Notes under the pieces: generated by a model
The model's database searches: none
What the model saw: only the letters and a program-made list of their open reading frames with translations
What the model was told of the DNA's origin: nothing
Translations under genes and position numbers: made by a program
Shown: piece by piece, positions 1 to 64,000 of the stretch
Numbering within the stretch: position 1 is the stretch's first letter
Layout: each line of letters opens with the position of its first letter
Assembly (NCBI RefSeq): GCF_003336205.1
Contig: NZ_QPIE01000004.1
Location: forward strand, 186,001 to 250,000
DNA: 64,000 bases
DNA from: Chryseobacterium lacus
Lineage (GTDB): Bacteria; Bacteroidota; Bacteroidia; Flavobacteriales; Weeksellaceae
Reading direction: 5' to 3'

Positions 1-86
1 GTTTTACCAAAATATCCGCAACCGAAATCGAAAAGGAGGCGTTCGGAATTTACAAGTTCGTTCCCATGCTGAACAATACCCAATAA
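1..86 (+). CDS. C-terminal end of a truncated-by-window protein
   Basis: An open frame runs in from the left edge (codons from base 3) and stops with TAA at 84-86, giving 27 residues ending in FVPMLNNTQ. The composition looks like real protein (mixed charged and hydrophobic residues) and the other two frames either stop at once or read implausibly. Too little remains to assign a family. Confidence 0.45.
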   Translation, partial: FTKISATEIEKEAFGIYKFVPMLNNTQ

Positions 87-189
87 CTTTATTCTTTGCT
101 GAATATACTGTAACGATTCAAAAAGATGCTGTAATGAAAATTGTTTTTGTAGATCTATTTTTACAGAACAATTATAAAATAATAGCATT

Positions 190-459
190 ATGGATAACAA
201 TCAGTTTAAGCGGTCACAGGACTTCAGCAATATCGAAAGCAATAAAGCCAACAGCCCGAACCAGTCCATGGAAGAATACAATAAGAAAGCGCAGGAATAT
301 CTTCGCGAAATGCGCAGCCGCAATGAGGAAGCGACCCGCGACGGTTTCCTGAACACCATGAAGAATGCATCACCACCCGATGCGTGGGAAAACCAGCACA
401 AAGCCTACGATGATGCCTGGGAAAACAATAAAAATTATCAGGAAGATCCGGGGGAATAA
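190..459 (+). CDS. Small hydrophilic hypothetical protein
   Basis: This 89-residue protein is rich in Asn, Glu, Lys and Asp and has no signal peptide, membrane segment or known motif that I recognise. It is followed by a clear intrinsic terminator (476-503), which supports its being a real single-gene unit. An overlapping plus-strand frame starting at 134 reads as a basic, low-quality translation and is rejected. It is probably a soluble, partly disordered cytoplasmic protein; function unknown. Confidence 0.6.
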   Translation: MDNNQFKRSQDFSNIESNKANSPNQSMEEYNKKAQEYLREMRSRNEEATRDGFLNTMKNASPPDAWENQHKAYDDAWENNKNYQEDPGE

Positions 460-475
460 GAGTATATAAGACCTA

Positions 476-503
476 AGCCTGCAGCCATGTTGCAGGCTGT
501 TTT
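476..503 (+). terminator. Intrinsic terminator
   Basis: Perfect 8-bp stem AGCCTGCA (476-483) / TGCAGGCT (491-498) with a 7-base loop followed by GTTTTA. It lies 17 bases after the stop of the small hypothetical gene. Confidence 0.7.
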
Positions 504-645
504 ATGAGATTTAACTGCTTTTCCTTTTTTCTATAAATAATTTTATATATTGAACCCTTATAACGCAGAGTAGTCTTTTCATCATCAGAAACTTTAACAA
601 GAGGAATGCTTTCGGGCGAACATCTATATTTAAAATCGGCACATA

Positions 646-1368
646 ATGAAACTGAAGGAGCTATTAGAAAAGGGAGTTGAAATTTTTGCGCATGAAAATA
701 ATCCTGATTTCGAACATGGGATTCTGACCAGTAAAAATATTGTTCCGTTCCGGATTTATTCCTTTATCTATAATTGTATCACCGCAAGGATCGATTTTGT
801 AAGCCCCGAAATACAGACGGTTTTGGGCTATGAACCGGAAGACTTCACCATCGAATTTCTGTTTGAGATCATTCATCCGGAAGATAAAGAAAAGTTCATC
901 GCTCACGAAACCAGAGCCCTGGAATTCTGTCGCGAACTGCCAACCGAACTTCAGGATCAGTATTACATCGTGCATGATTTCAGGCTGAAAACCAGTTCCG
1001 GAGCTTATGTCCGAATATTGCAGCAGGCGTTTGCCTCCGAGATGGTGGATGGAAATTTAGTAAAAACCAAAGTCATCCATTCGGATATTTCCCATGTAAA
1101 AAACCAGAGCGATTCTCAGCTGCATTTCATTGGGTTAGAGGGACAACCTTCGTATTACAATGTGATGAGTGAGGAACATCCGTTTTCAGAAAAGGAAAAA
1201 GAAATACTCGCTATGATGGTGCAGGGCCTCACCAGCGAAGCCATCGCACAGAAACTGAACCGCAGCATCCACACGGTGCGCAATCACCGGAAAAATATTT
1301 TACAAAAGTCCGGCTGTATCAATGTTCAGGATCTTCTGGTGAAAGCAACGAAAGAAGGATGGGTGTGA
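646..1368 (+). CDS. PAS-LuxR transcriptional regulator
   Basis: This 240-residue protein has a PAS fold in roughly residues 40-150 (including the FLFEIIHPEDKEKF stretch typical of PAS-3 folds) and a C-terminal LuxR/GerE helix-turn-helix from about residue 176 (FSEKEKEILAMMVQGLTSEA followed by IAQKLNRSIHTVRNHRKNIL). It should be a soluble DNA-binding regulator whose PAS domain senses an unknown signal. No receiver domain is present, so it is not a classical two-component regulator. It stands alone, with no obvious target gene beside it. Confidence 0.85.
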   Translation: MKLKELLEKGVEIFAHENNPDFEHGILTSKNIVPFRIYSFIYNCITARIDFVSPEIQTVLGYEPEDFTIEFLFEIIHPEDKEKFIAHETRALEFCRELPTELQDQYYIVHDFRLKTSSGAYVRILQQAFASEMVDGNLVKTKVIHSDISHVKNQSDSQLHFIGLEGQPSYYNVMSEEHPFSEKEKEILAMMVQGLTSEAIAQKLNRSIHTVRNHRKNILQKSGCINVQDLLVKATKEGWV

Positions 1369-1399
1369 CCGCAATCATTTGATTTCTGTTAAAAGTAGG

Positions 1400-2032
1400 T
1401 TACTTATCTTCATCCTCCAGCCCGGAAATCAAACCTTCGGTCAGCAGTTTCCACTGGGCTTTCCCTGCGCCCAGAATTCCGCCGCTGCCGATGAAGAAAT
1501 TGCGGACCGCGTCCAGCCAACCGGCTTTCTTCGTATTCGGCTTTTCATTCCGGCCGTGCACGGAGGCCATGACATAATCTTTACCTTTGGTAATCCTAAA
1601 AGTAGACGTTGCATCATCACCATAAAAATGCGCAATGTTTTCCTCATTTTCCTGGCGGGGAGGATGAGCTGGGCGGCAGGTCATCACAATACTGAAGGTT
1701 CCTTCATCTGCATTTTTGGTTTCTCTGTAATCAATGACATCCACCCAGTCATAGCTGTCGGTCTGTATACCTCCAGGTCCCGGAATGTTGATTCTGATTT
1801 TGTCCCCGATTTCCGGACGGCGGTTTGCGGGTTGGCCGTTTTTAGAAAAGAGTTTAAATTCGGAAGCACCCACCGCACTATTTTCTTTCCATGAATTAAC
1901 ATCCAAAAAACGCTGTTTCAGAATCTCAAATTTTTCATCCACAAGGTTCGCGGAGGTCTTTGCTGTACTTTCCGTATCATGAAAACCTCCTTTTTCATGT
2001 CGGGGAACACCCGGAATTTCTTTTGGTTTCAT
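1400..2032 (-). CDS. Conserved hypothetical protein
   Basis: The 210-residue product begins MKPKEIPGVPRHEKGGFHD and lacks a signal peptide or membrane segments. A central part (about residues 70-150) alternates beta-like stretches and the sequence is compositionally normal for the genome. The C-terminus holds a Gly-rich helix-like segment (NFFIGSGGILGAGKAQW). I do not recognise a family. It converges with the PAS-LuxR gene and is divergent from the DUF4349 lipoprotein gene. The alternative frames over it read poorly. Confidence 0.65.
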   Translation of the reverse strand: MKPKEIPGVPRHEKGGFHDTESTAKTSANLVDEKFEILKQRFLDVNSWKENSAVGASEFKLFSKNGQPANRRPEIGDKIRINIPGPGGIQTDSYDWVDVIDYRETKNADEGTFSIVMTCRPAHPPRQENEENIAHFYGDDATSTFRITKGKDYVMASVHGRNEKPNTKKAGWLDAVRNFFIGSGGILGAGKAQWKLLTEGLISGLEDEDK

Positions 2033-2176
2033 AGCTTTGGATTTTAAAAGGATTCAAAATTGGCACGAAAATCAGACCAAACATAAATATTAAATAGCAA
2101 TACATTTCTATTGTCCTATTCGATTTATTTTGTAGCTTTATCATCATTTGTGAATAAACTGAAGAAACCTACCATC

Positions 2177-2962
2177 ATGAAATACCATCGTTTACTGTTC
2201 ATCATTGTATTGCTGATTTTTTCCTCCTGTTCACAAAATGCTGAAAGCAGTGAAATGGCACTCCAGTTGCCTGAGAAAGCCATGGCGGCACCACAGGTTG
2301 AAGAGAACTATGGTGAATCGCCGGAGAGAAAACTGATCAAAGAGGGCAGGGTGGAGTTTGAAACTTCCGATATGGCAGAAACCCGAAAAACCGTGGCGGA
2401 AGCAGTGAAAAAGAACAAAAGTTATATTTCCTCGGATCAGGAATACAAATCGCCCGGCCGTATCAGCAATACTGTCGTGATCCGGGTTCCTGCAAATCAG
2501 TTTGATCAGCTGTTGAAAGAAGTAACAACCGGAGTGGAAAAATTTGACAACAAGGAAATTAACGTCCGCGACATTACCGAAGAGTTTGTCGATATTGAAG
2601 CCAGACTCAAAACCAAAAAAGAACTGGAACAGCGCTATATCGATTTGCTGAAACAAGCTAAAAACGTTACCGAAATCGTAGAGATTGAAAAGCAGGCGAA
2701 TGAATTGCGCACCGATATAGAATCTGTCGAAGGCCGCCTGAAATACCTTCAGAATAATGTGGCCTTCTCAACGCTCTCCGTTACCTTCTATGAAAATGTG
2801 CCGCACGAAACAGTGTTCGGGCAGAAATTCCGGAACGGGTTCCGAAACGGTTGGGATAACCTGATCTGGTTTTTCGTGATGCTCGTCAACATCTGGCCTT
2901 TCGTGTTGCTGGGAATCCTCGCAGGATGGGGCATCCGGAGATACCGAAGAAGAAAAAGATAG
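2177..2962 (+). CDS. DUF4349 domain lipoprotein
   Basis: The 261-residue product has a lipoprotein signal peptide (MKYHRLLFIIVLLIFSSC) with the lipidated Cys at residue 18, a DUF4349 core of about residues 60-235 with a long helical middle (EEFVDIEARLKTKKELEQRY), one transmembrane segment near the C-terminus (IWFFVMLVNIWPFVLLGILA) and a basic tail (RRYRRRKR). The upstream in-frame ATG at 2111 would bury this signal peptide behind 22 residues, so 2177 is chosen. The family is envelope-located with no established reaction. Confidence 0.8.
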   Translation: MKYHRLLFIIVLLIFSSCSQNAESSEMALQLPEKAMAAPQVEENYGESPERKLIKEGRVEFETSDMAETRKTVAEAVKKNKSYISSDQEYKSPGRISNTVVIRVPANQFDQLLKEVTTGVEKFDNKEINVRDITEEFVDIEARLKTKKELEQRYIDLLKQAKNVTEIVEIEKQANELRTDIESVEGRLKYLQNNVAFSTLSVTFYENVPHETVFGQKFRNGFRNGWDNLIWFFVMLVNIWPFVLLGILAGWGIRRYRRRKR

Positions 2963-3003
2963 AAGAAGACAAGGTGAATTACTTATTCTTGTTATCTTTT
3001 CAC

Positions 3004-3040
3004 AAAAAAAGCAGGCTTATGAAAACCTGCTCTGCTCTTT
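3004..3040 (-). terminator. Terminator between convergent genes
   Basis: Stem AGCAGG (3010-3015) / CCTGCT (3026-3031). Read on the minus strand it is followed by an uninterrupted T run (complement of 3004-3010), so it ends rpoD transcription; on the plus strand the T tract is weaker. Confidence 0.6.
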
Positions 3041-3052
3041 ATTTTTGAAGAT

Positions 3053-3919
3053 TTATTTCCCTAAGTACGACTTCAGGATTTTACTTCTCGTATTGTGTTT
3101 CAGCCTTTTGATCGCTTTTTCTTTAATCTGGCGAACGCGCTCACGGGTGAGGTCGAAGGTTTCTCCGATTTCTTCCAGCGTCATCGGATGCTTTCCGTTC
3201 AGTCCGAAATAGAGGCGCACCAAATCCGCTTCTCTTTGGGTCAGCGTTTGCAGTGCTCTTTCAATTTCAATCTGAAGAGATTCCAGCATCAAGTCCTTAT
3301 CCGGGCTTGGCGATTCGCCGGAACGCAGCACATCGTATAAATTGGAATCTTCACCTTCTACCAGTGGGGCATCCATCGAAAGGTGACGGCCGCTGTTTTT
3401 CATGGATTCCTTGATGTCTTCTTCGCTCATATCCAGCACTTCTGCCAGTTCTTCCGGGGAAGGAGGTCTTTCGTTTTCCTGCTCCAGGTGGGCGTACGCT
3501 TTGTTGATTTTATTGATGGAACCAATTTTGTTCAAAGGAAGCCTTACAATTCTCGACTGTTCTGCAAGGGCCTGAAGAATACTCTGCCTGATCCACCATA
3601 CGGCGTAGGAAATAAACTTAAAACCTCTGGTTTCGTCATACCTTTTGGCCGCTTTCATCAGTCCGAGGTTGCCTTCATTAATCAGGTCCGGAAGCGACAA
3701 TCCCTGGTTTTGGTATTGCTTGGATACAGACACTACGAAACGAAGGTTGGCTTTGATGAGTTTTTCCAGTGCGGCCCTGTCGCCGGCGCGGATTCTTTGT
3801 GCCAGATCTACTTCTTCGTCTGCAGTAATCAGTTCCACTTTACCGATTTCCTGAAGATACTTGTCAAGCGATGCGGTTTCCCTGTTGGTAACCTGTTTTG
3901 TGATTTTTAACTGTCTCAT
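3053..3919 (-). CDS. rpoD: RNA polymerase primary sigma factor
   Basis: The 288-residue sigma-70 protein has a short region 1.2, a full region 2 (about residues 58-122, with [16 protein letters not shown] carrying the -10 recognition and melting residues), region 3, and a region 4 helix-turn-helix ([20 protein letters not shown] from residue 247). It lacks region 1.1 and the long non-conserved insert of proteobacterial RpoD. This short form is the housekeeping sigma factor of Bacteroidota, which reads the TTG / TAnnTTTG promoters seen throughout this window. It is transcribed alone. Confidence 0.95.
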
Positions 3920-3939
3920 TTACAAAAATTTACCCCTCT

Positions 3940-4500
3940 TTTAAACGGGCTCTAATTATATATACGATGCGATACCCTGAAAGGTTACAAAAAGGGTTAA
4001 TCGGTTAATTGGTTAAACGGTTAATTGATTAGGGAGCGAATTTGCGAATTTGGTGAAAGCAGATTAATCGGTTAATTGTTTATGGCGGACAGGAACAGAT
4101 TTTCTTTTACCCCGTAAACGAGAAAGTGATGCGAGGTACGAAGTTCGGGTATGGAGAGTGTGTGAATCGGTTAGTTATTTAGGGAGCGGATTTGCGGATT
4201 TGCTCTTCTAAGGTAAAAGGTAAAAAGGCAAAAGGTAAGAGGCTTGACTAGTGAATGGTGAATGGTGAAGGTTGGGTCGGACGGCTCGGGTGGCTGAGGC
4301 TCTCGAAGCCAGCGCGGATTTTAGTTCTCACGGATTTCGCAGATTTTCGCAGATGAAAAGGCAAAGCGTTGAGATGGTTATTTGTTTGAGAAGGTTATTT
4401 GATTAATTGGTTAGTTGTTTAGGGGAGTGGGTGTGGTGATTTGCGAATTTGCTGATTTGCTGATTTGCAAAACTGCTAACGGCTGATGGCTGACGGTTGG
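3940..4500. repeat. Gene-free simple-repeat region
   Basis: No credible gene lies between rpoD and about 5200. This part is packed with degenerate short-period repeats: GGTTAAT(C/T)GGTTAAT around 3995-4080 and 4384-4420, GAATTTGCGAATTTG near 4030 and 4440, a CTGATTTGCTGATTTGC run near 4450, and GTGAATGGTGAATGGTGAA near 4250. Such strings look like replication-slippage or recombination junk. I see no RNA gene or promoter here. Confidence 0.6.
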
Positions 4501-4619
4501 GATGCTTCATACTTCAAAGCATTTGGTCGTTTAATGGTAGTTCAAATCCGTGTCTTAGCTCCCCTAAAACCGCTAAAACAGGGACTTTGCATCTCCAAAA
4601 TTCTTTACCTCCATACTTC

Positions 4620-4670
4620 ACCCGTACATACCCCGTACATACCCCGTACATACCCCGTATATACCCCGTA
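4620..4670. repeat. 11-bp tandem repeat, about 4.6 copies
   Basis: Units of CCCCGTACATA run from 4620 to 4670; the first copy begins with A and the fourth has TATATA in place of TACATA. The reading frames across it encode only His/Thr/Tyr/Pro strings and are not considered genes. Confidence 0.85.
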
Positions 4671-4681
4671 GTTACCTTATT

Positions 4682-4902
4682 GACCCGTCCTGAAATAACG
4701 ATACAGGTTATAAATTAATCCTGATATAACTATACAAATATAGTTGATAATCCTAAATGAACTATACAGCCGTATTTTCATGACTAAAATTTCTGTTATA
4801 GTTCTTCCTCCTTAGTTTTCCTGACCATAACCCGTCCTGAAATGGCTTTACTTTTTTTATTCATTTTTGCACTTTTTTGTGTAAACCTATTTAGGACAAG
4901 TC
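4682..4902. repeat. Degenerate element ends (GACCCGTCCTGAAAT family)
   Basis: The string GACCCGTCCTGAAAT at 4682-4696 recurs as AACCCGTCCTGAAAT at 4829-4843, and appears inverted as ATTTAGGACAAGTC at 4889-4902. Related copies lie at 5106, 5561 and 5660. The arrangement resembles decayed terminal inverted repeats of an insertion sequence or miniature element. No transposase gene is visible. Confidence 0.4.
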
Positions 4903-5021
4903 AAAATAATCATATAAGCGAAGAAGGCAAATCCACACATCACCAAATCAGCCCTTCTAACCGATTTACCGATTCACCAATTAACCATTTCTGTATTTGT
5001 TCGGTTGTTCTTCGGGTCGTG

Positions 5022-5080
5022 TTCGGGTCGTGTTCGGTAAAAAGGGGCATTTACCGAAGGTTTACCGAACACGACCCGAA
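5022..5080. repeat. 20-bp perfect inverted repeat, 19-base loop
   Basis: The left arm (5022-5041) is TTCGGGTCGTGTTCGGTAAA and the right arm (5061-5080) is its exact reverse complement. A further copy of the TTCGGGTCGTG unit precedes the left arm at 5011, and TTTACCGAAGG is duplicated inside the loop. There is no T tract, so this is not a standard terminator. A related but shorter hairpin lies at 7039-7066 on the other side of the DUF6266 gene. Confidence 0.8.
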
Positions 5081-5202
5081 GAGTATCCGAAGGATTGCAC
5101 AAAATGACCGTCCTGGAATCACTCGCTGTGCGAGGTCTCCTGACCTCGGGCCGTTATTGCATCTCAATCGTCTGTCAAAAGTATCATCCTTCGGAACAGA
5201 TT

Positions 5203-5397
5203 TCAGGCGAAGTGCCGACGAACATCTTCTATTTCAACATCGAAATGCCGGCAGTAAACCTGTATGGGGAGCGGTTTTCGTGGTGGCACACCATATTGTT
5301 TGCGCAATTGGGCTAGTTTCCTTTGTGCCGTGGTCTGACAACAGCCGTGGATGTTCATATAATCCACAGGGTCAATGAAAAGTTTTGGTTTTTTCAT
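5203..5397 (-). CDS. Small HTH-like hypothetical protein
   Basis: This 64-residue protein starts MKKPKLFIDPVDYMNIHGCC and ends in RHFDVEIEDVRRHFA. A helix-rich middle (TAQRKLAQLRKQYG) and the small size suggest an excisionase- or MerR-like DNA-binding fold, and I recall similar short proteins being repeated in Chryseobacterium-type genomes. An in-frame ATG at 5484 would add 29 residues that themselves contain a second KKP-type start, so the internal ATG at 5397 is preferred; the longer form cannot be excluded. It lies downstream of, and in the same direction as, the DUF6266 gene. Confidence 0.6.
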   Translation of the reverse strand: MKKPKLFIDPVDYMNIHGCCQTTAQRKLAQLRKQYGVPPRKPLPIQVYCRHFDVEIEDVRRHFA

Positions 5398-5530
5398 AAG
5401 ATTATTATTTTTTAGGTTAGAAAATAATTTTGAATCAGTGTTTCTTAAAACAGGGGGCTTCTTCATCCATTTAATGTTTTTCATTATTATTGATTTTTTA
5501 ATTTGATTATCATTATTTCTTTTTCATTTC

Positions 5531-5714
5531 TCAGTTTAATCCTTGTAATAGTGCAAATTTGACTCGTCCTGATAAAAAAAAGTGTTACGCGCAATCAGAA
5601 AAATTTGGTTTTCATAATGTATTTGCTTATCAGTTTAATCGTGGCTATCGTACAAATTTGACCCGCCCTGATAAATAAAAGTGTTACGCCAAATCAGAAA
5701 AATTTGGTTTTCAT
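5531..5714. repeat. Two 85-bp direct repeats plus decayed third copy
   Basis: Copy 1 is 5531-5615 and copy 2 is 5630-5714, with a 99-bp period. Both run from TCAGTTTAAT through CAAATTTGAC and AGTGTTACGC to AATTTGGTTTTCAT. A worn third copy covers about 5731-5773 (TTGACTAACCGGAACAAAA followed by AGTGGTACGCC). Each copy contains a promoter-like CAAATTTG string and one GAC(T/C)CG(T/C)CCTGA motif. Confidence 0.85.
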
Positions 5715-6140
5715 TGTTTATTTTTTGGTATGATTCAAAGTTGACTAACCGGAACAAAAAAAAGTGGTACGCCCTGGGCATGGGTTATTTGAAGCTTTTT
5801 ATCAAACTTACATACCCGGAGATCGCTTTTATATCGGTTCCGGCTCTTCATTTTCATTTTATTATTTCCGGTAGATAGAATTTAATTCCTGTTGGTCTCT
5901 TTATCATTTCGTGGACAAAACTGCATCTTACAATGAAAAAAAAGGACAGTTTTTGCATGATTGTTAGCAGTAAAGGCTTGGATGAGAGGGAATTGTGTTT
6001 GGCGTGTGCGATTTATTGAATGTGTTAAAATAATTCTGTCAGGACATTCCTTTTCTGTTTGGGCGTTATGATGGGCAATACAAACTATTTTGTTATATAA
6101 AAAGGCTTTCCGACTTCCATTTTTTTGGCCTTTTTTAGTC
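5715..6140. other. Intergenic stretch without a supported gene
   Basis: Apart from the decayed third copy of the 85-bp repeat at its left end I see nothing convincing here. Open frames on both strands (for example the minus frame 5882-6184, which runs through the terminator hairpin) have unlikely composition for protein. Confidence 0.5.
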
Positions 6141-6173
6141 AAAAAAACCGCAGAAGATTGCTCTCCTGCGGTT
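6141..6173 (-). terminator. Terminator of the DUF6266 gene
   Basis: Stem AACCGCAG (6146-6153) / CTGCGGTT (6166-6173). On the minus strand it is followed by seven T (complement of 6141-6147). It starts 19 bases beyond the DUF6266 stop codon. Confidence 0.8.
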
Positions 6174-6191
6174 CCGTTCAACATTGGTTTC

Positions 6192-6833
6192 CTACAGAAT
6201 CACTGTTTCTCCCAGATAAGCCGAGTTGCTGGCGCTGCCGCCCACAGAATTCCGGAAATAACAATACACCTGAACCGGTTTGCCCGTCATCGTGCCGGGA
6301 ACAGACTGTGCAGCCAGCGCATCAGCACGGGTTACTGAACTGTCATAGAGGGCGAAAGTGCCCAGTTCCTCACAGAATACTACCGTGCAGAACACATCAT
6401 CTGCCGCCGCATTGGCCTGGCCGCTGTTGTCGTCCCAACTGTAATTCAGCTGGCCGCCTGCCGCAGCGGTTACCACTGCATTCTGCGGATCAGCCAGATC
6501 ACCCTTGGTGATGAGTACTTTGCTGTACATCAAAAAGGGTTCACCGTTCAGTACTTCCACGGCTTCGCGGATGTGATACGACACGGCCTTGTTCATCCGT
6601 GACTTCACTCCTGAGTTGCCGGCAAAAAACTGCCGCTGAATACTCTGTAGCGGAGTTACAAAGCCGATTACCAGCTTGAATTTCAGCCGCTGAAGCAGCT
6701 GTGCTTCCGTCGGCGCTTTGCCTGACGATTTCGGACGGCTTCGGATAATATCCTTGCCTCTCCAGTTAGAACCTACTACGGTACCTACGGTACCACTGAA
6801 TCCACCGAGGATTCCCTTTTGTAACTTTCCCAT
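6192..6833 (-). CDS. DUF6266 family protein
   Basis: The 213-residue product begins MGKLQKGILGGFSGTVGTVV, the Gly-rich N-terminus typical of the DUF6266 family of Bacteroidota. The central part (about residues 50-110) is helical and basic. The C-terminal part (about 120-213) is beta-rich, ending YLGETVIL, as in adhesion- or fibronectin-like modules. No signal peptide is evident. The family's function is unknown, though members often occur in several copies per genome, which is family knowledge and not seen here. It has its own promoter and terminator. Confidence 0.8.
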   Translation of the reverse strand: MGKLQKGILGGFSGTVGTVVGSNWRGKDIIRSRPKSSGKAPTEAQLLQRLKFKLVIGFVTPLQSIQRQFFAGNSGVKSRMNKAVSYHIREAVEVLNGEPFLMYSKVLITKGDLADPQNAVVTAAAGGQLNYSWDDNSGQANAAADDVFCTVVFCEELGTFALYDSSVTRADALAAQSVPGTMTGKPVQVYCYFRNSVGGSASNSAYLGETVIL

Positions 6834-6864
6834 TGTATAAATTTTTTGGGGGTTAATATTGGGA

Positions 6865-6872
6865 CAAATGTA
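6865..6872 (-). promoter_or_regulatory. -7 element for the DUF6266 gene
   Basis: On the minus strand the sequence reads TACATTTG, an exact TAnnTTTG match, 32 bases before the start codon. No clear TTG -33 element is seen at the usual 17-23 base spacing. Confidence 0.5.
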
Positions 6873-6899
6873 TAGCGGCGTGCAACGGAAGAGAATTCT

Positions 6900-7330
6900 T
6901 CGCCTGTTTTTTCATGTTATTTACTGTTTGTGCGGGTAAACTGTATAGTGTAATCAGGATTTTCTTATTTTAAACAGGGCAGGAAAACCCGTTTTGTCAT
7001 GAATCGTTCAAGCGTTGTTCGCATGTTCTTCGGATGCGCTTCGGAAAACACCGTTATTTTCCGAAGGTGACCCGAACGAATCCCGAGCAAGACCCGAACA
7101 GAAACCTTTCGAGAAATATTCATTTTATTTGGTATATAGACCCTTCCAATATTATTTGACACGGCTGTGTTCTTCAGCCCTACTGAACAGCCAGAAAGAT
7201 TGGTAAAGAAGTTCTGACCGTTGTTTGATAATTAATGACCGCTTCGAAGTGAGGCGGCTTCGGAGAGCTGGGTCGCTCATTTTTTCTGCTTGTTTTTTAT
7301 TCCTGACTCTTAACAGATTCCGTAAAAACA
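6900..7330. other. Non-coding flank with hairpin (7039-7066)
   Basis: No gene is supported here. CTTCGGAAAA (7039-7048) and TTTTCCGAAG (7057-7066) form a 10-bp perfect inverted repeat, preceded by TTCTTCGGATGCG and followed by repeated CCCGAAC / CCCGAGC strings. This matches the layout of the larger hairpin at 5022-5080 and may mark the other edge of the same accessory segment. Confidence 0.5.
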
Positions 7331-7345
7331 ATGCGGTTTTTTTGT

Positions 7346-7353
7346 TATATTTG
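7346..7353 (+). promoter_or_regulatory. -7 element of the defence operon
   Basis: TATATTTG, an exact TAnnTTTG match, lies 95 bases before hsdM. The surrounding block TTTTTGTTATATTTGAAT is nearly identical to the one at 18461-18478 upstream of the M20 amidohydrolase gene. Confidence 0.6.
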
Positions 7354-7447
7354 AATTTCTATTAATATATGCTGACTGAAGTGGTCCTTTCCATTACGTT
7401 GAGTGAAAAGATAGAAACATCGCTAATAACCGTTCCGAACATTATTC

Positions 7448-9013
7448 ATGGCAAAGAAAACAGCTGCAAAAACAAAAAGTACCGAAGAAATCCTCTGGGA
7501 TTCCGCCAATAAATTAAGAGGTTCTGTAGAACCGTCCGAATATAAACATGTGGTGTTGAGCCTGATCTTCCTCAAGTTTGCGAATGACAAATTTCTGAGA
7601 CGAAGACAAGAACTGATCAACGAACACAAAGAAGCTTTTCTGGATATTCCCGAATTCTATCAGGCGGAAAATGTGTTCTATCTTCCCGAGGAGTCACGAT
7701 GGACTTTCATTATGGAAAATGCCAAGCAGGAAAATATTACCCTGATTGTAGATTCCTCCCTGAAAACCATTGAGCGCACCAACAAATCGCTGGAAGGAGC
7801 TTTACCCGACAATTACTTTTCACGTCTGGGACTGGATCAGTCGAAGTTCTCGGCTTTGCTGGATACCATCAATAATATTGATACGCTACGAGATGAAGCC
7901 CACGATATTGTGGGGCGGGTGTATGAGTATTTCCTGAGCAAATTTGCCATTGCCGAAGGGAAAGGAAAAGGGGAATTCTACACGCCAAAATCTATTGTTA
8001 ACCTGATAGCTGAAATGATAGAGCCTTACAAAGGAAAAATCTATGATCCCTCATGTGGTTCGGGTGGTATGTTTGTACAGTCGCTGAAGTTTATTGAAAA
8101 GCATAAGGGAAACAAAAAAGATGTTTCTATCTACGGTCAGGAGTTGACCAACACAACCTATAAACTGGCAAAGATGAATCTCGCCATCCGTGGGATTTCT
8201 TCCAATTTGGGGAATAAAGCGGCTGATACCTTTAGCGACGACCAGCACAAAGACCTGAAAGCCGACTATATTATGGCGAATCCACCTTTTAATTTAAAGG
8301 ACTGGCGTGCGGAAAACGAACTGACTAACGACCCAAGATGGGCAGGCTATGAAGTACCCCCAAAATCCAATGCCAACTATGCGTGGATTCTGAATATGGT
8401 CTCCAAGCTTTCTCAGAATGGGGTTGCCGGATTTATTTTGGCAAACGGGGCGCTGAGCGGTGGTGGCGAAGAATATAAGATAAGGAAGCAGATTATTGAA
8501 AACGATTTGGTGGAAGCGATTGTGATTTTACCAAGAGCCATGTTTTATTCCACCGATATTTCGGTGACGCTCTGGATTCTGAACCGCAATAAAAACGAAA
8601 GAACTTTTGAAGTGAACGACGGCATTAAAAATTACCGTAACCGAAAAGGCGAAGTTCTGTTTATGGATCTGAGGCAGAAAGGGGAGCCGTTTGAAAAGAA
8701 GTTTATTCAGTTTGGCGAAGAAGAGATTACTGAAATAGCGACTCATTATCACAATTGGCAACAGCGAGACTGGCAGGAAACGTATCAGGATATTCCTGAA
8801 TATTCTTACAGTGCCAGTCTGGAAGACATCCGCAAAAAAGATTATTCTTTGGTGCCGAGTAAATATATTGAGTTTGTCAACCGTGATGAAAGTCTGGATT
8901 ATGCTGAGCAGATGCAAAGTTTACGGACTGATTTGCAAGATTTGTTTCAGCAGGAAAGCCAGTTGAAAGAAGAGGTTTCCAATGTTTTTAAAACTTTGGG
9001 ATATGAGTTATAA
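7448..9013 (+). CDS. hsdM: Type I restriction-modification methyltransferase subunit
   Basis: The 521-residue protein is an N6-adenine DNA methylase of type I systems. It has an HsdM N-terminal helical domain (residues about 10-145), the AdoMet-binding motif I (DPSCGSGGMF, 200-209) and the catalytic NPPF motif (278-281). It should form the M2S methylase core with HsdS and methylate host DNA at the site chosen by HsdS. It is the first gene of a five-gene defence operon and overlaps hsdS by 11 bases. Confidence 0.95.
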   Translation: MAKKTAAKTKSTEEILWDSANKLRGSVEPSEYKHVVLSLIFLKFANDKFLRRRQELINEHKEAFLDIPEFYQAENVFYLPEESRWTFIMENAKQENITLIVDSSLKTIERTNKSLEGALPDNYFSRLGLDQSKFSALLDTINNIDTLRDEAHDIVGRVYEYFLSKFAIAEGKGKGEFYTPKSIVNLIAEMIEPYKGKIYDPSCGSGGMFVQSLKFIEKHKGNKKDVSIYGQELTNTTYKLAKMNLAIRGISSNLGNKAADTFSDDQHKDLKADYIMANPPFNLKDWRAENELTNDPRWAGYEVPPKSNANYAWILNMVSKLSQNGVAGFILANGALSGGGEEYKIRKQIIENDLVEAIVILPRAMFYSTDISVTLWILNRNKNERTFEVNDGIKNYRNRKGEVLFMDLRQKGEPFEKKFIQFGEEEITEIATHYHNWQQRDWQETYQDIPEYSYSASLEDIRKKDYSLVPSKYIEFVNRDESLDYAEQMQSLRTDLQDLFQQESQLKEEVSNVFKTLGYEL

Positions 9014-10265
9014 AAGGTTAGGAAATTATATTCAACAGGTTAATGTTCGGAACAAGGATTTGGAAACCGAAGTTCTTTTAGGGGTTAGCATTACTAAAAA
9101 ACTGATTCCATCAATTGCCAATGTGATAGGAACGGACATGTCCACCTATAAAATCATTGAAAAAGGACAATTTGCCTACGGAACTGTAACGTCCAGAAAC
9201 GGAGATAAGATCTCCATTGCTTTATCCGATCAGTATGATAAAGCATTGGTTTCTCAAATCTATGTCGTTTTTGAAGTGATTGATACGGAAGAATTACTTC
9301 CTGAATATTTAATGATGTGGTTTTCCAGACCTGAGTTTGACAGATATGTAAGATTTCATTCTCACGGCAGTACGAGAGAAACTTTTGATTGGGCAGATAT
9401 GTGCGAAGTTGAATTACCTATTCCCACCATCGAAGAACAGCGACAGATTGTTGCGCAATACCAAAGCATAGCCAACAAAATAAAAGTCAACGACCAGATT
9501 TGCGAGAAACTGGAAGCAACTGCGCAGGCTTTATATAAACATTGGTTTGTGGATTTTGAATTTCCGGTCGGTCATTGCGAGGAGAGCGGAACGAACGACA
9601 AAGCAATCCCTGCCTTGGTTGCCGAGGAAACAAGTTTATATGCTACCAAGCAAAAAGGCTACAAATCTTCCGGCGGTAAAATGGTTTGGAATGAGGAACT
9701 TGGGAAGGAGATTCCGGAGGGATGGGAAGTTGGGATTTTAAAAGACATTTTTGATAATTTTGATTCTAAACGAAAACCCATAACTGCATCAGATCGTATC
9801 AAAGAAAAAGGATTATATCCATATTATGGAGCAGCTGCACTAATGGATTATATTGATGATTATATTTTTGATGGAACTTATATTCTTTTAGGAGAGGATG
9901 GAACAGTTATGAATAATGATGGCAGCCCAGTATTACAATATGTTTGGGGTAAATTTTGGGTTAATAATCACGCACACGTTTTAAAAGGTAAAAATGGATT
10001 TGATGAGAACTCACTTTATCTTTTGCTAAAAAACACAAATGTTTCTGATATAATTACAGGTGGAGTTCAATTAAAAATTAACCAAGGTAACTTAAATAAT
10101 CTGTCGATTATAAAACCTTCAGAGAACTTATTGTTGGCATTTAACAAAGAAATATATACAAAGTTTGAAATAATTAAAAATTATAAAGAACAAAACCAAA
10201 AACTCACGCAACTGCAAAGTTTGTTGTTGTCGCGGTTGGCGGTTGGGGAGGAAGTGAGTGCTTAA
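9003..10265 (+). CDS. hsdS: Type I restriction-modification specificity subunit
   Basis: The 420-residue HsdS has two target recognition domains. The first covers about residues 1-150, followed by a conserved helical spacer (KLEATAQALYKHWFVDFEFP). The second covers about 230-390, followed by a closing helix (EQNQKLTQLQSLLLSRLAVG). The ATG at 9003 fits the usual MSYKRLG-type start better than the in-frame ATG at 8982. An element of about 37 bases (9573-9609) inserted after the spacer is translated in frame as HCEESGTNDKAIP. The second TRD is visibly AT-richer than the first, as often seen after TRD exchange. Confidence 0.92.
   Translation: MSYKRLGNYIQQVNVRNKDLETEVLLGVSITKKLIPSIANVIGTDMSTYKIIEKGQFAYGTVTSRNGDKISIALSDQYDKALVSQIYVVFEVIDTEELLPEYLMMWFSRPEFDRYVRFHSHGSTRETFDWADMCEVELPIPTIEEQRQIVAQYQSIANKIKVNDQICEKLEATAQALYKHWFVDFEFPVGHCEESGTNDKAIPALVAEETSLYATKQKGYKSSGGKMVWNEELGKEIPEGWEVGILKDIFDNFDSKRKPITASDRIKEKGLYPYYGAAALMDYIDDYIFDGTYILLGEDGTVMNNDGSPVLQYVWGKFWVNNHAHVLKGKNGFDENSLYLLLKNTNVSDIITGGVQLKINQGNLNNLSIIKPSENLLLAFNKEIYTKFEIIKNYKEQNQKLTQLQSLLLSRLAVGEEVSA
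9573..9609. repeat. Palindromic repeat inserted in frame in hsdS
   Basis: The sequence starts CATTGCGAGGAG and ends AAAGCAATCC, with ATTGC / GCAAT inverted ends. It matches the widespread 'CATTGCGAGGAGCGAAGCGACGAAGCAATC'-type interspersed repeat by memory of its ends and core. In the hsdS frame it is open; another frame reads VIARRAERTTKQSL, the familiar false ORF of this repeat. Confidence 0.65.
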
Positions 10266-10296
10266 AATAAAAAACTAATAACAGAAAGTTTGAATT

Positions 10297-11181
10297 ATGG
10301 ACAAATATCTAACTAATACTGAGAAATTGGTAAATCATATTTATTGGTTTTATGAAGATTTGGAAACGCTACCAAAGAAAGACCATTATGGATTATCTAT
10401 AAATTATACAGATTTGAAAGAAAGAAAAGACGATTTCCTTTCGGAATTAACAAACACAGTTGTTAGTTGGGTTTACAACAATAGTAAATCTAAAGATTTA
10501 TTTGATAAGAGATTTGCTGAAACTAGTGACTACGGAAATGCGGCGAATTTTTTAACCAATCAAGCTTATAAAAAATTTAGGAAAGGATATCCTCAAGGGC
10601 AATTTGGAGAACTATTATTGTTCAATTTGATACAGCATTATTATAAAGCTGTTCCTATTTTAAGAAAACAGAGAATAACAACTTCTGTTGGTCACGAAAG
10701 GTTTGGAGCTGATGCTATCCACTACAAAAAACAAGGAGATGATAATGTTTTTATTTTAGGAGAATCTAAATGTTATGAGAGCAAATATTCTTTCAGCTCA
10801 GCATTTGAAACATCATTAAACAGTGTTGTAACTACTTTTGATTTGTTAGATAAAGAAATCGACTTGTATCTCTATGATGATTTTTTAGAGCCTGAATTAG
10901 AAGATGTTGTTAAAACATACAAAGCAGGAAAATTACCAGATGTGAAATTTGAATTGGTTTGTATGGTTGTTTACAATGAAACTACTAAAATTACTGGAGA
11001 GAATGAAAAAAGTATTAAAGAAGCAATAAAAACAATCATAAAAAATCGTTGCAAAAGTTTTGATCAGGAAAAATTCAAAATTATAAATGAAGCTTTGTTG
11101 ACTCGAATAAATTATATCGTTTTCCCGATTTGGGAATTGGATGTATTGTTAGATGCATTTCAATCTAAAGTTGGTTCATAA
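10297..11181 (+). CDS. hamA: Hachiman nuclease subunit HamA (DUF1837)
   Basis: The 294-residue protein fits DUF1837, the HamA nuclease of Hachiman anti-phage systems. Visible features are GQFGELLLF (101-109), GAD (137-139) and GESK (155-158), which together give a D139, E156, K158 arrangement expected of a PD-(D/E)xK-type nuclease. In Hachiman, HamA is held by the HamB helicase and released to degrade DNA when HamB meets damaged or single-stranded DNA. The stop codon overlaps the hamB start by one base (TAATG at 11179-11183). The gene is clearly AT-richer than hsdM or hsdR. Confidence 0.88.
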   Translation: MDKYLTNTEKLVNHIYWFYEDLETLPKKDHYGLSINYTDLKERKDDFLSELTNTVVSWVYNNSKSKDLFDKRFAETSDYGNAANFLTNQAYKKFRKGYPQGQFGELLLFNLIQHYYKAVPILRKQRITTSVGHERFGADAIHYKKQGDDNVFILGESKCYESKYSFSSAFETSLNSVVTTFDLLDKEIDLYLYDDFLEPELEDVVKTYKAGKLPDVKFELVCMVVYNETTKITGENEKSIKEAIKTIIKNRCKSFDQEKFKIINEALLTRINYIVFPIWELDVLLDAFQSKVGS

Positions 11182-13724
11182 TGGTACTTTTACTAAACAA
11201 AACTGATAAGCACAATGACTTAATCTGCTATTTGCTGAATTTTGAACACCAAGCAATAGCAATGAAATTGGGTTTAATTGAAGAATCTGATATAGCAATT
11301 ACGGAAGATAGGTTGTATCAAGCCATTGGTGTAATAGATTATTATTCGAGAAATTCTGACGAAGAATCGAAACAAATTGTGATTGTTCTATCATCAATTC
11401 TCTATACTTATAAACAGAATCATTGGACAGGGCTAAATCAGTTTTTAGTAATTGTTTTATCGCGGATTGGATTTGCCCCATCAGCTATTATGGTTGATGA
11501 AAATTACAATAATGAAAATAATACATTTAGTGCCTTACATAGCTTTATCAGTCAAATAAGCACAACTCTGAATCAATTGAAAAATGAGATCTTTATAAAT
11601 AATCAACTATATCTTCTAACGGATTTTCAAAAAAGTATTTGGGACATTAGTACTGAATCTAAGTTTTTAGGAATATCTGCACCAACCTCTGCTGGGAAAT
11701 CATTTGTTATACTTTTAAAATGCATAGATAATATTATCAAAAGAGGAGGAAATATTGTTTATGTTGTACCAACTTTAAGTTTGATTAATCAAGTTGTAAA
11801 TGACTTTCACGATAAACTCAAAGAGTTTTCTTTAGATCATTATGAAATACTGACAACATACAATGAAAACAGAAATAGTAATATTATCTATGTTCTAACT
11901 CCAGAAAGAGCCATTTCCGCATACAACGAAAATGATAAACCTTTTGGTGATGTTAATTCGTTTATTGTTGACGAAATACAAAATATTGAACGCCTAGAAA
12001 ATGAAAAAGATGAGAGATCAAAAATATTATTTGACAGTTTAATTGAGTTAAGTTTTAGTTATAGTCCTGATTTAATTATTTTCAGTGGCCCACGTGTAAC
12101 AGGACTCAAAAGTTTAGGATTTGATATTTTTCAAGAAGTAAACTCAAATGAGTTGAGTGCAATATCATCTCCTGTGACAAATTTCACATATAGTATTTTA
12201 AAAAAAGGAAACAAGTACTTTTTTAAACAATACTCCCAGATTAACAACGATTGTTCTTTAATTGAAATTCAAAATACTGATTATCTCAAGATTGGTGGTA
12301 AACAGTATGATGATAAGTATTTGTCATACCTAAGTATCATCATCAATAAATTAGGAGTTGATAGTACAAATATTATTTTCTCACCAACTTCTGGAACTGC
12401 TCGAAAAATAGCCATAGAGTTAGCAAATAAAAATGCAATTGCAAATTCTAAGCTGTCATTAGAGGATTTAATAAAGTACGTTTCTAATACAGTTCATCCT
12501 AATTATGATTTATGTAAAACTTTAAATAATGGTATTGCATACCATCACGGAAAAGTACCTTCACACATAAGAAATGTTTTAGAGTTTGCTATCAAAGAGA
12601 AAATGATTGACACCATTGTGTGTACAACTACATTGATGCAAGGTGTAAATTTACCGGCTCAAAATGTTATAATGCGGAATGGATATCTCTCGACAAGAAG
12701 TATTCAGGGTGAAATGCCGAAACTAACGAATTATGAGATTTCTAATTTAAGAGGACGTGCTGGAAGACTTTTAAAAGATTTTGTAGGTAGAACTTTTGTT
12801 TTGGACGAAAATGCTTTTGATAATCAAACCGAAAAACAAGGTGATTTGTTTAAAGATGAAAATAAAGATCTGCAGAGTGGATATGGTAAAATATTTACGA
12901 GCAATAAATCAAATATAACTGATGCGGTATTCAATAATATGAGTAATGAAAACTTGCGAAGTGATGTTGGAAAGGATAGTAAATTTCTAATAACCTATAT
13001 CAGATATAATATTTTAAAGCACGGTATGAATTGCGTGAAAAGGTTAAATTCTGTTGGTATTGATTTTACAAACGAGGATATAAAATTTATAAAAGATGAA
13101 CTTGAGAAAGAACTCGAAGTCCCTTCAACAATCTGTTTAAAAAACAGATATATAGACCCCCTAGTAATAAATGATATCTACTTAAATATAAATTCTTTTA
13201 TTATTCCAACTAATATTAATGAAAACAATTTATCTCATCATTTTTTTAAGCTTGTTGGTCAAATAAAATCTAAGTATCCTAATTATTACAGCAATTATTT
13301 TGATGGTGATTTGTCGGAGTCTTTTTTTTATACAGTTAGTCACTGGATGAGAGAAAAACCACTTAATAAAATACTTTCAGGTGATTATTTTAATGACTCT
13401 AATAATATTGATTCAAAAATTGATACAATACAAAAGAAAATATGTTTTGATTTAACTTCAATGCTTAAGCCCTTTTACTCCATTAAAAATTCAGAGTCAA
13501 GTATTTTAAGCTGTATTGAAATGGGCGGATATAAATCGTTAACGCTACAGTTAATTAGCTTAAATATTCCGAGAGAAGTTGCACTAATACTAAGTGAGAC
13601 GATTTTCTCTAAATTAAATATTAATATTCAAAGTCTGGACGATGCTTTTGTAAAAGCATATATAAAATCAAATATCAATGATATTGATTTTTGGAATAGA
13701 ATACAGTTACAACATTTATTATAA
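11181..13724 (+). CDS. hamB: Hachiman helicase subunit HamB
   Basis: The 847-residue superfamily 2 helicase shows Walker A SAPTSAGKS (166-174), motif Ia VPTLSL, Walker B DEIQ (264-267), motif IV-VI features including TTTLMQGVNLPAQ, and NLRGRAGRL like Ski2/HELQ-type helicases. HamB senses abnormal DNA and controls HamA. Length and pairing match known Hachiman operons. A long C-terminal region (about 600-847) has no motif I recognise. The coding sequence is AT-rich with AAT/AAA/TTA codon bias, unlike the flanking hsd genes, suggesting separate acquisition. It ends 4 bases before hsdR. Confidence 0.9.
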   Translation: MVLLLNKTDKHNDLICYLLNFEHQAIAMKLGLIEESDIAITEDRLYQAIGVIDYYSRNSDEESKQIVIVLSSILYTYKQNHWTGLNQFLVIVLSRIGFAPSAIMVDENYNNENNTFSALHSFISQISTTLNQLKNEIFINNQLYLLTDFQKSIWDISTESKFLGISAPTSAGKSFVILLKCIDNIIKRGGNIVYVVPTLSLINQVVNDFHDKLKEFSLDHYEILTTYNENRNSNIIYVLTPERAISAYNENDKPFGDVNSFIVDEIQNIERLENEKDERSKILFDSLIELSFSYSPDLIIFSGPRVTGLKSLGFDIFQEVNSNELSAISSPVTNFTYSILKKGNKYFFKQYSQINNDCSLIEIQNTDYLKIGGKQYDDKYLSYLSIIINKLGVDSTNIIFSPTSGTARKIAIELANKNAIANSKLSLEDLIKYVSNTVHPNYDLCKTLNNGIAYHHGKVPSHIRNVLEFAIKEKMIDTIVCTTTLMQGVNLPAQNVIMRNGYLSTRSIQGEMPKLTNYEISNLRGRAGRLLKDFVGRTFVLDENAFDNQTEKQGDLFKDENKDLQSGYGKIFTSNKSNITDAVFNNMSNENLRSDVGKDSKFLITYIRYNILKHGMNCVKRLNSVGIDFTNEDIKFIKDELEKELEVPSTICLKNRYIDPLVINDIYLNINSFIIPTNINENNLSHHFFKLVGQIKSKYPNYYSNYFDGDLSESFFYTVSHWMREKPLNKILSGDYFNDSNNIDSKIDTIQKKICFDLTSMLKPFYSIKNSESSILSCIEMGGYKSLTLQLISLNIPREVALILSETIFSKLNINIQSLDDAFVKAYIKSNINDIDFWNRIQLQHLL

Positions 13725-13728
13725 ACAA

Positions 13729-16700
13729 ATGAAATACACCGAATCCCAATTAGAAAAATCATTTATCCATCTCCTGAAAAGCGAAGGCTATGAATACGTG
13801 AACGGTAAGGAGGTATTTCGTGCTTCGAATCAGGAGGTTTTGATTCGGGAAGATTTGAGTAATTTTTTGCTGTTGCGTTATCCCGATTTGGAAACGATAG
13901 AACTGGAAACTCTTATCAATGAACTGGCGTATCAACCTGCTTCCAATCTCTACGACAGCAATAAATACATTGGGAAACTCTTGGCAGACGGTCTGATTTT
14001 TAAGAGAAACAATCCTTCTAAAAAAGATTTGCACATCCGATACATCGATATAGATTCAACCAGTCTTTTGGAAACCAATCGGTTTAAAATTGTGAACCAG
14101 CTGGAGATTCAGGGAAAAGAATTACGGATTCCCGATTTAATTATCTATATCAACGGGATTCCGGTGGTGGTTTTTGAGTTTAAAACAACGATAGAAGAAG
14201 AGATTACCATTTATGATGCTTACAAACAACTGAGCATCCGCTACCGAAGAGATATTCCGGAACTGATGAAATACAATGCGTTCTGCATCATCAGCGATGG
14301 CGTGAACAACAAAGCAGGCTCTCTGTTTGCGCCTTACGATTTCTTCTACGGTTGGCATAAAATAACAGGCGAAGAAAAGAAAGCACTGACGGGCATTCAT
14401 ACCGCCACATCAATCGTCCACGGGATGCTAAACCGGGAAAGGCTTTGCGATATTCTGCATCACTTTATCCTGTTTCCAGATACTTCTAAAAAAGAAGAAA
14501 AAATTCTTTGCCGTTATCCGCAGTATTATGCTGCTAACAAACTGTTTAGCAATATCCAAAAGCACCGCAAACCGGAAGGTGACGGAAAGGGCGGAACCTA
14601 CTTTGGAGCGACAGGTTGCGGGAAAAGTTATACGATGCTTTATCTGTCGAGACTGCTGATGCGTTCTACGCAATTGGCAAGTCCGACCATCATTATTATC
14701 TCCGACCGAACAGATCTGGATGATCAGCTGTCGAGGGATTTTACCAATGCCAAGGATTTTATTGGCGATGAAAATATTATCAATATAGAAAGCAGAGCCG
14801 ATCTTCGGGCAAGACTGAGAGGCAGAGAAAGTGGTGGCGTTTTTCTGACAACCGTTCAGAAATTTGCAGAAGACAGCGAGATTTTAAGTGATCGCAACAA
14901 TATTATCTGTATTTCCGACGAAGCCCACCGGTCACAGGTGAATCTGGATTTGAAAGTCCGCATTGATGAAGATGGTGTAAAAAAATCGTACGGTTTTGCA
15001 AAATACCTGCACGATTCTCTTCCCAATGCGACGTATGTAGGCTTTACGGGAACGCCGATTGATAAAACGCTGGATGTTTTTGGTCCCGTGGTAGATTCCT
15101 ACACGATGTTTGAATCGGTGGTGGATGAAATCACCGTACGCCTCGTATATGAAGGTCGTGCTGCAAAAGTCAATCTGAACCATTCGAAAGTGGTGGAGAT
15201 TGAACAGTATTATCAAAATGCGGTTGCAGAAGGTGCTTCGGAATACCACGTGGAAGCCAGCCAAAAAGCGATTGCCAGAATGGAAGTCATTCTCGGCGAT
15301 CCAGACAGGATAGAAGCCATTGCACAGGATTTTATCAGTCACTATGAAAAAAGAATCGAGGAGAAAGCGACTGTTGCCGGAAAAGTGATGTTTGTGTGTG
15401 CTTCGCGGGAGATTGCTTATAAATTATTCAAAGAAATCATCAGACTTAGACCTGAATGGAATGAGAAAACCATTTCGGAACATCTGAGCGAGAAAGAGCA
15501 GAAAGAAATTAAGCCCATTGAGCGCATTAAAATGGTGATGACAAGGAGCAAGGATGATGAAGAAATTCTTTGGAATCTTCTCGGAACAAAAGAAGACCGA
15601 AAAGAACTGGACAGACAGTTTAAACAGATGCACTCCAACTTCAAAATTGCCATCGTAGTCGATATGTGGCTCACAGGTTTTGATGTTCCGTTTTTGGACA
15701 CGATTTATATTGATAAGCCGCTGCAAACGCATAATCTGATTCAGACGATTTCCCGTGTGAACAGAAAATTTGAAGGCAAAGACAAAGGTCTCGTTGTCGA
15801 TTACATCGGCATCAAGAAAAACCTGAACCACGCTTTGGGCTTATTCAATAACACCACTGCAGCCGATGATTTTGAAGACCTTGACAAAGCGGTGATTATT
15901 GTAAAAGATCAGGTGGATTTACTGCGACAGTTTTTCTATGACTTTGACAGCACCGATTACTTTACAGGATCACCTATTGAACAACTTAACTGCCTGAACC
16001 GTGCATCGGAACTGGTGCTGTTCACAGAAAAATCCGAGAAATTCTTTGTGGATGTTACCAAAAAACTGAAATCAGCTTACAACCTGACCTGCGGTTCGGA
16101 AATTTTTAATGAAAACGAGACCGATGAGATTCATTTTTACTTTGCCATCAAATCGATTGTCATCAAGCTAACAAAAGGCGAAGCTCCCGACACCGCACAG
16201 ATGAATGCCAAAGTGAGCAAAATGGTAGAAGATGCCATCGTTTCGGAAGGCGTGGAAGAGATTTTTAAACTGGATGACAACAAAGCCAATGCTATTAATT
16301 TGTTTAACGATAAATTCCTCGAGAAAATCAACGCGCTTGAAATGCCGAATACCAAGATCAAAATCCTTGAGCGGCTACTGAAGCAGGCTATTACTGATTT
16401 TAAGAAAGTAAACAAAGTAAAAGGCATCGAGTTTTCGGAAAGACTGCAAAAAATCATCAACAGCTACAACGAGCGCAGCGAAGCCGACCTTCTGGATTAC
16501 GACGCCATACAGGCAGATACTTCGGAACAGATTCTCGACTTAATTCTAAAACTGCGTACCGAAATGGCATCTTTTGAAGACCTCGGCATCAACTACGAAG
16601 AGAAAGCCTTCTACGATATTCTGGATATGGTGTGTAAGCAATATGGTTTTGAGTTCGACAAAACAAAAATGCTGGAGCTGGCCAGGGAAATTAAGAAAAT

Positions 16701-16875
16701 TGTAGACGACACTACGAGATTTCCGGATTGGAGCGACAGAGACGACATTAAAGCTCAGCTGAAGATGGAGATCATTGTGAAGCTACATGAGTTCGGTTAT
16801 CCGCCGATTACACAGGATGAGGTGTATAAGAATGTGCTGGAGCAGGCGGAGAATTTTAAGAGGAATAGATATTAA
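13729..16875 (+). CDS. hsdR: Type I restriction endonuclease subunit
   Basis: The 1048-residue motor and nuclease subunit has an N-terminal endonuclease domain with D136, E150 and K152 (IPDLIIYING then VVVFEFK), Walker A GATGCGKS (293-300), DEAH (397-400), and later SF2 motifs (VGFTGTP, WLTGFDVP, QTISRVNR). The C-terminal third is the helical HsdM-contacting region. The ATG at 13729 is chosen because the in-frame ATG at 13678 lies inside hamB and adds an unlikely 17 residues. It cleaves unmodified DNA after ATP-driven translocation. Confidence 0.95.
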   Translation: MKYTESQLEKSFIHLLKSEGYEYVNGKEVFRASNQEVLIREDLSNFLLLRYPDLETIELETLINELAYQPASNLYDSNKYIGKLLADGLIFKRNNPSKKDLHIRYIDIDSTSLLETNRFKIVNQLEIQGKELRIPDLIIYINGIPVVVFEFKTTIEEEITIYDAYKQLSIRYRRDIPELMKYNAFCIISDGVNNKAGSLFAPYDFFYGWHKITGEEKKALTGIHTATSIVHGMLNRERLCDILHHFILFPDTSKKEEKILCRYPQYYAANKLFSNIQKHRKPEGDGKGGTYFGATGCGKSYTMLYLSRLLMRSTQLASPTIIIISDRTDLDDQLSRDFTNAKDFIGDENIINIESRADLRARLRGRESGGVFLTTVQKFAEDSEILSDRNNIICISDEAHRSQVNLDLKVRIDEDGVKKSYGFAKYLHDSLPNATYVGFTGTPIDKTLDVFGPVVDSYTMFESVVDEITVRLVYEGRAAKVNLNHSKVVEIEQYYQNAVAEGASEYHVEASQKAIARMEVILGDPDRIEAIAQDFISHYEKRIEEKATVAGKVMFVCASREIAYKLFKEIIRLRPEWNEKTISEHLSEKEQKEIKPIERIKMVMTRSKDDEEILWNLLGTKEDRKELDRQFKQMHSNFKIAIVVDMWLTGFDVPFLDTIYIDKPLQTHNLIQTISRVNRKFEGKDKGLVVDYIGIKKNLNHALGLFNNTTAADDFEDLDKAVIIVKDQVDLLRQFFYDFDSTDYFTGSPIEQLNCLNRASELVLFTEKSEKFFVDVTKKLKSAYNLTCGSEIFNENETDEIHFYFAIKSIVIKLTKGEAPDTAQMNAKVSKMVEDAIVSEGVEEIFKLDDNKANAINLFNDKFLEKINALEMPNTKIKILERLLKQAITDFKKVNKVKGIEFSERLQKIINSYNERSEADLLDYDAIQADTSEQILDLILKLRTEMASFEDLGINYEEKAFYDILDMVCKQYGFEFDKTKMLELAREIKKIVDDTTRFPDWSDRDDIKAQLKMEIIVKLHEFGYPPITQDEVYKNVLEQAENFKRNRY

Positions 16876-16893
16876 ACAAAACACCAAAAACAA

Positions 16894-16986
16894 ATGACCG
16901 AAATCCTTACACCCGAAATCATCGTAAAAAATACGCCTTATTTCTATTATATTTTCAGCCTGAATAAGGTATCACTTTCTTTCTGA
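16894..16986 (+). pseudogene. Possible decayed ORF after hsdR
   Basis: An ATG 18 bases after hsdR opens a 30-codon frame (MTEILTPEIIVKNTPYFYYI and a short tail) that stops at 16984-16986. The start looks like a normal gene beginning, in operon spacing, but nothing continues it. It may be the stub of a lost sixth operon gene. The rest of the stretch to 17141 shows nothing I can support. Confidence 0.3.
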
Positions 16987-17141
16987 AGTTAAAGTTGTGA
17001 ATTTTTATGCATGGGAAAATCAACGGTTCCCGAAGCTGGTTATCAGCATATAGTTTTTTGTGTGTCAATCCTGTGTTTTTAGGTTGAAATGAACAGAAAT
17101 AATGATGAGCAGAATAGCATTACCCATTAAAAAATCCGGAA

Positions 17142-18230
17142 TTATTCGAGCCTTGCAGCACTCACAAATCCTTCAACGCCTTTGTCGGTTTTGATGTGAA
17201 ACCATTCACCATCGCCGGCGATAATCATCACCGTTGTTTTCTGATCCAATATACGGAGGGTTTCATACTGCGTTCCGGGCCCTGCTCTCAGATTGGAACC
17301 TGCTTTAACCGACTTTTCACCGGAAATCACAGATTTTTTATAAGCAGGTACCGCACGTTGGCGGACGTAAGGATAGGGATCCACAGCTCCACCTCTCGTG
17401 TAAATGCCAAAATGCAGATGAGGAGCACCACCTTCGGCGTTTCCGGTGCTGCCAACGAGTCCCAGGGTATCCCCAGTATTCACCTTTGTGCCGCCCTGCA
17501 CCATAATGCTGTCGAGATGCGCATAATAGATCGAATTTCCAAGAAGGCCATCGCGCTGCCAAACCTGTTTACCGCCCAGTCCCGAATTCCCGGTCTGCGT
17601 AATATAACCGTTGGTAACCGCCAAAACGGGTGTGCCTCTGCGGGCGAATATATCGATGCCTTCATGGCTCCTTCCGCCACCGTCTCGGCTGGCACCCCAA
17701 AAACTCTGCACATCCCGGTTGCCTTTTCCGGCCACCGGAAATCCCAGTGAGGGCTGCGTGTAGATTTTGAACGTAAAGTTTCCCTGATATTCGATTTCAG
17801 GCTGAATGATCATTTTGTGAATTCCACTGTTTTCGGTGAAGCGGCTGAAGCGGCCATTCTTCAGAAGTTTGGTCTTGGTTGGTTCTGCTGTGGAAGATTG
17901 TTCATAGACATCGATGAATATCAGGGTTTCCGGATCTTCCAATTCGGCCTCAATCATTAACTGATCTCCTTTCTTTAATTCAATGGAATAGCCCAGCGCA
18001 TACAGTCCGCTTGCCGGGATAGAAGCGGAATATCCGTCTGTGATGATGAGGTTATTTTGTGTTGCGGTACTGAATTCTGTTTTCCATCGGGTCATCAGGC
18101 TATCAGATCCCTTGAAGCTGCGCTCATATTTTGCACGCTCGGAGGTATCGAATAGGTTTTTTACAAATCCGTCGCAGGATACCACAGTGAGTAAGATGAC
18201 AAAGAAAAAAGCATTTTTACACCTGAACAT
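17142..18230 (-). CDS. M23 peptidase lipoprotein with SH3 domain
   Basis: The 362-residue protein starts with a lipoprotein signal peptide (FFFVILLTVVSC). Residues about 175-295 form a LytM/M23 domain with zinc ligands in HEGIDI and HLHFG. Residues about 300-362 form a bacterial SH3 domain (SNLRAGPGTQYE ... GEWFHI ... GFVSAARLE) that usually binds cell-wall peptide. It should be an outer-membrane or periplasmic peptidoglycan endopeptidase. An N-terminal domain of about 130 residues is beta-rich and unassigned. It is transcribed alone, towards the hsdR end. Confidence 0.9.
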   Translation of the reverse strand: MFRCKNAFFFVILLTVVSCDGFVKNLFDTSERAKYERSFKGSDSLMTRWKTEFSTATQNNLIITDGYSASIPASGLYALGYSIELKKGDQLMIEAELEDPETLIFIDVYEQSSTAEPTKTKLLKNGRFSRFTENSGIHKMIIQPEIEYQGNFTFKIYTQPSLGFPVAGKGNRDVQSFWGASRDGGGRSHEGIDIFARRGTPVLAVTNGYITQTGNSGLGGKQVWQRDGLLGNSIYYAHLDSIMVQGGTKVNTGDTLGLVGSTGNAEGGAPHLHFGIYTRGGAVDPYPYVRQRAVPAYKKSVISGEKSVKAGSNLRAGPGTQYETLRILDQKTTVMIIAGDGEWFHIKTDKGVEGFVSAARLE

Positions 18231-18556
18231 GATAATTTATAAGCAAAGATGTTGCCGCACAGTTCATTTTCAACGCATATCCTTAACCCGGATCACGATT
18301 CCCGGCAGTCTGATGCCTACCCATTTCAGTTCGAAACCAAAATATCATTCTGACTATTTTCACTGCCGCATATCTTCCCGGTGGCATCATCTTCGCCCAG
18401 CCGCCGATGTATTCAATTTTTTTATACCTGAAGATTTCCAGATTTCTTCAACCGCTATGGTTTTTGTTATATTTGAATCTCTATTGACAAATTGCGCGAG
18501 GTTTCCTCTGCAATGATTCAGCAGTTCAAAATGAGTCAGTCCCAAACCCATCGATC
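18231..18556. other. Intergenic region with promoter at 18468-18475
   Basis: The region separates the divergent M23 and M20 genes. A TATATTTG -7 element (18468-18475) lies 82 bases before the M20 gene, within a 25-base block (TTTTTGTTATATTTGAATNT plus CTATT) shared with the defence operon promoter at 7346. On the minus side only a weak CATCTTTG match near 18245 is seen. No small gene is supported. Confidence 0.5.
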
Positions 18557-19699
18557 ATGAAAAACCCAGTCTTAGATCAGTTAATTCAATTACGCCGACA
18601 AATCCATCAACATCCGGAAATTTCCGGAGAAGAAGTCAACACCGCTGCGGCAGTGGTGGCATTTTTTAAAGATTTAAAACATTCCCATATCGAAACAAAG
18701 GTGGGCGGAACAGGAGTGCTGGTTACTTTTGATTCAGGAAAACCGGGGAAATCATTATTGTTCAGAGCAGAATTAGACGGTTTGCCCATTCAGGAGGAAG
18801 GTGATTTACACTATAAATCCGTTTATGAAGGAAAGGGACATCAGTGCGGGCACGACGGGCACTTAACCATCTTGGCCGGTGTCGGAGCCTGGCTGTCCGA
18901 AAATCCACCGAAAAGGGGAAAAGTACATCTGATCTTTCAACCGGCCGAAGAGAACGGGGAAGGTGCCAAAGCCGTCATGAAGGATGAGCGGTTCAAAGGC
19001 TTGAAATTTGATGAGGTCTATGCCTTACACAATCTGCCGGGCTATCCTTTAGGTCAGATTGTCGTAAAGGAAAACTCGTTTACCGCAGCAGTGAACAGCA
19101 TCATCATTAAAATAAAAGGAAAAACTTCTCATGCGGCTGAACCTGAAAAAGGACTGAATCCATCATTAGCCGTTGCGGAAATCCTGAACGGACTGGAAAC
19201 CTTTCAGAATAATAATCCCGAATTAGCAGACTTCAGACTGATTACACCGGTGTATGTAACCATGGGCAGTCAGGATTACGGGATATCCGCTGGTGATGCT
19301 GAAATTCATTTAACGCTGAGAAGCTGGACGAATGAAGGATTGGCGGAGTTAGAGCGTAACGTTATTCAATTGGCAAAAGAAGTTTGTACAAAACATCATT
19401 TAATTTTTGATCATGAGTTTTTAGCTCACTTTTATGCGAATGAAAATGATCAATCATGTGTCGATGCAGTCAGAAATGCAGCGGAATCAGCAGCGCTGGA
19501 TATTTTGGAACAGTCTTTTCCTTTCAAATGGGGTGAGGATTTTGGAATCATGACAACAGAATTTAAGGGCTGTATGTTTGGACTGGGTTCGGGAGAAGAT
19601 CAGCCCGCGCTCCACAATCCTGATTATGATTTTCCCGATGAATTGATTCCGAAAGGGATTGCGATTTTCACCTCTCTCATTAAAAACCAACTGAAGTAA
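18557..19699 (+). CDS. M20D family amidohydrolase
   Basis: The 380-residue enzyme resembles M20D amidohydrolases (N-acyl-amino-acid amidohydrolase or hippurate hydrolase type). It shows the N-terminal LRRQIHQHPEISGEE, the metal-binding CGHDGH motif, FQPAEENGEGA with the catalytic Glu, and HNLPG. It hydrolyses N-acylated amino acids or related amides in the cytosol. It ends 6 bases before the alanine racemase gene, so the two are co-transcribed and may together handle D- or N-acyl-amino acids. Exact substrate is not evident. Confidence 0.88.
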   Translation: MKNPVLDQLIQLRRQIHQHPEISGEEVNTAAAVVAFFKDLKHSHIETKVGGTGVLVTFDSGKPGKSLLFRAELDGLPIQEEGDLHYKSVYEGKGHQCGHDGHLTILAGVGAWLSENPPKRGKVHLIFQPAEENGEGAKAVMKDERFKGLKFDEVYALHNLPGYPLGQIVVKENSFTAAVNSIIIKIKGKTSHAAEPEKGLNPSLAVAEILNGLETFQNNNPELADFRLITPVYVTMGSQDYGISAGDAEIHLTLRSWTNEGLAELERNVIQLAKEVCTKHHLIFDHEFLAHFYANENDQSCVDAVRNAAESAALDILEQSFPFKWGEDFGIMTTEFKGCMFGLGSGEDQPALHNPDYDFPDELIPKGIAIFTSLIKNQLK

Positions 19700-19705
19700 A
19701 AAAAT

Positions 19706-20869
19706 ATGTTTGAAACCACCTCATTAACCATCAATAAAAGTGCTTACCAAAACAATTTGAAATTCATACGCCAACACATTGGTGAAAAGGTCAAATTTTG
19801 CAGTATTGTGAAAGGCAACGCCTACGGACACGGTATTGCTCCTTTCGTCGCCATGGCTGCGGACTGCGGTGTGGATTACTTTGGTGTTTATGCTGCAGAT
19901 GAGGCCTTTGAAATTAAAAAAACACTCACAAAAAATGTATCCATTATGATTATGGGGATGGTGGCAGGTGAATCCTTACACTGGGCGATAGCGAATGAGG
20001 TGGAGTTTTTTGTTTTTGATATCGAAATCCTGGAGGCTGCTGTAGAAGTTGCACAATCACAGAATAAGAAATGCATTATTCATCTGGATATCGAAACGGG
20101 CATGAACCGAACGGGGATTGAGCGGAGTGATCTCAGAAAGGTGTGCAATTACGTAAAAGCTCATCAGGATCATATTTACCTGAAAGGGGTTTGTACGCAT
20201 TATGCCGGTTCAGAAAGTTATGTCAACCATGAGCGTGTGCAGCAGCAGATCGTGAATTTCAATAAGGCGGTTGAGGAAATCTCATCTTACGGTTTAGATC
20301 CGGAATACATTCACAGTGCATGTTCGGCAGCGATGATGAATTATCCCGAAACGATGAGTAATATGGTGAGAGTGGGCATTATGCAGTATGGTTATTGGTC
20401 TAATAAAGAAACTTTGATCAGGTATAGTGATCAGGTTACAGAGGATTCCATTTTAGATACCAGTAAGGCACTGAGCCGGTTATTGGAATGGAAGACCACC
20501 GTAATGTCGGTTAAAAAGGTTGAAAAGGGAGAATTTATCGGGTATGGTAACAGTTATCAGGCATATAATGACATGACGATCGCGGTCATTCCGGTTGGTT
20601 ATTCTTATGGGTATACGAGAGCTTTAAGCAATAAAGGAAAAGTATTAATTGGCGGAGAAGAAGCGCCCATTTGTGGAATCATCAATATGAATGCAATGTG
20701 TGTTGACATTACGCATATCCAAAATGTCCAAAAAGGAGACGAAGTTGTATTGATCGGGCATCAGGATGAGAAGGTGATCACCATTGCTTCTTTTTGTGAA
20801 ATGAGCAATCTGATGAATTATGAATTGCTCACGAGAATACCACACAACATTCCAAGGACGGTGAAATAG
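19706..20869 (+). CDS. alr: Alanine racemase family protein
   Basis: This 387-residue PLP enzyme has the cofactor lysine at residue 36 (VKGNAYGHG), the LDIETGMNRTGI stretch with the usual Arg, a C-terminal catalytic-tyrosine region written GYSYGYTRAL instead of the commoner GYGDGYPR, and INMNAMCVDI near the active site. It converts L- and D-alanine for peptidoglycan synthesis, or another amino acid pair. The altered tyrosine region and its partnership with an M20 amidohydrolase leave open a role as an auxiliary racemase and not the essential copy. Confidence 0.85.
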   Translation: MFETTSLTINKSAYQNNLKFIRQHIGEKVKFCSIVKGNAYGHGIAPFVAMAADCGVDYFGVYAADEAFEIKKTLTKNVSIMIMGMVAGESLHWAIANEVEFFVFDIEILEAAVEVAQSQNKKCIIHLDIETGMNRTGIERSDLRKVCNYVKAHQDHIYLKGVCTHYAGSESYVNHERVQQQIVNFNKAVEEISSYGLDPEYIHSACSAAMMNYPETMSNMVRVGIMQYGYWSNKETLIRYSDQVTEDSILDTSKALSRLLEWKTTVMSVKKVEKGEFIGYGNSYQAYNDMTIAVIPVGYSYGYTRALSNKGKVLIGGEEAPICGIINMNAMCVDITHIQNVQKGDEVVLIGHQDEKVITIASFCEMSNLMNYELLTRIPHNIPRTVK

Positions 20870-21175
20870 GGAAGCGGTGGTCAGTGGTCGGCGAATTTGC
20901 AAATGAGTAAATAAGCAAATAAAATGAAAAAATAAGGATTTACCTTGGTGCCTCGGGACGATGAACCCATTTTCAATCTTTTTTGTTTTAATCTGCCTCC
21001 CTTATCAAGCACGCTCTTATCAATACCTCCTTCTTTGGCAGATTTTGTGTAGGTTAACATTCAGCGTTCCGGGCATTGTCTCCGGAATGGAGACAGAAAA
21101 CATGAGCATCCTTCTGCCTCCTGCTACCAAGCCTATCCGGGATAGCCTGGTGAAAGACTTTATATTGATTGCAAG
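20870..21175. other. Region upstream of the metal ATPase
   Basis: No gene is supported; the plus frame 20961-21179 and its minus-strand shadow both have poor composition. A 13-base palindrome CTATCC-G-GGATAG lies at 21133-21145, about 30 bases before the ATPase start, and could be an operator for a metal-responsive regulator. The left end (20870-20930) is simple-repeat material like that at 4 kb. Confidence 0.4.
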
Positions 21176-23269
21176 ATGAAACACCAACATACGTACGATA
21201 AGCACGGGAAGCAGTTGTGCTGCACGGAAGAAAAGAAAATCAATGCGCTTGCCGACCAAAGGTTAAGAGCTACATTGGGCGATAAAGCCTGCTGTGCTGC
21301 AGATTCAGCGTTAGATCTTTCCGGCGGAAGACAGGCTGAAAAACACGGTCATCAGACCGTTGATGAACACAACGCTGATGATGGTCACGTGCATGATGCT
21401 GAAGGAAAGTCCGCTTTTCAGCTGTTTTTACCAGCAGGAATTTCATTCGTCATTTTGATGGCCGGCCTGATGATGGACTACCTGTTGTCGCAACCCTGGT
21501 TCACAGATTGGGTGCGGATCTTGTGGTATACCGCAGCCTATCTCCCCGTCGGATGGCCTGTGCTAAGAGAGGCGTTAGAGAGCATCATGAACAGAGATAT
21601 TTTTTCTGAGTTCCTCTTAATGTCCATTGCTACCACAGGAGCCTTTGCTATTGGGGAATTTCCTGAAGGTGTGGCCGTAATGCTGTTTTACTCGGTCGGT
21701 GAAGTATTCCAGACTTTAGCTGTTCAGCGTGCGAAAGGTAATATTGCGAAACTTTTAGATCAGCGTCCGGACGAAGTGACTGTTCTGGTGGAAGGTCGCC
21801 CGCAGACCGTAAAAGCTGCAGAAGTGCCATTGCGGTCCGTTCTCCAGTTGAAACCCGGAGAAAAGCTGGCACTGGACGGAGTTCTGATTTCTGAAACGGC
21901 TTCATTCAACACATCAGCGCTGACCGGGGAAAGTAAACCGGATACCAAACAAAAAGGGGATACCGTACTGGCAGGCATGATTAATTTAAACACGGTAGCC
22001 CAGATTGAAGTGAACACGGAGTTTTTTGATTCCAAACTTTCAAAAATTCTCCAACTGGTGCAGAATGCCACTGCACAGAAAGCACCCACCGAGCTCTTCA
22101 TCAGAAAATTTGCCCGGCTTTATACCCCTATAGTTGTCCTTCTTGCAGCGGCCATCTGCCTGCTGCCTTATTTTTTTGTGGATCAGTACATTTTCCAGGA
22201 CTGGCTTTACCGGGCGCTGATATTTCTGGTAATCTCATGTCCCTGCGCTTTAGTGATCAGTATTCCGCTCGGATATTTTGGCGGTATCGGTGCGGCAAGT
22301 AAAAACGGTATTTTATTTAAAGGAAGCAACTATCTGGATGCTTTGGCAGTAGTTAAAAATGTGGTTGTGGATAAAACAGGAACCATGACGGAAGGTGTAT
22401 TTAAAGTGCAGACGGTGAATATCAAACCTGATTTTGATAAAGACTTCATCCTGAAACTGATGAACGTCATTGAAAACTCTTCAACCCATCCGGTAGCCAC
22501 AGCGATACATGATTACCTTGGAGAACCGGATCACACGATGATTATTGATCATATAGAAGAAATAGCCGGACATGGTCTGACGGGAACTTATAAGGGAAAC
22601 AAATTACTTGTGGGAAATGTTAAACTTCTTGATAAATTTAATATAAAATACGATGTTAATCTTAATAAAATAGTAGAAACCGTTATCGCCATAGCGTATG
22701 AAGAAAAATTTGCGGGATATATTACCATTGCAGACCGGATTAAGGAGGACGCATTAGACACAGTAAAGAAACTGAAAAAATTAGGAGTCACTACCACTAT
22801 GCTCAGCGGTGATAAATCAACCGTGGTAAAAGCGGTAGCGGCTGAATTAGGCATTGAGAATGCTTTCGGAGATTTGTTGCCGGAGGATAAGGTGAATAAA
22901 GTGGAGGAGATTAAGGCTCGAAACGAGTCGGTTGCTTTTGTTGGCGATGGCGTTAATGACGCACCGGTAGTTGCTTTAAGTGATGTCGGGATGGCCATGG
23001 GCGGGCTTGGAAGCGATGCTACCATTGAAACTGCAGATGTCGTCATTCAGGACGACAAACCTTCTAAAATCCCGATGGCCATTACCATCGGTAAGCAGAC
23101 CAAAAAGATTGTGTGGCAGAATATTGCCTTAGCTTTCGGGGTGAAAGCCATCGTCCTGATTTTAGGAGCAGGAGGCTTAGCCACCATGTGGGAAGCGGTC
23201 TTTGCGGATGTTGGAGTGGCGCTGCTTGCCATTTTCAATGCCGTAAGGATTCAGAACATGAAATTTTAG
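21176..23269 (+). CDS. Heavy-metal P1B-type ATPase
   Basis: The 697-residue transporter carries the CPC metal-transfer motif (C355-P-C357), the phosphorylation motif DKTGT (from D399), HP dipeptide (SSTHPVA) and GDGVNDAPV. Its N-terminus lacks an HMA domain and is instead rich in His and Cys (HQHTYDKHGKQLCC, ACCAAD, HGHQTVDEHNADDGHVHD). SCPC with the conserved DVGVALLA end points to the Zn/Cd/Pb group (CadA/ZntA). It exports divalent heavy metals across the inner membrane. The gene is monocistronic. Confidence 0.9.
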   Translation: MKHQHTYDKHGKQLCCTEEKKINALADQRLRATLGDKACCAADSALDLSGGRQAEKHGHQTVDEHNADDGHVHDAEGKSAFQLFLPAGISFVILMAGLMMDYLLSQPWFTDWVRILWYTAAYLPVGWPVLREALESIMNRDIFSEFLLMSIATTGAFAIGEFPEGVAVMLFYSVGEVFQTLAVQRAKGNIAKLLDQRPDEVTVLVEGRPQTVKAAEVPLRSVLQLKPGEKLALDGVLISETASFNTSALTGESKPDTKQKGDTVLAGMINLNTVAQIEVNTEFFDSKLSKILQLVQNATAQKAPTELFIRKFARLYTPIVVLLAAAICLLPYFFVDQYIFQDWLYRALIFLVISCPCALVISIPLGYFGGIGAASKNGILFKGSNYLDALAVVKNVVVDKTGTMTEGVFKVQTVNIKPDFDKDFILKLMNVIENSSTHPVATAIHDYLGEPDHTMIIDHIEEIAGHGLTGTYKGNKLLVGNVKLLDKFNIKYDVNLNKIVETVIAIAYEEKFAGYITIADRIKEDALDTVKKLKKLGVTTTMLSGDKSTVVKAVAAELGIENAFGDLLPEDKVNKVEEIKARNESVAFVGDGVNDAPVVALSDVGMAMGGLGSDATIETADVVIQDDKPSKIPMAITIGKQTKKIVWQNIALAFGVKAIVLILGAGGLATMWEAVFADVGVALLAIFNAVRIQNMKF

Positions 23270-23341
23270 CGTTACACATCCGTAATTTCATGCAACCCTT
23301 TTGCTTTTTTTAATTCCACCTTTGGCGTTTCAATAAAGAAG

Positions 23342-23375
23342 AAACCGCCTCAATTTTCATTGAGACGGCTTTCTT
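23342..23375. terminator. Bidirectional terminator
   Basis: Imperfect stem AAACCGCCTCAAT (23342-23354) / ATTGAGACGGCTTT (23359-23372) between the convergent ATPase and M49 genes, with T-rich sequence on both outer sides. Confidence 0.55.
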
Positions 23376-23376
23376 A

Positions 23377-25416
23377 TTAATTCTGATCCGGCAGGAATCC
23401 GTATTCTAGGGAATAGCGAAGCATCTGCTCCGCAAAGGTCTGCGGATATTTTAAAACGTAATCGGTGACTTTTCCGGCAGCATTCTTTACAGGCGTAATA
23501 TAGGGATTCACAAAACCGCGGTACGGAGCCTCCTTATATTGGGCATTCCGCGCCAGCACTTCGGTGTGCATCGCCTGATCTACTTTCACGCCGTAATTCT
23601 CGACCAGCTTTTGGGCGGCGTTATAATCGCCTTCCGATTTAATACGCTGGGTTTCGCGCAGCAACTGGCCGAAGAGGTCGTGCAGCTTGTCGTAATCGGT
23701 AATGTTGAAATAAGTTTTCCCGTTGCGGACCACCTTCTCAATGACATTGTCCTTTTTTCCTTGTTCAAAGACCCAGGCGCTGACCCACTGTCGGTTCCGC
23801 ATGTGTGATTCTTCGATATCGGCTCCGGGTTCCAGCCTCACCAGCTGCATCATAAGTCCGTTGCGGATGTAATTGTCGTATGCAGTTTTTCCTACACCTT
23901 TCCAGTCATCAGTCAGCCCCAGTTCCTGAATTTTCGCATTGTAGAGAAAGTAAAGCCCCACAAGATCCGCACGGCCTTCCTCCAATGTGGAAGCATAGCT
24001 TTTCAATGTTTCTTTTGGTGTCCCGACTCCGGGATTGATCTGTCCTGATGCGTGTCCCACCACTTCATGCAGTGCAGTGTGCAGTTTGCTCGCCAGCTCA
24101 CCATATTTCTGTGCGAGGCGGAGTTCTTCGTCGTCATGGACGAATTCCTTAAGGCGTCCAGAACCGGCTGCTTTGTCATAGGCATCGATGATATTCCCCA
24201 GCGAAATAGATTTTGAGCCGTGTTCCGCCCGAATCCAGTCTGCATTAGGAAGGTTGACACCAATCGGTGTGCTTGGGGAGGCATCTCCGGATTCAGCAGC
24301 AACGATGACGGTTTTATAGCTGATTCCCACAACATTCTTTTTTTTATGTTGCGGCAGAAGGGGCGTATTGTCTTCAAACCACTGAGCCTCTTTTGAAAGA
24401 ACTTCCATCTTTTTGGACATATCGAAGTCTTTAATCTGCACGATGTTTTCATAGGAACCTTTGTGTCCCAGCGGATCGCTGTATACTTCAATGAAACCAT
24501 TGATGTAATCAATATTGCCTTCAGTGGCATCCACCCACGCGACGTTATAATCGTCCCATAATTTAAGGTCGCCGGTTTTATAGTATTGGATAAGTAGCGC
24601 CAATGCGTTCGCCTGTTTCTGGTTTTCAGTTACCGTACGTGCTTTCTCCAGCCAGAAAGTAATCTGGTCAATGGCCGCCCCGTACATGCCGCCGCTCTTC
24701 CAGACTTTTTCTTTCAGCTTGCCGTTTTCTTTCACCAGTTTGGAGTTCAACCCGGTAGAAAGCGGACGCTTTGGATCCGGACTTTTCATGTTGGCATAAA
24801 ACCGTTCGGCTTCGTCCGCCGTCACACCTTCGCCGTAAAAATTAACAGCCGAACCTTCCACCAGCCCCTTATTCAGATCAAGGTTGACCTTTTTATTGTC
24901 TTTATCATTAAAGAGAATGTCCGCTACAACAGTGTTCAAAGGAGTGTTGGTCTCTTTTAAAAGCTGGTTAAAATAAGCTCTGGAGAATGCCGGCTTCATT
25001 TTGTCGTTGGAATAGTGATGGTGAATGCCGTTAGCAAACCAAATCCTTTTGAGGTAAATCTCGAAATTCTTCCAGTCTTCCGTGGTTTTGTTTCCCTTGT
25101 AATTCTGATAAATATGCTCAAGGGCACGGCGGATGGTCAGGTTGTTTTTATAATTTTGATCCCAGATGATATCTCGGCCTGCATAGCCGGCCTGGCTCAG
25201 GTAGTAAACATATTCTTTCTCTTTTAGAGTCAGGTCGTTCCAGCCGGGCACGTCGTAGCGCAGCACCTCAATGTCGGCAAAACGGTCGATGCTGTTTTGT
25301 CCCTTCGTCGCCGTTTGTTCCTGCGGAGTAGTTCCTGCGGTCGTGTTTTGTTGTGTTGTGCACGAAAACATCAGCATGGCAGCTACTGTAAGAAGCGTAA
25401 TTTTGGTTCTTTTCAT
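23377..25416 (-). CDS. M49 (dipeptidyl peptidase III-like) lipoprotein
   Basis: The 679-residue protein has a lipoprotein signal peptide (LTVAAMLMFSC, lipid Cys near residue 19) and the M49 zinc motif HEVVGH (450-455) with the second part EEGRAD near residue 478, corresponding to HExxGH and EECRAE of dipeptidyl peptidase III. Bacteroidota homologues are often mislabelled 'dihydrofolate reductase'; nothing here resembles DHFR. It should be a periplasmic or outer-membrane anchored metallopeptidase releasing dipeptides. It is monocistronic. Confidence 0.88.
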   Translation of the reverse strand: MKRTKITLLTVAAMLMFSCTTQQNTTAGTTPQEQTATKGQNSIDRFADIEVLRYDVPGWNDLTLKEKEYVYYLSQAGYAGRDIIWDQNYKNNLTIRRALEHIYQNYKGNKTTEDWKNFEIYLKRIWFANGIHHHYSNDKMKPAFSRAYFNQLLKETNTPLNTVVADILFNDKDNKKVNLDLNKGLVEGSAVNFYGEGVTADEAERFYANMKSPDPKRPLSTGLNSKLVKENGKLKEKVWKSGGMYGAAIDQITFWLEKARTVTENQKQANALALLIQYYKTGDLKLWDDYNVAWVDATEGNIDYINGFIEVYSDPLGHKGSYENIVQIKDFDMSKKMEVLSKEAQWFEDNTPLLPQHKKKNVVGISYKTVIVAAESGDASPSTPIGVNLPNADWIRAEHGSKSISLGNIIDAYDKAAGSGRLKEFVHDDEELRLAQKYGELASKLHTALHEVVGHASGQINPGVGTPKETLKSYASTLEEGRADLVGLYFLYNAKIQELGLTDDWKGVGKTAYDNYIRNGLMMQLVRLEPGADIEESHMRNRQWVSAWVFEQGKKDNVIEKVVRNGKTYFNITDYDKLHDLFGQLLRETQRIKSEGDYNAAQKLVENYGVKVDQAMHTEVLARNAQYKEAPYRGFVNPYITPVKNAAGKVTDYVLKYPQTFAEQMLRYSLEYGFLPDQN

Positions 25417-25570
25417 ATTGGAATTATTTGATTAAGAATAGGTAAATGTAAACTATTTTAGTGCTACGCTGCAACAGTCCGTTTTCAGTGGAGTCTCGCT
25501 GTTTCCGATGGTTAGATATTTTATTGTTGAGGTTCTCGACGTTCCCGAGCCCTCGAAGAAACATTTTTTT

Positions 25571-25626
25571 ATTCCGGTCCTAAAAGAAAGAGAAAATCTG
25601 TTTCTGTACAATCGTAATCTTCCTGC
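25571..25626. repeat. ~55-bp repeat, copy A
   Basis: The stretch from ATTCCGGTCCTAAAAG through AGAGAAAATCTG to ACAATCGTAATCTTCC is about 75% identical to 30323-30378 in the same orientation. The shared core is CTAAAAG-N2-AGAGAAAATCTG. It lies where the tlpA remnant loses recognisable sequence. Confidence 0.65.
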
Positions 25627-25882
25627 CCGAAAACAGAGCGAACCGAAGCGGATTTTATGTTTATTATTCTTCGTTCAAGGAAAGAAACTTCCTCGCCCTT
25701 AGGGATTTTGATATCACTGGCTGCAGTTTCGGTTTTTTTACATTGGAATTCATAATTTCGGTCGAAATAATCTGGCCCATGAATCAGGCTTTTGCGTCGA
25801 GACTTACCATCAGCAGGGCGAAGAATGCAAAAAGTATCGCAGTGCTCCAGTTTTTCCTGAACCATATTTTAATTTTCTCCAT
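25627..25882 (-). pseudogene. Broken tlpA-type thioredoxin gene (5' fragment)
   Basis: A minus-strand start at 25882, 20 bases after the rhodanese-thioredoxin stop, encodes MEKIKIWFRKNWSTAILFAF then FALLMVSLDAKA, the membrane anchor typical of TlpA-like disulfide reductases in this group. A TGA at 25786-25784 interrupts it where homologues usually have Trp (AKAW). The same frame then continues with FMGQIISTEIMNSNVKK and decays. The WCxxC thioredoxin domain is absent. This would have been the last gene of the redox operon. Confidence 0.6.
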
Positions 25883-25902
25883 TTTAAAGTATTGTTGATA
25901 GG

Positions 25903-26610
25903 TTATTTCAGGAGCTGTTTCCGCACTTCGGCTTCTTCTACAAAGCCAAGGCTCTCCCAAATGATTTCGTTGTTTCTGTATAATTTAAGAACCGGCAGGG
26001 CAGAAACGTTCATCGCTTTGCACAGTTCTGTATTGTCATCGGCATTTACCCTTACAATTTTAACTTTCTCAGGCATTTCTGCGGCTATTTTGCTCAGGTA
26101 AGGTTCCATTTTTTTACAAGGCGCACACCAGTCAGCATAAAAATCGACAAGTACCAAACGGTCGCTTTTCAGCTCCTCGTTGTATTGCTGTAAACTCATG
26201 CCTTGCGTAGCTGCTGTGGATTTTAACTCGGGCAGGTTTTTGCTGCGCCATTCCATCATGCCTCTTTTCATCTCATAGATTTCACTGTAGCCCATTTCCT
26301 TCAGCTTTTCTGCTGCGGCTTCACTTCGGGGCCCACTGAGGCAGTACAAAAAGACAGGTTTTGCCGAATCTAGAGTGGCTGCTTTCTCTGCGAAATCATC
26401 AGCATTCCAGTCGATGTTTACCGCGTTCTGAAGGTGCCCTTTTTTATATTCGTTAAGGGTTCTTACATCCACCACTTGGGCATTAGGAGTTTTTTTCAGT
26501 TTTTCTGAAAACTCGGTGGCAGAAAGTGATGTTGTGCTTGCGGTGTTCTGGGCTTTGCTGCAGCTGATCATGACCAGAGCGAAAAGAGCGATGATGATGC
26601 TTTTGTACAT
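25903..26610 (-). CDS. Rhodanese-thioredoxin fusion lipoprotein
   Basis: The 235-residue protein begins with a lipoprotein signal (MYKSIIIALFALVMISC). Residues about 30-120 form a rhodanese domain with the active Cys in YCLSGPRS, and residues about 130-235 form a thioredoxin domain with WCAPC. It should act in the periplasm, moving sulfane sulfur or reducing persulfides and disulfides. It follows trxA by 3 bases in an operon with DUF2892 and MBL-rhodanese genes, all pointing to sulfur or persulfide handling. Confidence 0.88.
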   Translation of the reverse strand: MYKSIIIALFALVMISCSKAQNTASTTSLSATEFSEKLKKTPNAQVVDVRTLNEYKKGHLQNAVNIDWNADDFAEKAATLDSAKPVFLYCLSGPRSEAAAEKLKEMGYSEIYEMKRGMMEWRSKNLPELKSTAATQGMSLQQYNEELKSDRLVLVDFYADWCAPCKKMEPYLSKIAAEMPEKVKIVRVNADDNTELCKAMNVSALPVLKLYRNNEIIWESLGFVEEAEVRKQLLK

Positions 26611-26613
26611 ATT

Positions 26614-26910
26614 TTAACTGTTTTCTTTGATTAAACGTTCCAGTTCTTCGGCGGGAAAAACCCCCGACTGTTTCCATTTTATTTCTCCGTTTTTAAAGAT
26701 CATGAGCGTAGGAACGCTTCTGATTCCGTATTTTGCTGCAACGCCCGGGTTTTTATCGATATCTATTTTAATGATGGTAGCCTGGTCGTTTACCCGTTTT
26801 TTAAGGTCTTCCAGAATGGGTGCCTGCATTTTGCACGGGCCGCACCATTCCGCAAAAAAGTCGACCAAAACAGGTTTGTCCTGACTGATAAGTTCCTGAA
26901 ATTTTGACAT
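26614..26910 (-). CDS. trxA: Thioredoxin
   Basis: This 98-residue cytosolic thioredoxin carries WCGPC with the usual flanks ([17 protein letters not shown]) and the cis-proline region SVPTLMIF. It reduces protein disulfides and, in this operon, probably also persulfide released by the neighbouring rhodanese and MBL proteins. It sits 10 bases after the DUF2892 gene and 3 bases before the rhodanese-thioredoxin gene. As a short accessory thioredoxin it is probably not the main cellular TrxA. Confidence 0.9.
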
Positions 26911-26920
26911 GTTTTTTACT

Positions 26921-27166
26921 TTATTTTGATTGTACTTCTTCGAATTCTACTTCATCCGTATCCGAGCCGGATGATTTATTGTCCGTTACGGCACAGTTCC
27001 CGCCCGCACAACAGCCGATGTTCAGCAGCGGCATGATGATCATTGCCGCAGCAAATACCGTCATGAACCAATTGCCGGTCCTGATGGCTTCTGTCATCAG
27101 GAAAAGGCCTAATGCCAGACGGAGGATGCGGAAGATATTCCAGTTTGTGGTGATATTCTGAATCAT
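26921..27166 (-). CDS. DUF2892 (YgaP-like) membrane protein
   Basis: The 81-residue protein has two hydrophobic segments ([17 protein letters not shown] and [17 protein letters not shown]) followed by [10 protein letters not shown], a Cys-rich end of the DUF2892 module found in the membrane part of rhodanese YgaP. The tail is acidic. It likely sits in the inner membrane with its cysteines close to the rhodanese partners; the exact role is unknown. It is 9 bases after the MBL-rhodanese gene. Confidence 0.85.
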
Positions 27167-27175
27167 TTTTGGATT

Positions 27176-28567
27176 TTAAGATATTACGGGATTTTCTTTT
27201 TCGCGCCATTCCTTCATCCCACCGGAATAGTTTTTTACATTATTGAACCCGTTTCTTCTGAGCACGGAGTAGGCAATCGCAGAGCGGTCGCCGCTTTGGC
27301 AGTGAATAACCACCTGTCTTTCTTTGCTTATTTTATCAAGGTTTTGAGGAAGTGTTCCCACAAAAATATTTTCCGCGCCTTCTATATGACCCTGTTCATA
27401 TTCGGTTTTTCCTCTTACATCTACGATCTGCACTTCTTCTCTGCCAATATAGGTTTTAAATTCTTCGATATCGATAACGTCGGCTTTCTGGAGTTCAATG
27501 CCCGGTAAATTGACGTCGGAAATAAATCCGGCAATCCTGTCGAGACCGATGCGCATGAGTTTTCTGGTGATTTCATCCATTTCTTCTTCGGGAGCTACGA
27601 TTATGAAATCTTCATCATAATTCAGCAGCCAGCCCGCCCATGTACTTAGGGTTTTGTTGTTCTGGATGTTGATGCTTCCGGGAATAAATCCTTTGGCGAA
27701 CTCCACTTTATTGCGTGTATCGATCACTTTTATTCCGTCAGTATATTTTTGAAGAAATTCTGTTTCGGACAGTTTCGGATGTTTCGGAACTTCAGTCAGT
27801 AAAGGGCGGTCTACTTTATTGAGCTTTTTCATCATGGCAAAATACTTCGGTGGTTCCGGCTGACCTTCCAGCAGGTATTCCACAAAACCATCCTCATCAT
27901 TTTCGAAGCGGAATGCCCAGTTTCTGATTTTCTCATAGCCTACGGTAGAACTTGGAACGGAGCCCAGCGCTTTTCCACAGGCAGATCCCGCACCATGACC
28001 CGGCCACACCTGAAGGTGTGGAGGCAGTTTTGAAAAATCCTGTACCGACCGGTACATTTCTTGAGCACCTTTTTCCTGGGTTCCGGTGATTCCGGCAGCT
28101 TTTTCAAGCAGATCCGGCCGGCCGATATCGCCAACAAACACAAAGTCTCCGGTGAAAATCATTACGGGTTCATCTGTTGCAGGATGATCGGTGAGCAGGA
28201 AACTAATACTTTCCGGGGTGTGTCCCGGTGTATGGATTACTTCCAGTGTCAGGTTTCCGACTTTAATTTTATCGCCGTGTTTCAAACTTTCGTGGGGAAA
28301 TTCGTATTGCCAGTCCACGCCGCCCTCATCGGAAAGATACAGTTGTGCTCCTGTAATTTCTGCCAGTTCACGTGAACCCGAAAGAAAATCGGCGTGAATA
28401 TGCGTTTCGGTAATATGGGTTATGGTAAGGTTATTTTCTTTAGCGATCTCCAGATAGGTATCCACATCACGCTTTGCGTCGATTACAATCGCTTCACCTT
28501 TTGCCTGACAGCCGATTAAATAGCTGCCCTGTGCTAAACTTGTATCATAAATGTGTTTAAAGAACAT
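27176..28567 (-). CDS. MBL-fold persulfide dioxygenase-like protein with two rhodanese domains
   Basis: The 463-residue protein starts with an ETHE1-like metallo-beta-lactamase domain (H56, H58, D60 in THIHADF; HTPGHTPES; GDFVFVGDIGRPDL). Two rhodanese domains follow: the first (about 265-350) lacks the catalytic Cys, having VAPEEE there, and the second (about 365-460) keeps it in HCQSGDRS. This layout fits sulfur dioxygenase-rhodanese enzymes that oxidise glutathione- or thiol-persulfide. It is the first gene of the redox operon. Confidence 0.88.
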   Translation of the reverse strand: MFFKHIYDTSLAQGSYLIGCQAKGEAIVIDAKRDVDTYLEIAKENNLTITHITETHIHADFLSGSRELAEITGAQLYLSDEGGVDWQYEFPHESLKHGDKIKVGNLTLEVIHTPGHTPESISFLLTDHPATDEPVMIFTGDFVFVGDIGRPDLLEKAAGITGTQEKGAQEMYRSVQDFSKLPPHLQVWPGHGAGSACGKALGSVPSSTVGYEKIRNWAFRFENDEDGFVEYLLEGQPEPPKYFAMMKKLNKVDRPLLTEVPKHPKLSETEFLQKYTDGIKVIDTRNKVEFAKGFIPGSINIQNNKTLSTWAGWLLNYDEDFIIVAPEEEMDEITRKLMRIGLDRIAGFISDVNLPGIELQKADVIDIEEFKTYIGREEVQIVDVRGKTEYEQGHIEGAENIFVGTLPQNLDKISKERQVVIHCQSGDRSAIAYSVLRRNGFNNVKNYSGGMKEWREKENPVIS

Positions 28568-28603
28568 TGTAAATATTTTTTAATGGTTGGTATTTGTGTT
28601 TTT

Positions 28604-28627
28604 CAAAGGTATCAAATCCGATACCTT
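28604..28627 (-). promoter_or_regulatory. Palindrome overlapping a second -7 element
   Basis: AAGGTATC (28606-28613) and GATACCTT (28620-28627) form a perfect 8-bp inverted repeat. On the minus strand its end overlaps TACCTTTG (28604-28611), an exact TAnnTTTG match 37 bases before the MBL-rhodanese start. It may be an operator over a proximal promoter, or a hairpin in the leader made from the upstream promoter at 28712. Confidence 0.5.
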
Positions 28628-28711
28628 ATTTTTTTAGATGGAAAATAAGGCTTAAATAGTATTCACCATGATGAAAATTTCGATAACAGTGCATTTTGTT
28701 ATCCTCTTTTG

Positions 28712-28719
28712 CAAAGTTA
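28712..28719 (-). promoter_or_regulatory. -7 element of the redox operon
   Basis: On the minus strand this reads TAACTTTG, an exact TAnnTTTG match. Its first base is 29.5 bp from the centre of the GTAAC-N4-GTTAC palindrome at 28742-28755, the same spacing as at tolC. The predicted leader is about 140 bases. Confidence 0.6.
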
Positions 28720-28741
28720 TTCTAACAGAATTTAGCAAAAG

Positions 28742-28755
28742 GTAACATTGGTTAC
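28742..28755. promoter_or_regulatory. Crp/Fnr-type operator GTAAC-N4-GTTAC
   Basis: GTAACATTGGTTAC is a perfect inverted repeat with a 4-base spacer. Counting from the -7 element at 28712-28719, its centre falls near -42, the class II activator position for Crp/Fnr proteins, and it takes the place of the -33 element. The same operator occurs once more, at 29502-29515. Confidence 0.65.
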
Positions 28756-28817
28756 TTAAAAAGGTTGGCATCGCCTGATAACAGATAAAGAGCGGCAGAA
28801 TTTTGTAATTTTGTAAA

Positions 28818-29447
28818 ATGGAAATCACTGATTCAATTAAAGACCTTTTCGAGCCAGAACTGATGGAAGAGATCCTTGCCGTCGGTAAAAAGAAAACAGC
28901 CAAAGAAGGGGAGGTGATCATCAACATCGGTCAGCGTTTGCTCTTCATGCCCATTGTACTTCAGGGAACCGTGAAAGTTTCCATGATGCAGCCCGACGGA
29001 CGCGAACTGCTGATGTATTATCTAAGTGCCAGCGAAGGCTGCGCCATGTCGTTCACCTGCTGTATGCAGGAAGCCAAAAGCGAAATAATGGCCATCGCCG
29101 AAGAAGACGTGGAAATGTGGATGATTCCGGTAGAGTACATGGATTCCTGGATGCATAAATATCCCAGCTGGAAAAGTTTCGTGATGCGCACCATGCAAAA
29201 CCGCTTTTACGAGATGCTGAGAGCACTGGACATGGTGGTTTTCAACGGTCTTGATGTACGACTCGCCAATTATCTCAGAGAAAAATCAAAGATCACGGGA
29301 AAAACTGTACTGAATGTCTCCCACGAAGAAATAGCCAACGATTTGGCCAGTTCGCGCGTTGTAATCAGCCGGCTTCTTAAAAAATTGGAGAACGATGGTA
29401 AGGTGCTGCTTTACCGCAACCAGATTAAGTTGCTGAAGGATTTTTAA
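28818..29447 (+). CDS. Crp/Fnr family transcriptional regulator
   Basis: The 209-residue regulator has an N-terminal cyclic-nucleotide-binding-like beta barrel (about 20-115) and a C-terminal winged helix (about 150-209, with EEIANDLASSRVVISRLLKK). The sensor domain carries clustered cysteines in CAMSFTCCM, which could respond to thiols, persulfide or redox state. It is divergent from the sulfur operon, has TAATTTTG (28806-28813) very near its start codon, and probably binds the two GTAAC-N4-GTTAC sites beside it. A strong terminator follows. Confidence 0.88.
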   Translation: MEITDSIKDLFEPELMEEILAVGKKKTAKEGEVIINIGQRLLFMPIVLQGTVKVSMMQPDGRELLMYYLSASEGCAMSFTCCMQEAKSEIMAIAEEDVEMWMIPVEYMDSWMHKYPSWKSFVMRTMQNRFYEMLRALDMVVFNGLDVRLANYLREKSKITGKTVLNVSHEEIANDLASSRVVISRLLKKLENDGKVLLYRNQIKLLKDF

Positions 29448-29471
29448 GAAATTTAATATAGAAAACAGTAC

Positions 29472-29497
29472 ACACGGCCTTGCGGCCGTGTTTTTTT
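29472..29497 (+). terminator. Strong intrinsic terminator
   Basis: Perfect stem CACGGCC (29473-29479) / GGCCGTG (29484-29490), 4-base loop, then seven T. It separates the regulator gene from tolC. Confidence 0.9.
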
Positions 29498-29501
29498 GTA
29501 T

Positions 29502-29515
29502 GTAACTCAGGTTAC
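29502..29515. promoter_or_regulatory. Crp/Fnr-type operator at tolC
   Basis: GTAACTCAGGTTAC is the second GTAAC-N4-GTTAC palindrome. Its centre (29508.5) is 29.5 bp upstream of the first base of the -7 element at 29538, exactly the spacing found at the redox operon. Confidence 0.65.
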
Positions 29516-29537
29516 GTTCTCTGCTCCGAATAGCAGG

Positions 29538-29545
29538 TACATTTG
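29538..29545 (+). promoter_or_regulatory. -7 element of tolC
   Basis: TACATTTG, an exact TAnnTTTG match, 18 bases before the tolC ATG at 29564. The operator at 29502-29515 occupies the place of a -33 box. Confidence 0.65.
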
Positions 29546-29563
29546 CACAAAATTATACGGAAC

Positions 29564-30439
29564 ATGAGAAAACTATTGATTACTGCATTTGCAATGTTCT
29601 TGAGTACAGTCCTTTGGGCTCAGGAAACAGTGCAGGTTTCCAGACAGGATCTGGAAGAGAAGATTGAGCGTAACAACCTTCAGCTTAAAATTGCGTCTGC
29701 AGAAGTACATTCTGCCGAGGCCGATCTGCTAATGTCCCGCGCGATGCATTTGCCTAACATAAAAGCCAGCTATACGGGGATTTCTACCAATAATCCGCTG
29801 ATGGCCTTTGGCTCCAAACTCAATCAGGAAAGAGTGACGATGGAGGATTTTAATCCCGCCAACCTCAACAATCCTAAGAATATTTTCAATTTCGCCACCA
29901 AACTCGAAGTGCAGCAACCCATTTACAATAAAGATGCGGTGTATATGAAGAAAGCCGGAGAAGTAAAGGTTGAAGTTCTGAAACTGAAACAGGAGCGCTC
30001 CCGCGAATACCTGAAATTTGAATTGAACAAAGCCTACATGCAGCTTCAGATGGCTTATAAAAATGTGGAAGTGCTGGAAGGCGCGAGAAACACTGTTCTG
30101 GCCAATAAAAAAGTTATTGAAAATTACTTTAAAAACGGCATGATTCAGAAATCTGATGTACTGGATATGAATGTCCGTGTGGCAGAAATCGACAGCCAGA
30201 TCCGTTTTGCAAATTCGAATGTGCAGAACGCCTCAGACTATCTTTTTTATCTGCTGGATGAATCTCCCGAAAATAAAGTGATGAAACCTTCCGAAACCCT
30301 CGAAGGATCAGATGTTCGTTTTACCCCGGCTCTAAAAGGGAGAGAAAATCTGACCCTTTACAATCATCATCTTCGCCAATCTGGAATTTGGGTTAGTCTG
30401 CAATTCATTGCATTGTCGCAGCGATGCTTTAATGGATAG
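29564..30439 (+). pseudogene. Truncated TolC-family outer-membrane efflux protein
   Basis: The frame gives 291 residues with a signal peptide (MRKLLITAFAMFLSTVLWAQ) and the long helices and periodic repeats of TolC-type proteins (for example KASYTGISTNNPLMAFGSKL). Family members are usually about 400-450 residues with two repeats; here recognisable sequence stops near residue 255, at base 30328, where the ~55-bp repeat begins. The remaining 36 residues look random. No HlyD or RND gene follows. The start at 29564 fits the signal peptide better than 29543. Probably non-functional. Confidence 0.75.
30323..30378. repeat. ~55-bp repeat, copy B
   Basis: Runs from ACCCCGGCTCTAAAAGGGAG to ACAATCATCATCTTCG and aligns without gaps to copy A at 25571-25626. 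It marks the break in tolC. Between it and the next gene (30440-30652) I see no gene or terminator. Confidence 0.65.
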
Positions 30440-30652
30440 AGTAGTTCAGTTTCTTATTAGTAGTTTCTAATAAAACGCGGTTTGAAGTCTCGGTCCGAAC
30501 TCTCAAGACATGCTGTCCGAAGTATGGGAATTTCGACCAATCTAAACCATGCTGTTAAAGATCTTAAGCAATTTGATTCCCTGTTACTGATTTGTGTTGT
30601 GTAGATAAAAAAATTAATCTACTTTTAAATCATAATTCAATTCTAAACTACT

Positions 30653-33016
30653 ATGACCAAACTCTGTACCTTTTTCTTCCTGATATGCACACTTGCTGTG
30701 GGCGCTCAGGACAAGCTCGATAAAGCAATCGATTTACTGGAAAACAATTACAGTCAGGAAAAAATACACTTGCTTACAGACAAAGAGAAATACATCTCCG
30801 GTGATCAGATCTGGTTTAAAGCGTTCGCCTTTGACGGATACCGAAGAAGCGAAATTTCGGGCACCGTGTATGTAGAATTATACGACCGTAATAAAAAACT
30901 GATTGATTCCCGAACAGTACCCCTGTCGGAAGGGGAAGGTCATGGTTCTCTGAAACTGACACCCGATCTCAGTGAGGATATATACTATCTGCGTGCTGTA
31001 ACACCGTATATGAGTAATTTTCCACGGAATTTTGACTTTGTAAAAATGATACCGGTGTATAACCCCGCATCTGAAAGTAAGCTGGTACCCATTGAGGACA
31101 ACAGTTGGAACATAACGGCGGTTCCGGAAGGTTTTAAACTGATTCAGAATAGGGAAACAAAAGTGGCTGTAAGACTGCATTCTAACGGAAATCCTCCGGC
31201 GAAGTGGGAGGGATACTTAACGGATACTTCTGATCCGCAGACGAAAATTGTAAGATTTAACGCAATGGACGCTAATGTGGGCTCTTTTACTTTCACCCCG
31301 AAAGCGAATGCCCATTACAGGGTACACGTACAGGATAACACGGGCAAATCTAAAGAAATTTCCTTGCCCCTCGTAGCCCCGGCTGGTGTACATTTAAAAG
31401 TAAAACATCAGCAGGATGGCATCGGATACACATTATCTGCAGTGGGTATGCCTCCGGGATTGATGAATTATAAAGTCGTCGGCACGATCGGTAACAGGCT
31501 TGCTTACAGGGCGAATATTTTAAAGCCAAGCCAGGTGGTTAACGCAACCATTCCTTCTAAAATCAACGAAGGTCAGGCGGGGGTTCTACAAATCTCGGTT
31601 TTTAATGAGAATGACATTGTAGTAGCGCAAAGATTGGTTTTTATTAACTCGAAACGTTCCGGCATCAACACCTCATTAGTTAAGCCGGCTACTTTAAAAA
31701 CAGGTGCACGGGAAAGAAACAGCGTGGAGCTTAATTTTGCCGGTAGTGCCACGGTAGTAGTAAAAAGTGCCACCGCCGCAAATGACGAACCGGAAGACGA
31801 TTTACTGAGTGCATTATGGCTTACGGGCGATATAAAAACACCTGTTCACCGTCCCGCTCAGTATTTTGGTGCTGGAGCCAATGATGAAGCGCTGGATGCC
31901 TTATTGATGTCAGAAAAATGGACTTTTTTCAACTGGGATTCATTGTTGATGGGGCAGGTGCCTAAACAATCGGGGCCAATGCACCGTTTTCTTTCCTACG
32001 AGGGCAGACTGGCCCTGAACAGCAGGCCTATTCCTAATCAGAGAGTAATGCTGATGACCCGGGCTGAAGAGGGACTTGCATTTACCCCACTAACCACGGA
32101 TAAAGAAGGTAAAATTTATCTTAACAATGTTTATATTGATGAAACACTGGACATCAGCTTTTTTCTTGATGGACAGAATAAAGAGGAACGCACGCCGCAA
32201 AACCTGACTCTGAGTTTCCGGATGCTGAAACCGGGTCTCTATACCGGCGGCTTACCGCCGGCGCAATTCCGTCTTGTGCCGCGAACGCCCGGTGAGCAGG
32301 TAAGCCCGGAACTCGCGCTGGCAGTAGCACAGCAGCAAAATGAAGACCTTCTCTACAAAGATGCCCAGCTGATTGAAGAAGTAAAGTTGAGGGCGCAAAA
32401 GAAGGATATGACAAAAAAATTGGATAAAGAACTCTCATCCGGAATGTTCAGGGCCGGCAGTTCGACTGTTTTTGATTTCGTAAATGACGATCAGAACGTC
32501 GGCGCAGCAGGCAATATTTTGGACTGGCTGCAGGGACGTGCGTCGGGTTTAATTATTGAAAGAAATCAGGGAGTGTCTTATCCTGTGATTAGAGGCAGAC
32601 CCGCAAGAATATTTCTGGACGAATTCCCCTCTGATGCCGATGTTATAGCATCATTGCCCGTCAGTTCTATTGCGATGGTGAAGGTACAGAGGACAGGAAC
32701 TTATGGAGGTGAAGCCATATTAATTTACACCAAGCGCGGATATATGGGCGGTAGCGGTGCACGAGGCGCCGGGCCCAATAAAACACTGTTAACCGGTTAT
32801 GATTTGCCTGCAACACCGGATGTAATAAATCTTACAACCTCCAGACAGACCGGTCTTATAAGAGATACGCGCGGAGTCTTATATTGGAATCCACAACATA
32901 CCGGCAGCCCGCTAGAGTTTTTAAACAGTGATGTTGCATCTTCATTCCGTATTATGGTCATAGGATTTGACGGGAAGGGTAATCTTCATTATTATGATAG
33001 AATTCACGGCAGATAA
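30653..33016 (+). CDS. MG2-like protein with C-terminal TonB-receptor plug
   Basis: The 787-residue protein has a signal peptide (MTKLCTFFFLICTLAVGAQD). Beta-rich domains of alpha-2-macroglobulin MG2 type follow (LTDKEKYISGDQIWFKAF near residue 40). The C-terminal part resembles a TonB-dependent receptor plug (NILDWLQGRASGLIIERNQG, then IRGRPARIFLDEF and GEAILIYTKRG). It has no beta barrel, so it is not itself a receptor. Such proteins of Bacteroidota sit in the outer membrane or periplasm; their role is unclear. It is probably transcribed alone. Confidence 0.8.
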   Translation: MTKLCTFFFLICTLAVGAQDKLDKAIDLLENNYSQEKIHLLTDKEKYISGDQIWFKAFAFDGYRRSEISGTVYVELYDRNKKLIDSRTVPLSEGEGHGSLKLTPDLSEDIYYLRAVTPYMSNFPRNFDFVKMIPVYNPASESKLVPIEDNSWNITAVPEGFKLIQNRETKVAVRLHSNGNPPAKWEGYLTDTSDPQTKIVRFNAMDANVGSFTFTPKANAHYRVHVQDNTGKSKEISLPLVAPAGVHLKVKHQQDGIGYTLSAVGMPPGLMNYKVVGTIGNRLAYRANILKPSQVVNATIPSKINEGQAGVLQISVFNENDIVVAQRLVFINSKRSGINTSLVKPATLKTGARERNSVELNFAGSATVVVKSATAANDEPEDDLLSALWLTGDIKTPVHRPAQYFGAGANDEALDALLMSEKWTFFNWDSLLMGQVPKQSGPMHRFLSYEGRLALNSRPIPNQRVMLMTRAEEGLAFTPLTTDKEGKIYLNNVYIDETLDISFFLDGQNKEERTPQNLTLSFRMLKPGLYTGGLPPAQFRLVPRTPGEQVSPELALAVAQQQNEDLLYKDAQLIEEVKLRAQKKDMTKKLDKELSSGMFRAGSSTVFDFVNDDQNVGAAGNILDWLQGRASGLIIERNQGVSYPVIRGRPARIFLDEFPSDADVIASLPVSSIAMVKVQRTGTYGGEAILIYTKRGYMGGSGARGAGPNKTLLTGYDLPATPDVINLTTSRQTGLIRDTRGVLYWNPQHTGSPLEFLNSDVASSFRIMVIGFDGKGNLHYYDRIHGR

Positions 33017-33121
33017 TTGAATCACATGAATAGCTGTTCGATTGTTATCCTTGCATGATTAACTCCTGCGGTCTCGTACACGACCGCGAAATGTGTAATC
33101 TGCAATCCAGGTTACCGTTTT

Positions 33122-34345
33122 TCAAAAATCCGGAAACATCGCATCCAGTTTCCGTAATAAGGCGAAATGCCTTCGACATCGGATCATTATCTTCCAGCCT
33201 TTTTGAAAACTGTCATATTCAGCGCCTAGCCGGTAATTCCGGCGTGCAACCCGGAAAAGAATATTCCAGTGATGCGCGAGAATCAGGCAAGCTTTGGCAA
33301 AGGTGTTGCCGTTGCCGTAGACATGATGAGGTTCCGCACCGCATCCATTGTACTCGATAATGGAAAAGTTTTTACCTGCTTTCATATCTTCTAGGGAAGC
33401 ACATTTGATATCGTATCGTCCGTAATACAGTGTATCTGAATAGGAACTGAGCTCATCAAACAATTTCAGCAACCGCTCATCTTTCTCACTTTCCAGACTC
33501 ACTAGCGAGCAGCCCCGGCTCAGGTTGAGGGCATTGCTCAAGCGAAAAGCCTCACCTTTTGCTAAAACAACGTTCAGCTTATCAGCATGTTTGGTGCGCA
33601 TTTCGTCCAGGCGGAAACAAACGCGCGGACTGGCCGCCATTAACTCCCCGATCGTGGACTCGCCGTTGCCTTTAATCTCCGGAAATTCCTTGCGGATAAA
33701 TCCTGTGATGGTACCGCTTTTTTCACCCGGGAAACGGTAATAAAAGACACTGACCTCCAGTGGATAGTCAACGAATTCTTGCACGATATAATCTACCGGC
33801 ATAAATTCGTGATAGGCTTTCAGTGCTTCAGGTGTGCGGATGATGCGAAACATCAACCCCATTCTTCCTACGTCAGGTTTCACCACAAAAGGGTAGGTAT
33901 AATGACTGTTCACCATCTGCTCGACTTCTGCAAAGGGTTGGCCGGCTTTGATCAGCTTGGTTTTCGGATAACTTCCCGGCGGAAGATGTTCATAAATGGA
34001 CATTTTGGTCACACCTTCGAAGCCGCCAAAAACCAGTTTGGAATTGGAAGGTGTAAAAAACCAGAACGACCGCGCACGGATGCAGTTCCACATCCACACA
34101 GGCAGTATAGGCACATACTTAATCCGCCAGTCCCAGCTTTCCCAATGGCTGATCTTATAAAAGAGGTTGTTCAGTCGCATATTTTTGCCACTCCGGCTCT
34201 TGCTGTAAGACTGCATCGCTTTTTTTAAACTGCTGCGATAGAGCACGAAGTCGGGTATGGCTAATGTAAGGTTTTTCAGGAAAACGCGGTTCGTTCTCAG
34301 GAGGTTTAAATTCTTTTTGAACTTACCAAAAATCCTACGGATCAA
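33122..34345 (-). CDS. ATP-grasp family protein
   Basis: The 407-residue protein has an ATP-grasp core from about residue 110 to 350: YPFVVKPDVGRMG (nucleotide lysine), DYIVQEFVDYPLEVSVFYYR, KGNGESTI and the metal-binding YNGCGAEPHH segment. The family includes D-Ala-D-Ala ligase and carboxylate-amine ligases making peptides or modified metabolites. The substrate cannot be read from sequence. The N-terminal 80 residues are basic and aromatic, without a signal peptide. It is monocistronic and its upstream region holds the 21-bp minisatellite. Confidence 0.8.
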   Translation of the reverse strand: MIRRIFGKFKKNLNLLRTNRVFLKNLTLAIPDFVLYRSSLKKAMQSYSKSRSGKNMRLNNLFYKISHWESWDWRIKYVPILPVWMWNCIRARSFWFFTPSNSKLVFGGFEGVTKMSIYEHLPPGSYPKTKLIKAGQPFAEVEQMVNSHYTYPFVVKPDVGRMGLMFRIIRTPEALKAYHEFMPVDYIVQEFVDYPLEVSVFYYRFPGEKSGTITGFIRKEFPEIKGNGESTIGELMAASPRVCFRLDEMRTKHADKLNVVLAKGEAFRLSNALNLSRGCSLVSLESEKDERLLKLFDELSSYSDTLYYGRYDIKCASLEDMKAGKNFSIIEYNGCGAEPHHVYGNGNTFAKACLILAHHWNILFRVARRNYRLGAEYDSFQKGWKIMIRCRRHFALLRKLDAMFPDF

Positions 34346-34420
34346 TCAGCGTTAAACGAAATGGTCAATTAGACTGATGAAATGGCTCCTCATGCGCAGG
34401 GAAATCACTCTGCCAGCTTT

Positions 34421-34531
34421 AGGAATGGTTCAGCAACCTTTAGAGATGGTTCCGAAACTGTAAGAAATGGCTCCGCAACTGTAAGAAATGGCTCCGCAAC
34501 TATTAGAAATGGTTCCGCAACTGTTAGAAAT
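34421..34531. repeat. 21-bp minisatellite, about 5.3 copies
   Basis: Units of AGAAATGGCTCCGCAACTGTA run from 34421; two central copies are near-identical and the outer ones carry a few changes. Because 21 is divisible by three, the plus frame from 34382 stays open and reads RNGSATV repeated (61 residues in all). No promoter or signal peptide is visible, so a gene is not claimed. The 34346-34734 stretch holds nothing else I can support. Confidence 0.85.
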
Positions 34532-34734
34532 CCCATTCATTTCTGCAAGGGATTATTCAGTTGTTAATTCGATTACTGATCAAATTATAATTAAATAAAG
34601 ATGAATAGGTGAACCCCGAAAACAGTAAGCGGCAATGCGGAAAGAATCATCACGAAACCCGCTGTTTGAAGTTCACGGAGTTTGCCCCTCTTCATCTTTT
34701 AAACCATTATTCCCTAAACGATGAATCAATCAAT

Positions 34735-35952
34735 TTATCTTTCAACATTTTCAAGAATAACCGCATAGCCTTGTCCGACACCAACACACATGGTGGCCAA
34801 TGCATACTTTTTGCCGGTTTTCTGAAGTTCCAATGCCGCAGAATAGGTAATTCGGGTACCGCTCATTCCCAGTGGATGTCCCAACGCAATGGCACCGCCG
34901 TTCACATTCACCCGCGAGTCGTCCGATGAAAGTCCCAACTCTTTCAGGCAAGCGATACTTTGTGCTGCGAAAGCTTCATTCAGCTCGATAATGTCGATAT
35001 CTTCCAGCGTAAGCTGTGCTCTTTTCAAGGCGAGTCTTGTAGCTTCCACGGGCCCGATTCCCATAATGCCGGGTTCGGTTCCCGTAACGGCTGAAGTGAC
35101 AATTCTGGCCATGGGTTTCAGGTTATATTCGCGAACGGCTTCATCGGAAGCAATCAGCACTGCGGCTGCGCCGTCATTTAACCCTGAAGCATTTCCAGCG
35201 GTGACGGTGCCATTTTCTTGTACAAAAGCCGGCCTTAGTTTTCCTAAAATTTCCATGCTGGATGTTGGTTTTATAAACTCATCCTGCTGAACGGTCTTAG
35301 GTTCCCCTTTTCTTTGGGGAATGGTTACCGGTGAAATTTCCTCAGCCAGTCTTCCGCTGTCCTGTGCCTTCTTGGCTTTCATTTGAGAATGAAGCGCGAA
35401 AGAATCCTGTTCTTCTCTGGAAATCTGATATTTTTCGGCGAGGTTTTCAGCGGTTTTCCCCATGGCTTCAGTTCCGTAGAGTTTTTCCATTTCCGGATTG
35501 ATAAAGCGCCATCCGAAACTGCTGTCATACATTTTCTGATCGGTGGCAAATCCGCCTTCACTTTTGGAAATAACATAAGGCCCGCGCGACATTCCTTCCA
35601 CACCACCGGCAATGAAAAGATCGCCTTCATTGGATTTTATGGCTCTTGCTGCCTGAACAATCGCACTCATTCCGGAAGCACAAAGCCTGTTGACGGTTTC
35701 TCCCGGAACCGTCACCGGAAGTCCGGCGAGTAACAAGGCCATTCGTGCCACATTACGGTTGTCTTCCCCGGCCTGATTGGCACAGCCGATAATGACATCA
35801 TCAATTTGGTTTAAAGGTAAATCAGGGTTTTTGGAAATAAGATTCCGGATCACCGTAGCCAGAAGATCGTCTGTTCTTACTGCGGCCAGGCTTCCTTTAA
35901 AATTTCCGATTGCCGTACGGGTTCCGTCGATAATATAGGCGTTTTTGCTCAT
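34735..35952 (-). CDS. Acetyl-CoA acyltransferase (thiolase)
   Basis: The 405-residue thiolase has the active Cys in NRLCASGMS (about residue 91), the His motif GGAIALGHPLG and the second Cys in CVGVGQG near the C-terminus. The GWRFINPEMEKLYG stretch with TAENLAEKY is typical of 3-oxoadipyl-CoA/3-oxo-5,6-dehydrosuberyl-CoA thiolases (PcaF/PaaJ). It cleaves 3-oxoacyl-CoA to acetyl-CoA plus a shorter acyl-CoA. No paa or pca genes are beside it, so the exact pathway is uncertain. Confidence 0.88.
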   Translation of the reverse strand: MSKNAYIIDGTRTAIGNFKGSLAAVRTDDLLATVIRNLISKNPDLPLNQIDDVIIGCANQAGEDNRNVARMALLLAGLPVTVPGETVNRLCASGMSAIVQAARAIKSNEGDLFIAGGVEGMSRGPYVISKSEGGFATDQKMYDSSFGWRFINPEMEKLYGTEAMGKTAENLAEKYQISREEQDSFALHSQMKAKKAQDSGRLAEEISPVTIPQRKGEPKTVQQDEFIKPTSSMEILGKLRPAFVQENGTVTAGNASGLNDGAAAVLIASDEAVREYNLKPMARIVTSAVTGTEPGIMGIGPVEATRLALKRAQLTLEDIDIIELNEAFAAQSIACLKELGLSSDDSRVNVNGGAIALGHPLGMSGTRITYSAALELQKTGKKYALATMCVGVGQGYAVILENVER

Positions 35953-36163
35953 GAAAAATGGAGTTGTTTGAAGCCCAAAAGGTACGGAATTTTTTAGTAA
36001 AATATTCCGTCGGTTCGGTAATCAAAGGGATTTTGAAGTGTGGTAATCCAAATAAAGTGAAAGACCACAAACAAAAAGTCTGTTATACAATAAGTATTAT
36101 ATTTCTAATTGTTAGTGAGATAGGTTTTTTTTGATATCTTTATATCACTAAATAATATATTTT

Positions 36164-37258
36164 ATGAAAACAAACTACTTTTTATTTTTCCTGATGGCCC
36201 TGTTCGCCGGTAATGTATCGGCACAGGAAAGCATCTTAGTGATTAATTCCGGTACAAAACAAATTGCGCAACTGAACGCGGTTGATGGAACAGTAATGAA
36301 TCCGGCTTTTATTGACATGTCAACGGTTTCCTCCGGAACGATTAAAGGCATTGCTCAGGTCGGAGACAAGATCTGGATTTCAGATCAGACTCAGGATAAA
36401 ATCCACATCTACAATCTGGATGGGACTTTTTCATCTGTGATTACGGGCGGACTGGATAACCTTCGGGGTTTGAATGTGGTGAATAATGAAGTGTGGGTAA
36501 CCAACGCCGGAAGCGGTAACAGTGCTACGGCCAATTCTATTGCACGGTTCTCTACTGCCGGAACATTCTTAGGTTTTTATCCTTCTATTACTTCGCCATT
36601 TGATGTACTGGACAGCAAGAATGGATTTGTTTACATCAGTTCTCTCAGTAACAATGGTATTCAGAAAATGGATTATACCGGAAATGTCACCGGAAATTTT
36701 GTCGCACCCGGCTTTTTTCAAAATACCCAACAGATCAACTTAAACAATGCCGGGAATATGATTGTAGCGGTGTTCCAGAATCATTCCGGGGGTAATAACG
36801 CAGGGATTTATGTTTTATCGATTACGGATGCGAGTATTTTAAATTACTGGCCGGTAACCGCAGGGCAACTGAGAGGTACTATTCAGACGGGCAATGGAAA
36901 TTATTTATACAGCACCGGATCGGGGGTGTTCTCTATTGATGCCGCTACGGGAACAGTATCCTCTGTTGCCAGCGGGGCTTACCAGTACTTTACTAAAATT
37001 AATACCGCTGCCATGGGCACTTCAGAGGCAAAATCTACTGATGTTAAGCTATATCCAAATCCGGTGAGTGACCGCCTTTATATTACTTCACAGAAAAAAA
37101 TTAAAGACGTGATGGTCTATTCTGCAGACGGTAAACTGCTAAAAAAGCTGTCTGAAGTAAAAACAGACCTTCTGGTTTCAGATTTACCACCAGGAACTTA
37201 CTTTATGATGATGACCATTGATAACACTCAGAAATCAGTCAAGTTTATAAAGAAATAA
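36164..37258 (+). CDS. T9SS-secreted beta-propeller protein
   Basis: The 364-residue protein has a signal peptide (MKTNYFLFFLMALFAGNVSA), a repetitive beta-propeller of about residues 25-280 (NHL/YVTN-like, with DKIWISDQTQDKIHIYNLDG), and a type IX secretion C-terminal sorting domain (VKLYPNPVSDRLYI, VYSADGKLLKKL, LPPGTYFMMM). It should be exported by T9SS and attached to or released from the cell surface. The propeller suggests binding rather than catalysis. A terminator follows directly. Confidence 0.85.
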   Translation: MKTNYFLFFLMALFAGNVSAQESILVINSGTKQIAQLNAVDGTVMNPAFIDMSTVSSGTIKGIAQVGDKIWISDQTQDKIHIYNLDGTFSSVITGGLDNLRGLNVVNNEVWVTNAGSGNSATANSIARFSTAGTFLGFYPSITSPFDVLDSKNGFVYISSLSNNGIQKMDYTGNVTGNFVAPGFFQNTQQINLNNAGNMIVAVFQNHSGGNNAGIYVLSITDASILNYWPVTAGQLRGTIQTGNGNYLYSTGSGVFSIDAATGTVSSVASGAYQYFTKINTAAMGTSEAKSTDVKLYPNPVSDRLYITSQKKIKDVMVYSADGKLLKKLSEVKTDLLVSDLPPGTYFMMMTIDNTQKSVKFIKK

Positions 37259-37265
37259 AGAACGA

Positions 37266-37296
37266 AAAAAGCCTCTTCAGTGAAAAGAGGCTTTTT
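37266..37296 (+). terminator. Bidirectional intrinsic terminator
   Basis: Stem AAAAGCCTCTT (37267-37277) / AAGAGGCTTTT (37285-37295) with a 7-base loop. T runs lie on both outer sides, serving the T9SS cargo gene and the convergent operon at 37317. Confidence 0.9.
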
Positions 37297-37316
37297 GATG
37301 GTTTTATTTACTGTAT

Positions 37317-37718
37317 TTATTCAGATTTCTTTCCTGCATTTCTTCCGGCTTCCAGAATAGGAAGGTTTCCTTCGGTGGGAATATAAATGACAGTTTTATC
37401 GTTCAGATCGTTTTGCTGCCTTACCCAAAGATACTGAATGTATTTCTCCGAAAGTGCGCCGTTTTCAATTTTGATGGCTTCAGCAGCACCTTTCGCCCGT
37501 TCTACTTCCGCCTGTGCGTTCAGTTTCTCGGCTTCCAGATTAGCTTTGGCTTCCTCTATTTTAATGCGTCGGTTTTGTTCTGCTTTTGCAAACTCTGCTT
37601 TTCCCTCCATTTCCTGAGACCACACTCTGTATTCGGGGTATCCCCATAAAATGATGGTGAGTGCTACCATTGCCATAACGCCTAAAACAACCAGCCCGGT
37701 AATACTAAAATTTTTCAT
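37317..37718 (-). CDS. Small membrane protein with coiled coil
   Basis: The 133-residue protein has one N-terminal transmembrane segment (ITGLVVLGVMAMVALTIILW) and a long Glu/Lys/Ala coiled coil (about 35-95). A conserved-looking tail follows (LSEKYIQYLWVRQQ, then VIYIPTEGNLPILEAGR), which resembles the C-terminal half of prohibitin/SPFH proteins without the SPFH domain. It overlaps the ppx stop by 4 bases (ATGA), so it belongs to the polyphosphate operon; function unknown. Confidence 0.75.
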   Translation of the reverse strand: MKNFSITGLVVLGVMAMVALTIILWGYPEYRVWSQEMEGKAEFAKAEQNRRIKIEEAKANLEAEKLNAQAEVERAKGAAEAIKIENGALSEKYIQYLWVRQQNDLNDKTVIYIPTEGNLPILEAGRNAGKKSE

Positions 37719-38605
37719 ACTTTATTTTTATTATTGAGTTTATTGTAAATGCTGTGAACCAGCCCGTCTGCCACTGAAATTTTCGGAACCAGAATGTGAG
37801 AAATGTCTGCCCACGTCATTATTTTCGTATAAATTTCCAGCGCCGGAACCAACACATCAGCCCGGTCTTCCCGCAACTGATAGTGGTGCATTCTTTCTGT
37901 TACGGTCATTTGAGAAAGGTCGTGATGGTATTTTTTCAGAGCGTTCAGGGAGATGGTTTTTCCTTCTTTGGTTTTGCTCATGGAAGCGATTTTGTTAATA
38001 TTTCCTCCGGATCCGATTCCTATGATGTTCTTTTTGTCGATGTTTTCTTTTATTTCCGATTTTAAAAGGCTCCACTGTTCCTCTGATACAAGATCTTTCA
38101 AAAGCCTGATGGTTCCGATGTTGAAGGAATGTTTGTACTTCATTTTTTCTTTTTCAAAATACATCAGTTCTGTAGATCCGCCGCCGACATCAATGTAAAG
38201 GTATCCGAAATTTTCATCCAGGGTTTCAGCAATCTGGTTTTCGAAAATCAGTGCGGCTTCCTCATCACCAGTAATGATTTCTATTGAAATTCCAGAGGTA
38301 TCTTTTACTTTTTGCCGTATTTCGGCTCCATTGGAAGCATCACGCATTGCACTCGTAGCACAGGCACGGTAATGTTCCACTTTGTACATATCCATCAGGT
38401 CTGAAAAGATTTTCATGGTGCGAATCATCATGTCCTCTCTCTCTTCGCGGATTTCGCCAAAACTGAAAACATCCATTCCCAGCCGTAGCGGAACGCGCAG
38501 CAGGTTGAGTTTGGTGAATTCCGGCTTGCCGTTTTTGCAATGGGTCACTTCATTGATCAGAAGCCGCGCTGCGTTACTTCCTATGTCGATGGCTGCTATT
38601 CTCAT
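37715..38605 (-). CDS. ppx: Ppx/GppA exopolyphosphatase
   Basis: This 296-residue ASKHA-fold phosphatase shows phosphate loop 1 (AIDIGSNAARLLI), phosphate loop 2 (YIDVGGGSTELMYF) and GSGGNINKIA. It hydrolyses polyphosphate, or pppGpp to ppGpp. It is shorter than E. coli Ppx, lacking the C-terminal HD-like domain, as is usual in Bacteroidota. It lies 87 bases after ppk1, so synthesis and breakdown of polyphosphate are encoded together, and overlaps the small membrane protein gene. Confidence 0.92.
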   Translation of the reverse strand: MRIAAIDIGSNAARLLINEVTHCKNGKPEFTKLNLLRVPLRLGMDVFSFGEIREEREDMMIRTMKIFSDLMDMYKVEHYRACATSAMRDASNGAEIRQKVKDTSGISIEIITGDEEAALIFENQIAETLDENFGYLYIDVGGGSTELMYFEKEKMKYKHSFNIGTIRLLKDLVSEEQWSLLKSEIKENIDKKNIIGIGSGGNINKIASMSKTKEGKTISLNALKKYHHDLSQMTVTERMHHYQLREDRADVLVPALEIYTKIMTWADISHILVPKISVADGLVHSIYNKLNNKNKV

Positions 38606-38692
38606 TGTTGTATTTCGCAGCCTAATTTATTTTTGTTGCTTTTTTTCGGCTGTGGTTTCAAAAATACAAAATTATTCGGTGTTCGGAAGAAG

Positions 38693-40759
38693 TCAGCTTT
38701 TCGTTTTATCGTTCAGATAATGGTAAATTTCAATCTGGGAACGGATTTCTTTTTCCCCTTTTTTTACGTATTTATTCTTCATTTTATTGTCCAGAACCCG
38801 CGCTTTCACATTATCCTGAAGCTGAATATTCAGAATATCAATTAATTCCTGTTTGAGATCCCGCTGTTGGATTTTCACGGCAGCTTCTATGCGATAATCC
38901 AGATTTCGGGTCATCCAGTCGGCGGAGGAAATGTAAACATCTTCGGCACCTTTATTATAAAAATACATGATGCGGGAATGCTCCAGATATTCATCCACAA
39001 TACTGATGGCATGGAATGGTTTTTTGAATCTCTTCTTGTTGACAGCGCAGAAAATACCTCTCACAATCAGCTTTACGGAAACACCTGCTTCAGCGGCTTC
39101 ATACAGTTTGATGATCAATCCACGGTCGCTCAGCGAGTTGGCCTTGATGATCATTTCCGCTTTTCTGCCGGCTTTGGCTTCTGCAATTTCAAAATCAACC
39201 TGAGCTTCTATTTTCTCCCGCATGAATTTAGGACACACCACAAGATTTTTTATGTTTTTCAGTGCTTCTTCCGGTGGTAGTTTTGGTTTTTCAAAATAAT
39301 GGAAGATTTTATTAATGTCTGCCATAATGGTTCTGTTGGCCGTCATCAGCAGATTGTCACTGTATATTTTTGCGGTTTTCTCGTTAAAGTTTCCGGTACT
39401 TACAAAACCGTACTGCAGGGTTTTGCCGTGCGTTCTCTTCTTAATAATGCAAAGCTTGGCGTGAACTTTCCTGTTCGGAATTCCCGTCAGAACCAGTATT
39501 CCTTCGTCTTCCAGGCGTTCTTTCCATTTCAGGTTATTTTCCTCGTCAAACCTGGCTCGAAGTTCCAGCAGTACAGTAACCTTCTTGCCGTTTCGTGCTG
39601 CATTCACCAGCGCATTGGCTATTTTTGAATTGTTAGCCAAACGATAAGCGGTGAGTTTTATTGTTTTTACATCAGGATCCATCGCGGCTTCACGCAGAAG
39701 ATCAATGATGGGGATAAAACTGTGATAGGGAAAAGTAAATAAAATGTCTTTTTTCAGAACTGCATCGGTCACGCGCTGGCCTTCGCTGAAATTGGGATGG
39801 ATAAAAGGAACTCTTTCTTCAGGTTTTTTCTGTGCCGGAAATACATCCGGAAAATCCATGAAATGTTTAAAATTATGAATTCTCTGCCCCGGAATAATAC
39901 TGTCGCGTGCGGTGAGATTCAGTTTTCGGATGAGAAATTCCAGCAGGGAAGGATCCATATCTTTGTCGAAAACAAAACGGGTGGGTTTTCCTTTTCGGCG
40001 GCTTTTGACGGCTTTTTCTATTTTTTCCGCCAGCGTTGTCCGGATGTCGTTGTCCAGATCAAATTCTGCATCTTTGGTCACTTTGAAACAGTGCGCCTGA
40101 AATTCATCATATCCGAAATATGAAAATATATGCGGAAGATTGGCCATGATAACATCTTCCAGAAGAATGACATTTTTTTCTCCGTTGGAGGAAGGCAAGA
40201 GAACGAATCTTCCCATCGTTCGGGACGGCACTTCAATCATGGCAAAGGCAGCGTGGTGATTCCATTTCTTTTTTCGCATCGCAATCCCGATATAGAGGCT
40301 TTTATCTCTCATATAAGGCATCGGCGTATTGTCATGTAGCAGGATGGGGATGATGCTGCTTTCTACTTCTTCATCGAAATGCTGAACGACAAATTTTTTC
40401 TGTGCTTCGGTCAGATCCTGATGGGTTTTAATAAAAACCTGATCTGCTTCCATTTCCTTTTGAATTTCTTTCCATGTTCGGTTGAAATCATGCTGCTGTT
40501 GTAAAACAATATCATTGATTTGTTCCAAGATTCTTGATGGTGGCCGAAAAAACGATTCATTCAGATATTTATCTTTGAAATCCATCGCACGCTTTAATCC
40601 CGCTACACGAACGCGGAAAAATTCATCCAGATTATTGGAGAAAATTCCGAGGAACCTGATCCTGAGCGGAAGAGGAACAGACGGATCCATCGCTTCCTGA
40701 AGAACCCGTTCATTGAAAGACAGCCAGGTGATATCCCGGGGATTGAACTGATGAGGCAT
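38693..40759 (-). CDS. ppk1: Polyphosphate kinase 1
   Basis: The 688-residue enzyme shows the PPK1 N-terminal four-helix domain (NPRDITWLSFNERVLQEA), head domain and two phospholipase-D-like catalytic domains with the phospho-His region KVHAKLCI and STGNFNEKTAKIYSD. It makes polyphosphate reversibly from ATP at the membrane. Length matches the family. It is the first gene of the ppk1-ppx-small membrane protein unit and is divergent from a Crp/Fnr gene. Confidence 0.95.
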   Translation of the reverse strand: MPHQFNPRDITWLSFNERVLQEAMDPSVPLPLRIRFLGIFSNNLDEFFRVRVAGLKRAMDFKDKYLNESFFRPPSRILEQINDIVLQQQHDFNRTWKEIQKEMEADQVFIKTHQDLTEAQKKFVVQHFDEEVESSIIPILLHDNTPMPYMRDKSLYIGIAMRKKKWNHHAAFAMIEVPSRTMGRFVLLPSSNGEKNVILLEDVIMANLPHIFSYFGYDEFQAHCFKVTKDAEFDLDNDIRTTLAEKIEKAVKSRRKGKPTRFVFDKDMDPSLLEFLIRKLNLTARDSIIPGQRIHNFKHFMDFPDVFPAQKKPEERVPFIHPNFSEGQRVTDAVLKKDILFTFPYHSFIPIIDLLREAAMDPDVKTIKLTAYRLANNSKIANALVNAARNGKKVTVLLELRARFDEENNLKWKERLEDEGILVLTGIPNRKVHAKLCIIKKRTHGKTLQYGFVSTGNFNEKTAKIYSDNLLMTANRTIMADINKIFHYFEKPKLPPEEALKNIKNLVVCPKFMREKIEAQVDFEIAEAKAGRKAEMIIKANSLSDRGLIIKLYEAAEAGVSVKLIVRGIFCAVNKKRFKKPFHAISIVDEYLEHSRIMYFYNKGAEDVYISSADWMTRNLDYRIEAAVKIQQRDLKQELIDILNIQLQDNVKARVLDNKMKNKYVKKGEKEIRSQIEIYHYLNDKTKS

Positions 40760-40853
40760 TATATTGTGAATTTCCTCAAAAATAATGAATTTGACACGGG
40801 TTTCAATATTAAATTTTTTGACAATTTTTCTGTTCTATACTTTAAAGATTTAC

Positions 40854-40861
40854 TATATTTG
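40854..40861 (+). promoter_or_regulatory. -7 element of the Crp/Fnr gene
   Basis: TATATTTG lies 15 bases before the start codon at 40877. No TTG at suitable spacing and no palindrome like those of the other regulated promoters is visible upstream. Confidence 0.5.
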
Positions 40862-40876
40862 AAAAAACTCATGTGA

Positions 40877-41482
40877 ATGGCGTTCCAGTTTGATGATGAA
40901 ACGATAAAAGCTACGAAGGCAGAGGTAAAGAGGCATAATAAAGGCGATATGATTATGACCGAAGGAGATACCTCTCAGCACTTTTTCTATCTGAAAGAAG
41001 GCGAATTGGATGTATTCAACTTTACGGAAGAAGGAAAAGAGTTTTTGCAGCATAAGGTACAGCCAGGGAATTTTTTTGGCGAACCTGCGGTGTTGCTTCA
41101 GCAGCCTTTTCCCGGAAATGTAGAGGTGTACTCCGAAAAAGCGGAAATTGTCAAAATAAAGCGCGAAGATTTCATACAATTTGCCTTATTGCACCCACAA
41201 AAGCTTTTAGAATTCACCTGTTCTGTGGCACAAAAGTCACTAAGGAAAAGCCTTTCTCTTAAAAATATTGTCTTTCTGAATCCCGAGGAACGGGTTTTTC
41301 AACAGATTCTGGATTATAAAAAGGAAAAAGGAAAATCTAAAGACGAAAAAATCTTTATCCACCTTACACGGAAAGAATTGTCAAATATGACGGGGCTTCG
41401 CATTGAAACCATCATCCGTACGGTGAAAAAAATGGAAAAAGAAGGAAAACTGGAAATCATCAGCGGAAAGATTTTCATTTAA
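40877..41482 (+). CDS. Crp/Fnr family regulator beside the nos locus
   Basis: This 201-residue protein has a cyclic-nucleotide-binding-like barrel (about 20-110, GDMIMTEGDTSQHFFYLKEG) and a C-terminal winged helix (about 150-200, TRKELSNMTGLRIETIIRTV). There are no clustered cysteines for an iron-sulfur cluster, so it is not a classical Fnr; haem- or nitrogen-oxide-responsive members of this family often sit beside denitrification genes. Likely target is the palindrome at 50232-50249. The next gene starts 37 bases downstream. Confidence 0.85.
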   Translation: MAFQFDDETIKATKAEVKRHNKGDMIMTEGDTSQHFFYLKEGELDVFNFTEEGKEFLQHKVQPGNFFGEPAVLLQQPFPGNVEVYSEKAEIVKIKREDFIQFALLHPQKLLEFTCSVAQKSLRKSLSLKNIVFLNPEERVFQQILDYKKEKGKSKDEKIFIHLTRKELSNMTGLRIETIIRTVKKMEKEGKLEIISGKIFI

Positions 41483-41519
41483 ATATCATCCTTATCTCCG
41501 CTATTAATTTATTTTTATT

Positions 41520-42740
41520 ATGAAGAATACAGCATATTGGTTAAAGCTTTCTCTGATAAATTTTTTAATTGTTGCCGTCTTAGGGGTTTTAATGCGTTAT
41601 AAAATAGCTTATTCTTTTCCTTTTGTCGACCAAAAGCATGTACAGGAAGCGCATTCGCATTTCGCTTTCTACGGCTGGATTGCACAAATTATTTATGTTT
41701 TCATCATTCGTTATCTTCAGGGTTTTGTGGAAGAACAGCGGCTTAAAAAATATCACTATTTACTGATCATCAATATGATTTCCGCGTATGCCATGATTCC
41801 TTCATTTCTGTACAGCGGTTATTACTGGGCTTCTATCGCGGCTTCCACTGCAGCGTTACTGGTAAGTTTTGTGTTTGGCTATTTTCTGATGAGAGACCTG
41901 AAACCTGTTCGTGACGTTTCAAAACCTTGGTTTCTGGCAGGTTTATTCTTCGCGGTGATTTCTTCGGCAGGCGTTTTTATGCTGAGTTATATGATGATGT
42001 CCGGTAATGTAAATCAGGATCTTTATTTAGGTTCTACCTATTATTATCTTCATTTTCAGTACAACGGGTTTTTCATGTTTGCCTGCATTGGATTGCTGCT
42101 GAATACTTTAAAAAATATAGGTGGTACCATTCCGGTTTTGGAAAACAGGCGGATGTTCTGGCTCATGTTTTCGGGTTGTGTTATAGGATACGGTTTATCA
42201 GTACTGTGGTTCAAAATGCCGGTTTGGCTTTTCGTCCTTATTGTCATCGGAACGATAGCGCAAACCATTGCCTCGGTGCAGCTTTTTCAGATTGTCCGCA
42301 GAAATTGGGGTCAGCTGAGGGTTCATTTTTCTGCTTTACAGCGGTTTACATTGTTGTATGTAGGATTTGCATTTTTCGTCAAAATAGCGCTTCAATTGGG
42401 ATCCAATATTCCTGCGGTCAGCCAGTTTGCCTTCGGATTCAGAAATGTGGTGATTGCTTATCTCCATCTTATTCTATTGATGTGTATTTCAGTTTTCCTG
42501 GTTCATCAGATTCTTGCTTCCAAGATCTTCAAACTGAATACGATGGTGCTGAACAGCTTCAAAATCCTGTTATTAGGTATTTTTCTGAATGAAGCCGTAC
42601 TCGGATTAATGGGTATTTTCTCTATCAAATACATTGCATTGCCTTATACTGCCCAGACTTTATTAGCCGTTTCTGTCCTTATGATGCTGGCAATTATGAT
42701 GATGGTACTGACGTTGAAGAAGGCAGATAAAGTGGAGTAG
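41520..42740 (+). CDS. Multi-pass membrane protein, haem-copper-oxidase-like
   Basis: The 406-residue protein is almost entirely transmembrane (about 12 segments). Histidines in membrane segments include H40, H45 and H47 (HVQEAHSHFAFYGW), H178 (YYLHFQYNG) and H316 (AYLHLIL). This pattern recalls subunit I of the haem-copper oxidase / NO reductase family but the usual HxH pair near the end and the CuB histidines are not seen. It follows the Crp/Fnr gene and lies beside the nos cluster. It may bind haem and act in nitrogen-oxide metabolism or sensing; this is inference. Confidence 0.6.
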   Translation: MKNTAYWLKLSLINFLIVAVLGVLMRYKIAYSFPFVDQKHVQEAHSHFAFYGWIAQIIYVFIIRYLQGFVEEQRLKKYHYLLIINMISAYAMIPSFLYSGYYWASIAASTAALLVSFVFGYFLMRDLKPVRDVSKPWFLAGLFFAVISSAGVFMLSYMMMSGNVNQDLYLGSTYYYLHFQYNGFFMFACIGLLLNTLKNIGGTIPVLENRRMFWLMFSGCVIGYGLSVLWFKMPVWLFVLIVIGTIAQTIASVQLFQIVRRNWGQLRVHFSALQRFTLLYVGFAFFVKIALQLGSNIPAVSQFAFGFRNVVIAYLHLILLMCISVFLVHQILASKIFKLNTMVLNSFKILLLGIFLNEAVLGLMGIFSIKYIALPYTAQTLLAVSVLMMLAIMMMVLTLKKADKVE

Positions 42741-42846
42741 AGATTGGGCTTTTCAGGTCTGAAGAATCACTATTAACATTGGCAAAGTTTTTACACATTT
42801 CCTTGCTGTGCAACTCTCTTGATTTTGAGTCGTTTCAGTATTAAAA

Positions 42847-42874
42847 AATCCTTCCGAAAAAGTCTGGAAGGATT
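42847..42874 (-). terminator. Terminator at the end of the nos-fasciclin side
   Basis: Stem AATCCTTCC (42847-42855) / GGAAGGATT (42866-42874), 10-base loop. On the minus strand it is followed by a TTTTTTAA tract, so it ends the fasciclin gene transcript. Confidence 0.75.
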
Positions 42875-42910
42875 CAAAAACATTAAACAAATTAACTATC
42901 GCCAGTGGAG

Positions 42911-43465
42911 TTATTCAGGAAGAATAACACCGTCCACCACATGTACAATTCCATTGGAAGCTGGTACGGATGCAATAATATTCACCGTTCCGTTCACGGT
43001 AGGCTTGCCGTCCACCATTTTAATTGTGATATTTTTTCCGTCTACCATACCGAGATTTTGCCCGTCAGAAAACTGATCAGTTTTGATAACACCTACATAC
43101 GTATGATGCCCCAGAATGTCATTTAATTTTCCGTTGTTTTCAGGCTTTAGCAAATCCTCTACGGTGCCTGCAGGAAGTTTGTCGAAAGCGGCATTTACCG
43201 GCGCAAAAACCGTAAAAGGTCCTGCGTTGCTAAGGGAAGTAGCCAAGCCAGCCGACTGAACCGCTTTTACAAGCGTTGAAAGATCTTCATTGGAAGCGGC
43301 AAGTTTTACAATGTCCGGTGTGCTTTCGTTGTCGAGAACGCCTTCCTGGCCTACGGTCTGTGTTTCTGTAACTTCAGCGTTTGAAGTAGTAGCCACAGTT
43401 TCATTTTTCTTGCATGAAATGAGAACCAGTGTGGCCAATCCGAGAATAAAAAAAGATTTTTTCAT
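42911..43465 (-). CDS. Fasciclin-domain lipoprotein
   Basis: The 184-residue protein has a lipoprotein signal (FFILGLATLVLISC), a short low-complexity linker and one fasciclin (FAS1) domain from about residue 50 (TLVKAVQSAGLATSLSNAGP, FTVFAPVNAAFDKLPAG, NGIVHVVDGVILP). FAS1 lipoproteins are often found near nos clusters of Bacteroidota, where their role is unknown. It is 157 bases after nosY and may have its own promoter. Confidence 0.85.
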   Translation of the reverse strand: MKKSFFILGLATLVLISCKKNETVATTSNAEVTETQTVGQEGVLDNESTPDIVKLAASNEDLSTLVKAVQSAGLATSLSNAGPFTVFAPVNAAFDKLPAGTVEDLLKPENNGKLNDILGHHTYVGVIKTDQFSDGQNLGMVDGKNITIKMVDGKPTVNGTVNIIASVPASNGIVHVVDGVILPE

Positions 43466-43622
43466 AGTACCTATATTTTTAAAATTCTTTCGGTATTGTA
43501 TAGGAGAACAGCTTTTTAACTGAAGATAAAATTACAACGAAAAACCAAACAAATTTATGACTGGAATCATGTTTTTGTTATTGATTTCGTGAGTTTTATC
43601 ATCTTTTTATAATAATCAGAAT

Positions 43623-44390
43623 TTACAGATTTTTCTTGTTAAATTTGATCAAAGACCAAACAAAAGGAACAATAGCCCAGGCTGAAAGAATCACCAGCGA
43701 AATTCCCATTCCTCCACCGGATCCGAAAACCTGTTGAAACACTGCACCGGCATATCCTAACATCGCAGCAACATCCAGTTGCAGTAAGACGAATATTCTG
43801 GAAAGCCCAATAGGGTTGATGGCGGTTAATGTCGCCATGATGCCTTCAATAGGGTAGTCAGCAAACTGGAATATCAAAACCAGCAGAATTCCGTCGTAAA
43901 TAATGGCAAAGAAAATCCAGAGAAAAATAGCGATTCCGATTCCTTTGGCTCTGTCGCGGCTGAAAATGGCCGCCAGCATCGCCAGTGATGTAAAAATAAC
44001 CGAGAGAAAACATCCCGTGATAATGAGCGACATTCCTGTTTCTATAGATGAATACAGCAAAATCGGAATTCCACAACCCAAAAGAAAAGCCAGAACGAGC
44101 GCCGTGGAAAGTCCCAGAAAAATATTGAACCACACTTTGCTTCTGGGAACCGGCTGGCTGAGCAGCAACTCTACAAACTGGCTACTATTGTACACATAAA
44201 TCGTAGAAAATATAACACTCATCAGAGGTACCACGAGTAGAACAATATTCAGTAAACTGAGGGTGGCTTTGGTGAAATTACTTTCCAGACCTAGTACAGA
44301 CCAGGAAATAATGAAAAGCAGAACCGTGTACAGGATAATGGTTTTGTTTTTCAAAATATCAAATAAGATAAAACGTGCAATCTTGTTCAT
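43623..44390 (-). CDS. nosY: NosY-type ABC transporter permease
   Basis: The 255-residue protein has six hydrophobic segments and the pattern of ABC-2 permeases of copper-site maturation (for example FVELLLSQPVPRSKVWFNI). With NosF and NosD it forms the NosDFY system that helps assemble the CuZ centre of nitrous oxide reductase, probably by supplying sulfur. The start overlaps the nosF stop by 4 bases. Confidence 0.88.
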   Translation of the reverse strand: MNKIARFILFDILKNKTIILYTVLLFIISWSVLGLESNFTKATLSLLNIVLLVVPLMSVIFSTIYVYNSSQFVELLLSQPVPRSKVWFNIFLGLSTALVLAFLLGCGIPILLYSSIETGMSLIITGCFLSVIFTSLAMLAAIFSRDRAKGIGIAIFLWIFFAIIYDGILLVLIFQFADYPIEGIMATLTAINPIGLSRIFVLLQLDVAAMLGYAGAVFQQVFGSGGGMGISLVILSAWAIVPFVWSLIKFNKKNL

Positions 44391-45100
44391 TTCTTCATTT
44401 CTTTTAATATAGCAACAATTCCTTCAGAGATTTTTCCGGTGTTGGTTTCTTTTTTCAGGTCGTCTACAGACTGGTGAACGATCACTTTCCCTTCATTCAT
44501 AAACACAATTTCACTGATGATGTCATCCAGTTCACTCAATAGATGGGAGGTGATGATGACGAGTTTGCCTTTATTTTTTTCCTTTATAATTTTATTTTTG
44601 AGGATTTCGGAAGCCAGCGGATCTAGGCCGGCAGTGGGTTCATCCAAAATAATCGTAGTCGGATTGAACATAAAAGCCAGCACGGCGCTCACCTTCTGAG
44701 TAGTTCCTCCGGAGAGTGTGCTCATTTTTTTATCATAAATCTTTTCCAGTTCGAAAGCTTCCAGCAACTCTGTATCCACCTCGGTATTGTGATTTTTCCG
44801 GATATTGCGGATCATTTTGATGGTTTCTTCAATGGTCATGTTTTCGGGATAACGGCCTATCTGTGGCATATATCCGATGGTTTCCCGATATTTATAATGG
44901 TCTTTTACGCTTTCGTTATTAACGGTAATATCCCCGGTTTCCAACACGTTCAGTCCTAGAATACACTTGATGAGAGTCGTTTTTCCACAGCCATTCGGAC
45001 CAATCAGCGCAATGGAATGTCCTTTTTGGAAACTGAGGTTTACATCGTTCAGCGCAGTAAATTTGTTGAATTTTTTAGTGAGATTTTTTATTTCTATCAT
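44387..45100 (-). CDS. nosF: NosF-type ABC transporter ATPase
   Basis: The 237-residue ATPase shows Walker A GPNGCGKTT, the signature LSGGTTQKVS, Walker B ILDEPTAGLDP and the switch His (TSHLLSEL). It powers NosY. The gene is 34 bases after nosD and overlaps nosY, so the three are one transcript. Assignment to NosF rests on the motifs plus the neighbours. Confidence 0.92.
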   Translation of the reverse strand: MIEIKNLTKKFNKFTALNDVNLSFQKGHSIALIGPNGCGKTTLIKCILGLNVLETGDITVNNESVKDHYKYRETIGYMPQIGRYPENMTIEETIKMIRNIRKNHNTEVDTELLEAFELEKIYDKKMSTLSGGTTQKVSAVLAFMFNPTTIILDEPTAGLDPLASEILKNKIIKEKNKGKLVIITSHLLSELDDIISEIVFMNEGKVIVHQSVDDLKKETNTGKISEGIVAILKEMKK

Positions 45101-45134
45101 GATAATTTGTTTGAAAGATGAAGCGTAAGCTCCA

Positions 45135-46361
45135 TTACCTCTCTACGGGTTTCATTAAGGGTTCGCGGTCTACAAAACTTTCCGGAGTAAGACTGGGAAG
45201 AATTTTTTCAGACTTATCCAGTAAATCCACAAAAAAAGTTCTGAAAAGCAGCATCACAGCAGGATTACGCTCCACCAGAACAGAGTACAGACTTAACGGG
45301 TGAAAAGGCACATCTCCAATTTTGTCTTTATCCAGGTCATATCCTGCATATTTGTCCCAGTAATTCTGCTTGAAATCGTTCATCACCGTACTTCCGTTGG
45401 TGCTTACATCAAAAGTATTGTTGATAAAGTTATTGCTAAACAATCGGTTTTCCATACAGTTGGAATTTAATTTTAAAGCCCATCCATTGTCTTCAAAATG
45501 ATTGTTGTAGAAGTCGATTTTAGTAGCGCCGTCCGCAAAGATTGCCGTCGTATTATTCTCAAAAGTGTTGCCTTTTATTCTACTGTAGGAAATTTCTTTC
45601 AGCAGCAGGCCGAATACGCTGTCTCCCCAGTTATTGATGAACCGGTTGTTGTACATGCTCACATTCATGGCATACATCACGGCTACTCCCGCTCCGTTCT
45701 TATCGAATACATTGCCGGTGTACACACTGTCATCAGAAAACATAAAATGAAGTCCGTACCGAAGGTTGTTGCGGGAAAGATTCTTGAAAATAAAACATCT
45801 CTTATTTTTTTCCAGATAAATTCCGTCTTTATGCCCGCTGATATAATTGTTTTTGACCCAGATTTCAGAACTTCCCAAAAGATGAATGCCGTCACCGATA
45901 TTTTCTTGCGAAGTTCCTCTGTTGGTGGTTATTTTATTATTTTGAATCAGGCATCTGTAGCCTCTCTGAACGTAGATTCCGAAGTAATTGTTTTCAAAAA
46001 TATTATCTTCAATGACTGAATTGCTGCTGGTGTAAATGTGTACCGCGGAAATACTTTTAATTTCGTCTCTTCCCGAATTGATGAGTTTGAATCCTTTCAG
46101 GGTAATGCGGTCGGCTTTAAAAGTGATGATTTCACTCTTCAGTTCGCCGTCTATCACAGGCCTTCCGATGCCGATGAGTGTGAGAGATTTTTCCAGATGG
46201 ATGGGGCCTTCCCTGTAAATTCCTTTTTCTACTAGAATGCTGTCGCCGCTTTTGGCAGCCGCGACAGCTTGTTTTATAGTTCTGTATTGTTCGTTTTTAC
46301 CAACTTTTAAGGTATTTGAAAATGCTAAAATTGGTAAAAATAAAAGCAGAAGTTTATACAT
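45135..46361 (-). CDS. nosD: NosD, periplasmic right-handed beta-helix maturation protein
   Basis: The 408-residue protein has a signal peptide (MYKLLLLFLPILAFS) and a right-handed parallel beta-helix of carbohydrate-binding/hydrolase (CASH) repeats (IEDNIFENNYFGIYV, IWVKNNYISGHKDGIYL and similar). NosD is the periplasmic partner of NosFY needed for CuZ assembly. Length is typical. It lies 37 bases after nosL. Confidence 0.92.
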   Translation of the reverse strand: MYKLLLLFLPILAFSNTLKVGKNEQYRTIKQAVAAAKSGDSILVEKGIYREGPIHLEKSLTLIGIGRPVIDGELKSEIITFKADRITLKGFKLINSGRDEIKSISAVHIYTSSNSVIEDNIFENNYFGIYVQRGYRCLIQNNKITTNRGTSQENIGDGIHLLGSSEIWVKNNYISGHKDGIYLEKNKRCFIFKNLSRNNLRYGLHFMFSDDSVYTGNVFDKNGAGVAVMYAMNVSMYNNRFINNWGDSVFGLLLKEISYSRIKGNTFENNTTAIFADGATKIDFYNNHFEDNGWALKLNSNCMENRLFSNNFINNTFDVSTNGSTVMNDFKQNYWDKYAGYDLDKDKIGDVPFHPLSLYSVLVERNPAVMLLFRTFFVDLLDKSEKILPSLTPESFVDREPLMKPVER

Positions 46362-46398
46362 TTTATTTCTTTTCTTTCCGTATCAAATGGAATAGTGG

Positions 46399-46812
46399 TT
46401 ATTGAATGACGGTGGCTCCAAGTTCTGCTGCTGCTTTTTCTGCTGCTGCTTTATCTTTGTACGCCTGAGTATTCCCTCCCATTGGACTTTTAATGCTTCC
46501 TCCTTGGACGAGGGTTGCTGTGCTGCGATCGAAGAAAATTCCGGTAGGGAAGTCAGCAACATATTCGTCTGAATTTTGAGCGACTTCTGTATTGGAAGTC
46601 GTATAATCATCCATACAGCTGATGTCGTCAAATTTATAATTTCTTCCTTTTTCGGTGACCAGTTGTGTAGCATACTTGGCTTCGGTGATGGTCATTTTGC
46701 AATTTTCACACTGGTCTTTCCCGGTTGCAATTTCTTTGGGTCCGCTTTCGGAACACGCTGCCAAAAGGATTGTGGCTGCGCCGGCTACGAATAAGTTTTT
46801 GATTAGTTTCAT
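46399..46812 (-). CDS. nosL: NosL-type copper-binding lipoprotein
   Basis: The 137-residue protein has a lipoprotein signal with lipid Cys at residue 20 (ILLAACSES), then CENCKMTITEAKYATQLVTE and DDISCMDDY, the Cys/Met cluster of NosL-like copper chaperones, and an Ala/Lys-rich tail (KDKAAAEKAAAELGAT). It is expected to deliver Cu(I) to apo-NosZ in the periplasm. It follows the membrane protein gene by 104 bases. Confidence 0.88.
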   Translation of the reverse strand: MKLIKNLFVAGAATILLAACSESGPKEIATGKDQCENCKMTITEAKYATQLVTEKGRNYKFDDISCMDDYTTSNTEVAQNSDEYVADFPTGIFFDRSTATLVQGGSIKSPMGGNTQAYKDKAAAEKAAAELGATVIQ

Positions 46813-46916
46813 ATTTTTATTATTAAGGGATTGTATGATATGAAAATCCCAATACTGTTAAGAAAAATCTCTTATGAAAATTTCCTGTGTCAGGATTGGG
46901 ATTAATTTGTTTATTC

Positions 46917-47504
46917 TTACACTGTTTTTTTTGCCCGCCTATATTCTACAATGGCTAAGATAAGCAAAATAACGGCAACTCCTATCATGATTCCGCCGCC
47001 GATGTTAGGATACGACCAAACTTCAAAATTAAGTAGTTGTTTGTATCCAATTAAAGGAGGTTGATAGGACATTCCCGGAACAATGATGGCTGCGTTGGGG
47101 TCAAGGTTGTGTCCGTAATCATAAAGCCAGTAATAAAAATCTCCCATAAAGGCAATTCCAAAAATGAGGAACAGAATGGTAACGCTGTACAGAATGGTTT
47201 TGTTTTTCAAAAGAGCAGCCAATAGGCACAGTAGAGCAAAAAAGCCCAGTGCATAAGGTAAAAACGTGAATTCCCAGAACTCATCAGCATGAATTTCTTT
47301 CATCCCGATATAGTGATTCAGTCCGTTTATAATTTCATACTCTCCTGAGACTTTATTGGCGTGCAGAAACATCGCAAGCCCCTCAGGATATTGTGGTGCA
47401 CTGAGATATATGGACCAAATGGGAGTGAAAATGCTAATAATTAAACCGATACCACATAACAGCAGCAATACTCGGGTCAGCGTGGTTAATGAATTATTTT
47501 TCAT
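46917..47504 (-). CDS. Conserved nos-cluster membrane protein
   Basis: The 195-residue protein has four to five hydrophobic segments (LLLLCGIGLIISIFTPIW, LPYALGFFALLCLLAALL, YSVTILFLIFGIAFMGDFYY, IGGGIMIGVAVILLILAIV) and a periplasmic-looking loop with HANKVSGEYEIINGLNHYIG. Such proteins occur between nosZ and nosL in clade II loci; function is not established. It follows nosZ by 97 bases that contain a terminator-like hairpin. Confidence 0.75.
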   Translation of the reverse strand: MKNNSLTTLTRVLLLLCGIGLIISIFTPIWSIYLSAPQYPEGLAMFLHANKVSGEYEIINGLNHYIGMKEIHADEFWEFTFLPYALGFFALLCLLAALLKNKTILYSVTILFLIFGIAFMGDFYYWLYDYGHNLDPNAAIIVPGMSYQPPLIGYKQLLNFEVWSYPNIGGGIMIGVAVILLILAIVEYRRAKKTV

Positions 47505-47567
47505 TTTTTGATTTTTTTTGATATTGATCTTTGGTGTCTTATCTTGGCACGCGAAATCAGAAAAAAG

Positions 47568-47590
47568 AAAGGGCAGAGAAACTGCCCTTT
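47568..47590 (-). terminator. Intra-operon terminator or attenuator after nosZ
   Basis: Stem AAAGGGCAG (47568-47576) / CTGCCCTTT (47582-47590), 5-base loop. On the minus strand it is followed by CTTTTTTCTG. It lies 11 bases past the nosZ stop codon. No TAnnTTTG promoter is seen between it and the next gene. Confidence 0.75.
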
Positions 47591-47600
47591 TATAGATTAC

Positions 47601-49595
47601 TTATTTTACTTCACCTTGTTTTACAGGCCCTTGCGCATTATCTTTTTTATTATTGAGATGATACGTCAGCGGCACGTTGCTTCCTGCTGGAGATACGCGT
47701 ACATATCCCTGCATTTCCTGGTGCAGTGCAGAACAGAAGTCGGTACAGTACATGGGATACATTCCCGGTTTCTTCGGATCCCACCGTAAGGTTGCAGTTT
47801 CACCCGGCATTATCAGCAATTCGGCATTCTGCGCTCCTTTTATGGCAAATCCGTGAGGCACATCCCAATCCTGTTCCAAATTGGTTACATGAAAATAAAC
47901 TTCGTCACCTACGCGTATTCCTTCAATATTGTCCGGTGCAAAGTGAGAACGTATAGAGGTCATATATACGTGAACTTTATTTCCATCCCGAACCACTTTA
48001 GATTCGTTTTCACCTTTGGTGACATACGGGTGTTTATTCTCGTCTATCTTATAGAATTTCACCTGGTCTTTCATGAAGAGTTCTGCCGGGCCGGCCTGTG
48101 CATAGTGCGGTTCGCCATGCGTCGGGAAATCCAGAAGAAGTTTCATTTTGTCGCCGCTGATGTCAAATAGCTGCGCAGAATGTGGAAGTTCCGGTCCAAC
48201 AGGAATATATCTGTCTTTGGTGATTTTATTATATGCTACCAAATATTTACCGTAAGGCTTGCTGCTGTCGCCACCTACTACCATCAGGTGTCCTACAGAG
48301 TAGAAAGTAGGCTGTCTGTCTAAAACTTCCAGAGTTTCAATATTCCATTTCACTACTTCAGATGATACGAAATGGGAAGTATAGGCATTCCCTTTTCCGT
48401 CAAATTCGGTATGGAGTGGGCCGAGACCGGGCTTCTGAACTTCTCCGTGAAGAGCAGATTCATACTTAATAATCGGAATCCCGTCAAATTCTCCTGCGAA
48501 ATCTTTATTGGCAATCGCTTTTTGAATTTTATCAAAACTGAATACAGGAATTAAAGCGGCCAATTTGCCGGAACCTACGATGTACTCACCGGTAGGATCC
48601 ACATCGCAGCCGTGTGGCGATTTAGGACAAGGAATAAGGTAGCAGATGTCTTTCAACTCTTCCGCACTCAGTACCATAACTTCTTTTTTGATAGTAGAAG
48701 TCGCCATGTGTTTTTCTTCATCCCATTTATTATGAGCATATTCCACTGCCATTTTTTTACCTTTTCCGGCTTTCAGGTATTCTTCGGCTTTTTTCCAGTT
48801 TACCGCCATGATGAAATCCTTTTCATTCTGAGAAGCGTTAACTTCAAGAAGCGTGTTGGCCTGTTCAGAATTGTAGCATGAGAAGAAGAACCAGCCGTGG
48901 GATTTTCCTTTTCCTGCGTGCGAAAGGTCGAAGTTGAATCCGGGAGCTTCAATCTGGAAAGTAATATCCATTTCTCCGCTGTCTTTGTTAATCCCAATAA
49001 AGGACAAATATCCTTTGAAATTTTGTTTGAAAGATTCAATCGGAACATCATCCTGTCCGTCTGCCGGAACTGCAAAACGGGTTCCTGCTACTACATACTC
49101 CGTATTTTCTGTAAGGAAAGGAGATGAGTGATTTCCTGCAGAATTAGGAATTTCAATAATTTCAACTGTTTTGAATGTTTTCAGATCCAGTCTGGCCACC
49201 CGCGGGGTGTTGTTGGCATTTGCAAACAGCCATCTTCCGTCTATCTCTCCGTTGGTTTGGGATAATGAAAGGTGGTGTTGATCATCCCAAGGAATAAATC
49301 CGTGAGAGGTTTCGAGCATAGGCTTCGTTTCCTCGCTGTATCCGTATCCGTTTTCCGGATGTTGGGAGAATACGGGAAGTACTTTGATGGTTCTGCCGCT
49401 TGGTAAGCCCACTACGCTCACCTGTCCGCTGAAACCGCCACTTACAAAGTTATAAACTTCATCCAGTTTTCCTGGAGCTACGTACACTTTCTGGGCTGCA
49501 TCGCCACTTACCGCCGTCTCGGTTCCTTTCGGTTTACATGCGACGATGGTTACTGCTGCCAATGCAGCAAGACCTAATTGCTTATAAGTTTTCAT
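47601..49595 (-). CDS. nosZ: Nitrous oxide reductase, clade II (Sec-type)
   Basis: The 664-residue enzyme reduces N2O to N2. It has a lipoprotein-like Sec signal (lipid Cys 20 in VTIVACKPK) instead of a Tat signal, which defines the clade II type. The seven-bladed propeller carries CuZ ligands (DDQHH motif near residue 100). The C-terminal cupredoxin domain carries the CuA site C617, C621, H625, M628 (CTDFCSALHQEM). It is the first large gene of the nos operon, preceded by a lipoprotein cytochrome c and followed by maturation genes. Confidence 0.97.
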   Translation of the reverse strand: MKTYKQLGLAALAAVTIVACKPKGTETAVSGDAAQKVYVAPGKLDEVYNFVSGGFSGQVSVVGLPSGRTIKVLPVFSQHPENGYGYSEETKPMLETSHGFIPWDDQHHLSLSQTNGEIDGRWLFANANNTPRVARLDLKTFKTVEIIEIPNSAGNHSSPFLTENTEYVVAGTRFAVPADGQDDVPIESFKQNFKGYLSFIGINKDSGEMDITFQIEAPGFNFDLSHAGKGKSHGWFFFSCYNSEQANTLLEVNASQNEKDFIMAVNWKKAEEYLKAGKGKKMAVEYAHNKWDEEKHMATSTIKKEVMVLSAEELKDICYLIPCPKSPHGCDVDPTGEYIVGSGKLAALIPVFSFDKIQKAIANKDFAGEFDGIPIIKYESALHGEVQKPGLGPLHTEFDGKGNAYTSHFVSSEVVKWNIETLEVLDRQPTFYSVGHLMVVGGDSSKPYGKYLVAYNKITKDRYIPVGPELPHSAQLFDISGDKMKLLLDFPTHGEPHYAQAGPAELFMKDQVKFYKIDENKHPYVTKGENESKVVRDGNKVHVYMTSIRSHFAPDNIEGIRVGDEVYFHVTNLEQDWDVPHGFAIKGAQNAELLIMPGETATLRWDPKKPGMYPMYCTDFCSALHQEMQGYVRVSPAGSNVPLTYHLNNKKDNAQGPVKQGEVK

Positions 49596-49673
49596 ATATA
49601 AAAGATTATCTTTTCAGAATTGAAATGAGGTAAATGAATGGCAAGTGAAGAACACATGCCATTCAAAAAAAAA

Positions 49674-50168
49674 TTACTTAGCTCCGTCGATTTCTCTCAT
49701 GTATTCCAAGACATTTCTGGCTTCGGCATCAGATAGTCCTTGGTTTGGCATTCTTACCAAACAAAGTTCCAACTGCTTCTGTAATTCAGGATCTACATCA
49801 ATCATAGGATCCGGATTAGAAATGAAATTCATGATCCAGTGAGGAGTTTGTCTTTCGGTAACTCCTTTCCAACCTGGCCCAACCAATCGTTCATCGGTAG
49901 TTTTATGACATGACATGCATTTTACATCAGCTACTTTTTTACCTTCTGCAGCCATGGCAGGGTCAAAGCTTGATACATCAACATTTGTTTCATCATATTT
50001 ACCTAAACCTCTTCTAGGGTCATATTCATTGTCGCCTGCAGGTGCTGTTGTCTCAGTTGCAGGTGCAGAACTGTCTGCTGTTGGAATGGAACTTTCCTTT
50101 TTTTCTCCTCCGCAAGAAGTCAGAGCTAGTGAAAAAGCACAGAATGCTAGTGTCTTTAATACTTTCAT
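49674..50168 (-). CDS. Lipoprotein cytochrome c, nos operon
   Basis: The 164-residue protein has a lipoprotein signal (lipid Cys 19, LALTSC), a linker rich in Ala, Thr and Asp, and one class I cytochrome c domain with haem motif CMSCH (84-88), GPGWKGV and the distal Met in RMPNQGLS. It probably passes electrons to NosZ at the membrane. It is the first gene of the nos operon, 78 bases before nosZ. Confidence 0.9.
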   Translation of the reverse strand: MKVLKTLAFCAFSLALTSCGGEKKESSIPTADSSAPATETTAPAGDNEYDPRRGLGKYDETNVDVSSFDPAMAAEGKKVADVKCMSCHKTTDERLVGPGWKGVTERQTPHWIMNFISNPDPMIDVDPELQKQLELCLVRMPNQGLSDAEARNVLEYMREIDGAK

Positions 50169-50202
50169 AATGATAGAATTTATATATTAATTTAATTGAT
50201 AA

Positions 50203-50210
50203 CAAAAATA
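50203..50210 (-). promoter_or_regulatory. -7 element of the nos operon
   Basis: On the minus strand this reads TATTTTTG, an exact TAnnTTTG match, 34 bases before the cytochrome start. Its first base lies 30.5 bp from the centre of the palindrome at 50232-50249. Confidence 0.6.
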
Positions 50211-50231
50211 ACACCGTTCTGCTCATGGGCT

Positions 50232-50249
50232 TTATGACTACAGTCATAA
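50232..50249. promoter_or_regulatory. Palindromic Crp/Fnr-type operator of the nos operon
   Basis: TTATGACT-AC-AGTCATAA is a perfect 18-bp palindrome; its core TGAC-N4-GTCA has Crp/Fnr form. Relative to the nos -7 element it sits near -42, a class II activator position. It also lies about 54 bp upstream of the -7 element of the divergent cytochrome gene. Confidence 0.65.
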
Positions 50250-50293
50250 GCTTAATATGACTTTTATTAGGTAGTATAAAAGTATATTTTTCT

Positions 50294-50301
50294 TATATTT
50301 G
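50294..50301 (+). promoter_or_regulatory. -7 element of the divergent cytochrome gene
   Basis: TATATTTG, an exact match, 28 bases before the ATG at 50329. It is divergent from the nos promoter across a shared operator. Confidence 0.6.
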
Positions 50302-50328
50302 TACTATTCAAATATACAAAAAAAATTT

Positions 50329-50721
50329 ATGAGACACATTGTTATAGTATTTTTTGCTGCATTATTGATCACCTCCTGCTCCAAAAAAGAAACAGATCCT
50401 AATGTAGAAACCAACGTCATGATGGAAGAACCTGTAGCCCAAAGCACCGAGGAAATATCCACTGAGCCTGGTGCTGAAGGATTGAAAATGATTCAGGGAA
50501 TGGATTGTCTTACTTGCCATAAAGTTGATGCAAGACTGGTAGGCCCATCTTATCAGGAAATTGCGGATAAATATACCGAAGCAGATATGGATATGCTGGC
50601 TCAGAAAATTATTGACGGAAGTGTGGGTACCTGGGGGCAGATTCCAATGACGCCTCATGCGGGACTCAGTAAAGAGAACGCCAAGAAAATGGTAGAATAT
50701 ATTCTTACGCTTAAGAAATAA
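50329..50721 (+). CDS. Lipoprotein cytochrome c
   Basis: The 130-residue protein has a lipoprotein signal (MRHIVIVFFAALLITSC), a Glu/Thr-rich linker and a small cytochrome c domain with CLTCH, GPSYQEIA and the distal Met in GQIPMTPH, like c551/c552 types. The ATG at 50329 is chosen over 50299 because it gives a clean signal peptide. It likely serves NosZ or other periplasmic reductases. Its promoter is divergent from, and shares an operator region with, the nos operon. Confidence 0.9.
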   Translation: MRHIVIVFFAALLITSCSKKETDPNVETNVMMEEPVAQSTEEISTEPGAEGLKMIQGMDCLTCHKVDARLVGPSYQEIADKYTEADMDMLAQKIIDGSVGTWGQIPMTPHAGLSKENAKKMVEYILTLKK

Positions 50722-50810
50722 TTTTCTATCAGGCTCCCAAAAGCTTGCCTTATTTGATCTTTCCTACACTCACTATGATATGTAGCGCAAAATGAAATTT
50801 AGACCAAATG

Positions 50811-50834
50811 CCTTCCCGAAACGGAAGGTTTTTT
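50811..50834 (+). terminator. Terminator of the cytochrome gene
   Basis: Stem CCTTCC (50811-50816) / GGAAGG (50823-50828), then six T. Confidence 0.8.
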
Positions 50835-50843
50835 CATATAAAA

Positions 50844-50873
50844 AGGCGGAAAAAACATTCGTTTTTTCCGCCT
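50844..50873 (-). terminator. Terminator of porX
   Basis: A 13-bp perfect stem (50844-50856 / 50861-50873) with loop ATTC. On the minus strand it is followed by a T tract (complement of 50836-50843); its T-rich arm can also act on the plus strand. Confidence 0.85.
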
Positions 50874-50910
50874 ATGAAACCCAAAAAATCAAATAAACTA
50901 TGAAAAAAAA

Positions 50911-52455
50911 TTATTTGGGTTCCAGTATGCTGATCGGCACAATGCACTCCTCCAGAGAAATGCCGCCATGTTGGTAGGTGTCCTTATAATAGTTCACGTA
51001 ATGATTGTAGTTCTTAGGATACGCCAGAAACATATTGTTTTTGGCAAAAATGTATTTGCTGCTCAGGTTTCCTTTCGGCAGGAAAAGTTTTTCAGGATTG
51101 CTCACCGCCCATACATCGCTTTCTTCATAGGTAAGGCTTCTTCCGGTTTTGTACCTGATGTTGGTAGAAGTTTCACGGTCGCCCACCACCCGGCTTGGTT
51201 TTTTTACGTAGATAGTGCCGTGATCGGTGGTAATCACAAGCCTGAATTTATTTTCAGCGGCAGCTTTGATGATCTTCAATAGAGACGAATTTTCAAACCA
51301 GTTGTAAGTCAGGGATCGGAAGGTTTTATCATCCCGAATCAGCTGATCTATGATGTGGTTGTCGGTTTTAGCATGGCTCAGAATATCAATAAAATTATAA
51401 ACAATCACCAGGAGATCGTTGTTTTTATGCTGATTGAAATCATCCAAAACTTTTCTTTCAAAATCGGCATTCAGTACCTTCAGGTACTTCATGGATTTAT
51501 CTGATAATCCAAGCCTTTTCATTTGGTCTTCTAGGAAATCACGTTCGTATTCGTTTTTATTTCCTTCTTCATTATCATTAAACCATTTTTCGGGGAAACG
51601 TTTTTCAATTTCTGAAGGCAAAAGCCCGGCAAAAAAGGAGTTTCTGGCGTATTGTGTAGCCGTAGGGAGAATGCTGTAATAGTAATCCTCAGAAACTTTA
51701 TTGTAAAATTTGGTGAACAACGGTTCTATTACTTTCCATTGGTCATAGCGCAGGTTGTCGATCATAAGCAAAAGTACTTTATCACTTTTTACTTCAGATT
51801 TTACCTTATCCTTAAACAGAGTATGGCTCATCATTGGTTTATCGTTTCCATGTAGCCACTCTTCATAATTTTTTTCGATGAATTTAGAAAACTGTATGTT
51901 AGCCTCTTCTTTCTGAGCCTGAAGCAGTTCCCCGAATTCACTGTCCGAAACTTTATCGAATTTTATTTCCCAATTCAGGATTTTCTTGTAATGTTCTGCC
52001 CATTCATCATAAGTCCGGAGATAGGAGAGCTCCATGGAAAGGTTCCGGAATTCCTGCTGATAACTTTGTATGGTTTTCTGCTCCACGAGGTCATCCTCCT
52101 GAAGGTTTTTTTTAAGCGAAAGCAGAATCTGATTGGGATTCACGGGCTTCAGGATGTAATCTGAAATTTGAGAACCAATCGCTTCTTCCATGATGTGTTC
52201 TTCTTCGCTCTTCGTTACCATCACAATCTTGAGCGAGCTGTCTTTCTCTTTAATCATGGGAATGGCTTCCAACCCGGATATTCCGGGCATATTTTCGTCT
52301 AAAAGTGTGAGTGCGAATTTCTCAGTGTCCATCAGTTCTAAAGCTTCATTGACATTGTTCACTGGAGTAACGCGGTATCCTTTGTTTTCTAAAAAAACAA
52401 TATGAGGTTTCAGTAAATCTACTTCATCATCTATCCATAAAATCTTTCCTGACAT
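50911..52455 (-). CDS. porX: PorX-type response regulator with PglZ domain
   Basis: The 514-residue protein has a receiver domain (about 1-120; phospho-Asp in LLDENMPG, Lys in ILKPVNP), a helical linker, and a PglZ/alkaline-phosphatase-like domain (about 200-514; LMIDNLRYDQW, VYNFIDILSHAKTDNH, ITTDHGT). It is the PorX regulator of type IX secretion, paired elsewhere with PorY. The PglZ domain hydrolyses nucleotide oligomers or phosphodiesters in characterised PorX. The T9SS cargo at 36.2 kb fits its presence. Confidence 0.92.
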   Translation of the reverse strand: MSGKILWIDDEVDLLKPHIVFLENKGYRVTPVNNVNEALELMDTEKFALTLLDENMPGISGLEAIPMIKEKDSSLKIVMVTKSEEEHIMEEAIGSQISDYILKPVNPNQILLSLKKNLQEDDLVEQKTIQSYQQEFRNLSMELSYLRTYDEWAEHYKKILNWEIKFDKVSDSEFGELLQAQKEEANIQFSKFIEKNYEEWLHGNDKPMMSHTLFKDKVKSEVKSDKVLLLMIDNLRYDQWKVIEPLFTKFYNKVSEDYYYSILPTATQYARNSFFAGLLPSEIEKRFPEKWFNDNEEGNKNEYERDFLEDQMKRLGLSDKSMKYLKVLNADFERKVLDDFNQHKNNDLLVIVYNFIDILSHAKTDNHIIDQLIRDDKTFRSLTYNWFENSSLLKIIKAAAENKFRLVITTDHGTIYVKKPSRVVGDRETSTNIRYKTGRSLTYEESDVWAVSNPEKLFLPKGNLSSKYIFAKNNMFLAYPKNYNHYVNYYKDTYQHGGISLEECIVPISILEPK

Positions 52456-52642
52456 AAATTTTTTGTAAGGGTTATTGTTCCATTGATTGGAACGGTTGTA
52501 AATAAGATCATCAAAAATACGAACAAATGTTCTTAAATAAATTCCAATTTCTTAAAAATAAAGTTAAAGTTCAGTTAATTTTAAAAAGTATTTTAAAGCA
52601 AATAAACCATTGAAAAGTACGAGGTTTCACGTGTTTTTTAGC

Positions 52643-52650
52643 TACCTTTG
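52643..52650 (+). promoter_or_regulatory. -7 element of the HD-domain gene
   Basis: TACCTTTG, an exact match, 25 bases before the ATG at 52675. Its position overlaps the alternative upstream ATG at 52648 and so excludes that start. It is followed by AATCGCTATT, like the elements at 7346 and 18468. Confidence 0.6.
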
Positions 52651-52674
52651 AATCGCTATTTTTTGTTTTTACAG

Positions 52675-53892
52675 ATGCAGAATAAACTGAAAATTATTAA
52701 CGATCCGGTTTACGGTTTTATCAAAATTCCACATGAAATTCTTTTTGATGTTATCGAACATCCTTATTTTCAAAGACTTCGGAGAATTTCTCAAACCGGC
52801 CTGCTCAATTTAATTTTTCCCGGCGCTACACATACGAGGTTTCATCATGCTTTGGGCGCGATGCATTTGATGTTCACTGCTTTGGAAACTTTGAAGCTGA
52901 AAGGCGTAGAAATTTCAAAAAAAGAAGAAAAAGCGGCAATGCTCGCCATTTTACTGCACGATATCGGACACGGCCCCTTCTCTCACGCACTGGAAAATAT
53001 GTTGATGAACCAATGGCATCACGAAAAACTGTCGTTGCTGCTCATGGAGAAAATTAATATTGAATTTAATGGAGAACTGGAAACCGCGATGCAAATGTTT
53101 CAAGGAAAATATCACCGCAAATTTTTCAATCAGCTTATTTCTTCTCAATTGGATGTAGACCGTCTGGATTACTTGAAAAGAGACAGTTTTTATACCGGCG
53201 TTACAGAAGGAAATGTCAATACGCAGCGAATTATTTCCATGATGAATGTGTCTGACGATGAGCTCGTTATTGATGCTAAAGGAATTTATTCTATTGAAAA
53301 CTATCTTACAGCAAGAATGTTCATGTATTGGCAAGTGTATTATCATAAAACGGCGGCGCTGGCAGAATTTCTGTTGGTAAAAATTCTGGACAGAGCCAAA
53401 TGGCTTGTTTCTCAGGGCAAGGTTTTGCCAGCTTCGGAACATCTTAGTTATTTTCTATATAAAAACGAATTTCAAAAGGCCAGCGATGAAGATTTGGAGC
53501 GGTTTACTGAACTGGACGATAATGACATCATCAGTGCGATGAAAGAATGGCAGTATTCAGAAGATCCGATTTTGGCTTATCTCTGCCGCAGTGTTATCAG
53601 AAGAAAACTCCCAAAAACCATCATTTCCGCCGAACCTTTTTCTCAGGAAATGATGAGAGAGAAAACGGAACAAGCCAACCTGAGGCTCAATACCACAGAT
53701 GGCCATCTTCTGGTAGATCAAATTTCCAGAAGTTTATTGCCATACAGTGCGGAACATCAGCCGATTTATCTGTTAGGAAAAAACGGCGCAAAAACGCTCC
53801 TTCATGAGTATCAGGGGCAGTTGTTGTCGTCTTCCATTACAGAAAGCAGTACACGTTATATATTGTCCTTTCCCGGAGAAAGTGGAACGTAA
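52675..53892 (+). CDS. HD-domain phosphohydrolase
   Basis: The 405-residue protein has an HD domain with [11 protein letters not shown] and [12 protein letters not shown] (the HD metal motif) in the first 120 residues, and the dGTPase-like signature IIEHP-type start ([20 protein letters not shown]). It belongs to the group of HD hydrolases of Bacteroidota often annotated as dGTPase-like. It probably cleaves deoxynucleotide triphosphates, but the substrate is not shown. It precedes the lipid A genes by 53 bases, with a promoter in between. Confidence 0.85.
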
Positions 53893-53931
53893 TCTTTTTT
53901 GCATACTTTTATCGTTTTTTAGGGAAATTAT

Positions 53932-53939
53932 TATCTTTG
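53932..53939 (+). promoter_or_regulatory. -7 element of lpxD
   Basis: TATCTTTG, exact match, ending 6 bases before the lpxD ATG at 53946, so transcription may begin at or next to the start codon (leaderless or nearly so). Confidence 0.55.
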
Positions 53940-53945
53940 CAGGAT

Positions 53946-54977
53946 ATGGAATTTACAGCAGCGCAGATTGCAGGTTTTATCAACGGAAAAATCATAGGCG
54001 ACCCGGAGGCCGTTATTACCGGAGTTTCTCCTATTGAAAGGGGAGAAACGGGCCATCTTTCCTTTATTGCCCAAGACCGTTTCGCTCATTATATCAACAC
54101 TACAGCGTGTTCTGTGCTGGTGGTTTCAGAAAATTTATTAACCAAAGATTCCTATACGCCTACCATTATTGCCGTAGAAGATGCTTATCTTTCTTTCCAG
54201 GTCCTGATGAATCTCTATGAGCAGATGCGTGAAAGAAAAACCGGTGTAGAAGAAGGTTCTTATATTCATGAATCTGCCGAAATCGGGGAGAAGGTCTATA
54301 TCGGTGCGTTCACTTATATTTCCGAAGAAGTTAAAATTGGAAAAGAAACTCAGATACATCCTCAGGTTTATATTGGTAAGAATGTGAAAATTGGTAGGAA
54401 CTGCAGAATAGACTGTGGTGTGAAAATTTATGATTATACGGTAATCGGCGATCACTGTACGATTCATGCTAACGCTGTTATCGGTTCCGACGGTTTTGGA
54501 TTTCAGCCTTCCGAAAAAGGATATACCAAAATTCCGCAGTTGGGAAATGTAGTGATCGAAGATGATGTCGAAATAGGTTCCAATTGTTCTATCGACCGGG
54601 GTACCATAGGATCCACCATTATCGGAAAGGGAACCAAACTCGACAATCTTATTCAAATCGCACACAATGTTAAAATAGGCGAGCACAACGTGATTGCTGC
54701 TCAGGCAGGTATTGCAGGTTCCACTACGGTAGGAGACTGGAACATGATCGGCGGACAGACCGGAATCGTCGGGCATATTCAGATCGGAAATAAAGTCCGT
54801 ATCCAAGGGCAAAGCGGAGTGAATACCAGTGCAGCCGACGGAGAAGTCCTCTACGGTTCGCCTGCGATGAATGCAGGAGATTTCCGCAGAAATTATGTAC
54901 ATTTTAAAAATTTTACAGAAATTATAAATAGAATTAATATTCTGGAAAGAAACGCAAAAGAAAAATCCAATGAGTGA
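53946..54977 (+). CDS. lpxD: UDP-3-O-acylglucosamine N-acyltransferase
   Basis: The 343-residue protein has an N-terminal uridine-binding domain (about 1-100) and left-handed beta-helix hexapeptide repeats (about 105-310) with the catalytic His in QIAHNVKIG. It adds the second acyl chain in lipid A synthesis. The downstream ATG at 53946 is preferred because the ATG at 53937 lies inside the -7 element. It overlaps lpxC-fabZ by 8 bases. Confidence 0.93.
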
Positions 54978-56367
54978 TATGCAAAAAACCCTGAAAGAAG
55001 AAGTCTCTCTTTCGGGAATCGGTCTGCATACCGGCAAAGAAGTAACACTGACGATAAAGCCAGCTAAAGAAAATACAGGCTTTGTTTTTATAAGAACAGA
55101 CCTGGAAGGAAATCCTCAGGTTGAAGCTGATGTCAATTATGTCACGACCACCGACAGGGGAACTACTCTGGAGAAACTCGGTGTCAGAATCCATACCTGC
55201 GAGCATCTTTTAGCAGCACTTGTTGGGTGCGATGTAGACAATGCTTACCTCGAAATGAACAGTGCGGAACCTCCCATTATGGACGGATCTGCAAAGTATT
55301 TTGTGGAAGCCATCGAAAAAGCGGGTATTGAGGAGCAAAAAGTTGCCAGAGAATACCTTATCGTGAAGGAAGTTGTGAATTATGTAGATCCGAATACGGG
55401 ATCAGAACTCACGATTATTCCTTCCGAAAATTATGAGGTGACTACGATGGTGGATTTCGGAACCAAAGTGCTGGGTACACAGAATGCCACACTGAAAGAT
55501 ATTTCAGAATTTAAAAAAGAAATTGCTTCGGCACGAACCTTCAGTTTTCTTCATGAATTGGAAATGCTTCTGGATGCAGGTCTCATCAAAGGTGGTGATA
55601 TCTCCAATGCGATTGTGTATGTGGACAAAGAATTAACTCCGGAAACAGCACAAAAACTAAGAAAAGCTTTTGGCAAAGAAAAAATATCCATTCGCCCGAA
55701 CGGAATTCTGGACAACCTGACTTTAAATTATCCTAACGAAGCAGCCCGTCACAAACTTCTGGACGTTATTGGCGATCTTGCATTGGTAGGGGTTAAAATC
55801 AAAGGAAAAGTGATTGCCAACAAACCGGGCCACTTTGTGAATACTCAGTTTGCGAAAAAACTGAACCGCCAGTGGAAACTTCAGAAGAAAAGAAATGTTC
55901 CGGATATCGATATTCATAAAGAACCGGTTTTCGATATTAACGGAATAATGAAATTGATGCCGCACCGGTATCCGTTCCTTCTCATCGATAAAGTTCTGGA
56001 ACTTTCCGATAAACATGTGGTAGGATTGAAAAATGTAACATTTAATGAGCCATTCTTTGTAGGCCATTTTCCAAAAGAACCGGTAATGCCGGGTGTTCTT
56101 CAGGTAGAAGCTTTGGCGCAAACCGGCGGAATTCTCGTTTTGGCAAGTGTTCCCGATCCGGAAAATTACTCTACGTATTTCATTAAAATGGATAAAGTAA
56201 AATTCAAGCGAAAAGTAGTTCCGGGAGATACGCTTGTCTTTAAAATAGAACTGATATCGCCTATCAGAAGGGGAATTGTCCACATGCAGGGATACGGATA
56301 TGTGGGAGAAAATATCGTAGTAGAAGCTGAGCTTATGGCACAGGTGGCAAAAAATAATATTGAATAA
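54970..56367 (+). CDS. lpxC: LpxC-FabZ fusion (lipid A deacetylase / hydroxyacyl-ACP dehydratase)
   Basis: The 465-residue fusion has an LpxC domain (about 1-305; zinc residues in [12 protein letters not shown] and [12 protein letters not shown]) and a FabZ domain (about 320-465; [33 protein letters not shown]). LpxC commits UDP-acyl-GlcNAc to lipid A; FabZ serves fatty acid elongation. The fusion is normal for Bacteroidota. It lies between lpxD and lpxA, ending right at the lpxA start. Confidence 0.95.
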
Positions 56368-57156
56368 ATGATTCATCAGTTAGCGGCCGTAGATAAGCGT
56401 GCAAAAATTGGCAAAAATGTAGTGGTAGAACCTTTTACCACCATTGCAGCTGATGTGGAAATTGGTGACGGCACCTGGATCGGTCCTAACGTTACAATAA
56501 TGGACGGAGCGCGGATTGGCAAAAATTGCCGTATTTTCCCGGGAACCGTTATTTCAGCTATTCCTCAGGATTTAAAATTCGATGGCGAAGATACTCAGGT
56601 GATTATCGGAGACGGCACTACCATCAGGGAATGCGTTACCGTCAATCGGGGAACCAAAGCTTTAGGATATACCAAAATAGGCGACGACGCCCTCATTATG
56701 GCCACTTCTCACATTGCCCACGACTGCATTTTGGGCGACCATGTGATTATTGTGAACGGATGCGGCATCGCCGGTCATGTAGAGATAGGAGATTATACGG
56801 TGATGGGCGGACTTTCTGCCGTTCAGCAATTTTGTAAAATTGGCAAACACACCATGATTTCCGGCGGAACACTGGTGAGAAAAGATATTCCTTCTTACAT
56901 AAAAGTAGCGCGGGAACCAATGTCTTATGCCGGAATTAATTCTGTTGGATTAAGACGGCGGGGATTTGCCAATGAAAAAATATTCGAAATTCAGAAGATT
57001 TATCGCTACCTTTTTCAAATGAAAATGAATGTTTCACAAGCCATGAGCCTTATCGAAAAAGAAATGCTGCCCACTGCGGAACGCGACGAGATTTTGGAGT
57101 TTATCAAAAATTCTCCGCGCGGAATTGTAAAAGGTTACGGAACGGCTAAAGAATAA
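56368..57156 (+). CDS. lpxA: UDP-N-acetylglucosamine acyltransferase
   Basis: This 262-residue trimeric acyltransferase starts IHQLAAVDKRAKIG, has hexapeptide repeats to about residue 190 with the catalytic His in SHIAHDCILG, and a C-terminal helical domain. It performs the first step of lipid A synthesis with 3-hydroxyacyl-ACP. It is directly abutted by lpxC-fabZ and followed 3 bases later by a small secreted-protein gene. Confidence 0.95.
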   Translation: MIHQLAAVDKRAKIGKNVVVEPFTTIAADVEIGDGTWIGPNVTIMDGARIGKNCRIFPGTVISAIPQDLKFDGEDTQVIIGDGTTIRECVTVNRGTKALGYTKIGDDALIMATSHIAHDCILGDHVIIVNGCGIAGHVEIGDYTVMGGLSAVQQFCKIGKHTMISGGTLVRKDIPSYIKVAREPMSYAGINSVGLRRRGFANEKIFEIQKIYRYLFQMKMNVSQAMSLIEKEMLPTAERDEILEFIKNSPRGIVKGYGTAKE

Positions 57157-57159
57157 AAT

Positions 57160-57504
57160 ATGAAAAAAACAGGATATTTATTATTGTTGGTTTCCACCAT
57201 CACGTTTGCCCAAAATACAAATCCCGATCTGAAAAGAAACCTGGATTCACTGGCTGTCAGAAATGCAGAAGACATCCTTTTTCATGCTAAAAAACAATTG
57301 GTGTCCAGCAATTTTGCGCTACAGCAACAATCAGAAATTACGCGAAATACGCATGAACTCATCAGAAATACTTTAAATTTCAATAATTTATTAAAAAACG
57401 ATTTGACTGTAGCAGACCATCCGCTGTACGCTCAACCTTATCAAAACACCGCGAATCAGGGATTACAGACTTTGTTTCATATTCCGGTGTATCAATCTAA
57501 ATAA
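57160..57504 (+). CDS. Small secreted hypothetical protein
   Basis: The 114-residue protein has a signal peptide (MKKTGYLLLLVSTITFAQN) followed by a helical, polar region (VRNAEDILFHAKKQLVSSNF) and Asn-rich tail. It lies 3 bases after lpxA and 14 bases before efp, in the same operon. I do not recognise the family. It probably acts in the periplasm. Confidence 0.65.
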   Translation: MKKTGYLLLLVSTITFAQNTNPDLKRNLDSLAVRNAEDILFHAKKQLVSSNFALQQQSEITRNTHELIRNTLNFNNLLKNDLTVADHPLYAQPYQNTANQGLQTLFHIPVYQSK

Positions 57505-57518
57505 ACAAATAGTTATAA

Positions 57519-58082
57519 ATGGCAACAAGCAACGATATCAGAAAAGGACTGTGTATTGAATACAGCAATGATATTTTCAAAGTAATTGATTTTCTACACG
57601 TAAAACCGGGAAAAGGGCCTGCTTTTGTAAGAACAAAACTGAAGTCTGTAACCAACGGAAAAGTGATTGACAATACTTTTTCTGCAGGACATAAAATTGA
57701 CGAGGTAAAAGTAATTACCAGGAAATTCCAATATCTGTACGATGATGAAAACGGATTTCATTTCATGAACAATGATGATTTTTCGCAGATTTATCTCAAT
57801 AAAGAAATGATCGAAAATGCCCAGTTTATGAAGCCTGGCGAAGAAGTGACCATTATTTTAAAAGAAGCCGATGAATCTCCGCTTTCCGCAGAAATTCCGC
57901 CAACGGTATATCTGGATGTGATAGAAGCAGATCCGGGTGTGAAAGGAAATACCGCTACCAATGCATTGAAAAATGCCATAGTGGAAACCGGTGCCCGCGT
58001 GATGGTTCCTCTGTTCATAGAACCTGGAGACAAAATTAAAGTAAATACCGAAGATGGTTCTTATCTGGAAAGAGTAAAATAA
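57519..58082 (+). CDS. efp: Translation elongation factor P
   Basis: The 187-residue EF-P has the N-terminal KOW-like domain with the modifiable loop KPGKGPAF (tip Lys at residue 32), the central OB domain and the C-terminal domain (GTTPAT-type region here TNALKNAIVETGARV, DGSYLERVK). It relieves ribosome stalling at polyproline. The lysine tip suggests post-translational modification or an intrinsically active form. Confidence 0.95.
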   Translation: MATSNDIRKGLCIEYSNDIFKVIDFLHVKPGKGPAFVRTKLKSVTNGKVIDNTFSAGHKIDEVKVITRKFQYLYDDENGFHFMNNDDFSQIYLNKEMIENAQFMKPGEEVTIILKEADESPLSAEIPPTVYLDVIEADPGVKGNTATNALKNAIVETGARVMVPLFIEPGDKIKVNTEDGSYLERVK

Positions 58083-58166
58083 TATTTTCAATAACAAGTG
58101 CAAGGTTTTACGTTGCGGGTTTAGAATATTCTGAATGCGTAATTTGAAACCTTTTTATTTATTTTT

Positions 58167-59066
58167 ATGAAATTTCATCAGCCACAAACCCTCCATTCCA
58201 TTGCTGAAATCATTGGAGTACGATATATAGGAAACAGCGATTTTCCGGTTTTCGGAACGAACGAAATTCACAGGGTAACGCCCGGAGATATCGTATTTGT
58301 GAACCATCCGAAATATTACGACAAAGCCCTGGATTCGGCAGCGACAGTTATTCTTATCGATAAAGAAGTGGAATGTCCGGAAGGAAAAGCGTTATTGATT
58401 TCTGATGATCCTTTCCGGGATTTTAATCTCATCAATCTACATTTTACCAAACTGAATAATTTCCGCGACGAACTTCATAATGTGGAAATTGGCGAAGGCA
58501 GCTTCATCCATCCCACGGCGGTGCTGGGAAATGATGTGAAAATCGGAAAAAACTGTCATATCTTCCCGAACGTCGTGATCGGCGATCGCACTGTTATCGG
58601 CGATCATGTGATCATTCAGGCCAATACGGTGATTGGTGGTGATGCTTTTTATTACAGAAAACTCAATGGAAATTTCGACCGCTTGGTTTCCGTCGGAAAT
58701 GTTGTGATCGAAAATCAGGTGGAAATTGGCAACGGCTGCACGATTGACCGTGGAGTGACGGATGCTACCATTATCAGAGAAGGTTCGGTGCTGGATAATC
58801 AGATTCAAATTGGGCACGATACCATTATCGGAAAAAAATGTCTGATTGCTTCACAAACGGGTATTGCAGGTTGCTGCATTATTGAAGATGAAGTGACCAT
58901 TTGGGGACAGGTGGGCATGGCTTCCGGAGTGAGAGTGGAATCCGGAACGGTGCTGTTGGCAAAATGTGGCGTGAATCGGGATTTGAAAAAAGGAACGTAT
59001 TTTGGCACGATTGCCGAAGAATTCAGAGATTATTTGAGGAAGGAAGTGAAACTCAAAAATTTGTAA
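58167..59066 (+). CDS. LpxD-like acyltransferase paralogue
   Basis: The 299-residue protein has an N-terminal domain similar to LpxD (about 1-95) and hexapeptide repeats with a candidate His in QIGHDTIIGK. It is clearly a second, shorter LpxD-type protein in the window. Bacteroidota commonly carry it beside efp and sucD. It may act on lipid A or another sugar nucleotide; the substrate is uncertain. Confidence 0.82.
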   Translation: MKFHQPQTLHSIAEIIGVRYIGNSDFPVFGTNEIHRVTPGDIVFVNHPKYYDKALDSAATVILIDKEVECPEGKALLISDDPFRDFNLINLHFTKLNNFRDELHNVEIGEGSFIHPTAVLGNDVKIGKNCHIFPNVVIGDRTVIGDHVIIQANTVIGGDAFYYRKLNGNFDRLVSVGNVVIENQVEIGNGCTIDRGVTDATIIREGSVLDNQIQIGHDTIIGKKCLIASQTGIAGCCIIEDEVTIWGQVGMASGVRVESGTVLLAKCGVNRDLKKGTYFGTIAEEFRDYLRKEVKLKNL

Positions 59067-59104
59067 ATTGTCCTCCAGGTAAGCACTAATTCAATTTTAT
59101 TGAG

Positions 59105-59112
59105 TAAATTTG
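59105..59112 (+). promoter_or_regulatory. -7 element of sucD
   Basis: TAAATTTG, exact TAnnTTTG match, 41 bases before the sucD start. Confidence 0.6.
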
Positions 59113-59152
59113 TGCATCTTTTTAAAATTCAAAAAATAATAAAAAATATAAC

Positions 59153-60025
59153 ATGTCAGTATTAGTAAACAAAGATTCTAAAGTAATTGTACAGGGATTC
59201 ACCGGAAACGAGGGAACGTTCCACGCGCAGCAAATGATAGAATACGGAACCAATGTGGTAGGAGGTGTTACCCCCGGAAAAGGAGGTTCTGAGCATCTTG
59301 GTAAGCCGGTTTTCAATACCGTGGCTGATGCTGTGGAAAAAGCCGGAGCCAATGTTTCCATTATTTTTGTGCCGCCGGCGTTCGCCGCAGATGCCATTAT
59401 GGAAGCTGCAGAGTCCGGTATCAAAGTAATCGTTTGTATTACCGAAGGAATTCCGGTAGCTGATATGATCAAGGTAAAATCTTACATTGCTGACAGAGAT
59501 TGTAGGCTTATCGGACCCAACTGTCCAGGAATTATCACTTCAGAAGAAGCGAAAATCGGAATTATGCCGGGCTTTGTTTTCAAAAAAGGAAAAGTAGGCA
59601 TTGTTTCAAAATCCGGGACACTCACGTATGAGGCTGCTGATCAGGTAGTTAAAGCAGGTCATGGGATTTCCACTGCAATCGGTATCGGTGGCGACCCGAT
59701 TATCGGAACTACGACCAAAGAAGCATTGGAATTGTTCATCAACGATCCTGAAACTGAAGCGGTGGTAATGATCGGAGAAATCGGTGGTTCTTTGGAAGCA
59801 GAAGCAGCAAGATGGTACAAAGAAAACGGTTCTAAAAAACCGGTTGTCGGATTTATCGCCGGACAAACGGCGCCGAAAGGCAGAACGATGGGACACGCCG
59901 GTGCGATTGTGGGCGGTGATGAAGATACTGCACAGGCCAAAATGGAAATCATGAGAGAAAACGGAATTCACGTGGTAGATTCTCCTGCAGATATCGGCAA
60001 AACTATCGCTTCGATTTTAGCATAA
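59153..60025 (+). CDS. sucD: Succinyl-CoA ligase alpha subunit
   Basis: The 290-residue subunit has the CoA-binding Rossmann domain ([20 protein letters not shown]) and the phospho-His motif GHAGAIVGG near residue 250. It makes succinate plus ATP/GTP from succinyl-CoA in the TCA cycle. sucC is not adjacent, which is usual for this group. A terminator follows. Confidence 0.95.
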
Positions 60026-60048
60026 ACTACTGTTGATAAAATAAATAC

Positions 60049-60083
60049 AAAGCCGCATCAGAAAAAACTGACGCGGCTTTTCT
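60049..60083. terminator. Terminator after sucD
   Basis: Stem AAAGCCGC (60049-60056) / GCGGCTTT (60073-60080) with an internal TCAG/CTGA extension, then TTTTCTG. Confidence 0.8.
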
Positions 60084-60129
60084 GTTTTAATCCCTATTTT
60101 AAAACAGATAAAAGAGGGAATAATCTTGG

Positions 60130-61248
60130 TTAATCGTACTTTTCCCACCATTTTTCATACACTTTTGCATCATCTTTCCAGTCGATCTTTTCTCCGATTT
60201 TCGGATAGATGAGCCGCAGATTTTCTGTGTTGAGTTTTGCTATTTTTGTCAAAGGTTCATACCATGAGTGGGCAGCCAGTGCGAATTTGGAATGGTGTAC
60301 AGGAATCATTCTTTTGGCATTCAGTTCTTTCATCGCTTTCAGATTTTCGCCCGGCATAAAATGAATATACCTCCAATCGTCGTTATATTGTCCGTTTTCG
60401 AGAATCGCCAGATCGAAGCTTTCGTATTTTTCGCCAATCTTTTTAAAATGATCATCATAACCGCTATCCCCACCAATATAAATTCGCTGTGTAGGCGTTT
60501 CAAAAACGAAACTTGCCCAAATGGCCTGGTCGCGCTTCAAGCCGCGACCGGAAAAATGTCTTGCTGGTTCGGCTGTCACTTTGAAGCGGTTGCCTAAATC
60601 CGCACTTTCGAACCAGTCTAATTCTATAATATTTTCAGGATCATATCCCCAATATTCCAGATGTTCACCTGTGCCAAGTCCGGTAATGATTTTCTTTGTC
60701 CTTGTAAATAACTTCAGTACGGTGTTGTAATCCAGATGGTCCCAATGATCGTGCGTAATGATGAGATAATCCAGCACCGGAATGTCCCCAGTCTGATACA
60801 CATCGCTTCCCGCAAAAGCTTTTCCGGTGAATGAAAATGGCGACGCATAACCGCTCAGTACAGGGTCGACAAGGATTTTTTTTCCCTCAATTTGCATGAA
60901 ATAGGAAGAGTGTCCCATCCACACAAATGCATCTTGATCATGTCTAAGTTGCTGAAGATCAGTTTTTTGAAAATGAAAAGCTTTTGACGGCGTTTTATCG
61001 GGAGTTTTCCCGAAGAGAAAACGGAACATCACTTCCGGCATCGAGGTGTCTTCAGCAAGTTGAGGCGTGGCATTTAAATTGTCGAACCGCCCGTTTTTAT
61101 AATGTGGAGATTTCAGAATACGTTCCATACGCTTTCCTGAAGGAGCTTTTCCAAAATGAGGTTGGTTGAGAACGAAATATCCAGTCAACGCTAACGCTAA
61201 AATAAACAGAAGAAAGAACACCATAATCCGTTTGGCTGTTTTTTTCAT
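60130..61248 (-). CDS. Membrane-anchored MBL-fold hydrolase
   Basis: The 372-residue protein has an N-terminal membrane anchor (IMVFFLLFILALALTGYFVL) and an MBL domain with zinc motif THDHWDHLD, a GDSGYDDHF stretch and a late His in VHHSKFAL. It resembles NAPE-phospholipase D-like and UlaG-like hydrolases. The substrate is unknown. It converges with sucD. Confidence 0.85.
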   Translation of the reverse strand: MKKTAKRIMVFFLLFILALALTGYFVLNQPHFGKAPSGKRMERILKSPHYKNGRFDNLNATPQLAEDTSMPEVMFRFLFGKTPDKTPSKAFHFQKTDLQQLRHDQDAFVWMGHSSYFMQIEGKKILVDPVLSGYASPFSFTGKAFAGSDVYQTGDIPVLDYLIITHDHWDHLDYNTVLKLFTRTKKIITGLGTGEHLEYWGYDPENIIELDWFESADLGNRFKVTAEPARHFSGRGLKRDQAIWASFVFETPTQRIYIGGDSGYDDHFKKIGEKYESFDLAILENGQYNDDWRYIHFMPGENLKAMKELNAKRMIPVHHSKFALAAHSWYEPLTKIAKLNTENLRLIYPKIGEKIDWKDDAKVYEKWWEKYD

Positions 61249-61395
61249 TTTCTAACAATAAAGGTGCAAATTTAGACAATAAAAGTCAGGTTGAAGTTCG
61301 GGTGAAGTTTCGCAGGTATTAAAAGTTGAAGATTCAAAACCAAAAGAGAGAAAAATTAATTACTTTTATCAGATCAATCTTCACATCAATTTAAA

Positions 61396-63303
61396 ATGAA
61401 AAATCTGTATATCGACAGCCTGCCGGATTATTTTAAACAGTACCGGAAATCCATTAAAAACCCAAAAAAATTCTGGGACAAGATCGCCGAAGAAGGTTTC
61501 GTCTGGTATCAGCGATGGACTAAAGTGGTGGAATTTGACATGGAAGAAGCCAGAATCAAATGGTTTAAAAACGCAAAACTAAACATTACCAAAAATTGCA
61601 TCGACCGTCATCTGGCCTCCCGCGGCGACAAAACCGCCATTATCTGGGAACCTAATGACCTCAATGAATCACCGCAGCATATTTCCTATCGTGAACTTCA
61701 TGAAAGAGTCTGTAAAATGGCGAATGTTCTTGCAGACTTAGGAGTTCAGAAAGGCGACCGTGTCTGTATCTATCTTCCCATGATTCCGGAACTTGCCGTA
61801 TCCATGCTGGCCTGCGCAAGAATGGGCGCTGTACATTCCGTTATTTTTGCGGGATTTTCAGATTCTGCTATTGCGTCCAGAGTTAATGATTGTGAGGCAA
61901 AACTGATCATCTGTTCCGACGGAAGTTATCGGGGAAATAAAACCATCGACCTGAAAGGAATTGTAGATAAAGCCGTGGAAAAATGCCCTACGGTAGAAAA
62001 AGTTCTGGTGGTAAAAAGAACCGGAAGCGAAGTAAATATGACGGAAGGCCGAGACCTCTGGCTGGAACCGTTGTATGAAAAAGCTTCTCCGGATTTTGTT
62101 TCCAAAATAATGGATGCTGAAGATCCTTTGTTTATTCTGTACACTTCCGGTTCCACAGGAAAACCAAAAGGCATGCTGCATACAACTGCGGGATATATGG
62201 TTTTTACTGCTTATACTTTTAAAAATGTTTTCAATTATCTGGAAAATGATGTGTACTGGTGTACCGCAGATATTGGCTGGATTACGGGACATTCTTATAT
62301 TCTCTATGGTCCATTGGCCAATGGTGCCACCACCGTGATGTTTGAAGGCGTTCCGTCTTATCCTGAACCCGACCGTTTCTGGAAAGTGATCGACCGACAT
62401 AAAGTGACTCAGTTTTATACGGCACCCACTGCGATTCGGGCATTAGCCAAAGAATCTTCAGAATGGGTGGAAAAGCATGATTTGTCCAGCCTTCGTGTGA
62501 TTGGTTCCGTGGGTGAACCTATCAATGATGAAGCCTGGCATTGGTATAATGATCATGTTGGAAAAAGAAAATGCCCGATTGTTGATACTTGGTGGCAAAC
62601 CGAAACAGGGGGTATTATGATCTCGCCGATTCCGTTTGTTACGCCTACAAAACCAACCTATGCCACGCTTCCGCTTCCGGGAATTCAGCCGGTACTAATG
62701 GATGACAAAAGAAACGAAATTACCGGAAATCAGGTCGATGGAAATCTGTGTATCCGTTTCCCTTGGCCCGGAATTGCAAGAACCATCTGGGGCGATCATC
62801 GGCGGTATAAAGAAACTTATTTTACCGCATTTCCGGGGAAATACTTTACGGGAGATGGCGCACTTCGCGATGAAACAGGATATTACAGGATTACAGGGCG
62901 TGTGGATGATATCATCATTGTTTCCGGACACAATTTGGGAACGGCTCCGATAGAAGACAGTATCAATCAGCATCCGGCCGTTGCAGAATCCGCAATTGTA
63001 GGGTATCCGCACGACATCAAAGGCAGTGCTTTGTACGGTTTTGTTTCTCTGAAAGAAAGTGGTGAAGTTCGGGACAGGGATAATCTGAGAAATGAAATCA
63101 ATCTTTTAATTTCTGATTCTATTGGACCCATCGCCAAGTTGGACAAAATTCAGTTTGTGAAAACACTTCCGAAAACCCGTTCAGGAAAAATCATGCGTAG
63201 GATTTTAAGAAAAATTGCAGAAGGCGATTTCAGTAACTTCGGCGATATGTCCACACTTCAGGATCCGGAAGTAGTGGAAGAAATCAGGAAAGGGAAACTA
63301 TAA
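61396..63303 (+). CDS. acs: Acetyl-CoA synthetase
   Basis: The 635-residue ANL-family enzyme shows the nucleotide motif YTSGSTGKPKG, WWQTETGGIM and the C-terminal acetylatable lysine in TRSGKIMRR. It converts acetate, ATP and CoA to acetyl-CoA. Length is standard. It stands alone, 116 bases before the RelA/SpoT gene. Confidence 0.95.
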   Translation: MKNLYIDSLPDYFKQYRKSIKNPKKFWDKIAEEGFVWYQRWTKVVEFDMEEARIKWFKNAKLNITKNCIDRHLASRGDKTAIIWEPNDLNESPQHISYRELHERVCKMANVLADLGVQKGDRVCIYLPMIPELAVSMLACARMGAVHSVIFAGFSDSAIASRVNDCEAKLIICSDGSYRGNKTIDLKGIVDKAVEKCPTVEKVLVVKRTGSEVNMTEGRDLWLEPLYEKASPDFVSKIMDAEDPLFILYTSGSTGKPKGMLHTTAGYMVFTAYTFKNVFNYLENDVYWCTADIGWITGHSYILYGPLANGATTVMFEGVPSYPEPDRFWKVIDRHKVTQFYTAPTAIRALAKESSEWVEKHDLSSLRVIGSVGEPINDEAWHWYNDHVGKRKCPIVDTWWQTETGGIMISPIPFVTPTKPTYATLPLPGIQPVLMDDKRNEITGNQVDGNLCIRFPWPGIARTIWGDHRRYKETYFTAFPGKYFTGDGALRDETGYYRITGRVDDIIIVSGHNLGTAPIEDSINQHPAVAESAIVGYPHDIKGSALYGFVSLKESGEVRDRDNLRNEINLLISDSIGPIAKLDKIQFVKTLPKTRSGKIMRRILRKIAEGDFSNFGDMSTLQDPEVVEEIRKGKL

Positions 63304-63418
63304 CTCCCTTGTAAATAAGTAAAATTACAACCGATAAATTCTAAGAATATTTCTTTTTGATTGAGAGATAAATGCTCTCATTTTTTAGTATTTTAGCCTG
63401 TTCAAAGTTTATTCACAA

Positions 63419-64000
63419 ATGGTTTACGATTTAGAACAGGAAAATAAGGAAATTCTCGCACGCTACCGTGACCTGATTTCCAATACCTACCGAACGCTGG
63501 ACGAGGAACATAACAAGCTCATTCGTAAAGCGTTCGATATTGCTCTGGATGCCCATAAAGACCAGCGTCGGAAAACGGGGGAGCCTTATATTTACCATCC
63601 CATTGAAGTGGCCAAAATTGTAGCCAACGAAATCGGGCTTGGTGCTACTTCCATCGCCTGTGCGTTGCTTCATGATGTGATAGAAGATTCGGAATATACT
63701 TATGAAGACCTAAAAAAAATATTTGGAGAAAAAATCGCTGATATTGTCAATGGACTCACGAAGATCTCCATTATGAACCATCAGAACATCTCCATTCAAT
63801 CCGAAAATTACAGAAAACTTTTGCTGACTCTTTCTGAAGATTTCAGGGTGATTCTGATTAAAATTGCAGACCGGCTTCACAATATGCGGACACTGGAAAG
63901 CATGCGGCCCGATAAACAGAAGAAAATAGCATCGGAAACGGTATACATTTATGCGCCTTTAGCCCACCGATTGGGTTTGTACAATATTAAATCTGAACTG
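63419..64000 (+). CDS. RelA/SpoT (p)ppGpp synthetase/hydrolase, N-terminal part
   Basis: The start ATG at 63419 opens a frame that is still open at the window end (194 codons). It has the HD hydrolase domain (HPIEVAKIVANEIG, LLHDVIEDSEYTYEDL) and the start of the synthetase-linked region (RLHNMRTLESMRPDKQKKIA). Long bifunctional RSH enzymes make and degrade (p)ppGpp in the stringent response. The synthetase, TGS and ACT domains lie outside the window. Confidence 0.93.
   Translation, partial: MVYDLEQENKEILARYRDLISNTYRTLDEEHNKLIRKAFDIALDAHKDQRRKTGEPYIYHPIEVAKIVANEIGLGATSIACALLHDVIEDSEYTYEDLKKIFGEKIADIVNGLTKISIMNHQNISIQSENYRKLLLTLSEDFRVILIKIADRLHNMRTLESMRPDKQKKIASETVYIYAPLAHRLGLYNIKSEL

Follow-up and report, generated by a model that had tools for sequence, protein, structure and literature searches.

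A single activator, the local Crp/Fnr protein, quite probably runs a reactive-sulfur regulon through two GTAAC-N4-GTTAC palindromes that lie on either side of its gene in a 64,000 nt stretch of the Chryseobacterium lacus genome (hereafter the window). From sequence patterns, we infer that this protein would bind the palindromes directly and that it activates rather than represses. The signal would most likely be sulfane sulfur or persulfide reacting with Cys75, Cys81 and Cys82 of the regulator. A broader reading, in which Crp/Fnr activators widespread in the class Bacteroidia sense sulfane sulfur directly, by cysteines in what was once the cyclic-nucleotide pocket, and use a single strict operator-promoter geometry to command both sulfide/persulfide detoxification and a dedicated TolC-RND exporter, has in our judgement an even chance of being correct.

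Operators, promoters and genes of the locus

The features of the locus, in window coordinates, are as follows.

25903..26610, minus strand: lipoprotein-like fusion of rhodanese and thioredoxin, encoded at the end of the intact part of the sulfur operon (Pfam Rhodanese, Thioredoxin)
26614..26910, minus strand: thioredoxin (WCGPC) of the sulfur operon (TIGR01068, above cut-off)
26921..27166, minus strand: small membrane protein, DUF2892-like by inspection; position kept in relatives
27176..28567, minus strand: MBL-fold protein with two rhodanese domains, CstB-like persulfide dioxygenase/sulfurtransferase (Pfam Lactamase_B, two Rhodanese)
28712..28719, minus strand: -7 element TAACTTTG of the sulfur operon, spanning -12 to -5; relatives share its six fixed bases
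28742..28755, minus strand: operator 1 (GTAAC-N4-GTTAC) of the sulfur operon promoter, with its centre near -41.5
28806..28813, plus strand: -7 element TAATTTTG serving the regulator gene, at -12 from its ATG
28818..29447, plus strand: regulator of Crp/Fnr type; cysteine motif C75-x-M-x3-C81-C82, recognition helix SSRVVISR (Pfam cNMP_binding, HTH_Crp_2)
29502..29515, plus strand: operator 2 (GTAAC-N4-GTTAC) of the tolC promoter, with its centre near -41.5
29538..29545, plus strand: -7 element TACATTTG of tolC
29564..30439, plus strand: tolC remnant, residues 1-266 of a 434-residue TolC followed by an unrelated tail

The initial annotation had reported two copies of the palindrome and no other in the window. 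Indeed, we find only those at 28742-28755 (GTAACATTGGTTAC) and 29502-29515 (GTAACTCAGGTTAC), with no further copy in the window even when one mismatch is allowed; shuffled sequences lead one to expect 0.04 exact copies per window. The whole genome (2.38 Mb) contains one additional exact palindrome, located within a SulP-family coding sequence, which lacks a -7 element at the right distance and was rejected as background.

At both sites the edge of the palindrome lies 22 bp from the TAnnTTTG element, and the distance of 29.5 bp from operator centre to first base of this element, also given in the initial annotation, is correct at both. In the flavobacterium Flavobacterium psychrophilum, TAnnTTTG is the sigma-A box spanning -12 to -5 (PMC9723704), which places the operator centres here at -41.5. 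Transcript starts deduced from TAnnTTTG are predicted at 28707 (minus strand) and 29550 (plus strand). The class II activator position of CRP and FNR is -41.5, and by sequence geometry the two promoters have the form of class II Crp/Fnr-activated promoters, with an operator centred near -41.5, a fixed phase and no -35/-33 box of their own.

The first gene of the operon controlled by operator 1 encodes an MBL domain followed by two rhodanese domains, as in CstB-type enzymes. Its product matches PDB 3tp9 and 3r2u over its full length (E values of 1e-124 and 1e-114); the similarity to 3r2u, which we take to be the Staphylococcus aureus CstB structure, extends over residues 1-453. The small membrane protein encoded at 26921..27166 has no Pfam match at 1e-4.

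The regulator gene has a -7 box of its own at -12 relative to the ATG, and the same position is kept in relatives L034, L035, L037, L038 and L041. Its mRNA is therefore predicted to be leaderless and not tied to the operator distance. Since the distance from operator 1 to the ATG varies (76, 68, 94 and 102 bp) while this -7 box is fixed, autoregulation through operator 1 at a fixed geometry is unlikely.

Conservation of the operator geometry and its association with the regulator

The half-sites (10 of 10 bases) and the fixed bases of the -7 element (6 of 6) are identical at both promoters in relatives. For operator 1, all ten half-site bases are retained in L034, L035 and L037, where only 9-18 of the 22 spacer positions match; for operator 2 they are retained in L034, L035, L038 and L139, with spacer identity falling as low as 5 of 22. 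A logo built from 116 non-redundant sites contains no -33 element, in agreement with the earlier proposal that an operator near -42 replaces this box. It has a T at -49 in 80% of sites, and the predicted +1 is an A in 66%, a feature that was unused in finding the sites. Furthermore, several genomes carry a single palindrome that serves two divergent promoters, at gaps of 22 and 21-22 bp.

To scan the family, we searched 296 genomes and left the gap between palindrome and TAnnTTTG free to vary from 8 to 37 bp. Among the matches listed outside a first block that belongs mostly to one large genus (g21), the gap is exactly 22 bp in 106 of 121 cases and 21 bp in 6 of 121; the first block comprises 29 listed matches with scattered gaps. 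Chryseobacterium-like genomes (g21) have almost no sites, although they encode a paralogue whose recognition helix is similar, a point against the favored reading.

All 1024 possible half-sites were then compared at a gap of 22 bp. GTAAC alone is enriched: near the regulators of the family it scores 23 and the next best half-site 1; at the loci of distant relatives from other Bacteroidota the counts are 8 versus 1. The initial annotation had called for a search of related genomes for the operator upstream of TAnnTTTG near Crp/Fnr orthologues, and the outcome of that search (23 versus at most 1) supports its proposal. Against it, only 21 of 80 loci of more distant regulators have an exact palindrome nearby.

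Across the phylum, the exact composite site of palindrome and -7 element is present in 33 of 375 genomes, all of them in the class Bacteroidia, and a reversed-pattern control found none in the same 375 genomes. We searched these genomes with a profile of the regulator, counting hits of at least 260 bits as close regulators. Composite sites occur in 25 of the 33 genomes with such a regulator versus 8 of the 342 without one (Fisher p = 2.5e-25; odds ratio about 130), and other cut-offs give a similar result. Adjacency is also frequent, with 20 of 56 sites lying within 10 kb of a regulator gene (26 regulator-bearing genomes). That the Crp/Fnr gene between the palindromes is the regulator, as first proposed, is therefore most likely on grounds of co-occurrence and adjacency, but paralogues may also use the operator. 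A link between recognition-helix residue 181 (V or E) and operator presence was considered and rejected, because both types have sites.

Regulon targets and the efflux arm

A census of the first genes after 139 distinct sites is dominated by functions in sulfur metabolism and export: MBL-rhodanese proteins (27), TolC (22), TauE-type permeases (19), rhodaneses (10), CoA-disulfide reductase-rhodanese proteins (4), YeiH-like exporters (4), and sulfide:quinone reductase (SQR), DsrE-like and DUF2892-like proteins (3 each). The SQR target scores above the curated cut-off. Single cases include OsmC and thioredoxins, and SulP permeases are found among the genes without a reference match. Judged solely by the genes associated with the operator, the regulator would share with the reactive-sulfur regulators CstR, SqrR and FisR the control of sulfide/persulfide oxidation genes. 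A further trait of that functional class is a change in DNA binding on cysteine persulfidation or formation of a polysulfide bridge, for which Cys75, Cys81 and Cys82, conserved in most members, would be the candidates here.

Sites before TolC and MBL-rhodanese genes recur in other families of the class, where TolC is mostly 44-52% identical to the local protein. The tolC genes of relatives precede genes for an adaptor and an AcrB-type RND pump, and the genome of a relative may hold up to about 10 sites. The predicted connection of persulfide oxidation with efflux thus recurs well beyond this genome, but the regulon is not as small as the initial annotation supposed.

Even in C. lacus, the regulon appears to extend beyond the two promoters on which the initial annotation was based. 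A composite site at C28:145432 (GTCACATAGGTTAC), correct in its gap and carrying a single mismatch, lies upstream of a gene for a TlpA-like thioredoxin, whose homologues reside inside the sulfur operon of relatives; this gene is probably a third target. Composite sites with two to three mismatches in the same genome were discarded, as there are 27 versus 60 in the reversed control.

The sulfur arm of the regulon is intact in this genome, and the efflux arm fares differently from what had been assumed. The annotated tolC reading frame is broken. From its natural start, the ATG at 29564, the gene aligns to about 266 of the 434 residues of an intact homologue with 94% identity before the sequence changes abruptly near 30332-30352. 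No adaptor or RND gene follows the remnant, no matching RND pump is present elsewhere in the genome (the best RND protein there is 27% identical), and the foreign tail of tolC has no other match in it. Because tolC is shortened and its RND partner absent, the efflux arm is probably dead in this organism, with the tolC operator still intact. A 43-bp stretch at the break point (within 30332-30439) is 81% identical to 25580-25622, just past the point where the intact genes of the sulfur operon end; the sulfur locus thus lies between direct repeats, possibly the trace of a recombination or deletion.

Several minor observations concern the relatives. G082 (C1:2652410-2679504) and G560 (C1:2653669-2679504) each carry a sulfur island with at least seven composite sites, and the near-identity of these sites in genomes of two families suggests horizontal transfer of the whole regulon. 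A TehB-like methyltransferase gene occurs in two relatives (L034:7253-7879 and L139:5373-5996), as the first gene behind the operator in one and as part of the TolC-RND operon in the other; its product might methylate sulfur compounds. In several relatives, a gene for a P-II-like small protein follows that of the RND pump (L034:14646-14951). At L162:2686, a palindrome with one mismatch and a 23-bp gap lies upstream of a gene that resembles cytochrome bd subunit I (by inspection, CydA), and oxidases of the bd type are known to tolerate sulfide.

The regulator, its mechanism and alternative explanations

The regulator belongs to the Crp/Fnr superfamily (Pfam PF00027, PF13545 and PF00325, all above cut-off). 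Its predicted structure is a Crp fold with a mean pLDDT of 86, in which confidence is lower for some parts, the cysteine segment included, and the nearest solved structure is 3dv8. CRP contacts cAMP through E72, R82, S83, T127 and S128. In an alignment with the E. coli CRP and FNR sequences, the corresponding residues of the regulator are S, S, E, M and L. The protein is thus not a CRP proper, and with these contacts replaced a dependence on cAMP is unlikely. FNR proper holds its [4Fe-4S] cluster with an N-terminal group of cysteines and a central Cys. The regulator has three cysteines only (75, 81 and 82), none of them N-terminal, which sets it apart from FNR proper as well.

Cys75, Met77, Cys81 and Cys82 are invariant in a 61-row alignment, a set partly chosen by this motif. 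In a less selected set from the family, some members lack Cys82 or, rarely, Cys81, and a few natural type-1 regulators are without Cys82 or without both Cys81 and Cys82, which speaks against the favored reading. The recognition helix is conserved among relatives of the regulator.

In the mechanism that we favor, a regulator dimer would occupy GTAAC-N4-GTTAC, centred at -41.5 beside a sigma-A -7 box that has no -33 box, and would recruit RNA polymerase in the class II manner of CRP and FNR. Sulfane sulfur or persulfide would react with the cysteines in a pocket equivalent to the cAMP site of CRP. The genes switched on would be those for the oxidation and transfer of persulfide sulfur (the CstB-like enzyme, thioredoxin and rhodaneses); in relatives SQR, CoA-disulfide reductase and the TauE and YeiH exporters would also come under the regulator, and a TolC-adaptor-RND pump would be co-activated with the sulfur genes.

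An operator common to several Crp/Fnr paralogues, which would set the regulon jointly, is possible but doubtful. With the cut at 260 bits, eight of the 33 site-bearing genomes have no close regulator, paralogues with a single cysteine and the helix TREATSR adjoin sites in G163 and G165, and in two regulator-less genomes a site precedes a hybrid-cluster-protein-like gene (L284) or an unrelated gene (L285). The genomes without a close regulator and the one-cysteine paralogues beside sites indicate that the operator may be used by further Crp/Fnr proteins. Against joint control stand the odds ratio of about 130 for the local type, its adjacency to sites in many unrelated genomes, and the presence in C. 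lacus of just one Crp/Fnr homologue at E below 1e-30. A different signal for the same activator and regulon, namely one based on heme (redox, NO or CO), is unlikely, but among rival signals it is the strongest. It has been proposed for PgRsp of Porphyromonas gingivalis, a heme-binding Crp/Fnr protein of 207 residues with Cys76 and Met78 that was modelled on PDB 3DV8 (PMC6955866). Compared by its published description, PgRsp is similar in length to the local regulator, its C-x-M falls at the same position as C75-x-M77, and its modelling template is also our nearest solved structure. However, PgRsp still bound heme after replacement of Cys76 or Met78 (PMC6955866), so that the C-x-M need not be a heme ligand, and the targets here are specifically genes for sulfur oxidation and transfer. 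PgRsp is described as a regulator of oxidative stress and virulence, and its published text reports neither a sulfur regulon nor a GTAAC operator.

We regard repression, in which a protein bound at -48 to -35 would block RNA polymerase until sulfur stress removes it, as CstR or SqrR do, as rather improbable. Although most sulfane-sulfur regulators described for gene sets of this type act by repression (PMC9774590), a repressor has no need for a fixed 22-bp spacing on one helix face, and the promoters lack the -33 element, a trait that class II activation would predict. Where one palindrome is equidistant from two divergent -7 boxes, this likewise fits an activator. Chance placement of palindromes beside common -7 boxes has a negligible probability: TAnnTTTG is frequent and one exact palindrome of this genome lies in coding DNA, but the reversed-pattern control (0 versus 33 of 375 genomes), the fixed spacing and the conservation footprint already refute it.

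The target functions of this system are nearly the same as those of CstR and the cst genes of S. aureus (CstA, CstB, TauE and SQR), where CstR is a persulfide sensor. Both include a CstB-like enzyme, TauE, rhodaneses, SQR and CoA-disulfide reductase. In contrast to CstR, which is a repressor of the CsoR family, the present regulator is a Crp/Fnr protein and probably an activator, and its regulon includes a TolC-RND pump. SqrR/BigR (ArsR family) and FisR (a sigma-54 activator) also use conserved cysteines and control sulfide or persulfide oxidation genes (PMC9774590), but their protein families and promoter logic are unrelated to those seen here. The sensors covered in a 2022 review of how bacteria regulate reactive sulfur are of the CsoR, ArsR, Fis and OxyR types, with no mention of 'Fnr' or 'Bacteroid-' (PMC9774590), and we found no Crp/Fnr regulator of persulfide genes in Bacteroidota in the openly licensed literature; as far as we could find, sulfide and persulfide sensing in this phylum has been undescribed so far. 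For work in laboratory flavobacteria, the regulon supplies a list of targets, an operator rule that fits on one line and a predicted sensor, and it ties an RND pump of so far unassigned substrate to sulfur stress in several families.

With class II CRP and FNR the system shares the Crp fold, 5-bp half-sites that stand 4 bp apart, like those of the FNR box, and a centre near -41.5 in place of the upstream box. It differs in its half-site (GTAAC instead of TTGAT), in the Bacteroidetes sigma-A element TAnnTTTG, and in a regulator that has neither the cAMP contacts of CRP nor the N-terminal cysteine cluster of FNR. Class II activation geometry is thus seen on an unusual sigma-A promoter.

Other Crp/Fnr proteins are also found near the operator. 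A paralogue with one cysteine (GESCIVS, helix TREATSR) adjoins both a composite site and a rhodanese gene at L138, L102 and L186, and this second regulator type may share GTAAC-N4-GTTAC. The composite site before the hybrid-cluster-protein-like gene of L284 (genome G530) may belong to an HcpR-like regulator that uses a similar operator.
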